Below are positions 1 to 64,000 of a DNA stretch of 64,000 nt, piece by piece. The notes under the pieces are model-generated. The model made no database searches and had not been told where the DNA came from. It saw only the letters and a list, made by a program, of their open reading frames with translations. The position numbers were made by a program, and so were the translations under genes. How positions within the stretch are numbered: the stretch's first letter is position 1; each line of letters starts with the position of its first letter. Origin of the DNA: Darksidea phi (taxonomy: Eukaryota; Ascomycota; Dothideomycetes; Pleosporales; Lentitheciaceae); contig JASJFT010000090.1 in the NCBI GenBank assembly GCA_030770425.1, positions 1-64,000 on the forward strand, written 5' to 3'.

Positions 1-193
1 AACCCCATACCCCAAAAATAAATTCCCCTGCCTTTTTAAAAAACGCAACCCAATTTTTTGTGTGTTTTTTGGTACCCAATTTCGGTTTCAATTTATTGTT
101 ATTGTGTTTGCACCCCCCCCCCCCCCCCCCCCTTTCATTTTCCGCTTATTCCGAGCCTAGGGTGCCCTCCGAAATCGCGCCATCAACCAAACC
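1..193. repeat. Low-complexity start of window with a poly-C run
   Basis: The first ~190 bases are rich in short A, T and C homopolymers, with an uninterrupted run of 20 C at 113-132. I see no coding signal here. Such a run is prone to sequencing or assembly error, so the exact length should not be trusted. Confidence 0.7.
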
Positions 194-1381
194 TCAAAGC
201 AGCGTCAGGAGACTGATGAATAAATATGAAGCAATCGTAAGCCCAATAGCAAGTCCGCCGACAGTGCCGCCAGCAACCGCAAGGGCGATTTCTATGTCGA
301 CTTCCAAGTGGTCCTTTAGCGGTTCCGAACAGCGACTACAGACTCTTCCTATCTTTGTCCATCGTTTGCAATTCGAACAAGTAATCCCACTCACGACGAA
401 TCCACCCATGATGTCAACCTGAATAGTTAAGGACGATCAGTATGTGTGCAATCTTCTTGGCTGTGAACGCATATCATGGCCTGACTCACGTCATTTCCTG
501 ACAGCTTTATGCTGTGCGTCTGCAGCCAACTATATTGCCTTAGTTCGGCAGCGTGGAATTTGGCCCATTGTGGAGGGTTTGAATTGGACTTCGATATGTG
601 TTCCGAGAGGTACGATAAATAACTTTTGGTCGCATGCTGCAGTAATGCCTTCAACTCATACTACCTCTTCAGTTAGTTGTATGCTTCAAAACAAATAATA
701 GGGCTGAATCATGCGTACTCTGCTGATACGGGCATCACAGAGATCGACGACGAGGGTCTGCTCGTCACTGCTGCGCCTTTGGTACAGACACACGGAAGGA
801 TTACTAATATAAGCAGTTGGACCAGGCTCTATATGCTTATGCTTCCATAGGTCTGTGCATCTGTCTCTGCATGGCCGAAGAAGATGTTGGCAGACTAGCA
901 AAGAGATCCCTTCATTCTTTGGGTCGAAGCAATGAAGTTTTGAGCGCGAGCAAGTAAAAAGCGGCTGGCGTGAGATTTCATGCTCTGTCGTTACCGGAAC
1001 GCTGCCCCATGATAGTGAAATATGGCCACCAGAATAATACGCCGAGTTGCCTTCGTCATCGAGTGGCTTTCGTCCATGGGAGTAGACGCTGTACGTGATA
1101 GCATTATTACCGTTGGCCGAATCGTCACCCTGCTTTTCATTTTGCATCCACCGAGATGGGTTGTTGTACGGACCTATGGGAAGCTGCTGAGGTCCAAGTG
1201 TGGGCCGGCGGTCAGCGATGGTATGCGAGTTACTGCCTCCTTCTCCGGTAGCTCCCATGTCAGCATTATCAGCGTATATACGTTCACCATCTTGAAAGAT
1301 CCAGCAATTTTTACTCAGGGAGAAGTAATAATACTTCTGTCGATCCGCATCCCATCGCCACTGAGACTGAGTTGATGCCAT
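194..1381 (-). CDS. Putative tail-anchored zinc-ribbon membrane protein (352 aa, three exons)
   Basis: Exons by splice and phase matching: 1381-719, 660-490, 418-194. Introns are 661-718 (donor GTACGC, branch ACTAAC, acceptor GTAG) and 419-489 (donor GTGAGT, branch CTTAAC, acceptor TTCAG); all junctions are phase 0, giving 352 aa. The N-terminus (from ATG 1381) has an aromatic W-x-W/YYY cluster (SQWRWDADRQKYYYF) followed by WIFQDGERI, a WW-like opening I associate with many uncharacterised Pezizomycotina proteins. The middle is low in recognisable motifs. The last exon has a four-cysteine ribbon (CSNCKRWTKIGRVCSRC), then a glycine/alanine-rich hydrophobic segment of ~30 residues ending at the C-terminus, so it is probably inserted by its tail with the bulk cytosolic. 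It is divergent from the protease gene at 2283, about 900 bp away. Function unknown; additional introns in the long first exon cannot be excluded. Confidence 0.55.
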
Positions 1382-2282
1382 TCGAATGATGTACCTTGAC
1401 AACGAAGTGTAGTAGAGAACGAACGTGTAGTCTTCAGATAAAGAGACTCGCTCTCGAGAACTATATCATTCAAGAGATGGAGTTATTAGTTTTGTACGGA
1501 TTCCGAAGGAGCTGAAGAACGAAGATGCGGGGCACCAGGCCAGCTCGGTTATTCCCGCTAACACGAGATGTCAGGTGCAGACTACACTATTTGCGTTAGT
1601 TATTCATATGTGGACCCGTCCTAAGAAGAAATGACCTTGGCTGCCGGGTTGCACACGGCTTGTTCCGAGCAGTGAGCGGCTCAAAGCCGAGATCTCCACG
1701 CGTGTAGCACCCAGGTTTTGGCTGCTAACAATTCAGCCTCGCTCTTTCACGTTCGCCAAAATATCGCATGCTGATCGATTTTTTTAATCGCCAAAAGTTG
1801 TAAGCTCCGCGCGTCGCCAAGAACACATTTCATGTCAAATATACGGAGTTGCTACCAAGCTGAGTCTTCAGGTGGACAAACAGTATTGAGGCCGCGTAAC
1901 GCGGCGCGTTGATCTATCTTCTTATGGTCTAGATGGCTTGTGGCGGCCCTTAGGTCTCGCAGGCTAATACTCTCCTGGCTGGCGCGAAGCTGCGCCATAT
2001 TTTTCAGAACTGTGGCAGTGCTGGCAGCTGAACAAACCCGCCAAACCTTTGGCACACTCATTTGTCTAACGGAATAGCTCTTCGTAACTCCAAAGCCATG
2101 ATATAGTTCCGCAAAAGCACATTCTGGGTCATTGATTTGCTTAATATGACGACTACGATACGGATAACGGAAGACTTTAAGTAGAAGTCAGCAAGCTAGC
2201 TCCCAAACTCTAATCGATCGCACACATTCCACGGTAGACCCCACGGAACAGCGCTTTCCATCGATCGCTCTTCAACAACGCC
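1382..2282. other. Intergenic region, divergent promoters
   Basis: About 900 bp between two divergently transcribed genes, presumably holding both promoters. A 69-codon open frame on the minus strand (1852-2061) has no recognisable domain and no splice support, so I do not call it a gene. Confidence 0.5.
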
Positions 2283-4631
2283 ATGAATGAAGTGCGTTAT
2301 GAAACCCCTTTTCCCAGTGCGCTATGCTGAATATTGCTAGTCCGAGAGGGTTCAAGTCAAGAAAAGACCGCCGTTCGTAAGAATCCTTGCTCTCAATGGC
2401 GGCGGAGCTCGATGTTGGTCAGCACTCCTCATCCTAGAGGAAATCATGAGGGCCGTCTCAAGAAGATCCGGAGTTGCAGCTCCGTTGCCTTGTGAATACT
2501 TCCATTTGATCGTAGGCTCTGAATGGGGAGCTATACTCGCTGTTCTGCTGGGAAGGCTCCGACTAGTGAGTCCTGCATCGTCTTTCATCTCACACCTGCG
2601 CTAACGACGAAGGAAGAGTATAAAAGAATGCCTAAACTGGCTCCAAACACTTGCCTTCCCTTATAGCAGTGGCGTTTTTCGTATTTTCCCGATAATTCCA
2701 TCGTGGAGGAGTAAGTACTACAAGCAACGCTTCAGAGAGCTAGTCAAGGACCGATTTCCGGATAGTGGGGGCGATTTGTCGTTTTATGATCAGAATCTGC
2801 CGGAAAACCATGCCCTTACCATGGCTCTAGCTACGGATCCTATGGAGATTGCAAAGCCGAAGCGATTCAGAAGTTATCGTGGTGACGCAGAACCTGACAT
2901 GGGGACACCAATTTGGCAGGTTGCTCTGGCAGCGATAGCAACGCCTCTAGATTTAGACCCGGTTACATTCCCAGCGATTAATACGAAATTGGAGTATACG
3001 TGTATCGCGTCCTCATTGGCTGGATTCAGTAACCCGTCATGGATCAGCCTCATCGAAGGCCAGGACCACTTTGACCCGAATAGCGTTCATGCTGTTCTGA
3101 ATATCGGATGCGGTGGGAAGGTTGATTCCTGGTGGGCACCAGCTTTGGGTCATAGACTACCCGTTGTAAGAGGACTTGCTTTGACGAGGATGGTGATCGG
3201 GCAAGTTAATGATCCCACCGGTACAGTGAAGCAAGTGGAGGCACACCGGCAAATGCTGCGGGAAAGTGCGAACACGGGCCTCTATTATCAGTATTTCTCG
3301 GTCCCGACGGTTACGACCTCATACTACGATTGGTCTAAGGACAGCCGCAAACAGATACAGCAGAGGACTGAAACCTACCTAGATACTCCTGAGATCGGCA
3401 GCCTAATAGAAGCGGCTGCGGAACAGCTTGTTAGACTGAAAGACCTTCCAGTGGCGGAACAAGGAGCCTCTATTCCGTCCATTGATCCGTCACTGGTGTT
3501 GGGTAACAGGCGAAACCCATGTCTCTTTAATATCGAAGAGGGCGTAAATGCAACAGGGTGGCTCTCGGAGTTCCAAAAAACCCTTGATCTGGTCAGTTGC
3601 TTTGATGAACCATTTCCTCCAGTTAGACTAGCCATATTGGATACAGGTATAGATGGCAATCACCCTTGGATCAGCAAACATTGGAAACATCAGTCGGACA
3701 TGCATTTCTTCTATGACTTCACGAAGACTTCAGGCTCAGAAGAAGCGGTCCCAATTGACGAAACTGGGCATGGTACTCATATGGCCGGCCTGATTCTCCA
3801 AACTGCACCAGACGTCGATTTGTACGTGCTCCGAGTGTTCACCGATAGACAGTTTGACGGTGACCGGGGCAAGGATGCAATGGAACGAGTCCGAAAGGTA
3901 TGTAGAAATTGCTGACAAGTGATACTCCCAACAATGCTAATAGAAAGTAGGCCATTTTCTTCTCTGTGGATACGCTTAAGGTCAACATTATCTCCATGCC
4001 ATTTGCATTCGAAGGCAAAAATGAGCATGCTCTAGACGACGCCATTACCAGAGCAATGGAGAAGAACGTAGTCATGTTTGCAGCCGCTTCAAATTCTGGA
4101 CATCATAGAGAGGACCCGTATCCGGCAAATGATCGGCGGGTATTCCGAGTGAATGCGGTGGACGAGTTCGGGAATCGCATGAAGTTCAATCCCCCGGCCG
4201 GAACCGACAACAACAATGATAACCTAGCCATATTAGGAGGTAACTTGGTTTCTGCCTGGCCAATGCACTTATCTGGAGGACGTGAAGAGCCGGGTAAGGA
4301 GGGAAATTGGAGGGAGTCTTCCGGAACGTCATGTTCCACGGCTTTATTAAGCGGAATATGCGCTTTGACAATGGGCTTTGGGCGAATCCTCCGAGCACGG
4401 CCAGAATTTCGAGCCAACAGCCGAGAAGCTATGGAGACTTGGGCCTACGTGGACAAGCCGCAGGGAATGCGGTATCTGTTCTGGCAAATGGCAAATGGTC
4501 GCAATAATAGAACGTCGGACCAATTCTCGGATATTCGTCCATGGCGACTACTGAGCACAGATAAGAATATCAGCGGGATCGGGAAGTTATATCTAGATGC
4601 ATTGCAGTTAGGAAAAGACGGTATGGGATAA
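2283..4631 (+). CDS. Patatin-like (catalytically dead) / subtilisin S8 fusion protease, partner of a gasdermin-like gene
   Basis: Four exons: 2283-2291, 2341-2565, 2617-3897, 3951-4631; introns of 49, 51 and 53 bp, all phase 0, 731 aa. The 9-nt first exon (MNE) is the weakest part of the model. Residues ~15-340 follow the patatin fold: a glycine-rich anion loop (NGGGAR, 22-27), the LGRLRL/SIKEC segment and the FRSY region. The nucleophile elbow G-x-S-x-G reads G62-S-E-W-G66, so the serine is glutamate, and the catalytic Asp-Gly motif is replaced by Ala-Ser around residue 209; lipase activity is therefore unlikely. Residues ~410-700 are a peptidase S8 domain with an intact triad: Asp420 (DTGIDG), His463 (HGTHMAG), Ser632 (GTSCSTALLSG), plus oxyanion Asn553 (ASNSG). 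No nucleotide-binding domain or signal peptide is seen, so it is probably cytosolic. It converges on the gasdermin-like gene with 27 bp between stops. By analogy with Podospora HET-Q2 it probably cleaves and activates that protein; this is inference. Confidence 0.85.
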
Positions 4632-4658
4632 GGATATTAATTGCCCGACTATCGGCCG

Positions 4659-5585
4659 CTAGTATGTATTTTTGATTACGACCTGAGCAGGCTCATCCGA
4701 CGATCCATCATCATTACTGTCATCGACATCAACTATCTGGTAGCTGGCATATAGAAGTTCAGGGCCGAAATCTTCTGCTTGCAGTCCAGTCACTTCGAAC
4801 GCAGGTTTGGCACTCAGGTCCTTGCTAGGATTGCTGCCTCGCCCAACGGAATTATCGTTTTCCAACTCGTGCACTGCTCCTCTGACGTAGTCCTTGGTTT
4901 TGGAAACTATATGCAATCTATCTTTGTTGATCTTCTTCAGGCGATATGCAAACACAAAATCGGACGATCCCGAAAAGCTGGTCGCCGATGCCGTGCTCCT
5001 CTCGATAGAGCCACTTGGACCAAGAGTAATTGGGGCTCCGGTGACAGCGGTTAAATCGACACCAGCACTGCCCTCAACTCCATACTTCAATTTCTTCAAA
5101 CGTTCAATAGCTGCTCCTCGAGCGACCTTGATTCCCGTAACAATAAAGGCCGATTTGCGCGGATTTTCCTGGTAGAAGCGCACTGCCTCGGGAAAAGACA
5201 TAGCGGCACGAACATACTCCAAATCGGGCTCAATGAACGAAGTTTCCAGATGATCAAATTTAAGAATGTCGCCTTTCTCACACTCCAACAGTAGAGATAC
5301 ATCGGCACCAATTCCCAAGATGGAGGCTAGGAACTGAGTCCACACTCCCACGGATCCTCCCATGAGTTTCTTCTTACTTGACTCCCAATTTTTCTGGATC
5401 GAAGTATAGACCTCTGGCACATGTTGAAGAGGAGGGTGCGGAGGAGGCGGTGCGACAACATCGGTGGGCTTTTCGAAGTCGTAAATGATCTGGCCGAGCC
5501 TAACAACGCTGTCGGGTGGCGTGTCGAAGTTCGGCATCTCGAAGTACGTAGGTTTGTTGTTCATGTTGGGCGATGGGAATAGCAT
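4659..5585 (-). CDS. Gasdermin-like pore-forming cell-death protein (HET-Q1/RCD-1 family)
   Basis: Single exon, 308 aa from ATG 5585; ATG 5564 (Met8) is an alternative. Features matching the fungal gasdermin family as I know it: the N-terminal SVVRLGQIIYD motif (26-36) followed by a proline-rich stretch, VWTQFLASILGIGADVS (81-97), FIVTGIKVARGA (147-158), and DFVFAYRLKKI (209-219) in the C-terminal part of the pore-forming domain. Length is close to the ~280 aa of HET-Q1. The last ~25 residues are acidic (DVDDSNDDGSSDE, 286-298). In the known systems a short C-terminal segment is removed by the paired protease, releasing a membrane-permeabilising form that causes regulated cell death. It lies tail to tail with a subtilisin-fusion gene, the expected partner. 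There is no signal peptide; the protein would be cytosolic and act at membranes. The family call is from motif recognition, not from a search. Confidence 0.85.
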   Translation of the reverse strand: MLFPSPNMNNKPTYFEMPNFDTPPDSVVRLGQIIYDFEKPTDVVAPPPPHPPLQHVPEVYTSIQKNWESSKKKLMGGSVGVWTQFLASILGIGADVSLLLECEKGDILKFDHLETSFIEPDLEYVRAAMSFPEAVRFYQENPRKSAFIVTGIKVARGAAIERLKKLKYGVEGSAGVDLTAVTGAPITLGPSGSIERSTASATSFSGSSDFVFAYRLKKINKDRLHIVSKTKDYVRGAVHELENDNSVGRGSNPSKDLSAKPAFEVTGLQAEDFGPELLYASYQIVDVDDSNDDGSSDEPAQVVIKNTY

Positions 5586-7127
5586 GGTTCTGTTCTTGCT
5601 ATGAAGTTCATAGAAGCCAAAAGCAGGAAATCGCGCGACTTAAGTCTTCCCGGTTTAAGGCACAAGGAAAATATGGTTTGATGGGTTTCGCGACGATAGG
5701 CTGGTTGATGTTCGTCGTGCTACAATGCCTAGATGAGGACGCGTTTGCTCCGCCACCGCCACTGAGGAGCCTTCGCATTGCAATCGATAGCAGGGTGGCT
5801 TAGCGCCTCCTGCCATCCAGTCGCCTAGGGTTAATTACTTCCCAGTGTCCGTCCCTACAGCCAGAGGCAATATAATCAAAATGATCGAAGTTAAAAGCAA
5901 ATGTTAGGATAGTGTTCATGCGAAGGTAACGCACTGTCCCCGTCACGCTAGCCTTTCGCGTGGCGCATTTGTCTGCACCCTAATTGGCTTGCCATTGCTC
6001 GCAGCACCTACCATCGGGCCACGGGATGAGATTCAGTCACATGACTTAGCGTTACTAAAAACGTCGATTTCTTAGCTAAAATACCTGTCGATTGTCGGAG
6101 GTATCACTGACCAACACCAATATTTAACACGACGGACGAACACGAATAGACTTGCGATCGTGCTACTGGCCTACACCCGCAACGGCTCCCTCCTCCTCCC
6201 TCTAGCCTTCGTCAACGCCCTATTGTTGCTACTTTCAATCCTCCCCTCAGTATTCAAGGAGCATCTCACCGAGGTCACTGAGCAACAACTCTCCGCCGAT
6301 CGCATTAGAAGCCTCGCCGAAAATCAAGGCTCCGGATAGTGACAACACTCCAACAACACCGAAACCAATTATAAATATGAGATACTTGGTTATCGACGAC
6401 TGGTTCAAGGAAAACCTGAAAGAGTGTTCGGAGGAGGTACATCAAGGTGCGAGTCGTGCGTATCATGCGTTGATGAGTGCATGGCCAGGTGTTGACGAGG
6501 TGAGGGTGGAAGAGGATCTACCGAGAAGCATTAGAAGCGATTAGCTGAGAGTGGGAGATAAAAGGAACGGCGCTCTTCTCTTAGATAGTAACTCTTTCTC
6601 AGAAATATAGAAGCTCTTAGCAGTACGCCTTGAACAGGCGTTAGTGTCGGTATGTTTGTCTATTGTGTAGTCCCTAATGATGCAAAGCTCCCTGAGGTCA
6701 CACCAAGCTCACCTTCCCCTACAACCTCAACACACTGGTATCAGCATCGTGACGTTATCATTATACCGATAGAATTCCTACGTATAGCTTTCCGGAGGTT
6801 GCCAGGCTCCCCTTTCCCTAGAATGACCTGGTTGTTGACGAGTACTATCAAGGGTTGCTGAGGGATGCGATGGAGTGTCTTTATGGGTATGCTGGCGCTG
6901 AAAATGCGTCGGTGGGGAGTAGAAGAGATAGGTGGACGGAGCTGGCGCGTCGAAGCAAGGTTAGGTAGGTAGAATTGAGAGGGGCTTAGAAAGGTATGTT
7001 GTCGACGGGTGATGATAAAAGTAGGAGTGTAGCGGAGGAATTCGGGAATGTTTCCTAAGACTTTTACCATATCTACTTTGACTTGTGATAATGTCTCTAC
7101 CCAATATCTAAACCTTCCCTATGCTAC
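5586..7127. other. Gene-poor stretch with short coding-like pieces
   Basis: No complete gene found. On the + strand, 6151-6339 encodes a hydrophobic segment (one or two membrane helices) ending in a charged tail; 6377-6544 encodes 56 residues from ATG (MRYLVIDDWFKENLKEC...); and 6822-6964 encodes a segment opening NDLVVDEYYQGLLRDAMECL that ends at TAG, following a CCTAG acceptor-like site. These could be exons of one small gene or a decayed gene; I could not join them in one phase with convincing splice sites. Confidence 0.3.
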
Positions 7128-8166
7128 TCAATCCTTATTCTCAAACTTTAGGCCACTCTCCTGCCTCACTGCTCCATAGATACTCGGTATATCCCCCTTG
7201 TCACCTAAATGCTTCTTAACTGTCACTAGATGCTGATCCGCTACATTCAACGCCGGCACACTGCAACCATTCGTCTTCGCAAGTGCCAAAGCATGTCTAG
7301 CATCCTTGCGTGCAAGATCGACGTGGAAAAGCGGCTCCTCCCTCTGATAATAGTCACCCGCCAACATCCTATTCGAATACGCTGTGTATGGTCCGGGAAA
7401 CATGGTCTCGATGAAGGTATGCAGGTTTGATGTTCCGAGACCAGTCTTCTCGGCAAGCACGTGACCTTCAGAGAGGATCTCACACATGTTGAGGATAAAG
7501 GTGTTGCCGATCACTTTAAGGAGGGTGGCGCGACCTGCGGGTTGGTCCGAGTAGTCGATGTCGGCGCGGCCCATTACGCCTTTGGTGTAGGGCTTTACTT
7601 TGGAGACTGCCGAGGCAGTGCCGGCGAGGACGCAGACGAGGGAGCCGGAGTCGGCCATTGCGGGGGCACCAAACACTGTTCTAATGAGTTAACAATAGAG
7701 AAACGGTGTACGTTGGGAATATGCACCTGGCATTCCAACAAACTCGCCCCCCTTGGCTGTTAATCGCTTCTCGAGCGCATTCGTCGTGTCGGGGTGCACT
7801 GTTGACGCGTCGACGATCAACTTACCCTCCACCTCTTGCTCAAGAATCACATTCACCGCAGAATTGACAGCAACGTCATCACCCAGACACATGAAGATGA
7901 TGTCCGCGCTCTTGACTGCATCGGTGATAGACCCGACGACTTTTGTTTTGTCGGTACCGAGAGCCGATGATAGGTCTTCTGAGCGTTTCTTGGTGCGATT
8001 GTAGAGAATGAGTGGCTTATCAAGATTCCCCTTTTCGACAAGATTTTTACACATGCCCTGAATCGGTCGTTAGTTGTTTTGCAGAGATCGGACGGAAGGT
8101 GTAGGACTCGGCTATTCTTACCCTGCCCATGTTGCCGAGGCCGATCCAAGCAAGTTGTGGTGCCAT
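7128..8166 (-). CDS. 3-hydroxyisobutyrate dehydrogenase-like NAD(P)-dependent oxidoreductase
   Basis: Three exons: 8166-8122, 8057-7727, 7675-7128; introns of 64 and 51 bp; 307 aa. It starts MAPQLAWIGLGNMGR, the Rossmann GxGxxG dinucleotide-binding motif of the 6-phosphogluconate/3-hydroxyisobutyrate dehydrogenase superfamily. IIVDASTVHP-like and GMPVFGAPAMADSG segments follow in the usual order, and the catalytic Lys/Asn helix appears as LLKVIGNTFILN in the helical C-terminal domain. Length fits the family (~300 aa). The substrate could be 3-hydroxyisobutyrate (valine breakdown) or another beta-hydroxyacid such as glyoxylate/succinate-semialdehyde reductase substrates; the sequence alone does not decide. 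No mitochondrial presequence is evident. It is transcribed divergently from arg2. Confidence 0.88.
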
Positions 8167-8475
8167 GACGGGTTGCTGTTCTCCAGGTAAAAGTAACACA
8201 AAGGCTTGTTTGACGAACGTGAGAGCTTGGAATCAAGCTGTTCGTAGCCGTACATACGACGGTTAATCACCCCGCAGGCGTCATGTCATAACGGTCTCCC
8301 GGAGTTAAGAACCCGAGCCGGCTAAACGAGCCATGACGTTTATCGATTAGCTGCCGCACCGAAGCTAGAGCTCCATCTGCACCATAATCTTTCGCTATCA
8401 GCGATTCGATTTTTCCTCGCGGATACGCAGACTTCCCTCAAAATGCTTCGTTGACGGCAACACGTAGCATGAAGC
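8167..8475. promoter_or_regulatory. Bidirectional promoter between oxidoreductase and arg2
   Basis: 309 bp separate the two divergent start codons. I see no obvious TATA box. The assignment rests on gene orientation only. Confidence 0.4.
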
Positions 8476-10803
8476 ATGTTCAGCTGCTACAGGGCCCAGT
8501 CGAGGGGCTTGGGGAGGACGACGACGAGTGTGAGTGCCATTGAGCCCTGGTTGACTCACCCACCTTTCACATGCAGCACTTGACCCATACTTTTGCACCG
8601 CGTATTCTGACCCATTGTGCCATAGGTGCTCTCTAGACACGATAACACTCCCAAGCTTCGCAGCTTGGAATGCGCGTCCATCTCAACTACAACACTTCGT
8701 CCTGCTTCCGGCATTGAGCCCGCCCGCACCAGTCGAAAAAGTGTCGCGAAGGAACGCCAACGCGCTGAACGCGACCAATTGACCCGCCTCCTGAAAGAAT
8801 CACCCGTAAAACGCGATGCTAAAAATTTCCTCAAACACTTCGACACGGCGACGGCAGAGACCGGGGGAGCTACGAAGGTCGAAAAATTTGCGCAAGAGGC
8901 GGTGGACAGGGCGCACCACAATGAGTGGAGGTTGACAAAGACAGGCGTAAACTTGGGTAACCTTTACGAGCCTACGAAGGCTGTGCAGGAAAGCCCAGTG
9001 TTCACGCAGCAGGAGCTACCAGAGAAGAAGCCGCGGGAACATACTGCAGAGCCGCTGCATCTGGCATTGGTCAAGCTACGGCAGCCTCAGGCGCTGGATG
9101 ATGAGACGCTGGGCGGGATTGCTTTGACGCTGAGCCAAATGGCAAAGCTGGGACTCAATATTGCGGTCGTGGTTGATTGCGATGAGGATGGCGCATCGGA
9201 GAGGCTGGAACCAGATCCTATCTGGGAGGCCACCGTGCGGGACCAGACGTCCCGAATTGTGGACGCACTTGAGGACTACAATGAGCCTGGAGCTTTTGCG
9301 GTAGAGCACGCATTGTGCCATTCCAACGTTAATGCCGAGATTCAGAGCACCATTCAAGTCCGAGGCGGGGTGGAGGTGAAGCACAACTACTTGCTCTTTC
9401 CTCCAATTGAAGAAGGTATTATCCCAGTGATACCGACGTTTGCTTACGACTCGGAGCTGAAGAAGGTTCGAGTGCGTGCCGACGATGTGGTTCTCGCCCT
9501 CACTCGCGAGTTCGCCGGCGTCACTACTCAGCACTGTTGTGAAAATGGCCCGCAGGAGCGGGATGATGCCATCAGCAACAAACAACAGCTATCGGGAAGA
9601 CCCGTCATGGATCGGCTCATCATTTTAGATCCCCTTGGAGGCATTCCTTCACTGGATCGAGCGGATGGAGCCCATGTCTTTATCAATCTGGAAGCAGAGT
9701 ACCAAGACGTTAGGAAAGACTTGCAGAGTTGCTCACCAAAGCCGTCTGGGGAAGGCTGGTCAAGCGTTTCGTCGCCAGACAATAGCAATCCGTTCTCAAA
9801 ATTTGTGGGGACTGAGATTGCTCCTCTACCAGGTTCCAAGGCGAGGCAGATATCAAGTGACGCCCTCCCCTCACGCCATATTCAGAATCTAGATACGGTT
9901 CAGCGAGCACTGAGGCTTCTTCCTCCTTCATCGTCTGCCTTGATCATCACACCAGGTGAGGCAGCCATATCATCCCAGATCGCACTGCGGGACTCTCCTT
10001 CCACGGGAGTACGAACACGACGATCGAAGAATCCACTCATTCACAACTTACTTACCGACAAACCAATGATTTCGTCATCACTTCCTGCTCCCCTCGTCAA
10101 CCGTCCTCTCGTATCTGCGGCACCCAACCCAGCGACCTTTCTCAAGAAAGGCATACCTGTCACCATGATCCCGGATCCGCGCATGACCGGACCATGGCAC
10201 ACACCGTCTGCCTCAAATCCAAGCATTGAGCTTGAGAATGATCCCCGCATCAACTTTCCGCGCCTTGTTGATTTGATAGAAGATTCCTTCCGTCGGAAAC
10301 TAGACGCACGGCACTACTTAGATCGCATACGGGGTCGTGTCGCCGGCATTATCATAGCAGGAGACTACGAAGGCGGTGCGATATGTACCTGGGAAACACC
10401 GCCGTCGCTCTCCGCATCATCCCTGCCACCCTCAGATTCACCCCTTTGGGTCCCCTACCTCGACAAATTTGCTGTCCTCACATCTTCCCAAGGCTCCGGC
10501 GGCGTGGCTGACATAGTCTGGGGCGCACTCACCCGATCTGCTTTTCCGGATGGGGTAGTGTGGAGGAGTCGGAAAAGTAATCCGGTCAATAAATGGTATT
10601 TCGAGCGCAGTGTGGGAATGTGGAATTTGCCTGATGGGTATTGGACTATGTTTTGGACCACGGAAGGAGTTGTCGAAGAGTATGCGAGGGCAAAAAGGGT
10701 CGCTGAATGTGGTGGGGAAGATGGGTTCACAAGGTGGGATGCATATGTGGGCGTTTGTGGAGGTGTGAAACCAAGTTGGAAGGACATGTCGAAGCCTGAT
10801 TAG
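8476..10803 (+). CDS. arg2: Amino-acid N-acetyltransferase, mitochondrial (N-acetylglutamate synthase)
   Basis: Two exons: 8476-8529 and 8626-10803 (intron 96 bp, donor GTGAGT, CTGAC branch, acceptor ATAG, phase 0), 743 aa. The long open frame has no early ATG; the short first exon supplies one and reads [18 protein letters not shown], an Arg-rich, acid-free mitochondrial presequence, which supports this start. The body matches fungal N-acetylglutamate synthase: the N-terminal degenerate amino-acid-kinase-like half, and a C-terminal acetyltransferase half with the region around the QGSGG turn and the near-invariant [13 protein letters not shown] followed by W-x-MFW. It makes N-acetylglutamate from acetyl-CoA and glutamate, the first step of arginine synthesis in the matrix. 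Naming caution: the Neurospora orthologue is arg-14, and Neurospora arg-2 is a different gene. Confidence 0.95.
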
Positions 10804-11453
10804 AAGAGACGTGCACTGGAAATAACTCGTGGCATTTCAGACACGGAATCCTTGGTTCATTTCCAGCATGATCGACAACACCAAGACGCCACTAACGCGA
10901 ACTCTAGGCAAGCCAAGTTGCCAAGCTCACCAAGTCAGCCGCCCATTTGACGGAACAATATTCAGGAAGAAATCATGGCGGTACACGCACAATAGCCATA
11001 GTACCAAGACGAGAATACTGCGATGGCAACTTAGTGGCAATGCTCGTGTACCCACTACTATTGTTTCTCGTACGCTTTGATATATTCGCTCTAGCTTTTT
11101 GAATGCGCTATTTACGGCAGGAGCGGGGAAGTCTGTCTTGCTAGTTCTTGTGTTGTTTATACTTTCTTGGATGGCCCTTGGATGGCGGCGGATAACGAGT
11201 GGACGTCACCTGGAACTCTCCGCTCCCACCAGTATATATATCTGCTCTTTTCCTTTTATGTGCACGAAACTGTCTTCCTACATCAACTGTAGCTTCGTTA
11301 CCCATACCACACCACCATTCTCGCCAACTCACCATCACAACCTCTCGATCACTCCAAACCTACTCTCCGAATCTACTCTTGCACCATATAACCAGCCAAC
11401 GCAATCCTCGCCCCATCCACCCACCGAATTCGCCCATCACACCACGACAAATC
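10804..11453. promoter_or_regulatory. Intergenic with TATA box for the small secreted protein gene
   Basis: 650 bp without a gene. A TATATATAT stretch at 11233-11241 lies ~215 bp upstream of the ATG at 11454 and is followed by a long C/T- and CACC-rich leader, a typical promoter layout for a strongly expressed fungal gene. Confidence 0.45.
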
Positions 11454-11669
11454 ATGCGTCCTATTCTCCCTATCTTCCTTACAACTTTATTCTTTGCAGC
11501 CAGCACGGTAGCGATGCCCGACCCGACGCCGCAGGGCTACACGGGACCTTGTTCTGACACCAATTGCGGGGTTAGTGGAACGAATTGTAGATCGAGGGGA
11601 TATATGTGTGTGCCGTGGCCGCACACAGATTTAGACAAGAGGAAGGGGTGTACGTGTAGTGCTGGTTGA
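11454..11669 (+). CDS. Small secreted cysteine-rich protein (effector-like, 71 aa)
   Basis: The 71-aa frame from ATG 11454 starts with a clear signal peptide (MRPILPIFLTTLFFAASTVA, cleavage probably near residue 20-22). The mature part of ~50 residues has six cysteines with spacing C-x4-C-x6-C-x6-C-x13-C-x-C, enough for three disulfides. The chain is small, glycine-rich and ends CTCSAG. It is preceded by a TATA box and a pyrimidine-rich leader. Small secreted cysteine-rich proteins of fungi include plant-interaction effectors, antimicrobial peptides and surface proteins; I recognise no family and infer no target. A longer in-frame open frame begins at 11199, but the signal peptide decides for 11454. 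Confidence 0.75.
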   Translation: MRPILPIFLTTLFFAASTVAMPDPTPQGYTGPCSDTNCGVSGTNCRSRGYMCVPWPHTDLDKRKGCTCSAG

Positions 11670-11980
11670 AGGGAAGGAGGTGGTATGGGAGAAGGTGGTG
11701 GAAGGGAGGAGTTGGGGTGGAGATACAGGAGAAATATTCGCAAAATGAAGCAAATCGTGAGAAATTCGAGCGAGAGTAGCTGATATCTTCTTCACGAGTC
11801 TGTTCCGGTGTAGGCGAGTGATTTCCTGATCAGATGCACAATGTTAACCCACTTGACTCTGTTGCAAGCATACCTGGGATTTTCCGCCACCCCTTCCAAT
11901 TGTTCCCGGCCTAATAAACTTTTCTGTTCCATCTTTTCCTGGCTTTGTACTTTATCGAAGAATGCCTTCTTACCCTCATG
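11670..11980. other. Intergenic, 3' region of the small secreted protein gene
   Basis: I see no coding signal in these ~310 bases; they begin with a purine-rich (G/A) 3' flank. Confidence 0.4.
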
Positions 11981-13135
11981 CTACCGTTGCACATAGCCAC
12001 GTATCCACAGGCCTACTTCGTCATATCCTGCCCTCCTCAGAGCCACGAACAACTTTAAACATGTTACAATGCTTGACCGACGTCTGCACTGATGACACTG
12101 CGCCCTAATAGATCCAGGCGAATATTCCTCGTTCGAACCCCACAAAGAGTGCAATGAAGGGTTTCTAAACGCACGATCTTTATGCAGCCGCATCAATGCT
12201 GACATTTCTCCCTCTAATTAAGGGAGACATCGTAGACAGGCTCCTCTCTTAAGTAAAAGCTGAAGTATATCCTTATCCAGCGACGCTAGCGCGGAACGGC
12301 AAAGTACGCTACCACAATCATATTAGCTTGAGCTACCTTTAGGATTGATGCTCGCCCTTCGACTTATGAGTAACTCCGCAATATTGCTATGGTTTTTGGA
12401 TACACCAAATTACAAAGCGTTCTCAAGTTCGGTGTGTTGTGCAGGGACGTCAACATCCATGTCTAAAAGGTAGACTATACACCCTTCATGGTCACGGTTA
12501 CTTATAAACCCACAAGGTGATGGAAGATCCACCCGGTCAACGTCCATCGCTGCAAACAATAGCAGACATTCTGCTTGAGGGTTGTTACCGGACGAGATAT
12601 ACTTCCCCAAGTAGCGAAGGCAAGGCTCTGCCCTGGCACGGGCTGCTTCGAGAAGAGTAGTAGAAACGATATCTTTAGGTACGGTATGCCCCTCAGGAAG
12701 CAGGAGTCTGAGGACTTCGACGTCCCGGATCCTTGTTGCGCTCCTGAGTACCGAGTCGCTTGGATTATGTACATCGTAACCCCACCGTTCCGCGTTGCTG
12801 AGCAGCAATTTCAGGCGGTCTAGCAGCCTCTCCGGGTCACATTCTGGGTTGTATTATGAGGGATTATTGCCATATATCCTTTCAATCATGTGTGAATAAC
12901 ACGAAATCCTCCGGTTCCAATCTGGGCTAACACACTCGGATGGCTGAGAAGAAGCTCTAGCCAGGTGGATCTGTCGTCTAGAATAAAAGTATGCCCCAAT
13001 CCTCCTCCTACTTCCGAAAGTCGAAGAACATTTAGTTATTCTCGATGTTCTCTTCGCATGCGGTTACGAGTAAAGAGGTTCCTTGGAATGACACTTGGTC
13101 GTCGGGTCTCACACCTCGGCTAAGAAATTCAGATA
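11981..13135 (-). pseudogene. Ankyrin-repeat protein pseudogene
   Basis: Reading the minus strand from ~13135 down, fragments of ankyrin repeats appear in changing frames: FLSRGVRPDDQ...GTSLLVTACEEN, then after a stop/frameshift TWLELLLSHPSVLAQIGTGG, then DPERLLDRLKLLLSNAERWG running into SATRIRDVEVLRLLLPEG (open frame 12808-12410), and further NIAELLISRRASINPKG and DKDILQLLLKRGA. Each has the helix-turn-helix spacing and L-L-x(2)-G-A ends of ankyrin repeats, but stop codons (for example in the ENN-stop segment) and frame changes break the chain and no splice solution restores it. The intact ancestor may have been a large ankyrin protein, which in fungi are often F-box or NLR-type sensors. 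Confidence 0.6.
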
Positions 13136-13273
13136 AGAAGCCGCCAAAACATGTTCAAGGCGTCAAATACAGTACAACTAAGTCGACGATTAGCCGGTCT
13201 ATTAAGGACACTGTATCGGTTTAGAGTTGATTGCCGACCTAAGACATGGTTTTTAACTCTTGAACAATATCGT

Positions 13274-14320
13274 CTATTGACGGCCACCTTCAAGAGAAGA
13301 TTCGGACGCGGCTGGAGAATGCTTGACAAAAAACTCCTCTAGGGCCTGATTAACCTCTTCAGCCGCCTCAAGTTGCACAAAATGTCCTTTCACGCTCAGT
13401 TCCTTATACTCAAGAGCATCAATCAGCGTCTTCATCCCCTCCAGTGCGCCACTCACAAGTGCATTCGGGTCTTTGCTGTACAAAGACAACACAGGACAAG
13501 CAATCCTTACTTCACACTCCTTCGCCTCCTCATCAATCCCTAAAAACTCCCTAAACCGGGCGCGGTACCAGTCTGTTGGCCCTTTATACGCATCTTCCTT
13601 TGCAAAGATGCGGTCCCTCGTCTCTTTATACTCCTTCGTTACCCAAGCCTGCAACGGTGCCTTTCGATCCGCTTTTAGCCAAGCCTCCAGTTTCCCGGCT
13701 GGCAGGAAATCAGTGAGCATGTTGTCTTCAGGCCCATACGTCAAAGTAAAGAAGCTTTCCTTGTGCTCGCCGATCAATTTCCAGGACTCGTCGCTTATGA
13801 GGAAACGTTGGTATCCTAAAAACTCGAAACCCAAGATCTGCTCGCTAATCTTCTTCATGAAGTCAAGGTCCTGCTTCTGACCTGGGGGCATATATGGGAG
13901 GGCGAGGAAGGAGGCTGTGAGTGCTACGCGGGGAAAATATCCTAGAAGTGGGCCCATGAGAATTGAGCCGAAGTCATGGCCTACGACGTGGACTTGCTCC
14001 CCCTCGTCAAGCCTGACATCGCAGTGTTGGAGGATCTGAATCAAGTCTTCGCACATGATCTTGAAAGTGTAAGGTTGAAGCGAATCGGGACAAGAAGAAC
14101 GTCCATAGCCCAACAGATCAGGCGCAATGACACCATAACCCTTTTCGGAAAAGAACAAGATTTGATTGTACCAGTCATATGAAGACGATGGGAAGCCGTG
14201 GAGGAAGAGGATTGTAGGTTTGGTGCTGTTTGCCGGTTTCGGAAAGAAGACGGTGCTGTAAGCGAGGCCGGAGGAAAGCGTCACGCTCTTGGCGTGGTCT
14301 GGAAAGCCTTCGAATGCCAT
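13274..14320 (-). CDS. Alpha/beta hydrolase, soluble epoxide hydrolase-like
   Basis: Single exon, 348 aa. Family landmarks: oxyanion HGFP (41-44), the core around D68-L-x-GYGRS, nucleophile elbow VVGHDFGS with Asp116 in place of serine (the hallmark of epoxide hydrolases and haloalkane dehalogenases), a lid tyrosine candidate in DWYRARF (Tyr252), and a C-terminal catalytic His313 in KGHFVQLE. An Asp nucleophile plus a lid Tyr favours epoxide hydrolysis to diols over esterase activity. No targeting signal is seen. Substrate unknown; fungal homologues act on xenobiotic or secondary-metabolite epoxides. Confidence 0.85.
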   Translation of the reverse strand: MAFEGFPDHAKSVTLSSGLAYSTVFFPKPANSTKPTILFLHGFPSSSYDWYNQILFFSEKGYGVIAPDLLGYGRSSCPDSLQPYTFKIMCEDLIQILQHCDVRLDEGEQVHVVGHDFGSILMGPLLGYFPRVALTASFLALPYMPPGQKQDLDFMKKISEQILGFEFLGYQRFLISDESWKLIGEHKESFFTLTYGPEDNMLTDFLPAGKLEAWLKADRKAPLQAWVTKEYKETRDRIFAKEDAYKGPTDWYRARFREFLGIDEEAKECEVRIACPVLSLYSKDPNALVSGALEGMKTLIDALEYKELSVKGHFVQLEAAEEVNQALEEFFVKHSPAASESSLEGGRQ

Positions 14321-15321
14321 AATTCTGTGTTGGAATTTCCAAAAATGTGTCCGCGGGGACTTTAAGCACTCTTATAGGCAGAGTGATTACGTAAGCACTC
14401 ACTCAAAGGTGTGCATTGGTGCTAAATTAATGCCGTGCGCGGCCCTCGGTGTTGGACGCTTGAGTTTAGCGCTTTTTCTTTTACAAGAGGGGTTCATTGG
14501 GTGGCTTAGCTCGTGGCATTTTGCACCAATAATCGAGTGCCGTAGTCGGCGTTCGGCATTGGAGCTTCGCACGTACTCCTCATAGTTACATAACACCTGA
14601 TTTACGCATTTTCTAGGCTGCGAAAGGCTTTTGGCGGGGTAGGCGTCTTGAGAGGCGTTATGGAGTAAGAATCTACCCTCCTAGACATGCGTATAGATTC
14701 GAGGAAAGTAGGTGAAAAGAGACGGTAAAACGCCACAGGTACGTGCCCATACAGTGCGTCAAGATTAGCGGGTCAGTATGTGTTTCTGGTATGTCATTGT
14801 CATCATCAGAAGTTGGGGTACGAAGTTAGCAAAGTATCCAGCGACCGTGTGTTTTTTTAGTGTTTCTTGTAACGCTCTATAGATAAGTTCAGTTAGCGAC
14901 TAAGCTTGACAATAGCTCTTCCCCCAACAACCATACTTCAAAGTATGGCTCATTGCAGAAAGCTAACCTATGAATTCTTCAATACAAGGCAGCAGCATCT
15001 GTCATATAAGATAACGGAACTAATGCATTTTTAAATGGTCTTTGCCGACTTTGTAGGCCCAAGTTTATTCTAAGGTTTATCTATTGCGTGGCGGCTCCTT
15101 CGGGTTTAAAGTGGAAAATCTCTCAAATAGTATTGAAGTGAGCTTGGGCAGCGCTTCTTTAGATCAACGTCATCTTTCACCTTAACAGCGAAAATCAGGG
15201 GTAGGTTAGGGGCTAAAACTTAAAATATGTGTGATATTTGTGATGGTTCGCTGCTACTTTGATTTTAAACAAAACTCTTGTTCAAGTCCAACAGCTTTTA
15301 ATGAAAGACGAAGGCCTTTGA
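14321..15321. other. Intergenic, no gene seen
   Basis: About 1 kb with only short spurious frames. Base composition drifts to AT-rich toward 15,000. Confidence 0.5.
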
Positions 15322-15430
15322 CGTGTATAAGGTGTGGAAATAGCACCTCTGCTGTGTACAAACTCCTACTGTGTTTCGTGCGGACCTTAAAACAGAGACT
15401 CCCACTATGCAAAGCCAAACCAAAAGTCAA
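15322..15430 (+). repeat. Dispersed repeat, copy 1 of 3
   Basis: A ~100-bp unit beginning CGTGTATAAGGTGTGG and containing CTCCTACTGTGTTTCGTGCG recurs almost unchanged at 52450-52550 and in part at 36344-36410. Within the unit, the pattern C-T-C-(C/T)-(T/A)-C-T-G-T-G recurs at short spacing. It is non-coding and sits in AT-rich sequence. Confidence 0.8.
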
Positions 15431-15929
15431 AGGCCTATCCACATTCATTAGTATTTGCTAAACCCTTTAGCTTTCTAATACTATATCCTTTTAGTGCAAA
15501 CAAGTCGACCTAGCTCGGGTCACATGGTTGGGGATATGTAGTAGTTCGATCAACCCTAAGCTGATCAGCAGCGAGAGTAATACAAATAACATCAGAAATT
15601 GAATTGAATAAAATAACTCTATCTCGCACTGGTTTCGGGCTATCCTCATTGGTAAATGAAGAAAGAGTCATCATTTGCAGCCCCAAAAACCAACAACCCC
15701 GGGCACTAATTTACACTCTTCGCTTCCATGGTAGCCTTCTTCTGCGGACCCTTCTCACCTAGCTACCCGATACTGGCCTTCTAACCTGGGGGAAAGAAAT
15801 GAATATATCTTAATACCGCTCTTGGTAGCAATAGTCTTCCACCACCTACTCCACAACTCCAGACCTTGCAATAGGTCTATGGAGATGATCCTGTCGGAGG
15901 CTGTCTCTGTCGATGTTGTACATTGAGCC
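15431..15929. other. Intergenic, no gene seen
   Basis: About 500 bp between a repeat copy and the amidoligase relic; only short frames with no motif. Confidence 0.4.
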
Positions 15930-16775
15930 CGACGTCGAAGCCAAGTGCTTTTTCCAGTCCGAGAGTTTTCGCTGCATTCTTCATGCTCACTTCGAATTCG
16001 TAAACCATAGCATTATCGAACTCGGTAGAGATTGCTTACTGGACGAAACTAACCGCAAGAGCAATCCAGTGGCAGCATTCTTTCGCGTTCAGAGACTGGC
16101 GATTGGCGAAACTCCACAGTACCCCTGTCCCTCATCATGTGGACCAAGTCCCAGGCGAAACTCTGCTCTGGAGCAATGACATTGCGTAGCTGGTCCATAT
16201 CCGGGAAGCCGTCGATGTAGCTAAAGCCGTCCTTGAAGTTTGTATCAACTCTGTTTCTGCACAGTTCTAACCTATACTTGGTTCACTCAAACTGAATATC
16301 AAACTCTTTGTACTGGCACTGAACGTTGGACATTGCATGTTTGCTTGTTCGTCGTGCCATCGGGAGACGTTTGCTCAGGTCGCTCTCGAATTCGAAGATG
16401 CCTTTAGTAATCTTCTTTGCATCTATCTTAAACAATTTTTTAAAGAGAGCGTATCCGACTTTGATGTGTTGTCGAAAAAGGAGTGTGGGGATTCTTACAG
16501 AAACGTTTTCCCATGGGCTCTATGGTGGTCCCATCCGTGGCCGGTATCCATTTGTCGTAAGGTTGGTAAGTCCGAGTCTTCAGAACCGTTTCGATTCCGG
16601 CTTCATTTAGCGATTCCGTAAGATATTTGCGCATGATCACGTTGTTAGACCTTCTGCTTTTGCGATTCGTAGGGACGACGTCGAACGTATAGCCTGAGCT
16701 CTCTAACGCACTATGAATGTACGGCTTCTCGATCCTTGGTCGTAGGAGAGTTTCGATCTCGACACCAAATTTCAT
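15930..16775 (-). pseudogene. Amidoligase-family gene relic
   Basis: On the minus strand, ATG 16775 opens MKFGVEIETLLRPR, the N-terminal motif of fungal/bacterial putative amidoligases (ATP-grasp-like COOH-NH2 ligase relatives), and continues to DKWIPATDGTTIEP. The next conserved block (E-L-V-S-P type) is missing. After a frame change the sequence resumes downstream with a segment containing FSYIDGFPDMDQLRNVI and GTVEFRQSP, the C-terminal family motif. A missing block plus frame changes point to a decayed copy; an unusual intron layout is the alternative. In the preceding leader a TCATCGTTG trinucleotide-like repeat encodes Met-Thr-Thr units. Confidence 0.5.
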
Positions 16776-16820
16776 TGTTGGGCTGGTCGCTGTGGCTGTC
16801 ATCGTTGTCATCGTTGTCAT

Positions 16821-18352
16821 CGGAGGTGGAAGTGGTAGTATTGAACTCTGGAGGATGCTGTGGTACGAATTGAGACTGGAGGATCGTTCCTGTCGTGATC
16901 TTAAATTTTCAAAGGCATTGAATCGTAGTTTACTTATAACAAGTTGTTCGCTCTAAGTATCATCAAACTCGAAAGTTTGATCCTATGTGTTTGCTTTACT
17001 TTCTTTCACTCCTAGTTTTTGCCCGTCTCTTTCGAGCTTCCGCTGCCTCTTGTTAGCCTTTGTTTTTTCCGGCTTGTTCCTCGTTCTCTTAGCTTCTTGC
17101 TTTCCGCGCCCCTTCTCACCACAATCTAAGCTATAGCACAGCCCACTCTTGACCTTCCATCAATGCGCCTACTGTTCTTGCACGCTGTGTGGGGTTTCCG
17201 CGCTGTTTGAAGCTCTCTGAATCTACGCGTAACATAATGTAGGTCTCAACAATTTCACTATAGTTGTAAGTCTTGTTTTATGTTTGGCACGGCTGCAATT
17301 CACCATAACGGTGGGGTAAAGAGAGGATGTAGAATAGATATCAGCTAGCTAGCCGCATGCTCCGTTTCATGGCGTTTAAAGTGCGGAGTGTATACCGCCG
17401 AAGCAATGGGTTTAAAAATATACGGCACTCTTCTCTCAGGAACAATACTAGCCCCCATCGTAGTAAAGTTCTTTGAGGCTGAGTTGTTAAGCTCTCTCAG
17501 AATATCTATGAACATGTATACAGTGTAAGTGGTACCGGGGGTTCGAAAAGGTGTGTAGGCCATGAACGGAAAGTCGATGCAATACCCCATGTCCCTGAAA
17601 AGGACATCGCAACTGATGTACCCCAGTTGTTCGCCACCTTCCATCTATCCGTTCTCACGTACAGCTTTACAAGCTGTTCATATCGCTTGGTCGCTTAAAC
17701 ATGTTTGTCGGCTCGTCTTGGGTGATTTTGTAGCGCCCAAGCACAGCCCTGAGGCCTTCAAGCGCGCTAACAATCTGACAAAAGGCTGCGGCAGTTGCCA
17801 GGCGCTAGCCACTACTCATTCTTTCTTCGCTATGAGTCAGCTTGCATGGCATTCTTCGTTGTCGTTGATAGATCTCCAAATGCGAAGGCACGACTCCTCA
17901 GTATTTGGTCTTTGCCCGACAACGGGACGCCTACTTTACATCTGTGACGCGATCCTAAGAACTCGGACTATTCCTTGATGCGCACTCAGTCATCGAGTGG
18001 AAGTGATGCTATTGGATATTGCGTCTCTGCTGTGCGGGATTAGTACATTAAGTGATGTACTTTAGCGACATTGCTAGATTGCGAAGTAGTTGTATAGTAT
18101 GTGCAAGTAGAATGGCTTCATTGTATAAAACCATCCAGTCACATTTCCGACGACTTCAATTATTGTACAAAGGCGTCGAGCCACAAAAGAGAAAGTGAAT
18201 GATTAGAGTGACTAATGGGGTATATGCGTTTCAACGACAGAGACAAATGAAAGCCACTCACACCCGCATTCCGGTGAATACACCGACATTGCCATGCAGG
18301 CACAAGGGTCAAGGAGCAAGAAAAAACCCCTTTCACAGTGTCGTGCCATGCC
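16821..18352. other. Gene-poor region with one unresolved 99-codon frame
   Basis: The minus-strand frame 17345-17644 (99 aa, starts MEGGEQLGYISCDVLF) has no recognised domain; another frame over 17540-17710 also looks weakly coding (opens RYEQLVKLYVRTDRWKVANN). Around 16990-17110 the minus strand is very Lys/Arg/Glu-rich in more than one frame. The region probably holds remnants of one or more genes. Confidence 0.3.
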
Positions 18353-19777
18353 TCAGAACCGTCCGCTCTCCCTCCTTCCCACACCCATACCTCCATACCG
18401 ACTCAACCTTTCGGCTGCCGCACTCTTATCACCTCCAGTACCAGCAACACTACCCGGCATACTCACTCTCTTCAAAGGACTTCCCTCCCTTCTCGCGGGT
18501 GTCCCTCCATGTCTTCTTTCTCCTTGTCCACCCAAACTCTCTCGTCCCCTGTCATCTCTTATGAAATTTGTAGAGGCGGACTTGCGCAGCGGAGAATTAG
18601 CATGCGAGTAGACGCCCAAACTACCTCCGTCACTGGTTCCTGTGCTGCGGAAGTTCGCTTGTGGGGGTTGTTGGCGGAAAGGATTTGGTGTGTTGGAAGG
18701 ACGGATGGGGGAAGAGAAGTCGGCGCCTGTAGTGGTGGTTGTGGACGTATAGTTGGAGTTGGAGTAAGCCGGCCGAAGCGACGGCGTTTGGTGACTTGCG
18801 CGAGCGATAGAGAGATTATCGGGGTCGTATTGCGAGGCGTAATTCCTGTTCGGGTTGGTGCGGAAGGTACGGTTTAAAATGGTTGTTGGGGTGTATGTTG
18901 TGACATCCGAGGCGAGATCATCACTGCTGCCACGAACACCAACACTGGAGTCCCTCGTCTTCTTTCTCGAGATAGTCTGAATGCCAACGTCTCGATAGAC
19001 CTTCTGAAATTGAGGATGTACAAACTTGTTGTCGTACTCGTGGAAGACTGAGCGCTGGATGATGGAGTTGTCCTTGATCTGCCGAGAGAAAGAGGACCGT
19101 AGATACCAGAGTTGTAAAGAGAGGATGGCGCCAATGGCGACTGTAGTAACCACCTTGACGCTGGGCTGCGGGTCTAGTGGTGCTACCGGAAGCGTGAGAC
19201 AATAGAGCATAATGTGTAGCGGGCTGAAAAGACAGAAGATGTCTAAGCAGAGTGGGTTGGGGTCCCAAACAGCAATTTCCCAAACATCTCTGCCTGCATC
19301 TGGATGTGCCCGCGACTCCGCCGATCCGGAGCCGATGATGTTCTTCAACATCCGTAGCGGCGATGCCGCCATAGGTGACGAATCCACCCTAACGCGGTGT
19401 GCAGATGGTGTCGACGGGCTCGTCTCAATTGGCTGCTCGAACAACCGATAATGCCGCTTCTGGTAGAACGTGAAGAATCCATTCAGCAACGCCAGCGATG
19501 ACAGTGCCATCACAAGAATCTTGCAAAACCAAGTGAACCATCCCGGCCCTCCAGTCCCCACCAGCACGTCGTTGCTGTCGGAGATACTCGATGCGTTCGC
19601 CTGCGCAATGACGAACACAAAGTTCATCCCAAAGCCTAACGCGAGCGCGTAATCTTTTGCGAACTCTTCCCAATCATTTGTATTCAGCTCTTCCGAGGCC
19701 CACATCAGCCAGTCCCAGGGATCGATGTAGGCTTTGATGCGCTCAGCGAGCGGCGCGCGGCGGACGAGGCGGGGCAT
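18353..19777 (-). CDS. nur1: Nuclear rim protein 1 homologue (DUF2418)
   Basis: Single exon, 474 aa. The N-terminus MPRLVRRAPLAERIKAYIDP, followed by WDWLMWASEELN and the GFGMNFVFVIAQANA membrane segment, is the signature of the fungal Nur1/DUF2418 family. A second helix follows near 85-105 (ILVMALSSLALLNGFFTFY), then a DVWEIAVWDPNPLCLDIFCLFSP core with further hydrophobic helices to ~225. The C-terminal half is Ser/Arg/Pro-rich, low complexity and probably nucleoplasmic. In yeast, Nur1 and Heh1/Src1 anchor rDNA and telomeres at the inner nuclear membrane. It is head to head with vma7 across 281 bp. Confidence 0.9.
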   Translation of the reverse strand: MPRLVRRAPLAERIKAYIDPWDWLMWASEELNTNDWEEFAKDYALALGFGMNFVFVIAQANASSISDSNDVLVGTGGPGWFTWFCKILVMALSSLALLNGFFTFYQKRHYRLFEQPIETSPSTPSAHRVRVDSSPMAASPLRMLKNIIGSGSAESRAHPDAGRDVWEIAVWDPNPLCLDIFCLFSPLHIMLYCLTLPVAPLDPQPSVKVVTTVAIGAILSLQLWYLRSSFSRQIKDNSIIQRSVFHEYDNKFVHPQFQKVYRDVGIQTISRKKTRDSSVGVRGSSDDLASDVTTYTPTTILNRTFRTNPNRNYASQYDPDNLSIARASHQTPSLRPAYSNSNYTSTTTTTGADFSSPIRPSNTPNPFRQQPPQANFRSTGTSDGGSLGVYSHANSPLRKSASTNFIRDDRGRESLGGQGERRHGGTPARREGSPLKRVSMPGSVAGTGGDKSAAAERLSRYGGMGVGRRESGRF

Positions 19778-20058
19778 CTTGTTCGAGCTCTAGAAGTTGA
19801 TTACGGCAGGGCGGGAGGGGCTAGTAGGTTGTGCAAGCAAGAGGCGCAAGCTTAAGTAGTAGCTGTGAGACAAATTCACGACATGGCAGTGTCGTGAAAG
19901 TCTAGGGAGTGAGAAGGTGAAAGGCAGCGAACACAAACAATTGGTCGGATAAATAGTTTCTCCGGGTGAGCTTGGAACGTCCCGCATGACGACGGTAGTC
20001 TAGCTCAGCTCCGCCATCTTGTGAAGCGGTCCATAGCTACCTGCACCACTCAATAGCT
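19778..20058. promoter_or_regulatory. Bidirectional promoter nur1/vma7
   Basis: 281 bp between divergent start codons. No TATA box stands out. Inferred from orientation. Confidence 0.45.
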
Positions 20059-20602
20059 ATGGCTTCCACGGCGCAATACAAAGACCGCCAATTCCTCGCC
20101 GTGATAGGCGACGAGGTACCCACGCCCCGCTATCAGCGCCTCAAAGCTCCACTAACAGCTCCAGGATACCGTGACAGGTCTCCTGCTCGCAGGGGTCGGC
20201 GTAGGGCGTTCTCGAACTATACATACGAATCCCAGGTCTAACGGATATTACAGCACGTTACCCAACCTCCAGACTCGCAGAAGAACTTCCTCGTCGTAGA
20301 CGCCAAAACTCAGAACACAGATATCGAAGCCGCATTCGATCGCTTCACCCAAGAGCGCAAGGATATCGCTATCTTGCTGATAAACCAACATGTACGAATT
20401 TCAGAATCGTGGCAGATCCTCGTTTGAGTTTGGTAAGAGAAGGAGTGACTAACAATGATAGCTCGCCGAGCGAATAAGGCATCGAGTCGAGACGTACACC
20501 GCCGCATTCCCCTCCCTCCTCGAGATACCCTCGAAAGACCATCCATACGACCCTGAGAAGGACAGCGTGCTGAAGAGGGTGAGGCGGTTATTTGGCGAGT
20601 AA
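20059..20602 (+). CDS. vma7: V-type proton ATPase subunit F
   Basis: Four exons: 20059-20115, 20165-20200, 20254-20391, 20462-20602; introns 49, 53 and 70 bp; 123 aa. Spliced blocks match subunit F end to end: [47 protein letters not shown]...[19 protein letters not shown] and the C-terminal [20 protein letters not shown]. Length equals the family norm. It is part of the central stalk of the V1 sector that couples ATP hydrolysis to proton pumping at vacuolar and endosomal membranes. The unspliced first frame reads past exon 1 for 60 codons, which would mislead a single-exon caller. Confidence 0.97.
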
Positions 20603-21075
20603 TGGGATGGTGCCCAGCGGCCAAGGTACGTGGGGTTTAGCTAGTTTGAGGCGTATGCCCACATGTGTATAGCTGCGATACGCGACAGGAAGATATCCAC
20701 AAATGCATCCAAAAAAAGACGAAGCTGCACGGATAATATCCATTATCAATGTGATTGCATAACCCATACGTAACAGACACCAATCCCAAAGCTTGGAAGA
20801 ATGACAGACGCTGGATATCATGATCTCTGAACTATGAAATGCAAACCCTCTCTCTCGCTCAATCGATAGAGTACATCCTTCACAATCTGCCCATGCCACC
20901 CAAGTGGAACTGGCACATCAAAGCTCATTGCGCAACCGGTTCTGCACAATATTTACACCCGGCCCTGACATTGAAAACCTCCGTTTGCCGAATTGCACAG
21001 ATCTAGTCACTCGTCTCAGATACCGCCCGGTCTTGTACATCGGTTCGGGCGCGTGGGGTAGCCGCCGTGGAGTGT
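20603..21075. other. Intergenic between convergent vma7 and npc2
   Basis: About 470 bp of 3' flanks; no gene seen. Confidence 0.5.
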
Positions 21076-21751
21076 TTACCGGTGGAAGGCAACCTTGGCC
21101 GTCAAGCAGGTGATTCTCTTGCCATCTTTGGTGTAGACGTCGGCGTTTACGGTGTAAGTCCCCTACAGATATGTTAGGAACACGCTCAGATATTTCAGTG
21201 ATTGGCTTATCGGCGACGTACTGGCGGGATCTCCTTGGGCAGATCAACGTCTTTGGTAAGTGACATCTCACCCTTCTCAAGCGGACACTTCAAGTCTGCC
21301 TTCTCAATTGTCTCGCACAGGTCGCGTTCCTGGTTGATAAGGGTGATAAGCCCGTATTTCACCTGAATGTGCATCTTTGAGCCTTCTTCGACCCTCTCCT
21401 TGAAGTCGCCCGTGGCCTTGATCGTGAGTTTGTTCCCCCTAAAGCCCAACGTTAGTCAATATGATTCCTATGCTCAGCCTCTAAGCTCTGTAGCTATTGC
21501 AGGGAAGCGATCCCCGCTGAGCGTCAAGCGGCGCCGTGATTGTGGGAAGCATACGGTGTAGGGGGATTAGGATCCAAATCCACCTTCTCAATCTCCAAAA
21601 TGTCATCTTTCGGATCCGCGCAAAAGTAAAGCGGGTTATCGCCGGGCACTATATAATCTTCCTGGATCGTGACCTGACCGGGCATCCATGATGGCTCAGC
21701 TGAAACGGAGACTACGCTGATAGCGGCTAGGAGAAGCGCGGTGAGCTTCAT
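21076..21751 (-). CDS. npc2: NPC2-like phosphatidylglycerol/phosphatidylinositol (sterol) transfer protein
   Basis: Three exons: 21751-21555, 21438-21222, 21162-21076; introns 116 and 59 bp; 166 aa. It begins with a signal peptide (MKLTALLLAAISVVSVSA), then an ML (MD-2-related lipid-recognition) domain: the QEDYIVPGDNPLYFC opening, LEIEKVDLDPNPPTPG across junction 1, a GNKLTIKATG strand, LCETIEKADLKCPLEKG with the conserved cysteines, and the final GTYTVNADVYTKDG-K-ITC strand pair. It carries sterols or phospholipids in the vacuole lumen (partner of NCR1/NPC1 in yeast). A longer open frame upstream of ATG 21751 is Pro/Arg-rich and lacks a signal; the signal peptide decides the start. Confidence 0.95.
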
Positions 21752-23645
21752 AACGGGTGGAGCTGTGGGGGACCTGCGCAGCGAGTAGCGGGAATGTCGG
21801 GGTTGCGGAAAGGATGAGGAGAGCTGTGGTGTGGAGAAGTGAGGTCGGTGTTGCCGCAGCGATAGCGTGAACGGGGCTGGGGCGAGGTGCATGGCGGAGG
21901 GCCGATGCCAAGACGCTATTTGCGTCATTCACGACTTGGGTCAGGTGCAGACCTCCGAGGGGGCGCAAAACTTGACATTCACTCCGTCTGACCTCACTTA
22001 AGTGGAAATCAAAGTGATTGTCAACCCGCCAAGGAATGCGCATGGCTTTTCTAATGTTATTAGAGCATACGCATTTCCGGCAAGCGACCATCAAAGCACT
22101 ACTCCGAAACAGATAGCCCTATCTATGCTATTTGTATGCAAAGATGCTCAATTTTACGCAAAATCACAGAAATTTTTTCTTATTCTCCTAGCTGCGCGAT
22201 CACAACTTCTTTTCCTAACAACGACCTAAAGAGTACCATAGTGAGTGCGACGGTACTGCATGTGTGCACTGCGGCCTTCAGAGATTGTGCATGTCGCCCT
22301 TCTCGGCGCGTAACTCGGTAGGACGAACTGCGTCGCAATTGCGAGACAGCCGCGCCTCCAGCACAACACAATAGGCCCTGAAACCCCTCTGAATGAGCTT
22401 TATCGACTTCGTACCCAAACCTTCAGGCCCGCGGGCTACCTAATGATTTCTTCACGGAGGGTTGGAAAGAGGGTCTAACATTAGACGGGTTGTCAGCGAA
22501 CGTTTACATTCGCTCTCCGGCAAAACCCTTCTAGTAAACATAACAGCTATGGTGCAAAAAAAGCAGAGCGAGAGAAGCACTCTTAGAGAGAGTGTTCCAA
22601 CGACGAGAGTCTAGCCCAATTCCCAGTTGCACATCTTCGTCTACAGACTTTTGAGGCTTGTATAACTGCTCCAATGCATGGCGCGAGGGTAACATGTACT
22701 TCATGAAAGTAAGGGGATCACTGAACATATTGTAAAAATGTGTGCAATGAGTGTGGAATGATCGGACATGTGCTGCAGTCAGGAGCCGGAAGTAATGCCA
22801 AAGAAGAGGCGGTTTTGGTGTGACAAGTTCCACTACTTTGCAAACGGGTCCAGTCAAGCTCTGCTGTATCTAGCTAGTACGCAGACGAATTCAATTCAAA
22901 AGGCAGCGGGGCGCGCTTCTGCTGGAGTTCGCCATGGACGAACGAAGTCGTTGGGACTTTTTCTGTCGCTGACATCTCAACAATCTATAGTCATTTTTTA
23001 CAACGCTTTGGCGTCATTTTTATCGAACACGTTCTAATATCTTGTTGCATAATTATTCAACAGCATGGCAATTGCTCCCGCAGTCAGAACCTGTGACGCG
23101 TCTGCTGAAACGGTCGTCAGCACATCGTGGACACGATAAATGTCCGAAACTATTACACCTCTTTACCAGAACATAGTATCAGCTTTTCATGGCCTCAATA
23201 TTCTCAGTGTGACGTGTTGCGTGGTTGCAAGAGTCACATCTTGCAGACGCCTCGTGTTCGCCTCCACCTGCGGCCGTCTTACGCACGCGTATGGGGACGG
23301 CAGGCGCCTCCGTGCGGGAACAACTTCATCACCACTAAAAAAGTCTAGTTCGTTATACGATCAGATTACAGTTAATCGGGCTGCAGCAGTTTGTTGCGCA
23401 AACGTTATGTCCGCATTCCTTCCTTGAGCACTATCGCACCGATGTCAGGAGGAGCACGTCACAGCAATCGCGTGGATTGTCTACATGTCGGTTGTTACAA
23501 TGTAGAGACGTGTAAGCTTCTGTCTTTGATATAAAGCTAAAACAATTCTGTGTTTCCTTTACTATATGCGACTAGAAGCTTAAGCTACGGCCCTTTCTTC
23601 GTGCATATTCTTGTCTTAATTCCCCAGTGCCGCCGTTGTTTTGTC
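21752..23645. other. Gene-poor region
   Basis: Nearly 1.9 kb without a supported gene. Several frames of 60-108 codons overlap on both strands, none with a domain, signal peptide or splice pattern. Confidence 0.4.
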
Positions 23646-24039
23646 ATGAGGCCCAAGAAAGTCTTTGAATGGCGAGAGCAACTCCCTCCGCCCTTTAACG
23701 GATCAAGTCTGCTACTAAAGCGCCGTGGTTCTGCGGCATCCGTCAATCCTAGTAGTGGAATTGCTCCCCCCAATAGGACGATGTGCCACAAAAGAAGAGG
23801 CTCCGCGCCAGCCGCATTGGAACAAGTGGACGAGGACGTGAACTGGTTGAGATTCACTCATGATCAGCACCTGAAGATCCGCCAAGAGAAGAGTGAATCG
23901 GCTATCGCAAAGCTAAGAAGGTAAGTAGGACATGACTTACTGGCTAACTCATGAATCATCAAGGCTCAAAAGCGGAAAGCTTCGAACACTTTCTACCGTG
24001 GCGAATCCCGGCTCAAGTGGAAAGGGGCATACGTGTTGA
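23646..24039 (+). CDS. Small basic hypothetical protein (116 aa)
   Basis: Proposed exons 23646-23920 and 23964-24039, intron 43 bp (donor GTAAGT, GCTAAC branch, acceptor CAAG), junction phase 2. The product starts MRPKKVFEWREQLPPPF, carries two similar basic motifs, LKRRGSA and HKRRGSAP, about 35 residues apart (possible phosphorylation or nuclear-localisation motifs), an acidic/aromatic middle (EQVDEDVNWLRF) and a Lys/Ser-rich tail. No family recognised. The clean splice sites are the main support. Confidence 0.4.
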
Positions 24040-24345
24040 TTGCGAGCGAAATTGCTTCGCCACCGAGGAGAAGAGAGTGAGCGCTTATATAGAAATTACG
24101 TGGCGCGTTCGACTAATCACGAACAGACTCTATTATGGTTACATGTGGAAATGTGGTCGCATCGTCCCCTCGGAGTTACTACCTAGTAGGGTCATGACTA
24201 ACGCTCTGGAACTTCCTAGAACCTATGTTTTTCCTAAATTTATTAATGAGCCGTTTCAGCCTTTCCGGTCTTCCAAAGCCATCATACTATGTTGAAGCCG
24301 CAAGCGCAATTTTGAACCACACCAGGGCTGACGATCAGCCGTAGC

Positions 24346-26496
24346 TCAGATAATCCAGACCCATTGTTCGTGACTCGATCCCTCATACTTCCCGGGACGA
24401 TTCTCATCATCAACCACGATATGTGCAACATTCCTGCAAATCGCTGAGCCAATTCCATACCAGAGCCCAACACGGACAAACTCATTCATGACTGAATTGC
24501 CAGAGGTACGCAACGCAAGGCCTCGAATGCAATGACTTTTGCCCTCCATAAGGTCAGCACAGCTCATTGTATACATGACAGGAAAGAGGAAAAGCATGCT
24601 ATCAGTAAATTGCGTTGGACGGTCAAGGAACAGCCACAGGACTTCGCCTTCGAGGCTGCACCTTAGTGATCCATTGACCTCTAGCTTGGTAGGGAAAGGA
24701 ATTTTGTATAGACAACCTTTGAGTACGAGCATCAATCCGACATCCACGTCCGACTGTACGCCGTGCACTTGTATGCACAAAGCGTCCGGCTGATCGACCA
24801 TGTAACCGTGACCTTTGACTGCATAGCGGGAGATCGGTGCATCCACTACGGAGGCCCAGCTCCATGAGGGAGCACCAAAGGTTTCCGTGATTAGGTTCGG
24901 TAACTTGCTTTGGTCAACTCTCCAAAGGAGGCCAAAAGTTATGTCCTTCATCCAAAGTCCAGCAGCGTATTGATCCTTTAGGACTTCTTGAAAGTACCTG
25001 GCCATGGATTCAATAGCCACAAGCTTGTCCCCCTTGTTCGTCAATCCACGGCTCATGTAATTTTGAATGAGCATCCTCCACTCGCCGTACATGAACCACC
25101 GATATCTATCTGAACTACCATACTCCGGGTTGGTCTTAACCATAGCCATACGAGCGTGATTACCTTGGAAGAGATAGCCATCGCGCAGGCAGTCCGGAAG
25201 CGATGCTGGGAAAGTTTCGCAGACGCTCCGGCATTCGCATTCCCAGAATACTTGATCAGCGGCGAAATGAATGGTCCTTCTCGATAGGTACTGCTCCTGA
25301 GTGACCCAGGCTCGTCGATTCAAAGGTGCGTTAGAGATTTGGTCCCGTACATATTGTCCGTCGAGAAGCAAGTATAACTTGCTACTTTCATCTGGTCCAG
25401 CGTGGAGTTCAATTTTGCGAGGCAGGATCGACTCAGGATCTCGCGTTGAGAAGCAGCCATCGCGTCCAGAAGTTGCTTTTGTTGCACATATGGTACAATC
25501 AGCAAATAAGTAGACTCGTTGCATTTGGGGCGCTTCTCGGTTCCAGTCTTCGGTAGAATTCTGTACGATGCAGAGACTGTCGATCCAGACGTATTGCAAA
25601 CCCAGGGAACGCACAACACTAAAGCAATCTTGGAAGGACTTAGATAGTGCCGATTCAGGCATTCCAGCTTTAAAGTCTTCGATATTTTCTGTTGTGAGCT
25701 TGAGCAGATTTCCTGAAACATCCGGAGAGCCCCAACAATGGCTCAATGTAGCAAAGCGTAGATTGGCTGGAGCGCCGTGCTCGAAAACCTCAAGGCGCCA
25801 GTAGTTCGATCCTAGGGAGCTCACATTTACCAGCCTGTTAGGTCCGCGACCATTGTTAAGGGCTTCCCGGACGATCCTACAGCCTTTGTGGGTCTCAAAG
25901 CACTGTCGAAACCATGTGCTGACCAAGTCCAGAGTTGCTTGTGAGCCAGTCGAGTTCGATAATGGGAAGGAGGGAATGTGATTCAGTCGTGTAGCAAGAT
26001 CTGGCTGCGCAGCGAGCAAGTTTGCGATAGTCTCTTCGTCCCAATCCGTCGAGAGCTCAGGCAAAAGACCCTGCCAGGGCATGAGCTTAAATATGTGTCC
26101 TACTGCACTCGTTTGCCGTGAGCGCTGACGTCCCAGTTCGAACTTGAGTGTATACTCGTAAGATGGCGTAGGCGGCTCCGGAAGTATATGGACAACTCTT
26201 GAAATGCTGGCATCCTTATCTAAATCCTGCAAGTAATGACTCGAGTCATTGACTAGAATTTGCCAAAGAATGTAGCAGATATAGCAGCCTTTATCCTTTG
26301 AGCTTTCAAGGTCGACCAGAGTCTTGTGATGTTCGTGTATAGTGTTCTCGGGCACTGGGATCAATTCGAGCTCCCTAGTACAGGCATGGCATAGGACTGC
26401 GCTTCGAGTGTCAGCTGGAACAGGCAGGAGGCAGCTCGCCTGCGACGATGAAGGCCGCCGGGGGTCGAATAGGGTCGATCTTTTGGATGTGATCAT
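24346..26496 (-). CDS. Heterokaryon incompatibility (HET) domain protein
   Basis: Single exon. The open frame reaches upstream to 26667, but the first 57 residues are basic low complexity; ATG 26496 (MITSKRSTLFDPRR) is the likelier start, giving 716 aa. After an N-terminal Cys-rich segment (LCHACTREL...CYICYILWQ), the HET domain lies about 250-340 residues in: LRFATLSHCWG, SFQDCFSVVRSLGLQYVWID, SLCIVQNSTEDWNREAPQMQ and ADCTICATKATSGRDGCF, then RRAWVTQEQYLSRR. This is the full order for PF06985. HET domains are TIR-like death effectors of fungal allorecognition; no NACHT or WD40 part is present, so this is the common stand-alone form. It is not adjacent to the gasdermin pair (about 19 kb away). 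Confidence 0.93.
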   Translation of the reverse strand: MITSKRSTLFDPRRPSSSQASCLLPVPADTRSAVLCHACTRELELIPVPENTIHEHHKTLVDLESSKDKGCYICYILWQILVNDSSHYLQDLDKDASISRVVHILPEPPTPSYEYTLKFELGRQRSRQTSAVGHIFKLMPWQGLLPELSTDWDEETIANLLAAQPDLATRLNHIPSFPLSNSTGSQATLDLVSTWFRQCFETHKGCRIVREALNNGRGPNRLVNVSSLGSNYWRLEVFEHGAPANLRFATLSHCWGSPDVSGNLLKLTTENIEDFKAGMPESALSKSFQDCFSVVRSLGLQYVWIDSLCIVQNSTEDWNREAPQMQRVYLFADCTICATKATSGRDGCFSTRDPESILPRKIELHAGPDESSKLYLLLDGQYVRDQISNAPLNRRAWVTQEQYLSRRTIHFAADQVFWECECRSVCETFPASLPDCLRDGYLFQGNHARMAMVKTNPEYGSSDRYRWFMYGEWRMLIQNYMSRGLTNKGDKLVAIESMARYFQEVLKDQYAAGLWMKDITFGLLWRVDQSKLPNLITETFGAPSWSWASVVDAPISRYAVKGHGYMVDQPDALCIQVHGVQSDVDVGLMLVLKGCLYKIPFPTKLEVNGSLRCSLEGEVLWLFLDRPTQFTDSMLFLFPVMYTMSCADLMEGKSHCIRGLALRTSGNSVMNEFVRVGLWYGIGSAICRNVAHIVVDDENRPGKYEGSSHEQWVWII

Positions 26497-26667
26497 ACTC
26501 GGTTTCTTCCAGATCGAGGTTCGAGTTATTAGATGATGCCTGTCCTGGTGCCTGTACTGGTGCCTATTCCTCGCCGCGTTCTTGGCACTGATGCCCCACC
26601 TCGTCCGCGCTTTTCTGGGTTCAACCGTTCTGCGAATGGGACGAATTGAGTGGAACGATATGTGCAA

Positions 26668-27428
26668 CCAATTAGCAGCGTCGTCACATCCACGCTTGAT
26701 CGATTACGGCATGCCTCAATCCGACGTCATTCAGACCCGTACTTTGTTTGCAGGCTCGTACCACTGTTTTCCCATAGATTTTATTCTAGTCACGTGATAA
26801 ACTCTTGAACGTCTTTCGTGTACGTACTAGAAGAATACATAGAGATCGTCGTTAACTATACTATTCTCGAAGTTATGGAGGACGACAGGCACATGACCTC
26901 GATAACCAGCGAAACCATGGCTTCTTGCCAATATCATCACGCGAAACACCACGGAAGCGACTATCAAGTGGCATTTCCTCAATCTCGCGAAAATACCTAA
27001 AACGGGTCATCCTCTACCTATCCAAACAGATAATACTACAATGATTCAATGTCCTCTAACTAATGGATGGGGTTTACGTAACGTATATTCTACTATTAAG
27101 GAGTATATTATTAAACATCTATAAGGTACAATAGGGCAGGCAGGTACCATCGCGTTATTAGTAGTAGAGGTAGAAGTAGGCCATCGTATTCTAGCTATTG
27201 ATCTATAAGCTAGGCTAGTTACATCCTTACTAGTTAATTAAATAGTAAAGGATATCGATCTTGAGGAATGTTTACGACCGACGGGGTCATGTTTCGAATA
27301 TTGGCAGGCGACGAAAGAGACAAGCGTTAAGACTGCTATTGTCGTGTAGTTAGTGCCGCCTCTTTGCAACGTAAGAGAGAGCGCTCGATGATGTCGAAAC
27401 ATTGAACACAGTAAGGTAATAGAATACG

Positions 27429-27474
<46 letters not shown>

Positions 27475-29148
27475 AACCAAAAAAAAAAAAAGGAAACCAA
27501 AAAAAAATAAAGGAAAACAAAAAACCCTACTCCTGCTCTTTGCGACTTGCGAATCGTTGGCAATGTGAACGAAGTTGTAAAAGAGACCATCATGAGCATA
27601 TATATTCGAGTCCCTGATCGATACCACTGTCTACTCGAGAACGCCTCTTTAAGAAATAAACCTGCGTCATACATCTAACACCGCATTAGCTCTGGCCTTT
27701 AAAGCGAGTCAAATTGACTTCCATACCTCAAGATAGATGTCTCTTACCACTGCAATCGATACTGCTGTTAGAAAAATTAACCACATGGCTTCGCGTTGCT
27801 GTAGTTGTCGTAATGTGTTGTAGATCTGAACTATGCACCCAAATAGCTACGGATCGCGAACGTATCCTTATCCGAGGGATGGAACACCATCAGTACCTCG
27901 ATGGCTCCTCCACCGAAGCGATCTTAATCGGGCAGCCGCAAGCCCACCCCGACAACGACTTAGGATGGCCGAATGCAGGCATGTGACAAATCCTGGCACT
28001 GGCCATCGGTATCATCGCTTTCTACTTCCGATTCATGAATGCATCTTCCCCGCACCCGCCGAGGAAGACCCGCCTTGACTCCCTTATCGAGCATAGAGCT
28101 GTGCACCAACGATAATTCACCACGTATTCAAGCAGCACGATGATCACGCTACGCATCCGTTAGAACGCCCCGTGCGCATTTTAGTGAACTTTCTAATGTG
28201 ACGATTATAAGGCACAATACGCACGAGGCGACTGGTTAACCTTTTGCTTCGCGTCTAAATACGATAAACTAACCATCATCTTATCCATTCAATAGCAAAG
28301 TCAGGTGTGGTATGAGTGGTTCACTCAAACCCGTCTACTACTCATTCATTGGTGAAGAGTCGTCGGTTGTGAATGTAGAACCATGGATCTGATGCTGCTT
28401 AAGCGCCTCCAATTTGTTGGCTTGGTGGTGATCCATCCATCTCCTCTCCACCACACTCATGGGCCACGCAACACCTTATTCCTCCATAAATCGCCCGTCC
28501 GACCATTGCACGACGAGCGCTCTTGGGCATGCAATCCAGTGCTCTCGTTGTCTTCTCCTCTGCGTTCGCCCTTCGCCACTAACCCGAGTGGGCCAGTCCT
28601 GCGGCGGCATACGGAATCAGAGTCGCAGCGCACCGCCAGAGCACCACTGCTGGTATTTATATCTTCCATTAAACTCATACAACTGGGTCTAGCGATGGTC
28701 TTTAACGGCGGGCCTGCGAGAGCTCCAGCGTGTCTTTGCCTCGCTCCCTGCAGGCACATCCGACCCCAGCCTTGGACACCGCCAACCACACCCGCTTCGA
28801 TTTGGCCATCTCGGCTCTCGATGGCACGCATTCAATACTTTGCAATTTGCATTGAACTTCAAAAGCTAACATCTTGCCCGGCAGACTCGATATCCAGTTT
28901 TCTCCTCCCGACCGCCTTACCAAGCCTTTGGGACCCCATCGTGATCGGAGTGTCGCTCAACATCCCCCTTCGGAAGCTCGTCACAGAAGTTCTAGAGCCA
29001 TACGGGTGCGATTGGCGGATTGGACGTAAAAGTTTTCGGTGCGCTCACGGAAGATCGGGTATCGGGCGCTTGACGCTTCCCGGAGACCGCTGAGGGCCTC
29101 CCAGCCGGCCGTCACCACAGCACTAGGCAAGTCGCTGCTGTGTATAAG
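26668..29148. other. Gene-poor, AT-rich region
   Basis: No supported gene in ~2.5 kb. Sequence from 26,990 to 27,240 is AT-rich with TAG/CTA/TTA-dense text on both strands, as in RIP-mutated repeats. A 236-codon frame at 28383-29093 overlaps the probable promoter/5' leader of the next gene and has no domain; I treat it as chance. Confidence 0.4.
27429..27536 (+). repeat. Long poly-A run with degenerate A-rich repeats
   Basis: 44 consecutive A at 27429-27472, followed by units of the form GAAACC plus 8-13 A. This may be the tail of a retroposed element or a simple-sequence expansion; length is probably unreliable. Confidence 0.7.
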
Positions 29149-32100
29149 ATGTCTCCTCACGGAGGCGATCGCAAGATACTGGAGGTCTATCCCAGCACCC
29201 AGACTGTGTCGGCGCACGACACCCTTTCGCCCACCAAATCGTCAGAGCCGAAGCATGTCAGTTTCGAGCTCCTGCCCCAGTCTCCGCAGCACCGGGCTCA
29301 TCTCCCGATGCGAGTGAACATCTCCCCCCACGATACGACCGATTCGATCATTGCAACGGTGAAGCACTTCTACGGCTTGTACGAGCGCCGGGGTGTCGTG
29401 TTTGAGGATCGCCATGGGAATACCGTGATCGCGAGGTATGAGAACTTCAGTCACAACATGGTCGTCTACGTCCGTGCCACTGCAGAAGAGCCAGATGTGG
29501 ATGAACTCTTGCCTAGCCCTCGCTTGGATGAAGCATTCCGAATGCTACCGCCTTCGCTCAACCGGGCCCTACCAACACCAGACCCCACACTTGGTAGTGC
29601 CAGCGTCCTCTCTGACGAGGATGTTGCTCATCAGCTAATGCGCTTGGGTAATTTCTCTACCAATGGCCGCACATCCACCTCCACTCTTGATGATGCGCTG
29701 AGCGGGAAAGCCGAGGCAGCATCCTCCAGCGAAGAAAGCAATGACGGTAGTGACGACCAGCAGGAGCTTCCGCCTCTCCCATACCTAGGGATTGCTAATG
29801 GGGCCAATGGTGATATAAGCCGTGGATACGACAGCGTCGACAACAGCGACGAATATGAGGATAACAAGGATGACTCGTTCAAGGGTGAGAGCGACGAGAT
29901 CGTTCCCGATGACTACTATGAACTTCCAGGCCACGGGCCAGTAAAGGCCCCTTCCTCAGTGGACGATTCGGAACGGACCTCCATCGCAGAATCTGACGTG
30001 GCAGAGCAGCAACACAGGAATCTCATGCAAGATGCTATAGAGATAGGCACGAACCTTCCAGATATCCCCCAAGCTTTCCAAGACCAAGGTCTGGATATTG
30101 GTGAGCATGAACATCTCGGACCGCATACAGATTCTGGCTACGGATCGGCACCTTACAAAAAGTCCCACATATCCCAACCCTCAGAAGTCTTGCTTGCGGA
30201 CGACACTGCTACCACCTACACCCAGGAGTCCGACCTCAACTCAACAATCAAGGACAACTACGTTAGTGAATTTGCAAGGCTTGTTTTTGAAAGTTTGGGA
30301 GCCGAATGCCTGGACTCTGAATCCATCGACAAAATTCATTCGTGTCTCGAACAATTGCTCAAATCGTTTGCCCACCGGTTAGGTCACAGTGCCAAGTCAA
30401 TGGAAATACTTAACTCGATGGTGTTCATTCATCGTCATCGACGGTAAGTCATCTTGCACAACCTTTGTCTCCAATCATAATGGTACTAAGGCCTCATACT
30501 AATTTGTCATCATAGAAACATAATGGAAGCTTTCAGGAATATCTCTTCTCAAGGAGTTGACAGTCCTGTGCCCTCCCCACGTACTACTAATGGGATGAGC
30601 TTCTCGGAAAAAGTCAACAATTGGGACTTGAGTGGTGCCGATCACATGGATCCACCCTCGGTGGACATAAACGACGGAGATGCCCTTGAGGGAGAGGAGG
30701 AAGAGGAGGCAGAGGAAGAATTGCCCGAGGTCTCAGCCTACCGCAAGTTGATAAAAGAGAGTGGAGCCTATAGCTGGTTCCTATCGCAGCTTCGATGCAA
30801 GATTCTCCTATCAACTCCAGAGCCCAATATCGGTGCCGAGATAAGAGACGGTGTTCTTTCTGCCTTGCCATTCCCACACCGGATTAGTAGAAGGCGGCCT
30901 CCAGAAACCTTTCAAGCTAGCTTCGCTATGGAGTGGGAACCACTAGCTTTTCTAGACGAGCAACAGTACAAAGGAGAACGAGGTCATGTAATCGAAACAG
31001 CAATAACCTTGACTGGGTCTATTCAAGACTCGCAGGCCGTAACATGTGGGCACTATCTAAAACAGACGTGGCCATTGACTGGGGAATATACGCTCCGAGT
31101 GCTTAAGCGTGTAGTCCAAAACAGTCCGGGATTACGACATACCTGTAAGTCACAAGTGTATCGCCACAGTTACTATGGAAAGCACAAGCTAACTGGGCTG
31201 CGTAGCCAAAGCACCGGACGGTACACAGATGACTGCTTGGATTCAATTCTGCAAGTTCATGGTTGAAGTACTTGGCACGCGAGATTCCATAGCAGAGGTT
31301 GGAGAACAGCTAGCTTGGCTTGGCTCAGCTATGCGTTCTTCTCCAGCCGCACACGGACCAGTGTATTGTTGTGCCCAGGTCAACCAGGTTGAATTAAAAA
31401 GACTTGAACATGCTCTAGAGTCAGGTCCATCGGCAAAGCTCTACTGCAGCATCAATTTCAGGATAGAGCGACCGGAAGTCCATTCAGGAAAGGGAAGATG
31501 CTGGCACGGACTCTTCAAGAACCCTGTCATTGCCAAGGGATTCCCGATCCCATACAGATTGGAGAGCAATACTGGCATCGAAATCCCACTCCACATCATG
31601 GCCGGTCTGGCTCAGGCGAAGCGTGCAACTACATATAATGGAAGACTTTGCATCAAAGGGTTCTCAACGATACTTTTACCAACCCGACAAGTTGGTAATC
31701 TTACTTTGTGGCATCTGCTCTACAATGAGGATGGGAGACGATTATCTTATTTAGACAAGCGTGTCCTAGATCTACAAGACCTTTCGGTTAAAAGCATCAG
31801 CATTGCAGATCTCGAAGGTTCACAGCATGTGCTTGGGTGGTCTTCGTCGGTGCAGGTTTACGCAGGTAATACAATCTTTTCCACTGGTCCTCATTCTTGG
31901 AGCTGATGAGTTTCTTCTTTGCAGGAGCATCAGATGGAAAATACGATGTTCGCCGGTCCGGATTTTCCAGTAACGTGGCCGGCTGTGTCCTTGAAAAGGT
32001 GTCGATATCTGCAGGAAAGATTGTCACTGCTGGGGCAAGTTTCGGTATCGGCATCAAAGACATTCCTCTACACCTCAAGCGAGACGGCTCATACGTGGAC

Positions 32101-33216
32101 CAGATAGAGGATGCTTACAACAACTACGTCGTCCTCTACGATGCGGATAATAAAAGAGCATGGCTTGTCAACGGTGCCACTGCCTTGCTTCACATTGTGA
32201 GGACATCTCTAGAAGACAGCCGTAGAGGAAAGTTCGGGTCCCAGTCGCTGTTCAAACCCGAGGATTTACAAGAAGCGCCACTCCATATGGCTGATTCTGC
32301 TATCGATGTGCTGATATCCCGTGCAAATATGGAACTCAAAATCGCTCTCGACAAGGACGAAATTTGGACGGAAGTGACTGAGAACAAAGACGGGACTGTG
32401 CAGGAGGTAGTGAAGAGAAAGCAAAAATTCGTGCACTTCCAAGACCTTGTCGATCAAAAATGGCACATACTGGAACAGATACTGGACCAACAGTCGAAGA
32501 TGAATGCATCAGGGGTGCGACTGAAAGTGCCAGGTCGACAATACCTCGAAGGATTTGACTTTATTGATGTCGCCACCCGAGTTCAGGACCTTCAGCCTAA
32601 AGTTACTACGCTTCAGTCTTCTGGGAAAGGCTGGATAGACTTTGCCAGATCTATTCGTTCAATAACATTGTTTGGACGAGGCTTTGGTGAAGTTATTCGC
32701 CCAGCTGAGAATAGCAACGAGCTCTGCCAGCATTGGGCAGAGATACCCAAAGGAATGGATTACCTTGCTGTCTCCACCTCCGACCTTGAAGAAATCTCTA
32801 AACGCAGAGGCGATCCATATTCGAGTCCGATGCGATTGGTAGGAAATATTTGTTGGCACAAGCCGGACAAATTGTTTGAGTCCTGTAAATGCAAGCCCAA
32901 CAGCCTGAAGAGAAAATTTTCCGCCTTGAACAATTCCTGCGACCGAGTGCAGGTCCTCCTCCCTTCAACATCTCGATTTCGACGTATTATCTCTCCTGGT
33001 CCCTTGGATTCTATGCCCAAAGGTGCCGTCATTTTTGGGCATAGCAGAGTTTTCCCTTTACACTGGAGAGACCAGGGTGATCCTGAGGAAGGGGAACCGA
33101 CGCCATCACCAGAAGGCTCAGATTCCGTATCAAATGACAGTGGACTGGGCTCCAGTATAGTTCCATCTGAAACGGAAGAAACGATCTCATACAAGCGTGG
33201 AAAAAGTGGACAATAG
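29149..33216 (+). CDS. Large conserved fungal protein of unknown function (1,291 aa)
   Basis: Four exons: 29149-30443, 30516-31144, 31206-31865, 31925-33216; introns 72, 61 and 59 bp, phases consistent. ATG 29149 (MSPHGGDRKILEVYPS) is chosen over 29140 by resemblance to fungal relatives. The N-terminal ~130 residues (KHVSFELLPQSPQ, then LPMRVNISPHDTTDSIIATV, then ENFSHNMVVYVR) look like a ubiquitin-fold/PB1-like domain; an acidic Ser-rich disordered stretch follows. From ~residue 380 begins another block (LLKSFAHRLGHSAKS, then ELPEVSAYRKLIKESGAYSW) that continues through AWLVNGATALLHIVR, GFDFIDVATRVQ, ITLFGRGFGEVI and a Cys/His-rich end (CWHKPDKLFESCKCK ... GAVIFGHS). The second block recalls a Pezizomycotina family of unknown function. 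Both parts share exon 1, so they are one protein, not two genes. Confidence 0.8.
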
Positions 33217-34521
33217 GAAACATAAATAATAGTAATTGAATGGATGCAAGGCAATAGCGTAATGTCACCACTCCAATCTAGTGTTGTATAAGGGATAACT
33301 CCTACCGTGCATATGCTCGATCCAAATTACAGTCCTAGCTATTCGAATTTAACAATACAAGTTGAAGGTTGTCGAATCCTGGTATCTGAAGGAAACATAG
33401 GCGCCCAAAAAACCCACCGAGGCAACCGAAACGGACAAAGGAGATTAGCGGTGTGATCAAGAGTACAAAATGAACCAACTCGATTCGAATAAGAGAACCA
33501 GTTAAACTCCAAAGACAAGATCCGTGCGCGGGAACAAATAGAAGTAGTCCGTCCTACAAGTCATTCTAGACTGGGGTCAGCTGATCGTTTTCTCCTCGCA
33601 TGCTAGCCAAGTAAAAACATTCACACAACGTCACTGGAAGGAATGAGTCTAGCGACAGCACAATTAGCCGTAATTACAGTCAGGTGATTAAGCTATAAAA
33701 TACTTCAAACTTGCCCCCGCTAGCAGCCTTGTGAGGTGGCGAATTTTCGTTTATTTCCTTTGTTAAGCATGAAGTTAGATAAGGGATGAGCAGGTCTCAC
33801 GGGTGGCTTCTGAACTAGAAAGAGTAAAGAGCGGTAGGATATATCTAGCTAGCGCATCGTAACGGCCTATACTTATAGGGTGTATGGCTATAATAGAATA
33901 TATATACACATATGTATATACACACACGTACACACACGTAAGGTGGTGAATTTACTAGAGACTGAGAGGCAGCCTTTAGGTAATTAGGCAGCGCGGGGTA
34001 GTACGGCAGTAAAGAACATACGGTGTAAGCTATATTTATTTTTAAATATTATTCTAAGGTAGGGATAGCGCTAAAATTTATTATAGTCTTAATACCGTAT
34101 ATTAGTATCTTAATATAGTTAGAATATTTTGTTACGCCGGGAGGTTTTTAACTGTATTCTTCTCTACTTAGTAAAACTCTTGGTATCTACTTTTTCTAAG
34201 GGTATATAGCTTTAAATTTCGGAATAATTACCTTTATTACTTATACTTTCTCTATAGCCCTCCAAAATCCTAACGGAGACCTTAATCCGTAATTAGATAG
34301 GTGGTTATAGTTAAACGGGTAATTAACGGTGTTAAGGAAATAATCGATAGTATAAGTAGTACTACGGAGATCCTTATCGGAGACTAGTCTCCTAAGGAAC
34401 TATAGCTATAGATTCGGGCTATATTACTACAGCTATATAGACTTGTGAATGGGAGATTCCGAAGGTCCGAATTGTAAAACTGTCTCGCGACAGGGTGCGT
34501 CTCTCCACGCAGGGACGGACA
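33217..34521. other. AT-rich, repeat-like intergenic region
   Basis: 1.3 kb without a gene. From ~33,830 to 34,440 the text is dominated by TA-rich words (TATAG, CTATA, TTATA) with an alternating TATACACA-type microsatellite at ~33,895-33,945, resembling a repeat-induced-point-mutated element. Confidence 0.5.
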
Positions 34522-35715
34522 TTAGAGTGGAGTAAGGAACTGTACATCGGGTTCTGCTAAAGAATCCCACCACAAGTGATCATAATCCCGTAAGGAAGCC
34601 CTTGCCGCTAATGTGCCTCGTAATTCTACCATCATGTTTTCGGTTGTGACAAACCCAACAAAGGAATATGCTGGGTTTCTGGGAAGCATGCCCCATACAG
34701 TAACTGGCATTGATACCAAGACTAGTGTCGAGAAACTACCATAAAAGCCTTGGACTTTGATGCCAGTTGCAGCTGGAGGCAAGAGGCGCAGAATCTCTGT
34801 CCAAGTTTTGACGTTCTCGGGTTTGTTGTTCTCGATTTGCTCACTGTCAATGCTAATTGATATGAACAGCTGGGCTTTATCCGGTTCGGAAATATCGCTG
34901 CTCGTTTTGTTCCCTGATGAAGATCCACTGATGCCACCGCTGTGGGCTGCTGTCGGAGAGCCAGAGACTGACCCCTGACTAGAAGACTGGGATGAAGTTC
35001 GAGAAGACGAAGCCACTGACGGCAGATTCGGCATGTCCTTGAGCGGTGCTAAAAGGATACTCCTGTATATTGTCTCGTTCGTCAAAAGACAGTGTACCGC
35101 GGTCACTCGTTGTTCTTATTCGGTAGGGATTCTCCCATCTTCATCCTCCCATAGGTTTTCATCTCGGTCCCTTTGCAACGAGGGTTTCCAAGTCCTAAGC
35201 CTCCAAAGTATGCGGCCATGCAACTTTGCTACTGAAATTGGCGGTCCCTGGCTCGCGATTTCTAGCTCTCGGATGAGCGCATTGGTGAACGAATGCGGCC
35301 CTACCCCGGGGGCTGTCGTCTCAAACCCGCAGGCAGCAATGGCTTCTGTTACGCCATGATCTGAATCTTTCAAGGTTGGATGTGCCGCATGGCAGCAGTC
35401 CAACAGTAACAGAACGTCATCTTCCCAGGTCAAGATTAAGACCTGGACATCTGAATATCTGCTCTTATGCCTAGTTGGCCACGCGGCCGCCAACGCGGCT
35501 GAGAGATCTTCGGCGAAGTGTTGTACACTTGGTATGTGTTTGTTGGCGATAAGGTTGTGAGTGTTATAGGGAAGAATAGGCAGCGTATGTGTCGCTGTAG
35601 GACTCGCAATCCCAGGCCTCTTTGTATCAGCATCTGGTGAGCTGGTTGAGGGGTGGAAAGGCGCTGAGTAACTCTGGGGCTGGTCGATTGAGCTTTGTGT
35701 TGAGCTTTCAGACAT
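34522..35715 (-). pseudogene. Caspase-like (peptidase C14) gene, broken
   Basis: Minus strand from ATG 35715 (MSESSTQSS). An N-terminal IPSVQHFAEDL...YSDVQVLILTWEDD segment runs directly into VLLLLDCCHAA (catalytic-Cys region), followed by GVTEAIAACGFE and APGVGPHSFTNALIRELE, the signature of a fungal caspase-domain family. From my memory of the family, the segment that should lie between, with the catalytic His (Y-Y-x-G-H-G), is absent, as if deleted in frame. An in-frame TAA at 35118-35116 then interrupts the chain; the same frame reopens at once and carries the expected downstream region (CLLTNETIYRSILLAPL, then AYSFVGFVTTENMM) to 34522. No splice pair removes the stop. Two independent lesions make a functional protease unlikely. 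Confidence 0.7.
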
Positions 35716-36343
35716 AGTCAGCGTCTTGGGTTCTGCCAAATCGGTTAAAAGATCTTAAACAACTTACAGTTTGAGATCTTCCTGGAGATCGGTACTCATG
35801 TTGATAATGAACCACCCATAAAAAGAAGAATAAACTGCCTCAGTGAACTGGGCTTGGTTAAGTAGGAAAGGGATGCGAAGTAAAAATTGGATTCTGGGAA
35901 GAATCAAAAGCGAGAGGAGTAAAGGAGTAAAGGGTTTCTGCGCTAGGCAGCAGAATAAATAGTGGGTGGCGTAGAGCGCAAGAAGGGCAGGAGTGCTCTG
36001 AACCATGGTTTCCTGCTTGGTTGAGCTCAACACTTCCACTTATGGCCGGTGCGCAAATCGTCCCATGGCTCACGCGGCACGCGGTTCGCAAAAACGCTCT
36101 TTCTCACCAAAATTAAAGAAAGAACAAAACTACTCTTCCTTTCTCCCTTTACGCAACAACGAACTACACTAACTTATAAAAATTAGTATAGAATAAATTA
36201 TATTATAACCCTCTGGTACATTGAAAAGGGTAAATTTTTGGTGTCCGAATGTGAAAAACATGGCACATCAAAAATGCCACCGAAAATTATCCAAAATTCT
36301 AATCTCGACAACCACACTATATTTTTGTTCAGAATAATTTTTT
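35716..36343. other. Intergenic, AT-rich
   Basis: No supported gene. A minus-strand 91-codon frame (36039-35764) is hydrophobic and ends near a GTAAGT site, but its frame does not join the downstream gene. Confidence 0.4.
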
Positions 36344-36410
36344 CTCCTACTGTGTTTCGTGCGGACCTTAGAAAAGAGACTCCTACTGTGCGAAATCCAA
36401 AGCAAATCCA
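36344..36410 (+). repeat. Dispersed repeat, copy 2 of 3 (partial)
   Basis: Shares CTCCTACTGTGTTTCGTGCG, then GACCTTAGAAAAGAGACTCC and the following bases with the copies at 15322 and 52450; the 5' third of the unit is missing. Confidence 0.75.
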
Positions 36411-36806
36411 ACTATGTAAACGTATCCGGGAAGTAACTCAACGATTTGAACGGAGGTCACTTTGGCAACGAAACTGTGGAAAAGAAGGGATGCTGACCCC
36501 TTTACGTATTGCAAATGGCGACATGAGTGCAGAGTTGGCTATACCGCATATAAAGAAAAGGCACAAGGAAGGAAGGATGGAAGGGTAGAGTTACTGTATA
36601 AAACCGCGCAAGCATTTTCGACATCGATAATATCAAGGGTTCTCTCCGAGAAACTCTAGGGTTTATCACACTACACCAAATACACAATTATACACACGTC
36701 GAACCCCAACCCTCGCCACTTAGGCAATCCACACCCTCCCTCCAACCGCCCCTCACACACAGAGCGCACTAAACGACCCATACCTACCCCTACACTCCAC
36801 TCCCAC
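36411..36806. other. Intergenic, no gene seen
   Basis: About 400 bp; 3' flank of the minus-strand gene at 36807 plus repeat-adjacent sequence. Confidence 0.4.
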
Positions 36807-38930
36807 CTACACCCTAACCCTTGCAAAAGCCCAGCGATGCAACGCCAACCAATCACCATCCGTCTTCCCATTTTCAGCCCTCCTCCACTCCCCCTCTCCA
36901 CACTCAACCCACTCGAAATGCCTCATCCGTGCAAAATCCTGCAACGCACACAGAACATCAGCTCGCTGCTCACTCAGGCCGCGCGGCTCGGGAGCGCGTA
37001 AAACGCCATCTGAATCGCGGGTGCAGTTCCATAGCGTGTCTGGGATTGAGGGGAGCTCGATAGCTTCGTTTGTGGAGAAGGCGGATGTTTGTGGTTCGTC
37101 AGGGACGGTGTCAAGGGGGTTGGATACGTTAGTAGTGGATGCGTCGAAATTGATTGCGGGGCTTCGCGGCGGTACAGTGTTGGATCCCACGGGTGCCGCG
37201 GTAGAAGAAGACGCTTCCAACGCGTCGTATAGTTTCCCGGTCCCAAAGCGCAGCGGAACCGCTGCCCTAGCATCCACAATCTCTCTTATCCTCGTCCCAT
37301 ACTCAACTTCCTGCATACAAACGCCATCTCTCAACGCACCAAACCTCAGCACCACCGCCTTCCCTGCTTTTCGCAGCTTCTTCTCAATTTGAGCCTCGAG
37401 TCGCAGCATCGTTGCTTTATCTACGATTTTCCCATCGCTGGCGAGCGTGGCTAAGAGATTGAGTGTGGACAACGGAGCGGGATAGGGAGGAGAGGGTGCA
37501 ATGTTGTCTACGCCTGCGCCTACACTGCTGTCACCTCGCTCCCTTCCTTTCTGTGCGAGGTCTCGTATGCCTTGTAGCTCGGTTACGTATTCGGGGGCTG
37601 TGGCGCCTTGAGAAAGGATGGGTGTGTCGGTGGGATCTAGTGCGTTGACCCTGCCCTGTGAACCCGGGAAGGTTAGGTTTAACTTTGCAACGCCATGTTT
37701 TGCAGCTTCGAGACTGAGACGCTGCGAAGGCACGGAGGGAGGCGCGAAGAAGGCTTTCTTGGGCGGTGGACCTTCATCAGGACCTGCATTTTGAGTGGAT
37801 GGGTCGAGCGGCCGCTTGCCTAGAACCGAATGTGGACGTACGGCTGGTGTTGAACTGGGCCGCAGTGTCGAGGAGGGCCTTGCGTTGTCGAGCCTTCGTT
37901 GGCGCTGGCGCTGCATACGCTCCCGCTCTTGTCGCGTGATGCTATAGCCCTCGGCGTCGTCGAAAGGAGATAGCGTAGTATGGCGAGGAATGGGAGATGG
38001 TGTCGCCGCTCGAGACTGCATGCCTTGCAGGCTTCTGATACGATCTTGTGGGTGATGGGATTGATTCAGTATCTGCTGCGCTGGAGATTGTGCGACACTC
38101 TGACGCTGAGCTACTTGCAAATATCGATTTTGCGGTGGTGATAGATTGAGGATATTTGGGAGTGCCATAGCATTCATTCGCGCATGTTCCTTCGAAGCAT
38201 GGCTACTAGTCTGAGGTCTCTCCGTATACCCGCCTGGTGCTCGCAAGTGATTGTTTTGATTCAAGCCCGCCAGTGGGTGTAGGTTCGAGGAGTTCGGCTT
38301 TGGAGTACCATTGGGGAGGTAGACTTGAGAAGGAACGGTTTTATGAGCGACAGGAGATTGTTTCGCTATATGGGTTTGTTGAGTATAACTAATAGGCGTC
38401 TGCGAATAACTGGCACGGTTCGGGGCTGTCATGGCTGGCGGGCTCGCTGGTGGGAATCCACCTTGCGTTTGCGGATGATTGTGTAAGTCCGGCCAGATCA
38501 TCCCATTCGCATTCACACTACCCATCCTCGGCGTGTCGTCGTAATTGTGCGCTAGAGACAAGCTCGTATTTCCAGGAACCAAGGATGGTGCAGCTATCTG
38601 ACCACTATGCATAAACGCAACAGGAACCTGCGAGTGATTCGGCCGATTCTGTTGATTCGGAAGCACCATTATCGGAGGATCGAGGTTGCTCGAACTAGGT
38701 CGGCGATCGCCATTGTAGTTGTAAACAGGCGAGTGAGCGGTATTGTGAATGTTGCTTTGGTGGTGCTGATACCGTTCATCGGCAGCCCGCGCTTGATTGG
38801 ACTGATTCGGATCAGCCATCATAGTCCGGTTTACGTTATGCAGAAAGGCTGGCGGGGCACTCATTTGTGTGGCCTGCGAGTATCTTTTGGGCTGTGCGGA
38901 CGGGTATTCGTGATGTGCCTGGCTAGTCAT
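36807..38930 (-). CDS. Disordered Q/N/P/S-rich protein of unknown function (707 aa)
   Basis: Single open frame from ATG 38930. Residues 1 to ~320 are almost wholly low complexity (Asn, Gln, His, Pro, Ser, Ala), with repeated HxQ/NxQ words. A basic stretch near 340-350 (TRQERERMQRQRQRR) and GKRPL/PPPKK motifs could be nuclear signals. The more ordered part (~500-590: LRLEAQIEKKLRKAGKAVV, VCMQEVEYGTRIREIVDARA) suggests a short helical region, and the end is Trp/Glu-rich (MRHFEWVECGEGEW). No domain is recognised; composition resembles transcription or RNA-associated scaffolds, which is only a compositional hint. Confidence 0.7.
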   Translation of the reverse strand: MTSQAHHEYPSAQPKRYSQATQMSAPPAFLHNVNRTMMADPNQSNQARAADERYQHHQSNIHNTAHSPVYNYNGDRRPSSSNLDPPIMVLPNQQNRPNHSQVPVAFMHSGQIAAPSLVPGNTSLSLAHNYDDTPRMGSVNANGMIWPDLHNHPQTQGGFPPASPPAMTAPNRASYSQTPISYTQQTHIAKQSPVAHKTVPSQVYLPNGTPKPNSSNLHPLAGLNQNNHLRAPGGYTERPQTSSHASKEHARMNAMALPNILNLSPPQNRYLQVAQRQSVAQSPAQQILNQSHHPQDRIRSLQGMQSRAATPSPIPRHTTLSPFDDAEGYSITRQERERMQRQRQRRLDNARPSSTLRPSSTPAVRPHSVLGKRPLDPSTQNAGPDEGPPPKKAFFAPPSVPSQRLSLEAAKHGVAKLNLTFPGSQGRVNALDPTDTPILSQGATAPEYVTELQGIRDLAQKGRERGDSSVGAGVDNIAPSPPYPAPLSTLNLLATLASDGKIVDKATMLRLEAQIEKKLRKAGKAVVLRFGALRDGVCMQEVEYGTRIREIVDARAAVPLRFGTGKLYDALEASSSTAAPVGSNTVPPRSPAINFDASTTNVSNPLDTVPDEPQTSAFSTNEAIELPSIPDTLWNCTRDSDGVLRAPEPRGLSEQRADVLCALQDFARMRHFEWVECGEGEWRRAENGKTDGDWLALHRWAFARVRV

Positions 38931-39545
38931 GTCAGATTCAGGTGCTTTCGAGCAACGGACTCCGCGTGGAGTCGGGTGGACTGGATCGACCAGAGCGTCG
39001 CGGTGAAGATATATGTGGATGATTGAAAATTTGAAATTAGTGGCAGTTGCAGTGAAGGCGAGTTGTGACTACACAATACTCTCACCCGAAGTACGCAATC
39101 GGCGGGGACAAAGCGAACGGGGCTTCAAAGGTAGGGAGTTGCGAGGTAGCTAAGGAAATTCAGTGGAAGCAGTTGTCTAGGCGGAGTCTCCCAGTCTCGC
39201 TCGCTGTGGAGGTTTCCGCTGACGAATATTAATGGTGACCTAGAATCAGACACGCCCGCACTCCTCAATGACCGCCTCTTGAATGACCGCCTCTACGCTG
39301 GTGAATAAAGATATCAGCGGTCTAGAGCGATCAGCAAACCAAAATTGCGTAGAACAGATTCGTTTTTAACTTGATATTGACCTCGTCTTAACTCCAAACC
39401 CAAGTCCACGCCCATGATATAATGATGGTATACGCCTGCACCGCAAAGCGCCACCCAGGCAATCCAAAGAACGCTGTCTTCTCCATTCTCCATGTGCTCG
39501 TTGTCCACATCGCATCGTCGCTGTCGCCGGCCAGTATCGACCCTC
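38931..39545. other. Intergenic, promoter of the disordered-protein gene and 3' flank of the p24 gene
   Basis: About 600 bp, no supported gene. A 24-bp near-duplication (ATGACCGCCTCTT / ATGACCGCCTCTA) occurs near 39,265-39,300. Confidence 0.4.
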
Positions 39546-40422
39546 TTACACGTATCCTACATTGTCAGTCAGCACAACCAAGTTTTCCAGCACAATTTCC
39601 GAGAATTCTCATACCTTTCCGCGCCCCCTGGAAGAAGAACCGCACAATGAAGACCTGCAGCCCCGCCATCGTAACCATGAGTGCCACCTCCATCAGACTG
39701 AAATTGAATATACGCTTCTCCGTCGACTTGACCGTACTGAAGTTGCGGTTCTCGCGCGTGCGGAAGTACTTTTGATTGCGGGAGATGGTGGAAAGCTGGG
39801 CAGAGAGCTTGAGGAGGGATTCTTCGAGGAGAGAGGTTTGCTCGGGGGAGGAGCCTTGCTTGGAGGGGAGTTGGGCGCGGGACTCGTTTTCAACCTGGCA
39901 AGCAGCGAGCGTCAGCCAAATACTCTAGATGCAGGTTCGAGGGACAAAACTCACAGCAATCTCAAAATCCACCATCTTCTCCGCAAAAGTGCTCATCTCG
40001 TTGTTGAAGCAAAACCGATACTCCCCCGGATCATTCGCCGTAAATACGAAGTCACCTTGCCTCTCCTTGACACCATCCAGAATAACCTTCTCATTAGGCC
40101 CTGTAACCGAGTAGTCGATGTCGAAGGAGCCGCCAGATTGCACCTAGATGAACACCCCAACATTAGCACCACCATTCTTCATCTGATCCATTTTCCAAGA
40201 CCGCAAGGTTCCACGAATGCCTTCTACGCGTCTGCTAAAGCCAATCATTGGTATCCGTAGACGTACCGCGAAATAAAACGCTACTTTCGTCCCTTTGTGC
40301 TGGACATTCGTGAAGAAGCACGCTCTCTCATGCGCTTCTAGTTTATAAGTGAGCGCTGTCGCGGACACCACCGACACGCAGTAAGCCAACAGGCCTGTAA
40401 GGGCGAAGAAGGTCCGCATCAT
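39546..40422 (-). CDS. p24/emp24 family COPII cargo receptor
   Basis: Four exons: 40422-40267, 40143-39955, 39894-39615, 39556-39546; introns 123, 60 and 58 bp; 211 aa. Signal peptide (MMRTFFALTGLLAYCVSVVSA), GOLD domain opening LTYKLEAHERACFF with the partner cysteine in YRFCFNNEMS, a coiled-coil segment (LLEESLLKLSAQLSTISRNQKYFRTRENRNF), one transmembrane helix (LMEVALMVTMAGLQVFIV) and the short cytosolic tail RFFFQGARKGYV with the di-aromatic export signal and no KKxx retrieval signal. The last exon supplies only the final four residues and stop. It cycles between ER and Golgi in COPII/COPI vesicles. Which p24 subfamily is not certain. Confidence 0.93.
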
Positions 40423-40919
40423 GTGGTCGTTGTGTCAAGAACTGTGAGGTCTGACCATCACTTCAGCAAGCTGGCCGAAACACGAGCGCGGGTATAAGTT
40501 TCGCCGGCGGGAAGGCGCCCGGGCATTGGCCAATCACGGGGGATTTCACCTGCGGACAACGTTCCCATTCATGTTCGAGGCGCATCACCATCTGGAGTCT
40601 TTGAATGCAAGTACAAAAATGCATTTTCATTCCCTGTTCCATAATGCTAACATACACCGCGGTTCCATAACGCTGATCAAAATCACGCCATCTACCATAC
40701 GCCGCCCGCGCTGCTCATGCAGCCGCAACATCCGCTCGACCACACGCTTCCTAATGGGGCGCGGAACCCCTCAGGTTGGTGTCTATATATGCACAAGGAG
40801 GCACAGGGAGTCAATGATAAGCAAGTAGCTACTCCATGTATGCCGTCCTGCGCCATTTCAAGAAAATAATACCTCGTATTTAAACGTACACGGGCGACAT
40901 GCCCCAGTCGTGGAAGTAA
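40423..40919. other. Intergenic, no gene seen
   Basis: About 500 bp between the p24 start (minus) and the 3' end of the deubiquitinase gene. Confidence 0.5.
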
Positions 40920-43900
40920 TCATCGAATGAAAATGGAGTCTGACTTGCCCCAGAAGCCTCGTGACTTATTCGCATGGTCCATGGCGAGTGCAATGTCGTC
41001 TCGGCCGTTGACCGAATCCCAGAGATTATCGTCTGTGACGGTGGTCAGCGAATTCTCCTCGAGCCTTGATAAAATGTTCTTACCATCTTCAAGATACTCT
41101 GGTCGCGAGTACTGGGGCTTGCTGACGAGCGCAAACTTGATCTTATCAAATTGCTTGCCCTTGATCTTGGTAAAGTCCGAAAGACGTTGTTTGGTCTCGC
41201 TGAATAGCTCACCCTGTGGCATGTGAGCTGGCGTGGTTGTCCTAGAGTGCAGCAGCACTTACCTCTTTCAATGGAAACTGGAACGGAATGCCATGGACCT
41301 TTGCGGGCTCTTTGTCGAAATGAAACACCGAGATCTTCTTCGCGGAATCATCTTCGGGGAAGGCTGCAGCATAGAGGTGCAGGTACTCGCCGATGCCCAT
41401 GATTTGGAAGTCAGGGTTGAGTGCTTTGTAGAATTTGCTGTTGTGGGCCTCGTAGACGCGTACTTTATCTGCAATTTCGTCGCTGATGTTGGCCTTCCTT
41501 ACGAGAGCCTCCACAAGATCGGATATCTGGGCGGTTCTGGGAATCATCAGAGTATGATCCTCCTCTTTGCTGAGACCTTCTGGAAGCCAAGTGATTTTGA
41601 TGGCCTTTCGCTGCTCAAGCTCCCTCAAGCTCAGCTCGAGCTTTTCGTAGAAGAGCGCATCGGATCGTTGCATGGTGTTGCCGCCATAATTATACGGTGA
41701 CGGGTACAATATATTGTTCAGCGTGATTAGGGGCGAGTATTTGACAGGTTGCTTTGGCTTTCCTGCGTTATTGACCGTTGTGAATCGAAGATATGTAGGT
41801 TCGACCTTCAAGTGCTCGGCAACTTTGGCAGCAAACTGATCGTAGCTCATCTTCTTGCTAAGGGTCAAGGAGAATGTAGGGAGCTGCGGCTCTTCACTGG
41901 TGCGTGGCATGAATTCGACAGTGATGCGGTTAACCAGATAATCGTAAAAGTCTTTAGCATCGACGTAGCTACCAGCAAGCTGGACTTGACTCGTCTCCTT
42001 GTCGGACAACGTTCGTTGCACGGTGAGGATATCTCCGTCTTGGATCTCTGATTGGGCGAGCGTCAACTTAGGCTTCATTGCCTCGATCATGTTTTGTTTG
42101 ATTTCCTCGGAAAGCTTAAACGGCGTTGAGCTCGGCCAGCCCATCATTTTGCAGATTTGAGGACCAAGGTCGCTGACTTTGTCCTGGGGAGCTGCGTAAA
42201 AGTTTCCGATGCCGAATAGACTCTGCGTCTTGATATCGAAATGCTTAAGGAAGAGCATCATTGGCCGGGTGCTTTGAGCATTCTTGATTTCAATGCCTTT
42301 GTCGCCGAAGAGAGGGGCACCATCGTCGTCACGGGCCTCGGCCTTCTCGATCCACAAACGGAATTGCACCGTCTTTGTTCCAAATTTGCTCGACGCTTCT
42401 TCCACCGTCATATCTGGGAAAGCAATAGGAACGTCGGGGCGCATAGTGCCATTCTGTCGGTTGACTATGGCCCAAGGTCGGATCATATCTGCCTCGAGCT
42501 CAAGGTCTTCAGCAACCACCTTCGTAAGTTCCGCCACTGTTGTTGTCCGTAGTACACGGTAAACCTTGGGATTCGCCGGAGACTCCGATTCCGCTTTCCA
42601 TGGTACTATGTCGAAACCCTGATACACCTTGAAGTTGTCTTCCGAAGCCACCGCGACGTCCATGTAGAGATGCGCCTCTTCACGCTCCTTTCGCCGTCGT
42701 TCAAACGCAGCCCTTTCTTCCGCTATGCGCTCGGCAAGATGTTGTGGCGCCTCGATATTGATGCCAGGCATTAGAGTGGCGTCCAACCGGCTTTCGCGGA
42801 TATACACCAGCATGTAGGCGCTCATAGACCGCTTGGCAGACCACGTACGCGTATACGGGTTTCGTTGACCAACATTCCCATTCACCTGGGTGTAGTCGCC
42901 GCCAAAGTTCTCCTCCAATGCTTCACGTTTGGTTGCCCGCGTAACTCGATCATCGTCGAATTTGTAAAAATTGCCTTCCTTGTCGGGCTTCAGGAATGCG
43001 TAGTAATGGCCGGCATTCAGATCTCCACTGTGGACTAGGACACCATGTAGGTGGTAGATGTAGGGCTCTGAGCGGTCGGCGCTGTCGGAAAGGTACGGTG
43101 AGGCATCCCAGATTTCTGGGAACTCGTACCGATCGTTGACTTTCATCATGGCGTCGCGGTTGATGTCGTATTCGAAGCGCTTGAGTTGGAGATGGAGTAC
43201 CTGCGGGAACGACTCGAAGATGACGCCCTTCTTGGCGTCTTGGAGACCGTACCCTTCGGCGAAATACTTGTTCTCGCCCTCCATCGTCTCAACTTGGACG
43301 TAGTCTTTGAAGCTGTCATCCAAGTTCTTGTTGCCGCTGACGTTGAGTTGAATGTCCCAAAAATCTTCTGTTCTGGAGGATTCGTAGTCGACGTTGATGC
43401 AAGAGATGTACGTCTTCATCTTACCGACGAACATCTTGGTCAGCGCGCCCTCAGCTTCGGTGCCCTTCATTTTCTCGTCAAGCCGGTCCATGAGTACTCG
43501 CGACAGCTCCTGTACATCCTGCTGCTCAAAGATCTGCTTTGAATCCCAGCCGAAAGACTGCGTCAAATCAGTAGTCGCAACAGCGGTGGCCGAAGTCTGT
43601 AGGAGGTAGAATAGCCGTTGGAGGGCGTATGCGCTGTTGTTGCGGATTTCGTCCTCGTCGGTCGGTATCTGGTACACAGCCTGAAACGGTCAGCTTATGG
43701 CCATGCTGGTCCAAGAGGTGAGACATGCCTTGCGGAACGCATTCGTGAAGAACAACGATTGCAGAAGGGAGTTCAGATAGCATGTGGCGCCCTGGTTTTT
43801 TAGACCGACCATGCCCGTTTCCTTCTTAGAGTCGTAATTTATGAAGTTATGCCATAAGACACCGGTAGGGTCTTTCAGCACTCGCACGTATGCTGTGATA

Positions 43901-44546
43901 TTGGCGGCATTGTTCTCCACCATGGGTCGGCCCCGGTCATCCCATTGTGGAGCGAACAGTCTACGAAGCTCGGCGAATCGGGTGAAGCCCCAGTCTCCCT
44001 CCTCGGCAGTGAAGCGATGGGTTGCGGAATGCGTCACGAACATTGTGGGGTCGTTGGGGTTCCAGAGCACCAGCATGAATTGCACGCAGGCGTACCAGTC
44101 TTCCGGGACTTTCTTCTCTTCGTGGCCTTGCTCGAGGTAGAAGGAGGCAAAGTCCACATTGTTACCGTAGGGGAAGAAGAGTATCCGCCAGGGATGTCCG
44201 CCACACTCGAATGTAGGGCCATGCTCGCGCCGCGTGAGGGTCCGCCACTCCCGGATTTCCCATGTGTTGTGTACTTCGGCTTCTGTCTCCTGGTCTGGCA
44301 GCTCGGGCATGTGCTTCTTCATAAAGGCATCGTATTCGTCGGCGCGGGGCTCTGGCTCGGCCTCGACCTCGACCTCGTCCATGGCGTCGTCGGCATCTGG
44401 AGTGATGATGGCCACGTCCTGCTTCTCGTCGAACTCTGGGTCCACGAGCATGTCGCTGCCGAGCTGTGGGACGCAATCGCGGTCAGCATAGCAGCGTCGT
44501 TGGCGGCGGGCAGGGACATGTGCTCGAGGAAGCTTACCTGATCCAT
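40920..44546 (-). CDS. ubp15: USP7/Ubp15-type ubiquitin carboxyl-terminal hydrolase
   Basis: Four exons: 44546-44538, 44463-43729, 43680-41263, 41213-40920; introns 74, 48 and 49 bp; 1,151 aa, as in S. pombe/yeast relatives. The first exon is only 9 nt (MDQ). An acidic N-terminus is followed by a MATH/TRAF-like domain (~60-200), then the USP catalytic core with Cys-box NQGATCYLNSLLQSLF (Cys231) and His-box HSGDLNAGHYYAF (His473), then the long C-terminal ubiquitin-like/ICP0-binding array ending in ALAMDHANKS. The second intron has a GC donor (AAG|GCATGT) with a normal GCTGAC branch and TTTCAG acceptor; the junction K-AVYQIPT is invariant in the family, supporting the unusual donor. It deubiquitinates cell-cycle, peroxisomal and endosomal substrates in relatives. 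Confidence 0.95.
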
Positions 44547-45236
44547 GATCGGTGTGGCGGGTCGCTATTCAAGCTAAAAGGCAGAGGAAGGCCTCGATAT
44601 GCAGTATGAGCGCGAGGTGCGAGCTGCTCGGGTTCGCAGGGGGGACGGGGTTGTGCGCGCCAGTCGCCTTGGGAAGCAGAGCTGGTAACAAGTCGTGTAT
44701 AAGTGGATGTAGTTGCTGCTGCGGATCGCGTTCCTCGCTTCGCTAAAGGTGGCGGCGGTGCGGCACTGGACGATGACGCTCTGCTGCCGTATTCTGCTGC
44801 GCTCGGCACGCGGAGACGGGGACTGTAGAGTCGAAGCTGGCGTGTAGGGGGCAGATGTGCGAGAATGGTGTTGGATGCATGAGGTGGGCCGCTTAGCAGA
44901 TGGAGGATGAAGCTCAGTAGTCGCCGCAGAGGAAAAAACGTCATGCGCGAACAACGGCGTGGGGAAGTGCCGCGGGCTGGCGAACACCGGCCTGGGGAAC
45001 ATGCAGTGACACGCTGTAGATGTACGAAGGCTGCGAACTGGCGTTCTTCAATTTTGCTGCCCTTCCATGGCCATTTATCTTCCACGCACCAATCCCGTCA
45101 TGCTTGCACTATGGCCGGCCGTGCGGTCGTGTCACAGCGGAGACCGGGGCTCGCGTGTGCTACCTCTTTTCGCTCTGCGTGATGCGCTCGACCATCCCCA
45201 CCATCCAGTTCTTCCCAAGCTTCCACCGTGCTGACC
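44547..45236. promoter_or_regulatory. Divergent promoter region ubp15 / mitochondrial kinase
   Basis: 690 bp between two divergent start codons; GC-rich, with long shadow frames on both strands but no domain. Promoter role inferred from orientation. Confidence 0.4.
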
Positions 45237-46876
45237 ATGGGCAAACTCGCCCTACGGATCGCTCGAGCGAGTTGTAGCAGCTTTGCTAGAGCTCGTATTC
45301 AAGTGTTCCACCCCTCCTTAGCCAAGAGACTCGCACACACTACCACCGTGGCGCCCACATGGCGGCCTTCATCAGCATTGGACGAGTATGATACATGCCC
45401 CATTCACCCGCACGCGTGTTCAGATGCTGACCTGTACGCAGATGGGTGCAGCGAGAGGCCAGGCCTATCAGCCTCCGCCAATTGACCTATTTCGGACGGA
45501 CACTCACCGAGTCCCGCCTGCTCGACTCGGCCAACTACTGCCGACTCGAGCTGCCCACGAGGTGATACATGCTCGCTGAAGAACACTCATCGTGCGTCGG
45601 CTGAAGGACTGCAGGATAGCGCACCGTCTGCGCGATATCCAGACGCTGCCGTACGTGGTTGTCGTCAACCCTCACCTCGCTCACGTCTACGAACTGTACC
45701 TGCGCGCCTTCGAGCGCTTCCGTCGCATCCCGGAAATCCGATCCCTGGAGGACAATGAAAAGTACTGCAAGGTGCTAGAAGAGACGTTGCGGGAGCATGC
45801 GACCGTCATACCCCGCCTGGCAATTGGCGTGCTCGAGGTGCGTGCGTTGATGAGGGTTGAAAAGGCGGACAAGTTCATCCACACGATGCTGCGATCGGTA
45901 CGAACAAGCAGCCCACGTAATAGGTGTAGGTGACATGCTGATGGTGATAGCGTATCTCGCGTCGAGTCATCGCCGAGCAGCACCTCGCGCTCACCGAGAC
46001 CTTCAATTCGCCGTGGCATTTTCCGCATGCGCAGCCCATCCATGATCCCAACGCCGAGACCGTGGGCTCAATATTTCTCAAGTGCAACGCCAAGGAGATC
46101 GTTGAGCGCTGCGGAAAGACGACCAAGGAGCTGGTTCAGCGCGCCTATGGCTCGCATTTGGAAATCCCCGACATCAACATCAACGGCCATCTCGAGGCCA
46201 CCTTCCCGTACATCCTGAGCCATTTGGAGTACATTATTGGGGAACTCCTGCGGAATTCCATCCAAGCCGTCATTGAGCAGCGGAAGTTCAAGGACGCCAA
46301 ACCACCACCCATCGAGGTGCTAATCTGCGAGACCTCACAGCATGTCATTATCAGGATATCCGACCAGGGTGGTGGCATCCCGAACGAGCTCTTGCCACAT
46401 CTGTGGAGTTTCACAAAGGGCCCGCGTCGCGAAAAGAGGCTGGAGAATCTGGCGCGTGTGCCCAAGCTATTGGGGACACTGCAAGAGTTACAGATCCCTG
46501 GCGAACCCCATGCTGGGGACCTGGAGAAGCACAGCAAGAAAACAGCTCACACAGAAACAAGCCTACCGCATGGCTCTTTATCGTCGCTTACAAGCCGGCC
46601 GCCCGATCTTCGCTTGGGCATTGGTCTGCCCATGTCTAGGGTTTATGCTGGTAGGCACCCTCACCGTACTAAGCACATAAGAAAGTCTGATGCGATTTGT
46701 TAGAATATTGGGCCGGTAGCCTTGAGATTCACAGTCTCGAAGGCTTCGGCGTCGATGCCTTCCTTCAGATCTCCAAGTTGGGCAACAAGAATGAGCGGTA
46801 TGTTACTTGCCATGCAAGAAGTCGCGCTTTCTGACTTTTCAGGTTGACCACACGTGCCACCATGGACGCGATATAG
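45237..46876 (+). CDS. Mitochondrial pyruvate/branched-chain alpha-ketoacid dehydrogenase kinase
   Basis: Six exons: 45237-45385, 45442-45561, 45615-45897, 45951-46650, 46704-46797, 46843-46876; introns 45-56 bp; 459 aa. The N-terminus (MGKLALRIARASCSSFARAR) is a mitochondrial presequence. The regulatory helical domain reads ARPISLRQLTYFGRTLTESR and LPTRIAHRLRDIQTLPYVVV; the GHKL ATPase part has the N-box ELLRNSIQAVIE, G1 DQGGGIP, and G2 LGIGLPMSRVYA, and ends LTTRATMDAI as in fungal members. It phosphorylates the E1-alpha subunit of PDH or BCKDH and shuts the complex down. A linker between the G1 and G2 boxes (EKHSKKTAHTETS) is longer than in animals, as is usual for fungi. PDH versus BCKDH specificity is undecided. 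Confidence 0.94.
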
Positions 46877-47030
46877 AAGTTGCTACCTCCCAAATAACTT
46901 ATAGTAGGGTCCTCTTCCCACCGGGCTGTTGTCGCCCTCATCCACGTCGTATACATCTCTCAGCCGCATTCCCGGTTGTGCGTATTGCTTGTCCTGATAT
47001 CCTTCGACGCACTATCCACATTACGGGAGC

Positions 47031-49171
47031 ATGGCAATTTTTACAACTTACGGTGGAAATGTAAGCTCTCACACCCTTCGTAGTCGTGCCACCCTGCTCA
47101 CACGTATAGTCACACGCCCACCCGTCGCCACCAAAAGCTCAGCTCCTCGACTGTCGCAACGGTCTCGATGAATCGTCCGATGACGTCTCAATCCATGTTG
47201 AACTGCACGATCTACCTGGCGCGGCTGGTTTGAAAGTTGCTGATATCTACTGCCCCAAAGCGCGCCGCTGGCCATTCGTCAAATCTGATCATGTGAATCG
47301 CCTGGATGTTATTTCTTGCTGGAAGGGTCTCTCTCATCAACAAGCCGCTGAAGTTGCCTTGTGGACACGTCTTCTCGGTGACGCTTTAGAAGAGCAGCTC
47401 GAAGGTGTCTTGCGGGTAACTTTCCTAGATGGTACGTCTGCAAATGGCATCCTATCTACCCTCAGCACCTAATTCATCGAACCGGTCGGCCCGGAAGGCG
47501 GCTCATTCACACGCGTGTCTGTCGAATCGTCTAGGTTGCACCAGTGAAGCAGTCTCCTAATTGTTTTTAACAGATAGTCTGTCGAGAAGGTCTGGCCCAA
47601 CCGATGGCGCCTACACGCGGCGCGTCCGTAGCCTCTTTCCAGTCGACCTCTGGCGCCTTGTTCACGACATGATCACGCTGTTCTATTCGACACGTCCAAT
47701 CACCTACGGAACCCACCAAGCCACGTGGTTTTCATCGGCCCGTGATTTGCCCGGCATGGTCTATAACTTTGTTCGGACCCATGACTGCTTCCGGGATGCA
47801 CGGCCCAATGTGGAGGCCGACATAAGCTACACGCGCGCTGGCGATAAGCTCCAGGTAGTTGCCGATGTACTGTGGCAACGCCCACATGTCGAGTTCTCTC
47901 ACCTCGCCGTCACACTTTGGCCTGGACAGGAGTACGTCATTACCCCCGAGCACGTCTCCACAATCGGCTTTACTTCAGGATTCCCGCAGTTCCTCGAGGA
48001 GATTGTGTTCACCGTTTGCTCAAACGATCTGCAGCTGGTGTGGGACCCCGAAACGTACTGCTTTCGATCCGTCGTACCTGGCGACGAGATATGGCGCTTA
48101 GGGAGTACTTCGCCCACCGAGGGTAATCAAGCCACTGCATATACAGCAGACTCGCGCGCGTTCCTACTTGATCTCTACGGTGCCCCTCACAAGCCACAGT
48201 CAGCGGAGACGACATTTACGGCAAAAACTACGTTGCTATTTCCCGGACATGTACGCCATGAGCGTATTAGCCGCTACAATATCAGACTTGATATTGGTGA
48301 TCCAAGGGACATTCAGCAGGCAGTACACCTGTCAATCCCGTACGATGCCGAGCGGTTCGCGATGGGTGTTTCCTCACAAGCACCGGCACCCGAGGACGTC
48401 GCCCTTCGTTTTCGAGACAATCTCTCCCATGGACATAAAGCAACAGGACCAAGCTCTGTCTTTGAAAAATCCTCAACCTTTCAAAATACACGGCTTGCCT
48501 TGGACCAATTCGAACATGTGGAGCTTGAAGTCAATACAAAACCACAAAAGCTCGTCGATCGTATTGATTCATGTCTTAATAACTTCATGTTTGAAGTGGA
48601 CGATGATGAAGGTACTGTCGAAGAAAGTTGGGATGTTGAGCATCTTTCTGCTCTGGTCAATTCAACGACAACGTGTCAGGGCAAAGCTCTCCAGAACGCT
48701 TCGCCAGCTGTTGAAGCTCCGAGCTGGGTCAAAAAGTTGGACGACCATATTGAACCTAGCGTCGCACGCAACAAATCGCGCGCATACAGAGCCACCCTCA
48801 CAAATTCCAAGGTCATGCCTTTAAGAAAAAGAGGCAGCGTCAAGCGTATGGTATTCCATCGCCACAAGAGAGTCGATTCGCTGCACGATTACGCGACGCC
48901 AGAGGACAGTACATCTTTCTCTTCAGGATCAGAGCAAGGTCTTATCCAGCGCGAGATACAAAGTAATTACGAGGAGTTTATGCAAAAGAGCCATGGAGGG
49001 GTCAGTCCGCGAACCCTTGATCCGGGCGGAATCAGGTGCGATGAGGACGACGAGGAGCAGCGGAAAGCCATTGAGAGTGCCTTTTTGGAGGATAGTCAGA
49101 TGGAGGAATGTACTACGGAGACGGATGCATCGAGCATCGAGTTGGAGACGTCGGGGGTTCGGGATATTTAA
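47031..49171 (+). CDS. Hypothetical protein of unknown function (649 aa)
   Basis: Three exons: 47031-47060, 47110-47431, 47574-49171; introns 49 bp (GTAAGC...TATAG) and 142 bp (GTACGT...AACAG), phases consistent. The frame from MAIFTTYGGN runs through SIHVELHDLPGAAGLKVADI and WTRLLGDALEEQLEGVLRVT into DDSLSRRSGPTDGAYTRRV. The middle has several beta-rich, aromatic blocks (VEFSHLAVTLWPGQEYV, ICSNDLQLVWDPETY-like); the C-terminal ~200 residues are charged, with a basic KRGSVKRMVFHRHKR motif and an acidic end. No transmembrane or signal segment. I do not recognise the family. It starts 155 bp after the kinase stop, on the same strand. Confidence 0.7.
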
Positions 49172-49586
49172 CGACTAGTTCAATTCGGTGATAGTTTGCT
49201 ATCACTATTGATGGATGGGTAGCTAGCTGCCTTTGACGCTTTTTCTTGTCCGATGGGCATGAGTAATTGGAGTATTTCCGGTTTGCGAATCTGTTGGCGA
49301 ATGGAGTTGGCTCTTCATTGTCTGCTAGCTTCCATCCGTGCAGACTCGTGCAAGTCTGTTGGAAAACCCTGCTGTACCGAACCAAAAAGGAGCCATATTA
49401 ATTGACGTTATGAACATGGCGACTTCGCGGAAGAATGTTAATTAGTCGCGATTACCCCACCCCACCTTCCCACACGCACCTCGGCATCGTCGACAATCAA
49501 CGGATGACGCCAGCACCAACAATATATTCTAGCCGACATCTGACGTTCAACCATGAAGTATGCATTCGTCTTCTTCACCGTCCAGG
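49172..49586. other. Intergenic, promoter of the AMP-ligase gene
   Basis: About 410 bp; a C-rich stretch at ~49,455-49,475 and no TATA box. No gene seen. Confidence 0.4.
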
Positions 49587-51386
49587 ATGCCCTTCCAGTC
49601 GCCCTTCCAAATCGACATCCCTGCGACTGATCTCCTGAGCTATCTCTTCCCACCATATGAGCCCACATCCGACAAGCCTATATGGATCGATGCCGAGGAC
49701 ACAAAACGTGCGCTGTCGCCGCGCCAACTTTTGCAGTGGGTGAAGAGGTTAGGTATAGGCTTGCAGGAGCTGGGATTGCGGAAGGGGGATGTTGTTGTGG
49801 TGTATAGCCATAATCATATCTTTGTGCCTGTTGCTTATTTGGGTGTTGCTGGGTGTGGGTATGTTTTTAGTGGATGTAATCCTGCGTATGGCGTCGATGG
49901 TATGTCGAAATGTAATTGATGCAGAATGGAGTTGACGGAAATAGAGACTGCGTATCAGATCGGGAACACGACGTGTAAGGTGATACTAGTTGAGCCCTCT
50001 CTGCTTCCCACTCTACTTAAAGCTGCAACAAAGGTCAATTTTCCTAAGGATCGGATATTCGCCTTCTCTGACAAAGACACCGAAACATTAGAGGGCGTTC
50101 GTGATTGGCGAACATTCCTTCCCTCTCTGTCCGAAGTGGAAACCTGGGAGTGGGAAAAGATGAACGCGGAACAATCTCGCAACACAGTAGCTGCTCTCAA
50201 CTACTCCTCTGGAACTACAGGTCTACCAAAAGGCGTCATGATCAGCCACCAAAACGTCATTGCCAACTGCGAGCAGAGCATCTTCATGCGTGACCTAGAG
50301 CAGCCATATCAGCCTACGTCTCGACCCGAAGAACGCTGGCTCGGCTTCCTCCCGCTGTATCATGCGTACGGGCAACTATGGTCTATCGTAGCCGTCACAC
50401 GAACACTAAGCCCATGTTACTTTATGCGCTCCTTTAACTACGTCGATTTCCTCGAAAACATCCAAAACCACCGCATCACTCATATACAAACCGCGCCTCC
50501 CGTCCTCGTCATGCTCGCAAAGCGTCCCGAAACTAAAGACTACGACCTCTCTTCCTTGCAGAACATTCTTTGCGGCGCTGCACCGTTGTCGAAAGAACTA
50601 CAAAATGAAGTCTCCGCGAAATGCAATCTCAAAGTTGTCCAGACGTGGGGCATGACAGAAGTGACATGCTCCTCTCTCCACGTCCCGGGCGGCCGCGACG
50701 ATCGCTCCGGCTCCGTCGGATATATTGACCCAAACGTCACGATGAAGCTGATCAACGACGAAGGCAAGGAAGTAGACATAGGCGAACGTGGGGAGATATA
50801 CGTCAAAGGACCGAACGTGTGCATGGGATACTGGCGCAACGAAAGAGCTACGCAAGAGGCCTTCGACCAAGAAGGATTTCTAAAAACGGGTGATATAGCA
50901 GTTAGGAATGAGAAGGGTTTATACTGGATCGTCGACCGCAAAAAAGAACTCATCAAAGTAAAAGGCTTCCAAGTCGCCCCCGCGGAACTCGAAGCCCTCC
51001 TTTTAGAACATGAACATGTCGCTGATGCAGCTGTCTGCGCGCTACAACTGTAGGTACACCTTCCCACTCGCCATCTCCGCATCTCCCATCCCAAACCATG
51101 TCCGCCCTTTTCCAAGCTAATAAATTGTGACCATAGCGAACATGAAGAACTACCACGCGCCTACGTCGCCATCAAATCCGAGCATAAGCCCGCGGCGTCG
51201 GAATGGCAGATAGAGAAGTGGGTCGCGGACCGTGTAGCCAAGCATAAACAACTTACTGGTGGTGTTGTTTTTATCGATGAAGTGCCTAAATCTCCGAGTG
51301 GCAAGATTCAACGGAAGATGTTAAGGGAGTGGGCTAAGAAGGATGCGGAGGGGTGGGCGAGGAGGCGGGACGGGGGGAAGTTGTAG
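49587..51386 (+). CDS. AMP-dependent acyl-CoA synthetase / 4-coumarate-CoA ligase-like
   Basis: Three exons: 49587-49899, 49945-51049, 51137-51386; introns 45 and 87 bp; 555 aa. The 45-bp intron (GTATGT, GTTGAC branch, AATAG) removes an in-frame TGA and restores NPAYGVD-ETAYQIGNTTCK, matching the family. Core motifs: P-loop SSGTTGLPKGVMISHQN, FLPLYHAYG, WGMTE, YWIVDRKKELIKVKGFQVAP (A8) and the lysine motif PKSPSGKIQRKMLR (A10). It activates a carboxylate with ATP and transfers it to CoA. The C-terminus GKL is only a weak peroxisomal PTS1. The substrate (phenylpropanoid, fatty or other acid) is not decided; no biosynthetic cluster surrounds it. Confidence 0.92.
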
Positions 51387-51818
51387 GAGTTGAGGTATAG
51401 AAGGATAGATGTAGTTTTGCGTCGTTGTGGGTTGGTAGATGCGTATAAAGATGTCCATCACGCACTCAAATTAACATTTAGATAGAGGTTCTTTTGCTAG
51501 CGCGATCAGCAAAATCTAGGATGTCAACGATTATCTTTCCAGCCGTAGCCATCTGAAAACATAATGCACCGAGCTAGAAATCCGAAAATCTGGGAGCGTG
51601 GTGCCCACGAGCCACTGAAGGCGCCTCGGCAGCCGGCATCGGTTCTGGTGGGATATGCTTAAACCCACAGCTATTAGATGCTATTCACCATTTTAAAGAC
51701 ACACACCTGTGGATAAGTTCCTGCTAATTCTCATTCTGGTGCATACTGCGGATATGCTGCTCGTAGTTGTCTAGCGTGCACTATGGTACCGTGCACTAAT
51801 CCATGATGAGTGCGCCCG
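51387..51818. other. Intergenic, no gene seen
   Basis: About 430 bp of 3' flank leading into the repeat block. Confidence 0.4.
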
Positions 51819-52737
51819 ATCCTTGATGAGACAAACCCCTATCCTTGATGAGGGCAGCCTTATTAAGAATCGGGGTATAGTATTAGGTACAGTATTAGGC
51901 TCAGTATTAGGCTCAGTATTAGGCTCAGTATTAGGCTCAGTATCAGGCTTAGTATGAGGCTCAGGAGCTGGCTGATGCAGAGCTCAGCGGCTGGCCTATA
52001 TCGAGCTCAGCGACTGGCCTATATCGAGCTCAGTAGCTGGCTGCGACAGAGCTTAGTAGCTGGCTGAGGTCGTTGGGTAGTATTAAGGGCGCGCGGGTGT
52101 TCGCGGGTATTCACATGCTAGTATGTGAAATCTTCTACGTCATATACTCAACAACCTTAATACTTTATACTTACCTAGTTTATACGACGAAGTAAGGCAC
52201 TCTCCTAAGCTCGATATAGGCTAGCCACTAAGCTCAATATAGGCCAGCCGCTGAGCTCGATATAGGTTAGCTGCTGAGCCTGATACTAAGCCTGATACTG
52301 AGTTCGATATAGGCCGGCTACTGAGCTCAATATAGGCTAGCTACTAAGCTCGAGGGAAAGAAGAAGGGGAGACCGATATAGTTTAAATAGAGAATAAAAT
52401 AAATTTTAATTATTATATTTTTCTACTTACAGCTCTACAGCTCTATTATCGTGTATAAGGTGTGGGTATAGCACCTCTACTGTGTACAAACTCCTACTGT
52501 GTTTCGTGCGGACCTTCTAAAGAGACTCCCACTATGCAAATCCAAATCAAATATTTTTCTACTTTTTTAGTTTTTAGCTTTTATAGTTATTAAAAATTAA
52601 TAAAAAAAAATAGCTACAAAATATTAATCTAATTTTTTTTTATTATCTTATCCTTAACAAGGTCAAAAACTTACCGTTTGCCCTAATCAAGGATAAGGGT
52701 AAAAAGAGGCTGTTTGCCCCTATCAAGGATGAGACAA
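51819..52737. mobile_element. MITE-like element with inverted repeat arrays
   Basis: A ~0.92-kb block bounded by copies of ATCCTTGAT(G)AG: direct at 51819 and 51841, and inverted (ATCAAGGAT) at 52686 and 52722, with GACAAAC/GTTTGCC-like neighbours. Inside, seven 12-bp units (TATTAGGCTCAG type, 51881-51964) and four to five 23-bp units (CGGCTGGCCTATATCGAGCTCAG type, 51965-52072) are answered, in reverse complement, by the same two unit types at 52204-52350. An AT-rich centre and a dispersed-repeat copy (52450-52550) lie within. No transposase frame is present, so this would be non-autonomous. The terminal bases and target-site duplication are not resolved. Confidence 0.65.
52450..52550 (+). 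repeat. Dispersed repeat, copy 3 of 3
   Basis: Nearly identical to 15322-15430 over ~95 bp (CGTGTATAAGGTGTGG..., CTCCTACTGTGTTTCGTGCG..., ACTCCCACTATGCAAA). It lies inside the inverted-array element. Confidence 0.85.
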
Positions 52738-52890
52738 TTTTCCATGGTGATAACTGTGACCAACGACCGTGAAGACATTTTTATAACGAAGTTAACACTA
52801 CAGTAAATCTACAAACTCGGGAAATAATGGGCAAGGCAACTCTGAAAAACGTAGTGGAATGAACTGAGACACACGCCAAAACATACACGC

Positions 52891-54423
52891 TCAATCTCTG
52901 CTCCCCTCCTTGCCCTTTCCTTTGTCCTTGTTGCTGCTCGTATCGCTTCGATAGCTCGAACAATGATCATGTTCACTCTTGCTACGATTGAGATCTCCGA
53001 TATCGCGCTCCAAACCCTCCTCGCGCCTCAAGTGATGATACGAATCATCACGTTCTGAACTGCTCTCACGTCTTGATCGACGCTCATCATCCCTCCTTTG
53101 ACTTTGACGTCGATCATCTCGCTCCAAATATGTTGAATGGCTCGAACGATGGTGATTCTCCCGGCTATGACTCCAGCTTCTGTCGTCGCGATCCGAGCCA
53201 CTCTCGTGCCTTGAGCGATGATAATCATTCCTCCTGTGTCCGCGGTTTTCGTACTTTGCATCCGTTTTCACGTCGTCTCTATCCTCTTTGGACTCCCTAT
53301 GTTCCCTAAGCTCACGAGTACTCGCCTCTCCGTGCTCATCTCCCCTCGCATCTTCCTCGTCGAGTGGAACATCACCCTTCTCGTAATTGAGCCGTGGAGA
53401 GTTGCTGAGGTACCACATGTACACGGGATTGTCGTTGCTGAAGTCTCTATCTCTAAGATAGCGTAACGCATCATCGAGCCTTTCACGGAGCGGGAGTAGG
53501 GGCTGTTGCACGGGCTCATTATCAAGTTCGAATGGCGCCTCGGGCTCATGGCTACTTCGCGGATCTTCGCCATAGTGCACTTCCGTCGACTCTCTTTGCT
53601 CATCCACGCGCTCCTCCTCAGTGTCGTCGTATTGGTGATATAAAGCATCGTTCTCGCGCATGCGTGAAGGGAAAGGAGTCCCGTCCAGGTATTGGATAAT
53701 TCCATTCCCGTGCAGCCTCCATGTCGGATCTACGTACATGATTCCTCCCGGAATCACGCCGCCTCTGGGTACACCTCCCTCACCCAAGTGGCCGCCGCTC
53801 ACAGCTGGGACGTAGCCCTCCGGGTATGCCCACGCAGGCACACGCTCACGACGGAAGGTAACTCGAACTTGTGGCTGCTGACGAAAGTGTGAGGTGCAAT
53901 CATATTTCTCCTCTGCGAACTCATCGACGACTGTCTCGACATTCAATCTCCGCGTATTCGAGCTTGAAAGGTGATTCTGTACCCGTTCAAGTTGATGCTG
54001 CGTCGCGCGACTGTGAAACGGCTCGTTTGCTTGGCGTAGTGCTCGTATATTGGAGTAGAAACTATCGTCGATCTGATTCAGGCGCGTTGTCGGAACTATG
54101 GGAATGGATGAAGAATTTCTTGTAGCTGTCATAGTTTGAAGGAGTTCCAGAGGCTCAAGTAAGCGTACGCCGTACGGACGGACGGGTGGGAGATCTTCTC
54201 TCCTCCTAGCCGAGCGACGCATGTATGCAGGAATGAAGAACATCAGACCCATGCCCCCAACGAGGATTAACCCGATGATGAGGTCTTCGTTTTTGAACGT
54301 AGGCATGAGAAAGAGCATTCTTGTCTTGGATGGAAGTTCGGTGATGTGATGTGAGTCGATGGAAGTTGGGACGGACGCTGGAACGGATGTTGGTAGCTTT
54401 ATGTACCCTAGTCGGGATCTCAT
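52891..54423 (-). CDS. Single-pass membrane protein with R/D/S-rich tail (510 aa)
   Basis: Single exon from ATG 54423; an internal Met36 is an alternative start. One transmembrane helix near residues 49-68 (IIGLILVGGMGLMFFIPAYM) is followed at once by RRSARRRE, so the long C-terminal part is probably cytosolic (positive-inside). Residues ~75-350 contain short conserved-looking blocks (RVPAWAYPEGYVPAVSGGHL, MYVDPTWRLHGNGIIQYLDG). The last ~150 residues are an Arg/Asp/Glu/Ser/His repeat-like tract (RDD, RRE, SERDD words), reminiscent of RS domains. Family and function unknown. Confidence 0.7.
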   Translation of the reverse strand: MRSRLGYIKLPTSVPASVPTSIDSHHITELPSKTRMLFLMPTFKNEDLIIGLILVGGMGLMFFIPAYMRRSARRREDLPPVRPYGVRLLEPLELLQTMTATRNSSSIPIVPTTRLNQIDDSFYSNIRALRQANEPFHSRATQHQLERVQNHLSSSNTRRLNVETVVDEFAEEKYDCTSHFRQQPQVRVTFRRERVPAWAYPEGYVPAVSGGHLGEGGVPRGGVIPGGIMYVDPTWRLHGNGIIQYLDGTPFPSRMRENDALYHQYDDTEEERVDEQRESTEVHYGEDPRSSHEPEAPFELDNEPVQQPLLPLRERLDDALRYLRDRDFSNDNPVYMWYLSNSPRLNYEKGDVPLDEEDARGDEHGEASTRELREHRESKEDRDDVKTDAKYENRGHRRNDYHRSRHESGSDRDDRSWSHSRENHHRSSHSTYLERDDRRQSQRRDDERRSRRESSSERDDSYHHLRREEGLERDIGDLNRSKSEHDHCSSYRSDTSSNKDKGKGKEGSRD

Positions 54424-54774
54424 CGTTGGCGATGCCCGTTTGTTAAGGTACGTGGGCGATATTCTTGGGTGAACATGCTGGTGCGTGTCATGGTGTTATT
54501 ACTTGGCAGCAAACAGTCCTCTTGGCTAATGAACGTGTAACTGGCTTTTCATAAGTAACAAACAGACGCGAAGCTAGAATCGTTACAAACGCTCCTTCTC
54601 GCTCTATATTGAAAGCTTCATCCAGTCATTGGACGAGAACGTTTCTACGTTTATATCTCGTACATTTGGTGTCATCCTACATTAGACCACTTCATCGGCA
54701 TGAGCGGGGACGTTCCATTGTACTAATCGTTAGCCTATCACACTTCTCCAACCATGTGAACTATAATCTTCTCT
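54424..54774. other. Intergenic, no gene seen
   Basis: 351 bp between the membrane-protein start (minus) and the esterase 3' end (minus). Confidence 0.5.
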
Positions 54775-56449
54775 TCAGGCTGAAGGCTCAACACACTCCC
54801 ACCCCTCCTCATCCGTCCCATTTCCAATCCCCGTATACGTATTAACCCGCGGATACTTACAATGCTTTCTCGTAAACTCAACACCTAGCGCCATAGTATC
54901 ATTGATAAACTTAGTCCCTCTCAAAAACTCAGGCGCTTCACCGTTTTCAACCCATTCAACAATACGCATGAGCATATTGTCATCGGGGTCTTTACTCGCA
55001 GCCATTCCACCAAGCTGACCCATAAAATCTGCTCCTGGACCACCATCGCAGTGACCTACACCACCGGGACGGAAATAACGATAGAAGTCGTCTAGTTCGG
55101 CAATACTGGCGTTGAGGGTCGATTTTACGTTGTTGTAATAGAGATCAGATATCTTCACAGAGAGTACTTCATCTGCGGCACCGTGCCAGTGAAGGATCTT
55201 GCCTCCGCGATCTCGGAAAGCGGAGATGTCGCTCTCAAAAGTGCTAGCGTTGTGCGGGTTGAGCTGCTTTGCATTGAACGCATCCTCGAGCGTGAACGTC
55301 GTAGGATCCCATGAGGGGTCCTCATAGATGACGTAGCGAAATCCTTCAGACAACCATACTGAGGGAATAGGGTTATATAAGAAGCTAATCATCGTTGGCT
55401 CGTATCCGTGCAAATGGCCTGGGTGCAGAACTGTGCCGTTGTAGGTGATGGGGGCGAAGAGTTTGGCTGCGCCCTCGGCTTGCGCAAGCGTTAGGCATGA
55501 GGACGACGAGTTGGAGTTGGCGGGGCAGATCAATGGTGTCCAGTCAAATTTGCAAGCTGTGGGATCTTCGAGTATGCCATCATTTGCTCCGTCTAAGTCG
55601 TCGCACTGGTTGAGGACTTCTGCTTGGACGGCGCCCCATTGTTCGAGACTTACGAGGGTGTCGTTTGCGCTAAATCCTAGGGTTTCAAAGGCGCTGCCGA
55701 ACCATCCAAAGTGGGCGAGGAAGTCGACTGCTGGAGCCCCCGCAACCACTCCATCGAACAGCTCTGGGTTCTGTTGGACGGCTTTAAAACCCTGTCGTCC
55801 GCCAGATGAACATCCAAGATAATAGCTCTTGCCGCAGTCTTCGCCGTAGAATTGCTTAGTGATCGACTTTCCAACATTAGCGCCCGTATAAACTGCGCGC
55901 CAAACGAAGTCCTCAGCCACATCAGGCTTCAAATAGAGAGGTTCTCCAGAAGTTCCATTATGTCCCGCGTTGGTTCCGAAGCTCGCAAAGCCATAAGAGG
56001 CGCCGAATGCCAATTCGGTATACTGGATGCCTGAATGCCAAGGTCAGCAAATCCTTCAATTACGCTGATTCAATAGTCTTAGAGGGACCGGAGTACGTAC
56101 ACCCAGCTAAGCCTCCATTTCCTACTGTCAACAGCCTCCCTTCCCAATTCTCTGGTAGCCATACTTCCATATACACTTCACTTCGTTCCGTGGTCTCAAC
56201 TCTTAGGTTCAACCTGCATACCCCGACTGGGATGGGATATGCCAAGAAGCTAGTACATGTTTCGTTCAAGCCTTCGGCTTCGTAATTAATGGTTGCGTTT
56301 GGTGGGAGGTATTGTGCAATGTTTATTGTGAACGGTTGGTCGATGTCAATGTTGCTAGCGAGGGCGGCGCATTTGTTTTGGAAGCTTGAGGATGGGAGTG
56401 AAGCGGCTGTAGCGAGTATGCCGAACAGTGGAAGCAGTCGTAGATCCAT
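54775..56449 (-). CDS. Secreted tannase / feruloyl esterase family protein
   Basis: Two exons: 56449-56101 and 56030-54775; intron 70 bp (GTACGT...TTCAG, phase 1), 534 aa. Signal peptide (MDLRLLPLFGILATAAS), then the family N-terminus and VGNGGLAG-CIQYTELAFGAS across the junction, nucleophile motif YYLGCSSGGRQG, VVAGAPAVDFL, a calcium-loop-like CDDLDGANDGILEDP, and the His of GGVGHCDGG near the C-terminus; the two cysteines flanking Ser and His are the CS-D-HC disulfide pair typical of PF07519. Several N-x-S/T sites suggest glycosylation. It probably hydrolyses plant phenolic esters (ferulate or gallate) outside the cell. Confidence 0.93.
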
Positions 56450-58633
56450 GTTTTGGAGAAGCTGATGGCGAAAGGCTCGTAATAATTGTCAAGCTTTAAA
56501 GGAAGGAACATGTCTATACTTATGGATGTACCCCGCGTCCCACAATCACAACCGGGCGCATAATTTCCTCCGATCTGCATCCCAAGCAATTGCTTGGCCA
56601 GCCTATTTCCGAGTCTCCCCGCACACTACGCGCATAACAGCGTGCACCGGTAAAGCGTAAGTTCAACCTCGGTTCAACCTTACGCCTCAAATCCTCGTTT
56701 AGAATGGCCATCCTACCGTCATCACCCAATCACTCACGTTCGCTTTGAGTTAAGCCTCAAGACTGATGGAGCCGGTGCGAGTGCAGCCACAATATATATA
56801 CGTTGCTGCTTACATCTACGTTGATCCGGCGCGGATCTCCGCTGACGCCGACCCGACCGGCGATAGCACTTTTTTGTGCACCGTCTCCGCCATGTCCTTT
56901 TGGATAACGTGTAGGAGGTCAGACTGTCACCGCGGACGAAAACCAGTTTTTACGGAGGAAACATCATGTGTGCGAATCACGTTTGCGGAAGTTTCGTCCG
57001 AGTTGCATGATTCGTATGCGCTCACAACCATTGCTGGATCCGAAGGTGTTTAATTAGATCGCTGCTTGTCCTTTTATTCCGGACCAAAGATGATAGGTTA
57101 ATATGATGCTTTGAAAATGCTAAAGTTGTTTTTATTCACGAAGATTGACGCCGCCACATGTGATTACTAATCCTATTCATGCCAACCCCTCCCCAGTATT
57201 GTAGGGGAAACGTCTCCAAATGCCCAACAGCATAGCAAAGCTTGCCCTGAGACGTAATATGATCGTGCGCAAGGTATAGTTGCTTCTGTGCTGCATTTGC
57301 ACATCTGGATGCCAGCCAAGGTCTTCCCGTACACGACATACAGCGTGTAGCTTGGCTTTTTGATGGTACAGAGGATAGTCGCGATACATCATGTAGCTTG
57401 CTATTATGGCCCAGGGAAAGCGTGGAGCCCGAAACCCATATATCTCGCTAGTAATCTCTGTCCGGGGACTCCCCCTTCAGGTTTAGTACAGTCCCTTACT
57501 TATCTATATCGAAGATCGCTACTTGCCCTATTAAACCTACTACTTTTGATATTGATAAAATACTTACTCGGTCACAACATCACGGCATGCGCCACGCCCA
57601 CTTCCGTGAGGCTCGGGCCTTGCCCTCGTAGTCATGCTGTGACGCTTCAGGCAACGCCTGCAACCCCCTCTGGTTTCAACAACCTTCTTGCCTTTAAGGT
57701 ATTCGGGACGAAATGCCTTTTTATGTCACCTTTTTGGATTATTTCCTGAGTTTGACGATGTGATGGCTGTTACTCATTCGATACAGCCGTGGGGTTCTCC
57801 TAGCTACACAATGTAAGGAGGCTAGTTGGAGTTATACAGTGAGCTTGATCCTACGGGCATTTCAGAGCACGTATATTCAGCCAGCGGACAATGCAACTAG
57901 AGACTTAGTACGTACCTGAATCCGCATGCCAATATGCGGACCCGTAGAGAACACTCGCGCAGCCGTGCTCTGGGTGAAAAAGCGAAGGTAAAGCCTGTCT
58001 GCAGAGGTATTTTTCCCATAGCGTGTAGCAGGAGAGAAAGAAGGGATAAAGCTGGTCAAAGGGCTAGTCCGTAAGTTGTGCCTGTGCCTGCCCTTTATGT
58101 AGCCAAGCCGACACCACCGAGGACGCCAATCCTCTCGCTCAAAAAAATCCTGCATATGGATTTCCATCGTGGCTTCCTGTTACAGCCTGCGCGACGGCCT
58201 TCCAAGTCTAGAGCCGATTTAACGTCACAAGATTGGCTTGAGCTAGAAATTGGGAGCTGTCTACTAGAACTAGAACTGCTACTGATGTTGTATTATGCGT
58301 AAACGGGTTTCTTTGAGATGACTGGAAAGAACGGAGAAGATATGGACGAGCGGGTACGCGTAGAAGAAGTGGTGTACACAGAAGAGTGGAGGTACGGAAG
58401 AAATACGCAACCGACAGAGCTCAGACGGTTTTTGATAAGAGCTTGAAGAAATGGCGAGAACGCTGAACGGAAGCGTGGATATGATAGTGCTAGCCTCCAC
58501 TGAACATTCACAAGATAGAAGAAAACTCTTTGAAGGAGGAATCAATAATATCCTGCCATGGTCATTCGCCACACTAGTCTATTCATTGGTATACCCGAAG
58601 GCGGTTTCTCTTTAGGAGGCTTTCCTATTAAAT
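56450..58633. other. Gene-poor region
   Basis: 2.2 kb without a supported gene. Frames of 60-129 codons on both strands (for example 57360-57749, with one hydrophobic stretch) carry no motif or splice support. Confidence 0.4.
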
Positions 58634-58777
58634 GCGCTTATCAAAGCTGGGGAGTCAAGATCCAAAGAAGTGACCGCAATTGATAGCCGAGGCCTAGTGA
58701 TGGCAGCATATAACGATGCTCTTCGGAAAATCTTTATAACTGTGGCAGTTGTTGGAGGAATGGTTTTCTCTGCATAA
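58634..58777 (+). pseudogene. C-terminal relic of an MFS drug/H+ antiporter
   Basis: The frame reads ALIKAGESRSKEVTAIDSRG and then AAYNDALRKIFITVAVVGG to a TAA at 58775. The A-Y-N-x-A-L-x-x-x-F followed by a hydrophobic helix is the usual last-helix entry of 14-TM MFS transporters. The expected E-W tail after the helix appears only after the stop, as VEDIE. Nothing upstream continues the transporter, so this is a remnant. Confidence 0.4.
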
Positions 58778-59162
58778 GTGGAGGACATTGAATGCAAAGC
58801 CCGTCCCGCGCACCGAGACCGCGGAAACTAGTAAGTCCGAGAAGTAGTCGAAGACCTGGGATAGCAATACAAATAAAGCCGTGCCGTTTCCGATGTGGAA
58901 CGGGAACTGGAATTGGAATTGGAATTATTAGCTGTGCCACGACAGTGCATTATAAGCCGCTACCGGAGCGAATCAAGAGCCTGAAACTGATCCGCGGGTA
59001 TCCGCCCCGTCTTACACCCTGAGAACACGTGGGACCATGCAGGCAGAGCTTGTCAGCATAATAACCCAAGGGAGCCGAAGCGGCACCTCCAAACAACCCC
59101 ATGCTGCGCTCCTATCACATGCTCTTCATCATTCAGCTCGCACTCCTTTGTTAAAACCTCAA
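58778..59162. other. Intergenic, promoter of the paraoxonase-like gene
   Basis: About 385 bp; contains a short GGAATT/GGAACT tandem repeat at ~58,898-58,928. No gene seen. Confidence 0.4.
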
Positions 59163-60541
59163 ATGGCACGCTACACTAAACTCGCTATATTCGTAGCGCT
59201 TGTCGCTGCGTTCTATCAGTTCTGGCTCGGGAATTTTCTCTTCGCTGTGCTTGGTGTTGGTCGGACAGTTGAGCCGATTGAGAACTTTCCATTCACATGT
59301 CGGCGGCTAGTGCACAAACAACTTGAAGCATGCGAAGACCTATGGCTAGATGAAGAAGGGCGGGTGCTGTATGCAGCGTGTGCGGGGAGTACTGCGAGGG
59401 GGCAGTGGAACCAAGCGTGAGTGACATTGAGAAGAACAGAGGTTCAAAAGTACTGGCACTTGCTAACATCAATGCATAGCCTGGGAAGGCTGAATATTTC
59501 GGGTCGGCGGCCCGAAGGCTCTGAGCTCATGGCCTTATACATCGACGAGGCTGCAAACGACGGATTTTTCCGCATGCACAAGATCGCCCCAACAGGCTAT
59601 AGCGGCGCAACCGGTGACGGCACGCTCGACCTCATCGGCTTTGACGCCCATGTCCTAAACGATGCGCAGTTACGGATATGGCTGATCAATCAACGTCCTC
59701 CCGTCGATGAGCAAGGCCAGTATCTCGATGCCACTAAGATTGGCGCTAACGTGACTGTCGATGTATTCGAACATGTAAGGGGTGAGACGACTATGAAGCA
59801 TATCAAGACCATTGCGGATCCGGAAATCTACTCTGCGAATGGGATAGCGAGCTTGGAAGACGGATCGTTCGTGTTGAGCAATGATCATACTGCTAAAGGT
59901 ATGTACCCATTTCCTCGCCAGTAGTCTACAATCTAACCGTTGAATGCAGTCGGATTACGCAAGCAATTTGACCTCATTCTCGGGGGAGGAAATCTAGTGC
60001 ACTGCTCCTCTAAAGGTCCATGCAAACACGCTACACAAAACACGCTCAAATTCGCAAACGGCATCGCGCGGGGAAAAGATGGCCTAATCTACGTCCCCTT
60101 CTCGGCCGAGCCATTCGTTGGCGTATACCAACTTGATGAATCTGGCACGTTGAAAGAAGTGCACCGGATTCCCACCGGCATGGTTGCTGACAACCTTTCC
60201 GTTGACTCGAATGGGGACATTTGGGTTGCTGGCATTCCCAAGGTGCTGGAAATCATGCGCACCTTGGACGATCCCCTGAATAGACTTGCTACTAGCACTA
60301 TCTTGAAGATCCACAAGAGTGGCGAGGGGAGGTATCATGTGGAGAAGGTGTTAGAGGATGGAGAGAAGAAGGTATTGAGTAGTGCCACTACTGCTGTTTT
60401 TGATGTCCGCACTAGGAGATTGTTTATTGGAGGTAAGCCCAACTAATTTCGAGCTCCGGTGTGATATATGTGTTCCGTCTATGATGCTAATACAACCCAG
60501 GTGTTGCAACCCCCTTCATAATGGTATGCGATCCAAAATAG
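59163..60541 (+). CDS. Paraoxonase/arylesterase-like six-bladed beta-propeller protein
   Basis: Four exons: 59163-59416, 59480-59898, 59950-60432, 60501-60541; introns 63, 51 and 68 bp; 398 aa. ATG 59163 (MARYTKLAIFVALVAAFYQF) gives an N-terminal signal-anchor like that of paraoxonases; an upstream in-frame ATG at 59037 would bury it. Family blocks: CEDLWLDEEGRVLYAAC, LDLIGFDAHVL, SANGIASLEDGSFVLSNDHT, NTLKFANGIARGKDGLIYVP, VADNLSVDSNGDIWVAGIPK and SSATTAVFDVRTRRLFIGG, holding the calcium-ligating Asn/Asp positions of the SMP-30/PON propeller. It is a putative lactonase/arylesterase, membrane-anchored or secreted. Confidence 0.9.
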
Positions 60542-60694
60542 CGAAGTTATATGACGATAGCTACCAGGTGGACAAACTCAACAGGCCGAATGTCAACAGT
60601 AATGGAGATTGAAGAAATGCAGAAGGTAGAAAATATTGTTGTTGCGTAATTAGAACTACTCAACCGTTTTATTTGGCGATATGGACTTCGGCAC

Positions 60695-61057
60695 CTATCT
60701 CGGCTTCTTGGAGCAATGCTTCTTCTGGTGTTCTTTGAGGTTTCATTTAGTGGTTGACTCTCCCTTGCATAATGTGCAAATATATCGCTCAGGCCTGGCT
60801 GCTAAGTCGGAACATGATTTTGATGTTCGCATGTGCTTGTTAAGATTGAACTTGTGTGGGAAAGAACGGGTGCATCGCGGACAGGTGAATGAGAGGGCCG
60901 AGGAGTTTGATGGTGCAGTTGATTCTGACGTGATGGTGCTACTACCTCCAGATATCGTTGAAGACGGGCTTGTGCTATGTGCGGCTCGCTTAAGGGTGTA
61001 GGCGACGGCTGAGGCGGTACCGTCGATGGTGGGTAAGGCGTGTTCAACAGCTGGCAT
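60695..61057 (-). pseudogene. C2H2-type zinc-finger gene with an in-frame stop in finger 2
   Basis: From ATG 61057, a Ser/Thr-rich N-terminus leads to finger 1, FTCPRCTRSFPHKFNLNKHM (C-x2-C-x12-H-x6-C), and finger 2 starting YICTLCKGESTTK. A TGA at 60745-60743 then interrupts, but the same frame continues NLKEHQKKHCSKKP to TAG at 60697-60695. Counting the stop as one residue, finger 2 has the exact C-x2-C-x12-H-x3-H spacing. This may be a recently inactivated gene (CGA to TGA is a simple C-to-T change), a truncated protein, or a sequence error. An upstream minus-strand frame (61388-61044, one membrane helix) is not clearly connected. Confidence 0.55.
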
Positions 61058-61627
61058 ATCTCACTCCACGAGGGGAGTAATTCGTAAGATGGAAGTCCAT
61101 AATCGAATTAAGACCGTCGATGGCGGACTTAGTAAAACGAAGCAGTCGGGCGAGAATACACGAGTTGCGAGCTAGGCTTGCCGACCAGCTAAAATTCACG
61201 TCTCCATATCGTTCTCGCCAGGGCTTTAAGCTGCCGAAAATGCCATAACAATTGCGCAATGCTATATGTACGTAAGAAATTAAAGCATATGTGTGATGGT
61301 TGTGACACTGACCGAGAATATATGCTAGTACTACTCCGAACACAACAGTCGCAGCAATAATAACGACTGAAAGGCACATAGCTGACATTGGCTACCCCCT
61401 CAAATTGCGGTAAGTCTTCGCGCCGTATTCCCAGTTTATAAGTAAAATAACGCCCGGCTTACCTTCGGCTTGCCTGCCGCTCAGGTTATACTGCCACTGC
61501 TCCAGATATTATTGAAGTGTGAAAGTTATTATCGCGTACGGCGTTCTGGTGTTGACACGTATTTCAGATGGTTGAGGGTTTTGGTGTCCGAGCTTTTTTA
61601 CTAACCGCGTGCCTCCTAGCGGGTGCG
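61058..61627. other. Intergenic with an unassigned membrane-helix frame
   Basis: The minus-strand frame 61388-61044 starts MSAMCLSVVIIAATVVFGVV, a good membrane helix, but the rest looks non-coding; a short gene with an unseen intron is possible. Confidence 0.25.
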
Positions 61628-62156
61628 ACAAGGAGACGCAAACCGCAAGCGGTTTGCCCAAAAGAGCCTTGAGGAACGAAGCTTGAATAATCGCAATCTT
61701 TAGGGTGCTTGCGATTCCTCTAAAGGACGTTCGAAAGTTGGCGAGGCAGCATTTTCGGTGGCTTAAGCCACCGAACTAGGTTTCAAGTAGCTAAATCACG
61801 TGGAAATGCAGGGAACCTGATTCTGATTGGTCCTAGGGGAAAAGTGAGTTGCTGTGGGTCCGCGCGAATTTTGGGGGGCCGCGGCGCGGGCCGACTTTTG
61901 CTCGTGCCCGTCCTCTAAGAGCATTTCGTTCCTCAAGGCACAGGAGACGCAACCCGCGAGGCGCGGATTGCAAGAAGAGCCTTGAAATGATGCTGATTGG
62001 AGAGAAACACGCCCAAAACGATGAAACAAGGCACAAACCTCGTGACTTAAGTTTCAGGAAAAGAACGTAATATAATGGACCTAAGAGATAGCCGTTTTTG
62101 GCCAGTTTTCATGGTGGGGGCAGGGAGCCTTTCATCTCTTTTCGTTCCTCAAGGCA
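61628..62156. repeat. Repeat block with direct and inverted copies
   Basis: A ~50-bp segment (GGAGACGCAAACCGC ... AGAGCCTTGA) at 61628-61680 is repeated in direct orientation at 61939-61987. Its end, GCCTTGAGGAACGAA (61666-61680), occurs inverted as TTCGTTCCTCAAGGC at 61925-61939 and 62141-62155. The block is GC-richer than its surroundings, with no transposase frame. It is likely a non-autonomous element or a nested remnant. Confidence 0.65.
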
Positions 62157-62242
62157 TGGAACTGAGGCAACTCAGTTAGCGCCTGCTATGCAGTCTTGCT
62201 GCTCATCAAGTCCACTCCATTATGTTCGGTGTTTGAATATTC

Positions 62243-64000
62243 CTAATGCACCCAAATAATGGCCTTTGTGTGGTACATGCCTGTCAGATCATACTGCCCG
62301 GGAGATTTACAGCTTTTACAGTCTTCGTCTAGGCAGGTCGCGCATCGCCAGCACATAGAAGGTTGGCAGACCACCACACTATTACACCTTTGTTTCCAAT
62401 TTTGAGAGGACTGACACAATTGTGCAAGCACTGCAGTTGCTGCGAGCCGGGCATTCCAGTTGTCGCTCGCGTTGACTACAAAGGATCTGTTAGGCGGATC
62501 CAGAATCTCTTCCCAGGTCTGCGCGGATGTAAGGCCTCTGCCTGTTGGGTGGCATAATTGATGCGCATCTGGGTCGGTATCGGGCGCTATACGCTGCACG
62601 TGCGGACTGTTCAAAGCCTTCAAGATATCAACGTCCGCTTGCCAAACTCCACCACTGTGTACCGAGATGAGAGATTCCAGGAACGTAATTTGCTTCTCGA
62701 CAGAATGTAGAGATGCATCTCTGTTTGCAGTCAGAGGTACACCTGAACGTACGAACTCATGCTCAGTGAAGGATAAGTGGAGCGTAGTCCTGTTGAAGAA
62801 GTCTCCAGCCCGTCCATCGAAAGGATTATGGTTGACGACCGTCCAGGAGCCAGGATCAAGCTTACGAATCATCGGATCCGATGGTGGGATTAGCATAGTG
62901 ATGCCAGGACGCCCTACATTGCCAAGTATACGCTTCATCTGGTGTGGCTTAACAAAGTCAGAAGGATCCCGAAGCAACTGCAATTCGATTCAGCTGTGTC
63001 CAATTGAGAAATTAGTCATGTGCTCACTCACTTGCGCGTCAATGTAAAGTGAATCACTGGAAGAGATAGCGAAAACGTCGCGGAGCCATACGGGAGGAAT
63101 ATTGTAGCATCCTTCAAAATATGCTATGCATGAGAGAGAGGCTTCGCGAGTAAGGCTGCAGTCTTCGGCATCGCGTTGACGTGAGACCATGAGCTGCAAT
63201 TTGCTTGGTGCATTGGAGTTACTGATATCAGTCTGCAAGTATCGGTCCCATCCAAAGTTGCTATCTACCATCTGTTGGGCGATTACCTGTTCATCTGCGT
63301 CGGATGCGAGGTGATCAGGCTCAAAAGTCTTATTGTCGAGCGTCGTGTCAGGTGTAGACAGTCTAATAGCTGGAAGACTGATGTCTTTAAGATGAACGAA
63401 AGCGTCATCTGCGCCCACGCTGACGTTCTCATGAAGAGTCTCGGGTTCGGTCATTGTGTTCGTTTGTGGCGGACTCGAGCTTGCTGCCCAGTTAGCAACA
63501 TACAAAGGATGATTCAGAACTTCGACGGATATGGTTGCGCCACTGAGACTAGCGTATACTGAAGCTGCCTTTTCAAGACACTGAAATGTTCTGGATACCG
63601 CCGACGAACGACTTGACAGCTCAGAGATATGTGCTATGAGCTCACAAGTCATCAGCGACTCGCAACGCAAAGCCGACTCCAAAGAATCCAGCGAAGGCTG
63701 GGATACCAAAGGCTTCACCGTAAAAGGCCGACTGGCCCCACCATTGAGCATCCATACTCCGGCCCGGTCGGAGTCGCCAAAAAGAAAGCTGTAGTGGCGC
63801 ACCTTCTTGGCAGTGTCGGTGATCTTAAGCTGGCCTTGTTCTAAGGTGATCTCTTCGACGTCCCCTGGCTGCCAGGGATTGTCGGCTATAATGATCCCAT
63901 ATTGGCGAGAGCGAAGAGATGCCATGGACGAGATAGTGCTCTCTGGCGGTCGGCTATATACGCTGAGGTCGAATGGGTCATCAGGATTGGGGTCCGATTT
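62243..64000 (-). CDS. 3' part of a conserved fungal protein of unknown function
   Basis: Two exons visible: 64000-63032 (open to the window edge) and 62977-62243; intron ~54 bp (GTGAGT...TTGCAG, phase 0); at least 568 aa, 5' end missing. The edge sequence (SDPNPDDPFDLSVYSRPPES) continues in frame into MASLRSRQYGIIIADNPWQP, so the ATG at 63925 is internal. Conserved-looking blocks: VWLRDVFAISSSDSLYIDAQ, LLRDPSDFVKPHQMKRILG, NHNPFDGRAGDFFNRTTLHL, ending in a Cys-rich tail (CQPSMCWRCATCLDEDCKSC) that may bind zinc. The family is familiar from Dothideomycete genomes but has no known function. Confidence 0.75.

Follow-up and report, generated by a model that had tools for sequence, protein, structure and literature searches.

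Two genes face each other tail to tail in the window, the whole 64,000-nucleotide stretch analysed here (bases 1-64000 of the 178-kb contig C468). One encodes a gasdermin-like protein, and the other a protein in which a patatin-like domain precedes a subtilisin-type (S8) protease. This arrangement raises the question of whether the two products act together as a protease-activated cell-death module, as gasdermins and proteases do in other fungi, and what role a patatin-like domain could play in it. The coordinates on which the following discussion is based are collected in Table 1.

Table 1. Features of the convergent gene pair, in window positions.
Feature	Position	Strand	Basis or remark
Exon 1, Met-Asn-Glu	2283..2291	+	predicted; in frame with exon 2 once 2292-2340 is removed; fitted by eye
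Intron 1, 49 bp, GTGCGT...TAG	2292..2340	+	predicted, fitted by eye
Exon 2: N-terminal part of the patatin, with GGGAR (residue 23 onwards) and the degenerate nucleophile elbow GSEWG (residue 62 onwards)	2341..2565	+	
Patatin-like domain, residues 19-196, PF01734, split by intron 2	2386..2970	+	Pfam; PADLOC phospholipase model reaches residue 247
Glu64 codon, at the patatin catalytic Ser position (GTSxG)	2521..2523	+	alignments to CapV and two own-genome patatins
Intron 2, 51 bp, GTGAGT ... GCTAAC ... AG	2566..2616	+	predicted
Exon 3: 427 codons without interruption (residues 79-505), with the greater part of the patatin domain plus S8 Asp and His	2617..3897	+	
Peptidase_S8 domain, residues 415-646, split by intron 3	3625..4373	+	Pfam
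S8 catalytic Asp420	3640..3642	+	
S8 catalytic His463	3769..3771	+	
Intron 3, 53 bp, GTATGT ... GCTAAT ... TAG	3898..3950	+	predicted
Exon 4: remainder of the S8 domain, stop codon 4629-4631	3951..4631	+	
S8 oxyanion Asn553	4092..4094	+	
S8 catalytic Ser632	4329..4331	+	
Spacer of 27 bp separating the convergent stop codons	4632..4658	.	
Fungal gasdermin, 308 aa, uninterrupted frame	4659..5585	-	ORF, phmmer, profile, PADLOC
Gasdermin C-terminal tail (residues 241-308 + stop), candidate inhibitory segment	4659..4865	-	net charge -10; putative function

In regard to the first of the two genes, its kinship with gasdermins is well supported by sequence comparison. The phmmer listing against solved structures comprised nine sequences to E=10, headed by RCD-1-1 (8jyz, E=7e-8), with the HET-Q1 pore (9uv9, E=1.2e-6) next. 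A two-sequence profile, built from the window protein and its paralogue on contig C112, matched RCD-1-1 at 1.6e-10, HET-Q1 at 8.2e-5, which is weaker than with the window protein alone, and RCD-1-2 at 9.3e-4. The same profile also listed, below significance (E=0.19), the structure 7n50, which we take to be a bacterial gasdermin. The PADLOC bGSDM model matched the window protein at E=1.2e-5, and a scan of it against Pfam-A gave no gasdermin family match. The C-terminal tail comprises about 68-77 residues, and the protein is at its most acidic in residues 241-308 (net charge -10). Among all 45-residue segments, an acidity at least equal to that of the last 45 residues was reached by 11 of 264 in the window protein, 9 of 224 in the C112 paralogue and 8 of 232 in a gasdermin-like protein on contig C251, all of them starting in the final 13 segment positions. 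Such acidic ends are suggestive of a masking tail and of no more than that. Cleavage of HET-Q1 by HET-Q2 reportedly takes place at Phe238 and removes about 40 C-terminal residues (PMC10989679, PMC12881547). Phe263 was considered as a corresponding cleavage site, as it would leave a tail of 45 residues against the 40 removed from HET-Q1; this is conjecture, and the residue aligns with an Asp in the C112 paralogue.

The convergent gene was modelled with four exons on the forward strand, separated by GT-AG introns of 49, 51 and 53 bp, which together encode a protein of 731 aa. The splice model was deduced from the reading frame and the splice signals. Intron 1 was fitted by eye with its boundaries held fixed; for introns 2 and 3, one of 18 boundary combinations is in frame without an internal stop, and it is the one chosen. 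The fusion itself is independent of the splice model, because exon 3 alone spans most of the patatin domain together with Asp420 and His463 of the protease. Separate patatin and S8 genes are disfavoured, exon 3 running through both without a stop. Pfam placed Peptidase_S8 at 73.1 bits and Patatin at 28.8 bits, the latter just above its cut-off of 27.7. To E=10 it reported nothing else in the 731-aa protein, neither the nucleotide-binding domain and repeats expected of a NOD-like receptor (patatin-NB-ARC/NACHT) nor a propeptide. The S8 part matches subtilisins up to 2e-10, including bacterial intracellular serine proteases, and D420, H463, N553 and S632 are all in place, with the roles that we assume for them from subtilisins. 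No signal peptide was seen by eye, and the protein is probably cytosolic.

In these respects the initial annotation, made from the letters of the sequence, holds. It had described a 308-aa gasdermin-family protein, a convergent S8 gene 27 bp from the gasdermin stop codon, a complete Asp/His/Ser triad with an oxyanion Asn (its numbering of Ser632 agrees with ours), a patatin fused to the protease and the lack of a visible nucleotide-binding domain. The profile comparison that it proposed recovered both domains of the fusion, the kinship of the gasdermin coming from the solved structures and PADLOC and not from Pfam-A.

The long reading frames and the close pairing of the two genes are hard to ascribe to chance. 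Their distance of 27 bp lies far within the 10 kb between protease and gasdermin used to recognise HET-Q2-like (Q2L) genes. In 50 mononucleotide shuffles of the whole window, no frame exceeded 269 codons, whereas two stop-to-stop frames of the locus reach 436 and 326. A review puts the share of fungal gasdermin genes that are clustered with protease genes at about 80%, and with S8 proteases at about 63% (PMC10197012). The genome scanned here comprises 51.35 Mb in 477 contigs; its intron-bearing genes and a HET-domain gene suggest a filamentous fungus. It holds at least 26 S8 matches, grouped by hand into at least 19 loci, and at least 23 patatin matches, these counts being lower bounds as the best candidates alone were scored. 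A rough estimate of the probability that a single gasdermin lies by chance no more than about 1 kb from any of 19 S8 loci in 51 Mb is about 0.002. A search with the window gasdermin returned three loci, namely the window itself, C28 and C112, and two of these three gasdermin loci found by sequence alone, the window and C112, lie within about 1 kb of an S8 locus.

At C112, the gasdermin (E=8e-13; no PADLOC model match at E<=0.01) and an S8 ORF converge, their stops 974 bp apart. Directly upstream of this S8 ORF, a DUF7580 ORF (62.8 bits, cut-off 27) is encoded on the same strand. A similar arrangement is seen on C251, where an S8 gene and a 276-codon frame weakly resembling gasdermins are convergent and 73 bp apart, and where the DUF7580 segment upstream of the protease is sub-threshold (26.4 vs 27 bits). 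The C251 frame was not recovered by the search with the window gasdermin and had no solved-structure match to E=1; profile comparison gave an hhalign probability of 44.7 and E 2.2e-4 (for one comparison), and the locus is probably a third convergent gasdermin/S8 pair. The C28 match contains in-frame stops, due to introns or decay, and lies near a NACHT-type ORF. No S8 was present on that contig among the matches listed, CHAT proteases being outside the search, and gasdermin-S8 pairing is therefore not universal in this genome. Likewise among the matches listed, the window gene is the only site with patatin and S8 no more than 2 kb apart, the next nearest being about 12 kb apart on C13.

The patatin domain departs from an active lipase at both catalytic residues. 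The domain is recognised as patatin by sequence, and its GGGAR motif is retained; the GxSxG nucleophile Ser and the dyad Asp (DGG/DGA) are both missing. In comparison with CapV, its best solved match (E=1.1e-4), the elbow GTSxG reads GSEWG, with Glu64 at the position of the nucleophile. In an alignment of three proteins of the same genome, the Asp of the D-G-G/A motif is absent from the aligned IASSLAGFSNP. Among 11 own-genome segments with the GGG motif, the elbow reads GTS in eight and GTG in two (C20 and C442:133752), and one (L031) has no elbow in the stretch examined. The window domain falls outside this pattern and has the sole Glu among the segments compared. Serine-less patatins are nevertheless not unique to the window gene, because C20 and C442:133752 read GTG, and the C20 patatin, a stand-alone 441-aa frame, also has no dyad Asp (QFVGGATGANNP). 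By sequence, the domain is catalytically degenerate and is unlikely to serve as a second lipase effector; it is probably a pseudo-lipase acting as a sensor, a decoy or an inhibitor. Of the module of HET-Q1/HET-Q2 type put forward in the initial annotation, the gasdermin, the S8 residues, the tail-to-tail pairing, the patatin fusion and the likeness to that type of two-gene cluster stand, while the degeneracy of the patatin (Ser replaced by Glu64, dyad Asp absent) had been missed. Cyclic-nucleotide sensing of the CapV kind was also considered, but the case for it as a special link is weakened. The PADLOC phospholipase model that matches the window domain at 2.1e-12 matches the C20 patatin much more strongly (8.7e-32), so that the likeness is not peculiar to the window protein.

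Overall, the two genes probably form a regulated cell-death module of the gasdermin/Q2L kind known from fungi, in which the patatin-S8 protein would be the dedicated activator. We infer autoinhibition, cleavage and pore formation from the HET-Q1/HET-Q2 precedent. According to this model, the gasdermin would be made in an autoinhibited form, held by its short acidic C-terminal tail, until a trigger engages or displaces the N-terminal pseudo-patatin of the partner protein. The S8 domain would then cut off the tail, and the freed gasdermin N-domain could form pores in the plasma membrane, leading to cell death. As the gasdermin and protease genes are both present in the window, such activation must be gated. 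The pseudo-patatin can be read as the sensing or gating domain because it occupies the same slot as the repeats and receptor-type domains of Q2L proteins and the DUF7580 ORF at C112; a sensory or regulatory function is thus what we infer from its position alone.

What the pseudo-patatin would respond to is a matter for more tentative proposals, the stimuli that activate fungal cell-death sensors having been called a major open question (PMC12881547). It is possible, although we hold this loosely, that the fusion is a single-chain, inflammasome-like protein whose dead lipase is wired directly to a gasdermin-cutting protease. The lipase domain would then act as a built-in decoy, or as a ligand sensor, for the agents that attack or switch on the patatin death effectors of the fungus itself. 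If true, tampering with the lipase pathway would be read out as pyroptosis-like death without a nucleotide-binding receptor.

Alternatively, the patatin could stand in for a pro-domain and inhibit the protease structurally, without sensing any specific ligand or target. It lies N-terminal to the S8 domain, where classic subtilisins have an inhibitory propeptide, and Pfam reported no propeptide domain in the protein. However, the fold is bigger than plain inhibition requires, and the partner domains of such proteases are mostly repeats or receptor-type domains (PMC12881547, PMC10197012), which leaves this explanation somewhat unlikely. Another explanation places the pair in allorecognition, strain variants of the gasdermin and of the protease being incompatible with each other and having no other immune role. 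HET-Q1/HET-Q2 is an allorecognition system of that type (PMC12881547, PMC10989679), but there the two are idiomorphs, different genes that share one locus (PMC12881547), whereas the window has both genes together, and we regard allorecognition as improbable here. An active patatin, which would turn the fusion into a dual effector cutting membrane lipids as well as activating the gasdermin, could be argued from the Pfam score, from the matching PADLOC phospholipase models and from the PLP-1 receptor, whose cell death requires its patatin activity (PMC12881547); with Glu64 in place of the nucleophile, no dyad Asp at the aligned position and the adjacent Ser63 out of register, it is very unlikely. 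That the genes are mere neighbours by chance, or a decaying locus whose products do not cooperate and whose patatin is a sign of gene decay, is very unlikely: the dyad is lost and a single genome was examined, but both frames are intact, the S8 catalytic residues are present, and convergent pairs are seen again at C112 and probably at C251.

With the gated gasdermin/protease module as the preferred reading, its novelty can be placed more precisely. The pairing of gasdermin and protease is known, and only the pseudo-patatin-S8 partner looks new. The 18 Q2L architectures reportedly come from Clave et al. 2022 (PNAS), and a patatin-S8 fusion may already be tabulated among them. Those annotated cover about a third of some 1500 sequences (PMC10197012). 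A narrow literature search found no report of a patatin-S8 protein in the portions of the sources that it covered (including PMC12881547, PMC10197012, PMC12258605, PMC11138114, PMC10890737, PMC10989679 and PMC9815663). Among NLRs of Sordariales, those with a patatin domain are nearly all of NB-ARC type (146, 95%), and Peptidase_S8 belongs to the minor N-terminal domains, being rare or lacking in that order (PMC12258605); NLRs with S8 adjoining gasdermin genes are also mentioned (PMC9815663). Scans of viral contigs with the gasdermin and with exon 3, of prokaryotic contigs with alignment A1 and of plasmids with exon 3 (tblastn) gave no relative; as none of these collections is fungal, the result carries little weight. 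A protease joined to a degenerate form of a known death-effector domain is a concrete candidate sensor and offers a decoy hypothesis that can be tested. Its confirmation would mean that the partner domain of such proteases can be a retired effector, and not just a repeat array or a nucleotide-binding domain.

Among known systems, the Q2L pairs and HET-Q1/HET-Q2 of Podospora anserina combine, like the window, an S8 partner with a fungal gasdermin whose C-terminal tail is short, the Q2L genes likewise adjoining gasdermin genes. In contrast, HET-Q2 has been reported as a 388-aa S8 protease (PMC10989679) encoded by an idiomorph of het-Q1 (PMC12881547), whereas in the window the two genes coexist and a pseudo-patatin is fused to the protease. 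RCD-1 of Neurospora crassa is the closest solved gasdermin by sequence, yet its trigger is the joint expression of two divergent alleles and not a linked protease (PMC12881547). Receptors of the PLP-1 type (patatin-NB-ARC-TPR) resemble the window protein in bearing an N-terminal patatin on a putative cell-death protein; the latter differs in having no Pfam nucleotide-binding domain or repeats, in the loss of the dyad and in the joining of patatin to a protease. Within the same genome, the C112 locus repeats the convergence of an S8 ORF with a gasdermin, but with a DUF7580 ORF upstream in place of the patatin.

A second convergent gasdermin/S8 pair, in which the S8 ORF is immediately preceded upstream, on the same strand, by a DUF7580 ORF, lies on contig C112 of the same genome. 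Contig C251 probably holds a third, as an S8 gene and a gasdermin-like ORF converge there 73 bp apart, the latter with weak gasdermin likeness and a strongly acidic tail. Both loci carry an additional gene divergent from the S8 side. The N-terminal ends of these two genes are similar when compared by eye, the one on C112 contains ankyrin repeats, and they could possibly represent a third component of gasdermin/S8 pairs. No comparable gene was seen adjoining the window genes.

Features in the window and in other stretches of the Darksidea phi genome (L handles, each with its own coordinates)
Feature	Location	Strand	Length
Gasdermin/S8 pair, C112	L005:6378-7370 and L044:348-2409
Probable third pair, C251	L045:3421-6162
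Additional gene beside S8 side, C112	L044:3406-6771
Additional gene beside S8 side, C251	L045:6452-8332
Gasdermin locus, C28	L004:6954-7301 and 8478-9590
Stand-alone patatin, C20	L046:3776-5098		441 aa
HET-domain (heterokaryon incompatibility) ORF	window 24349-26703		785 aa
ORF upstream of module	window 686-1381	minus	231 aa

The gasdermin match on C28 contains in-frame stops and lies near a NACHT-type (NPHP3_N) ORF and an ORF resembling a SesB lipase by eye, with no Pfam match; the genome-wide list of S8 matches includes none on this contig.

Within the window, the HET-domain ORF is located about 19 kb from the module. The 231-aa ORF had no match in the Pfam search and presents the N-terminal aromatic motifs WRW, YYY and CWIFQDGERI.

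Patatin matches are also present beyond the window on the same contig (C468:87047-87783). The stand-alone patatin on C20, where Ser is replaced by Gly (GTGTGG) and Asp by Gly, is likely another pseudo-patatin, a domain that has lost its catalytic Ser and dyad Asp.
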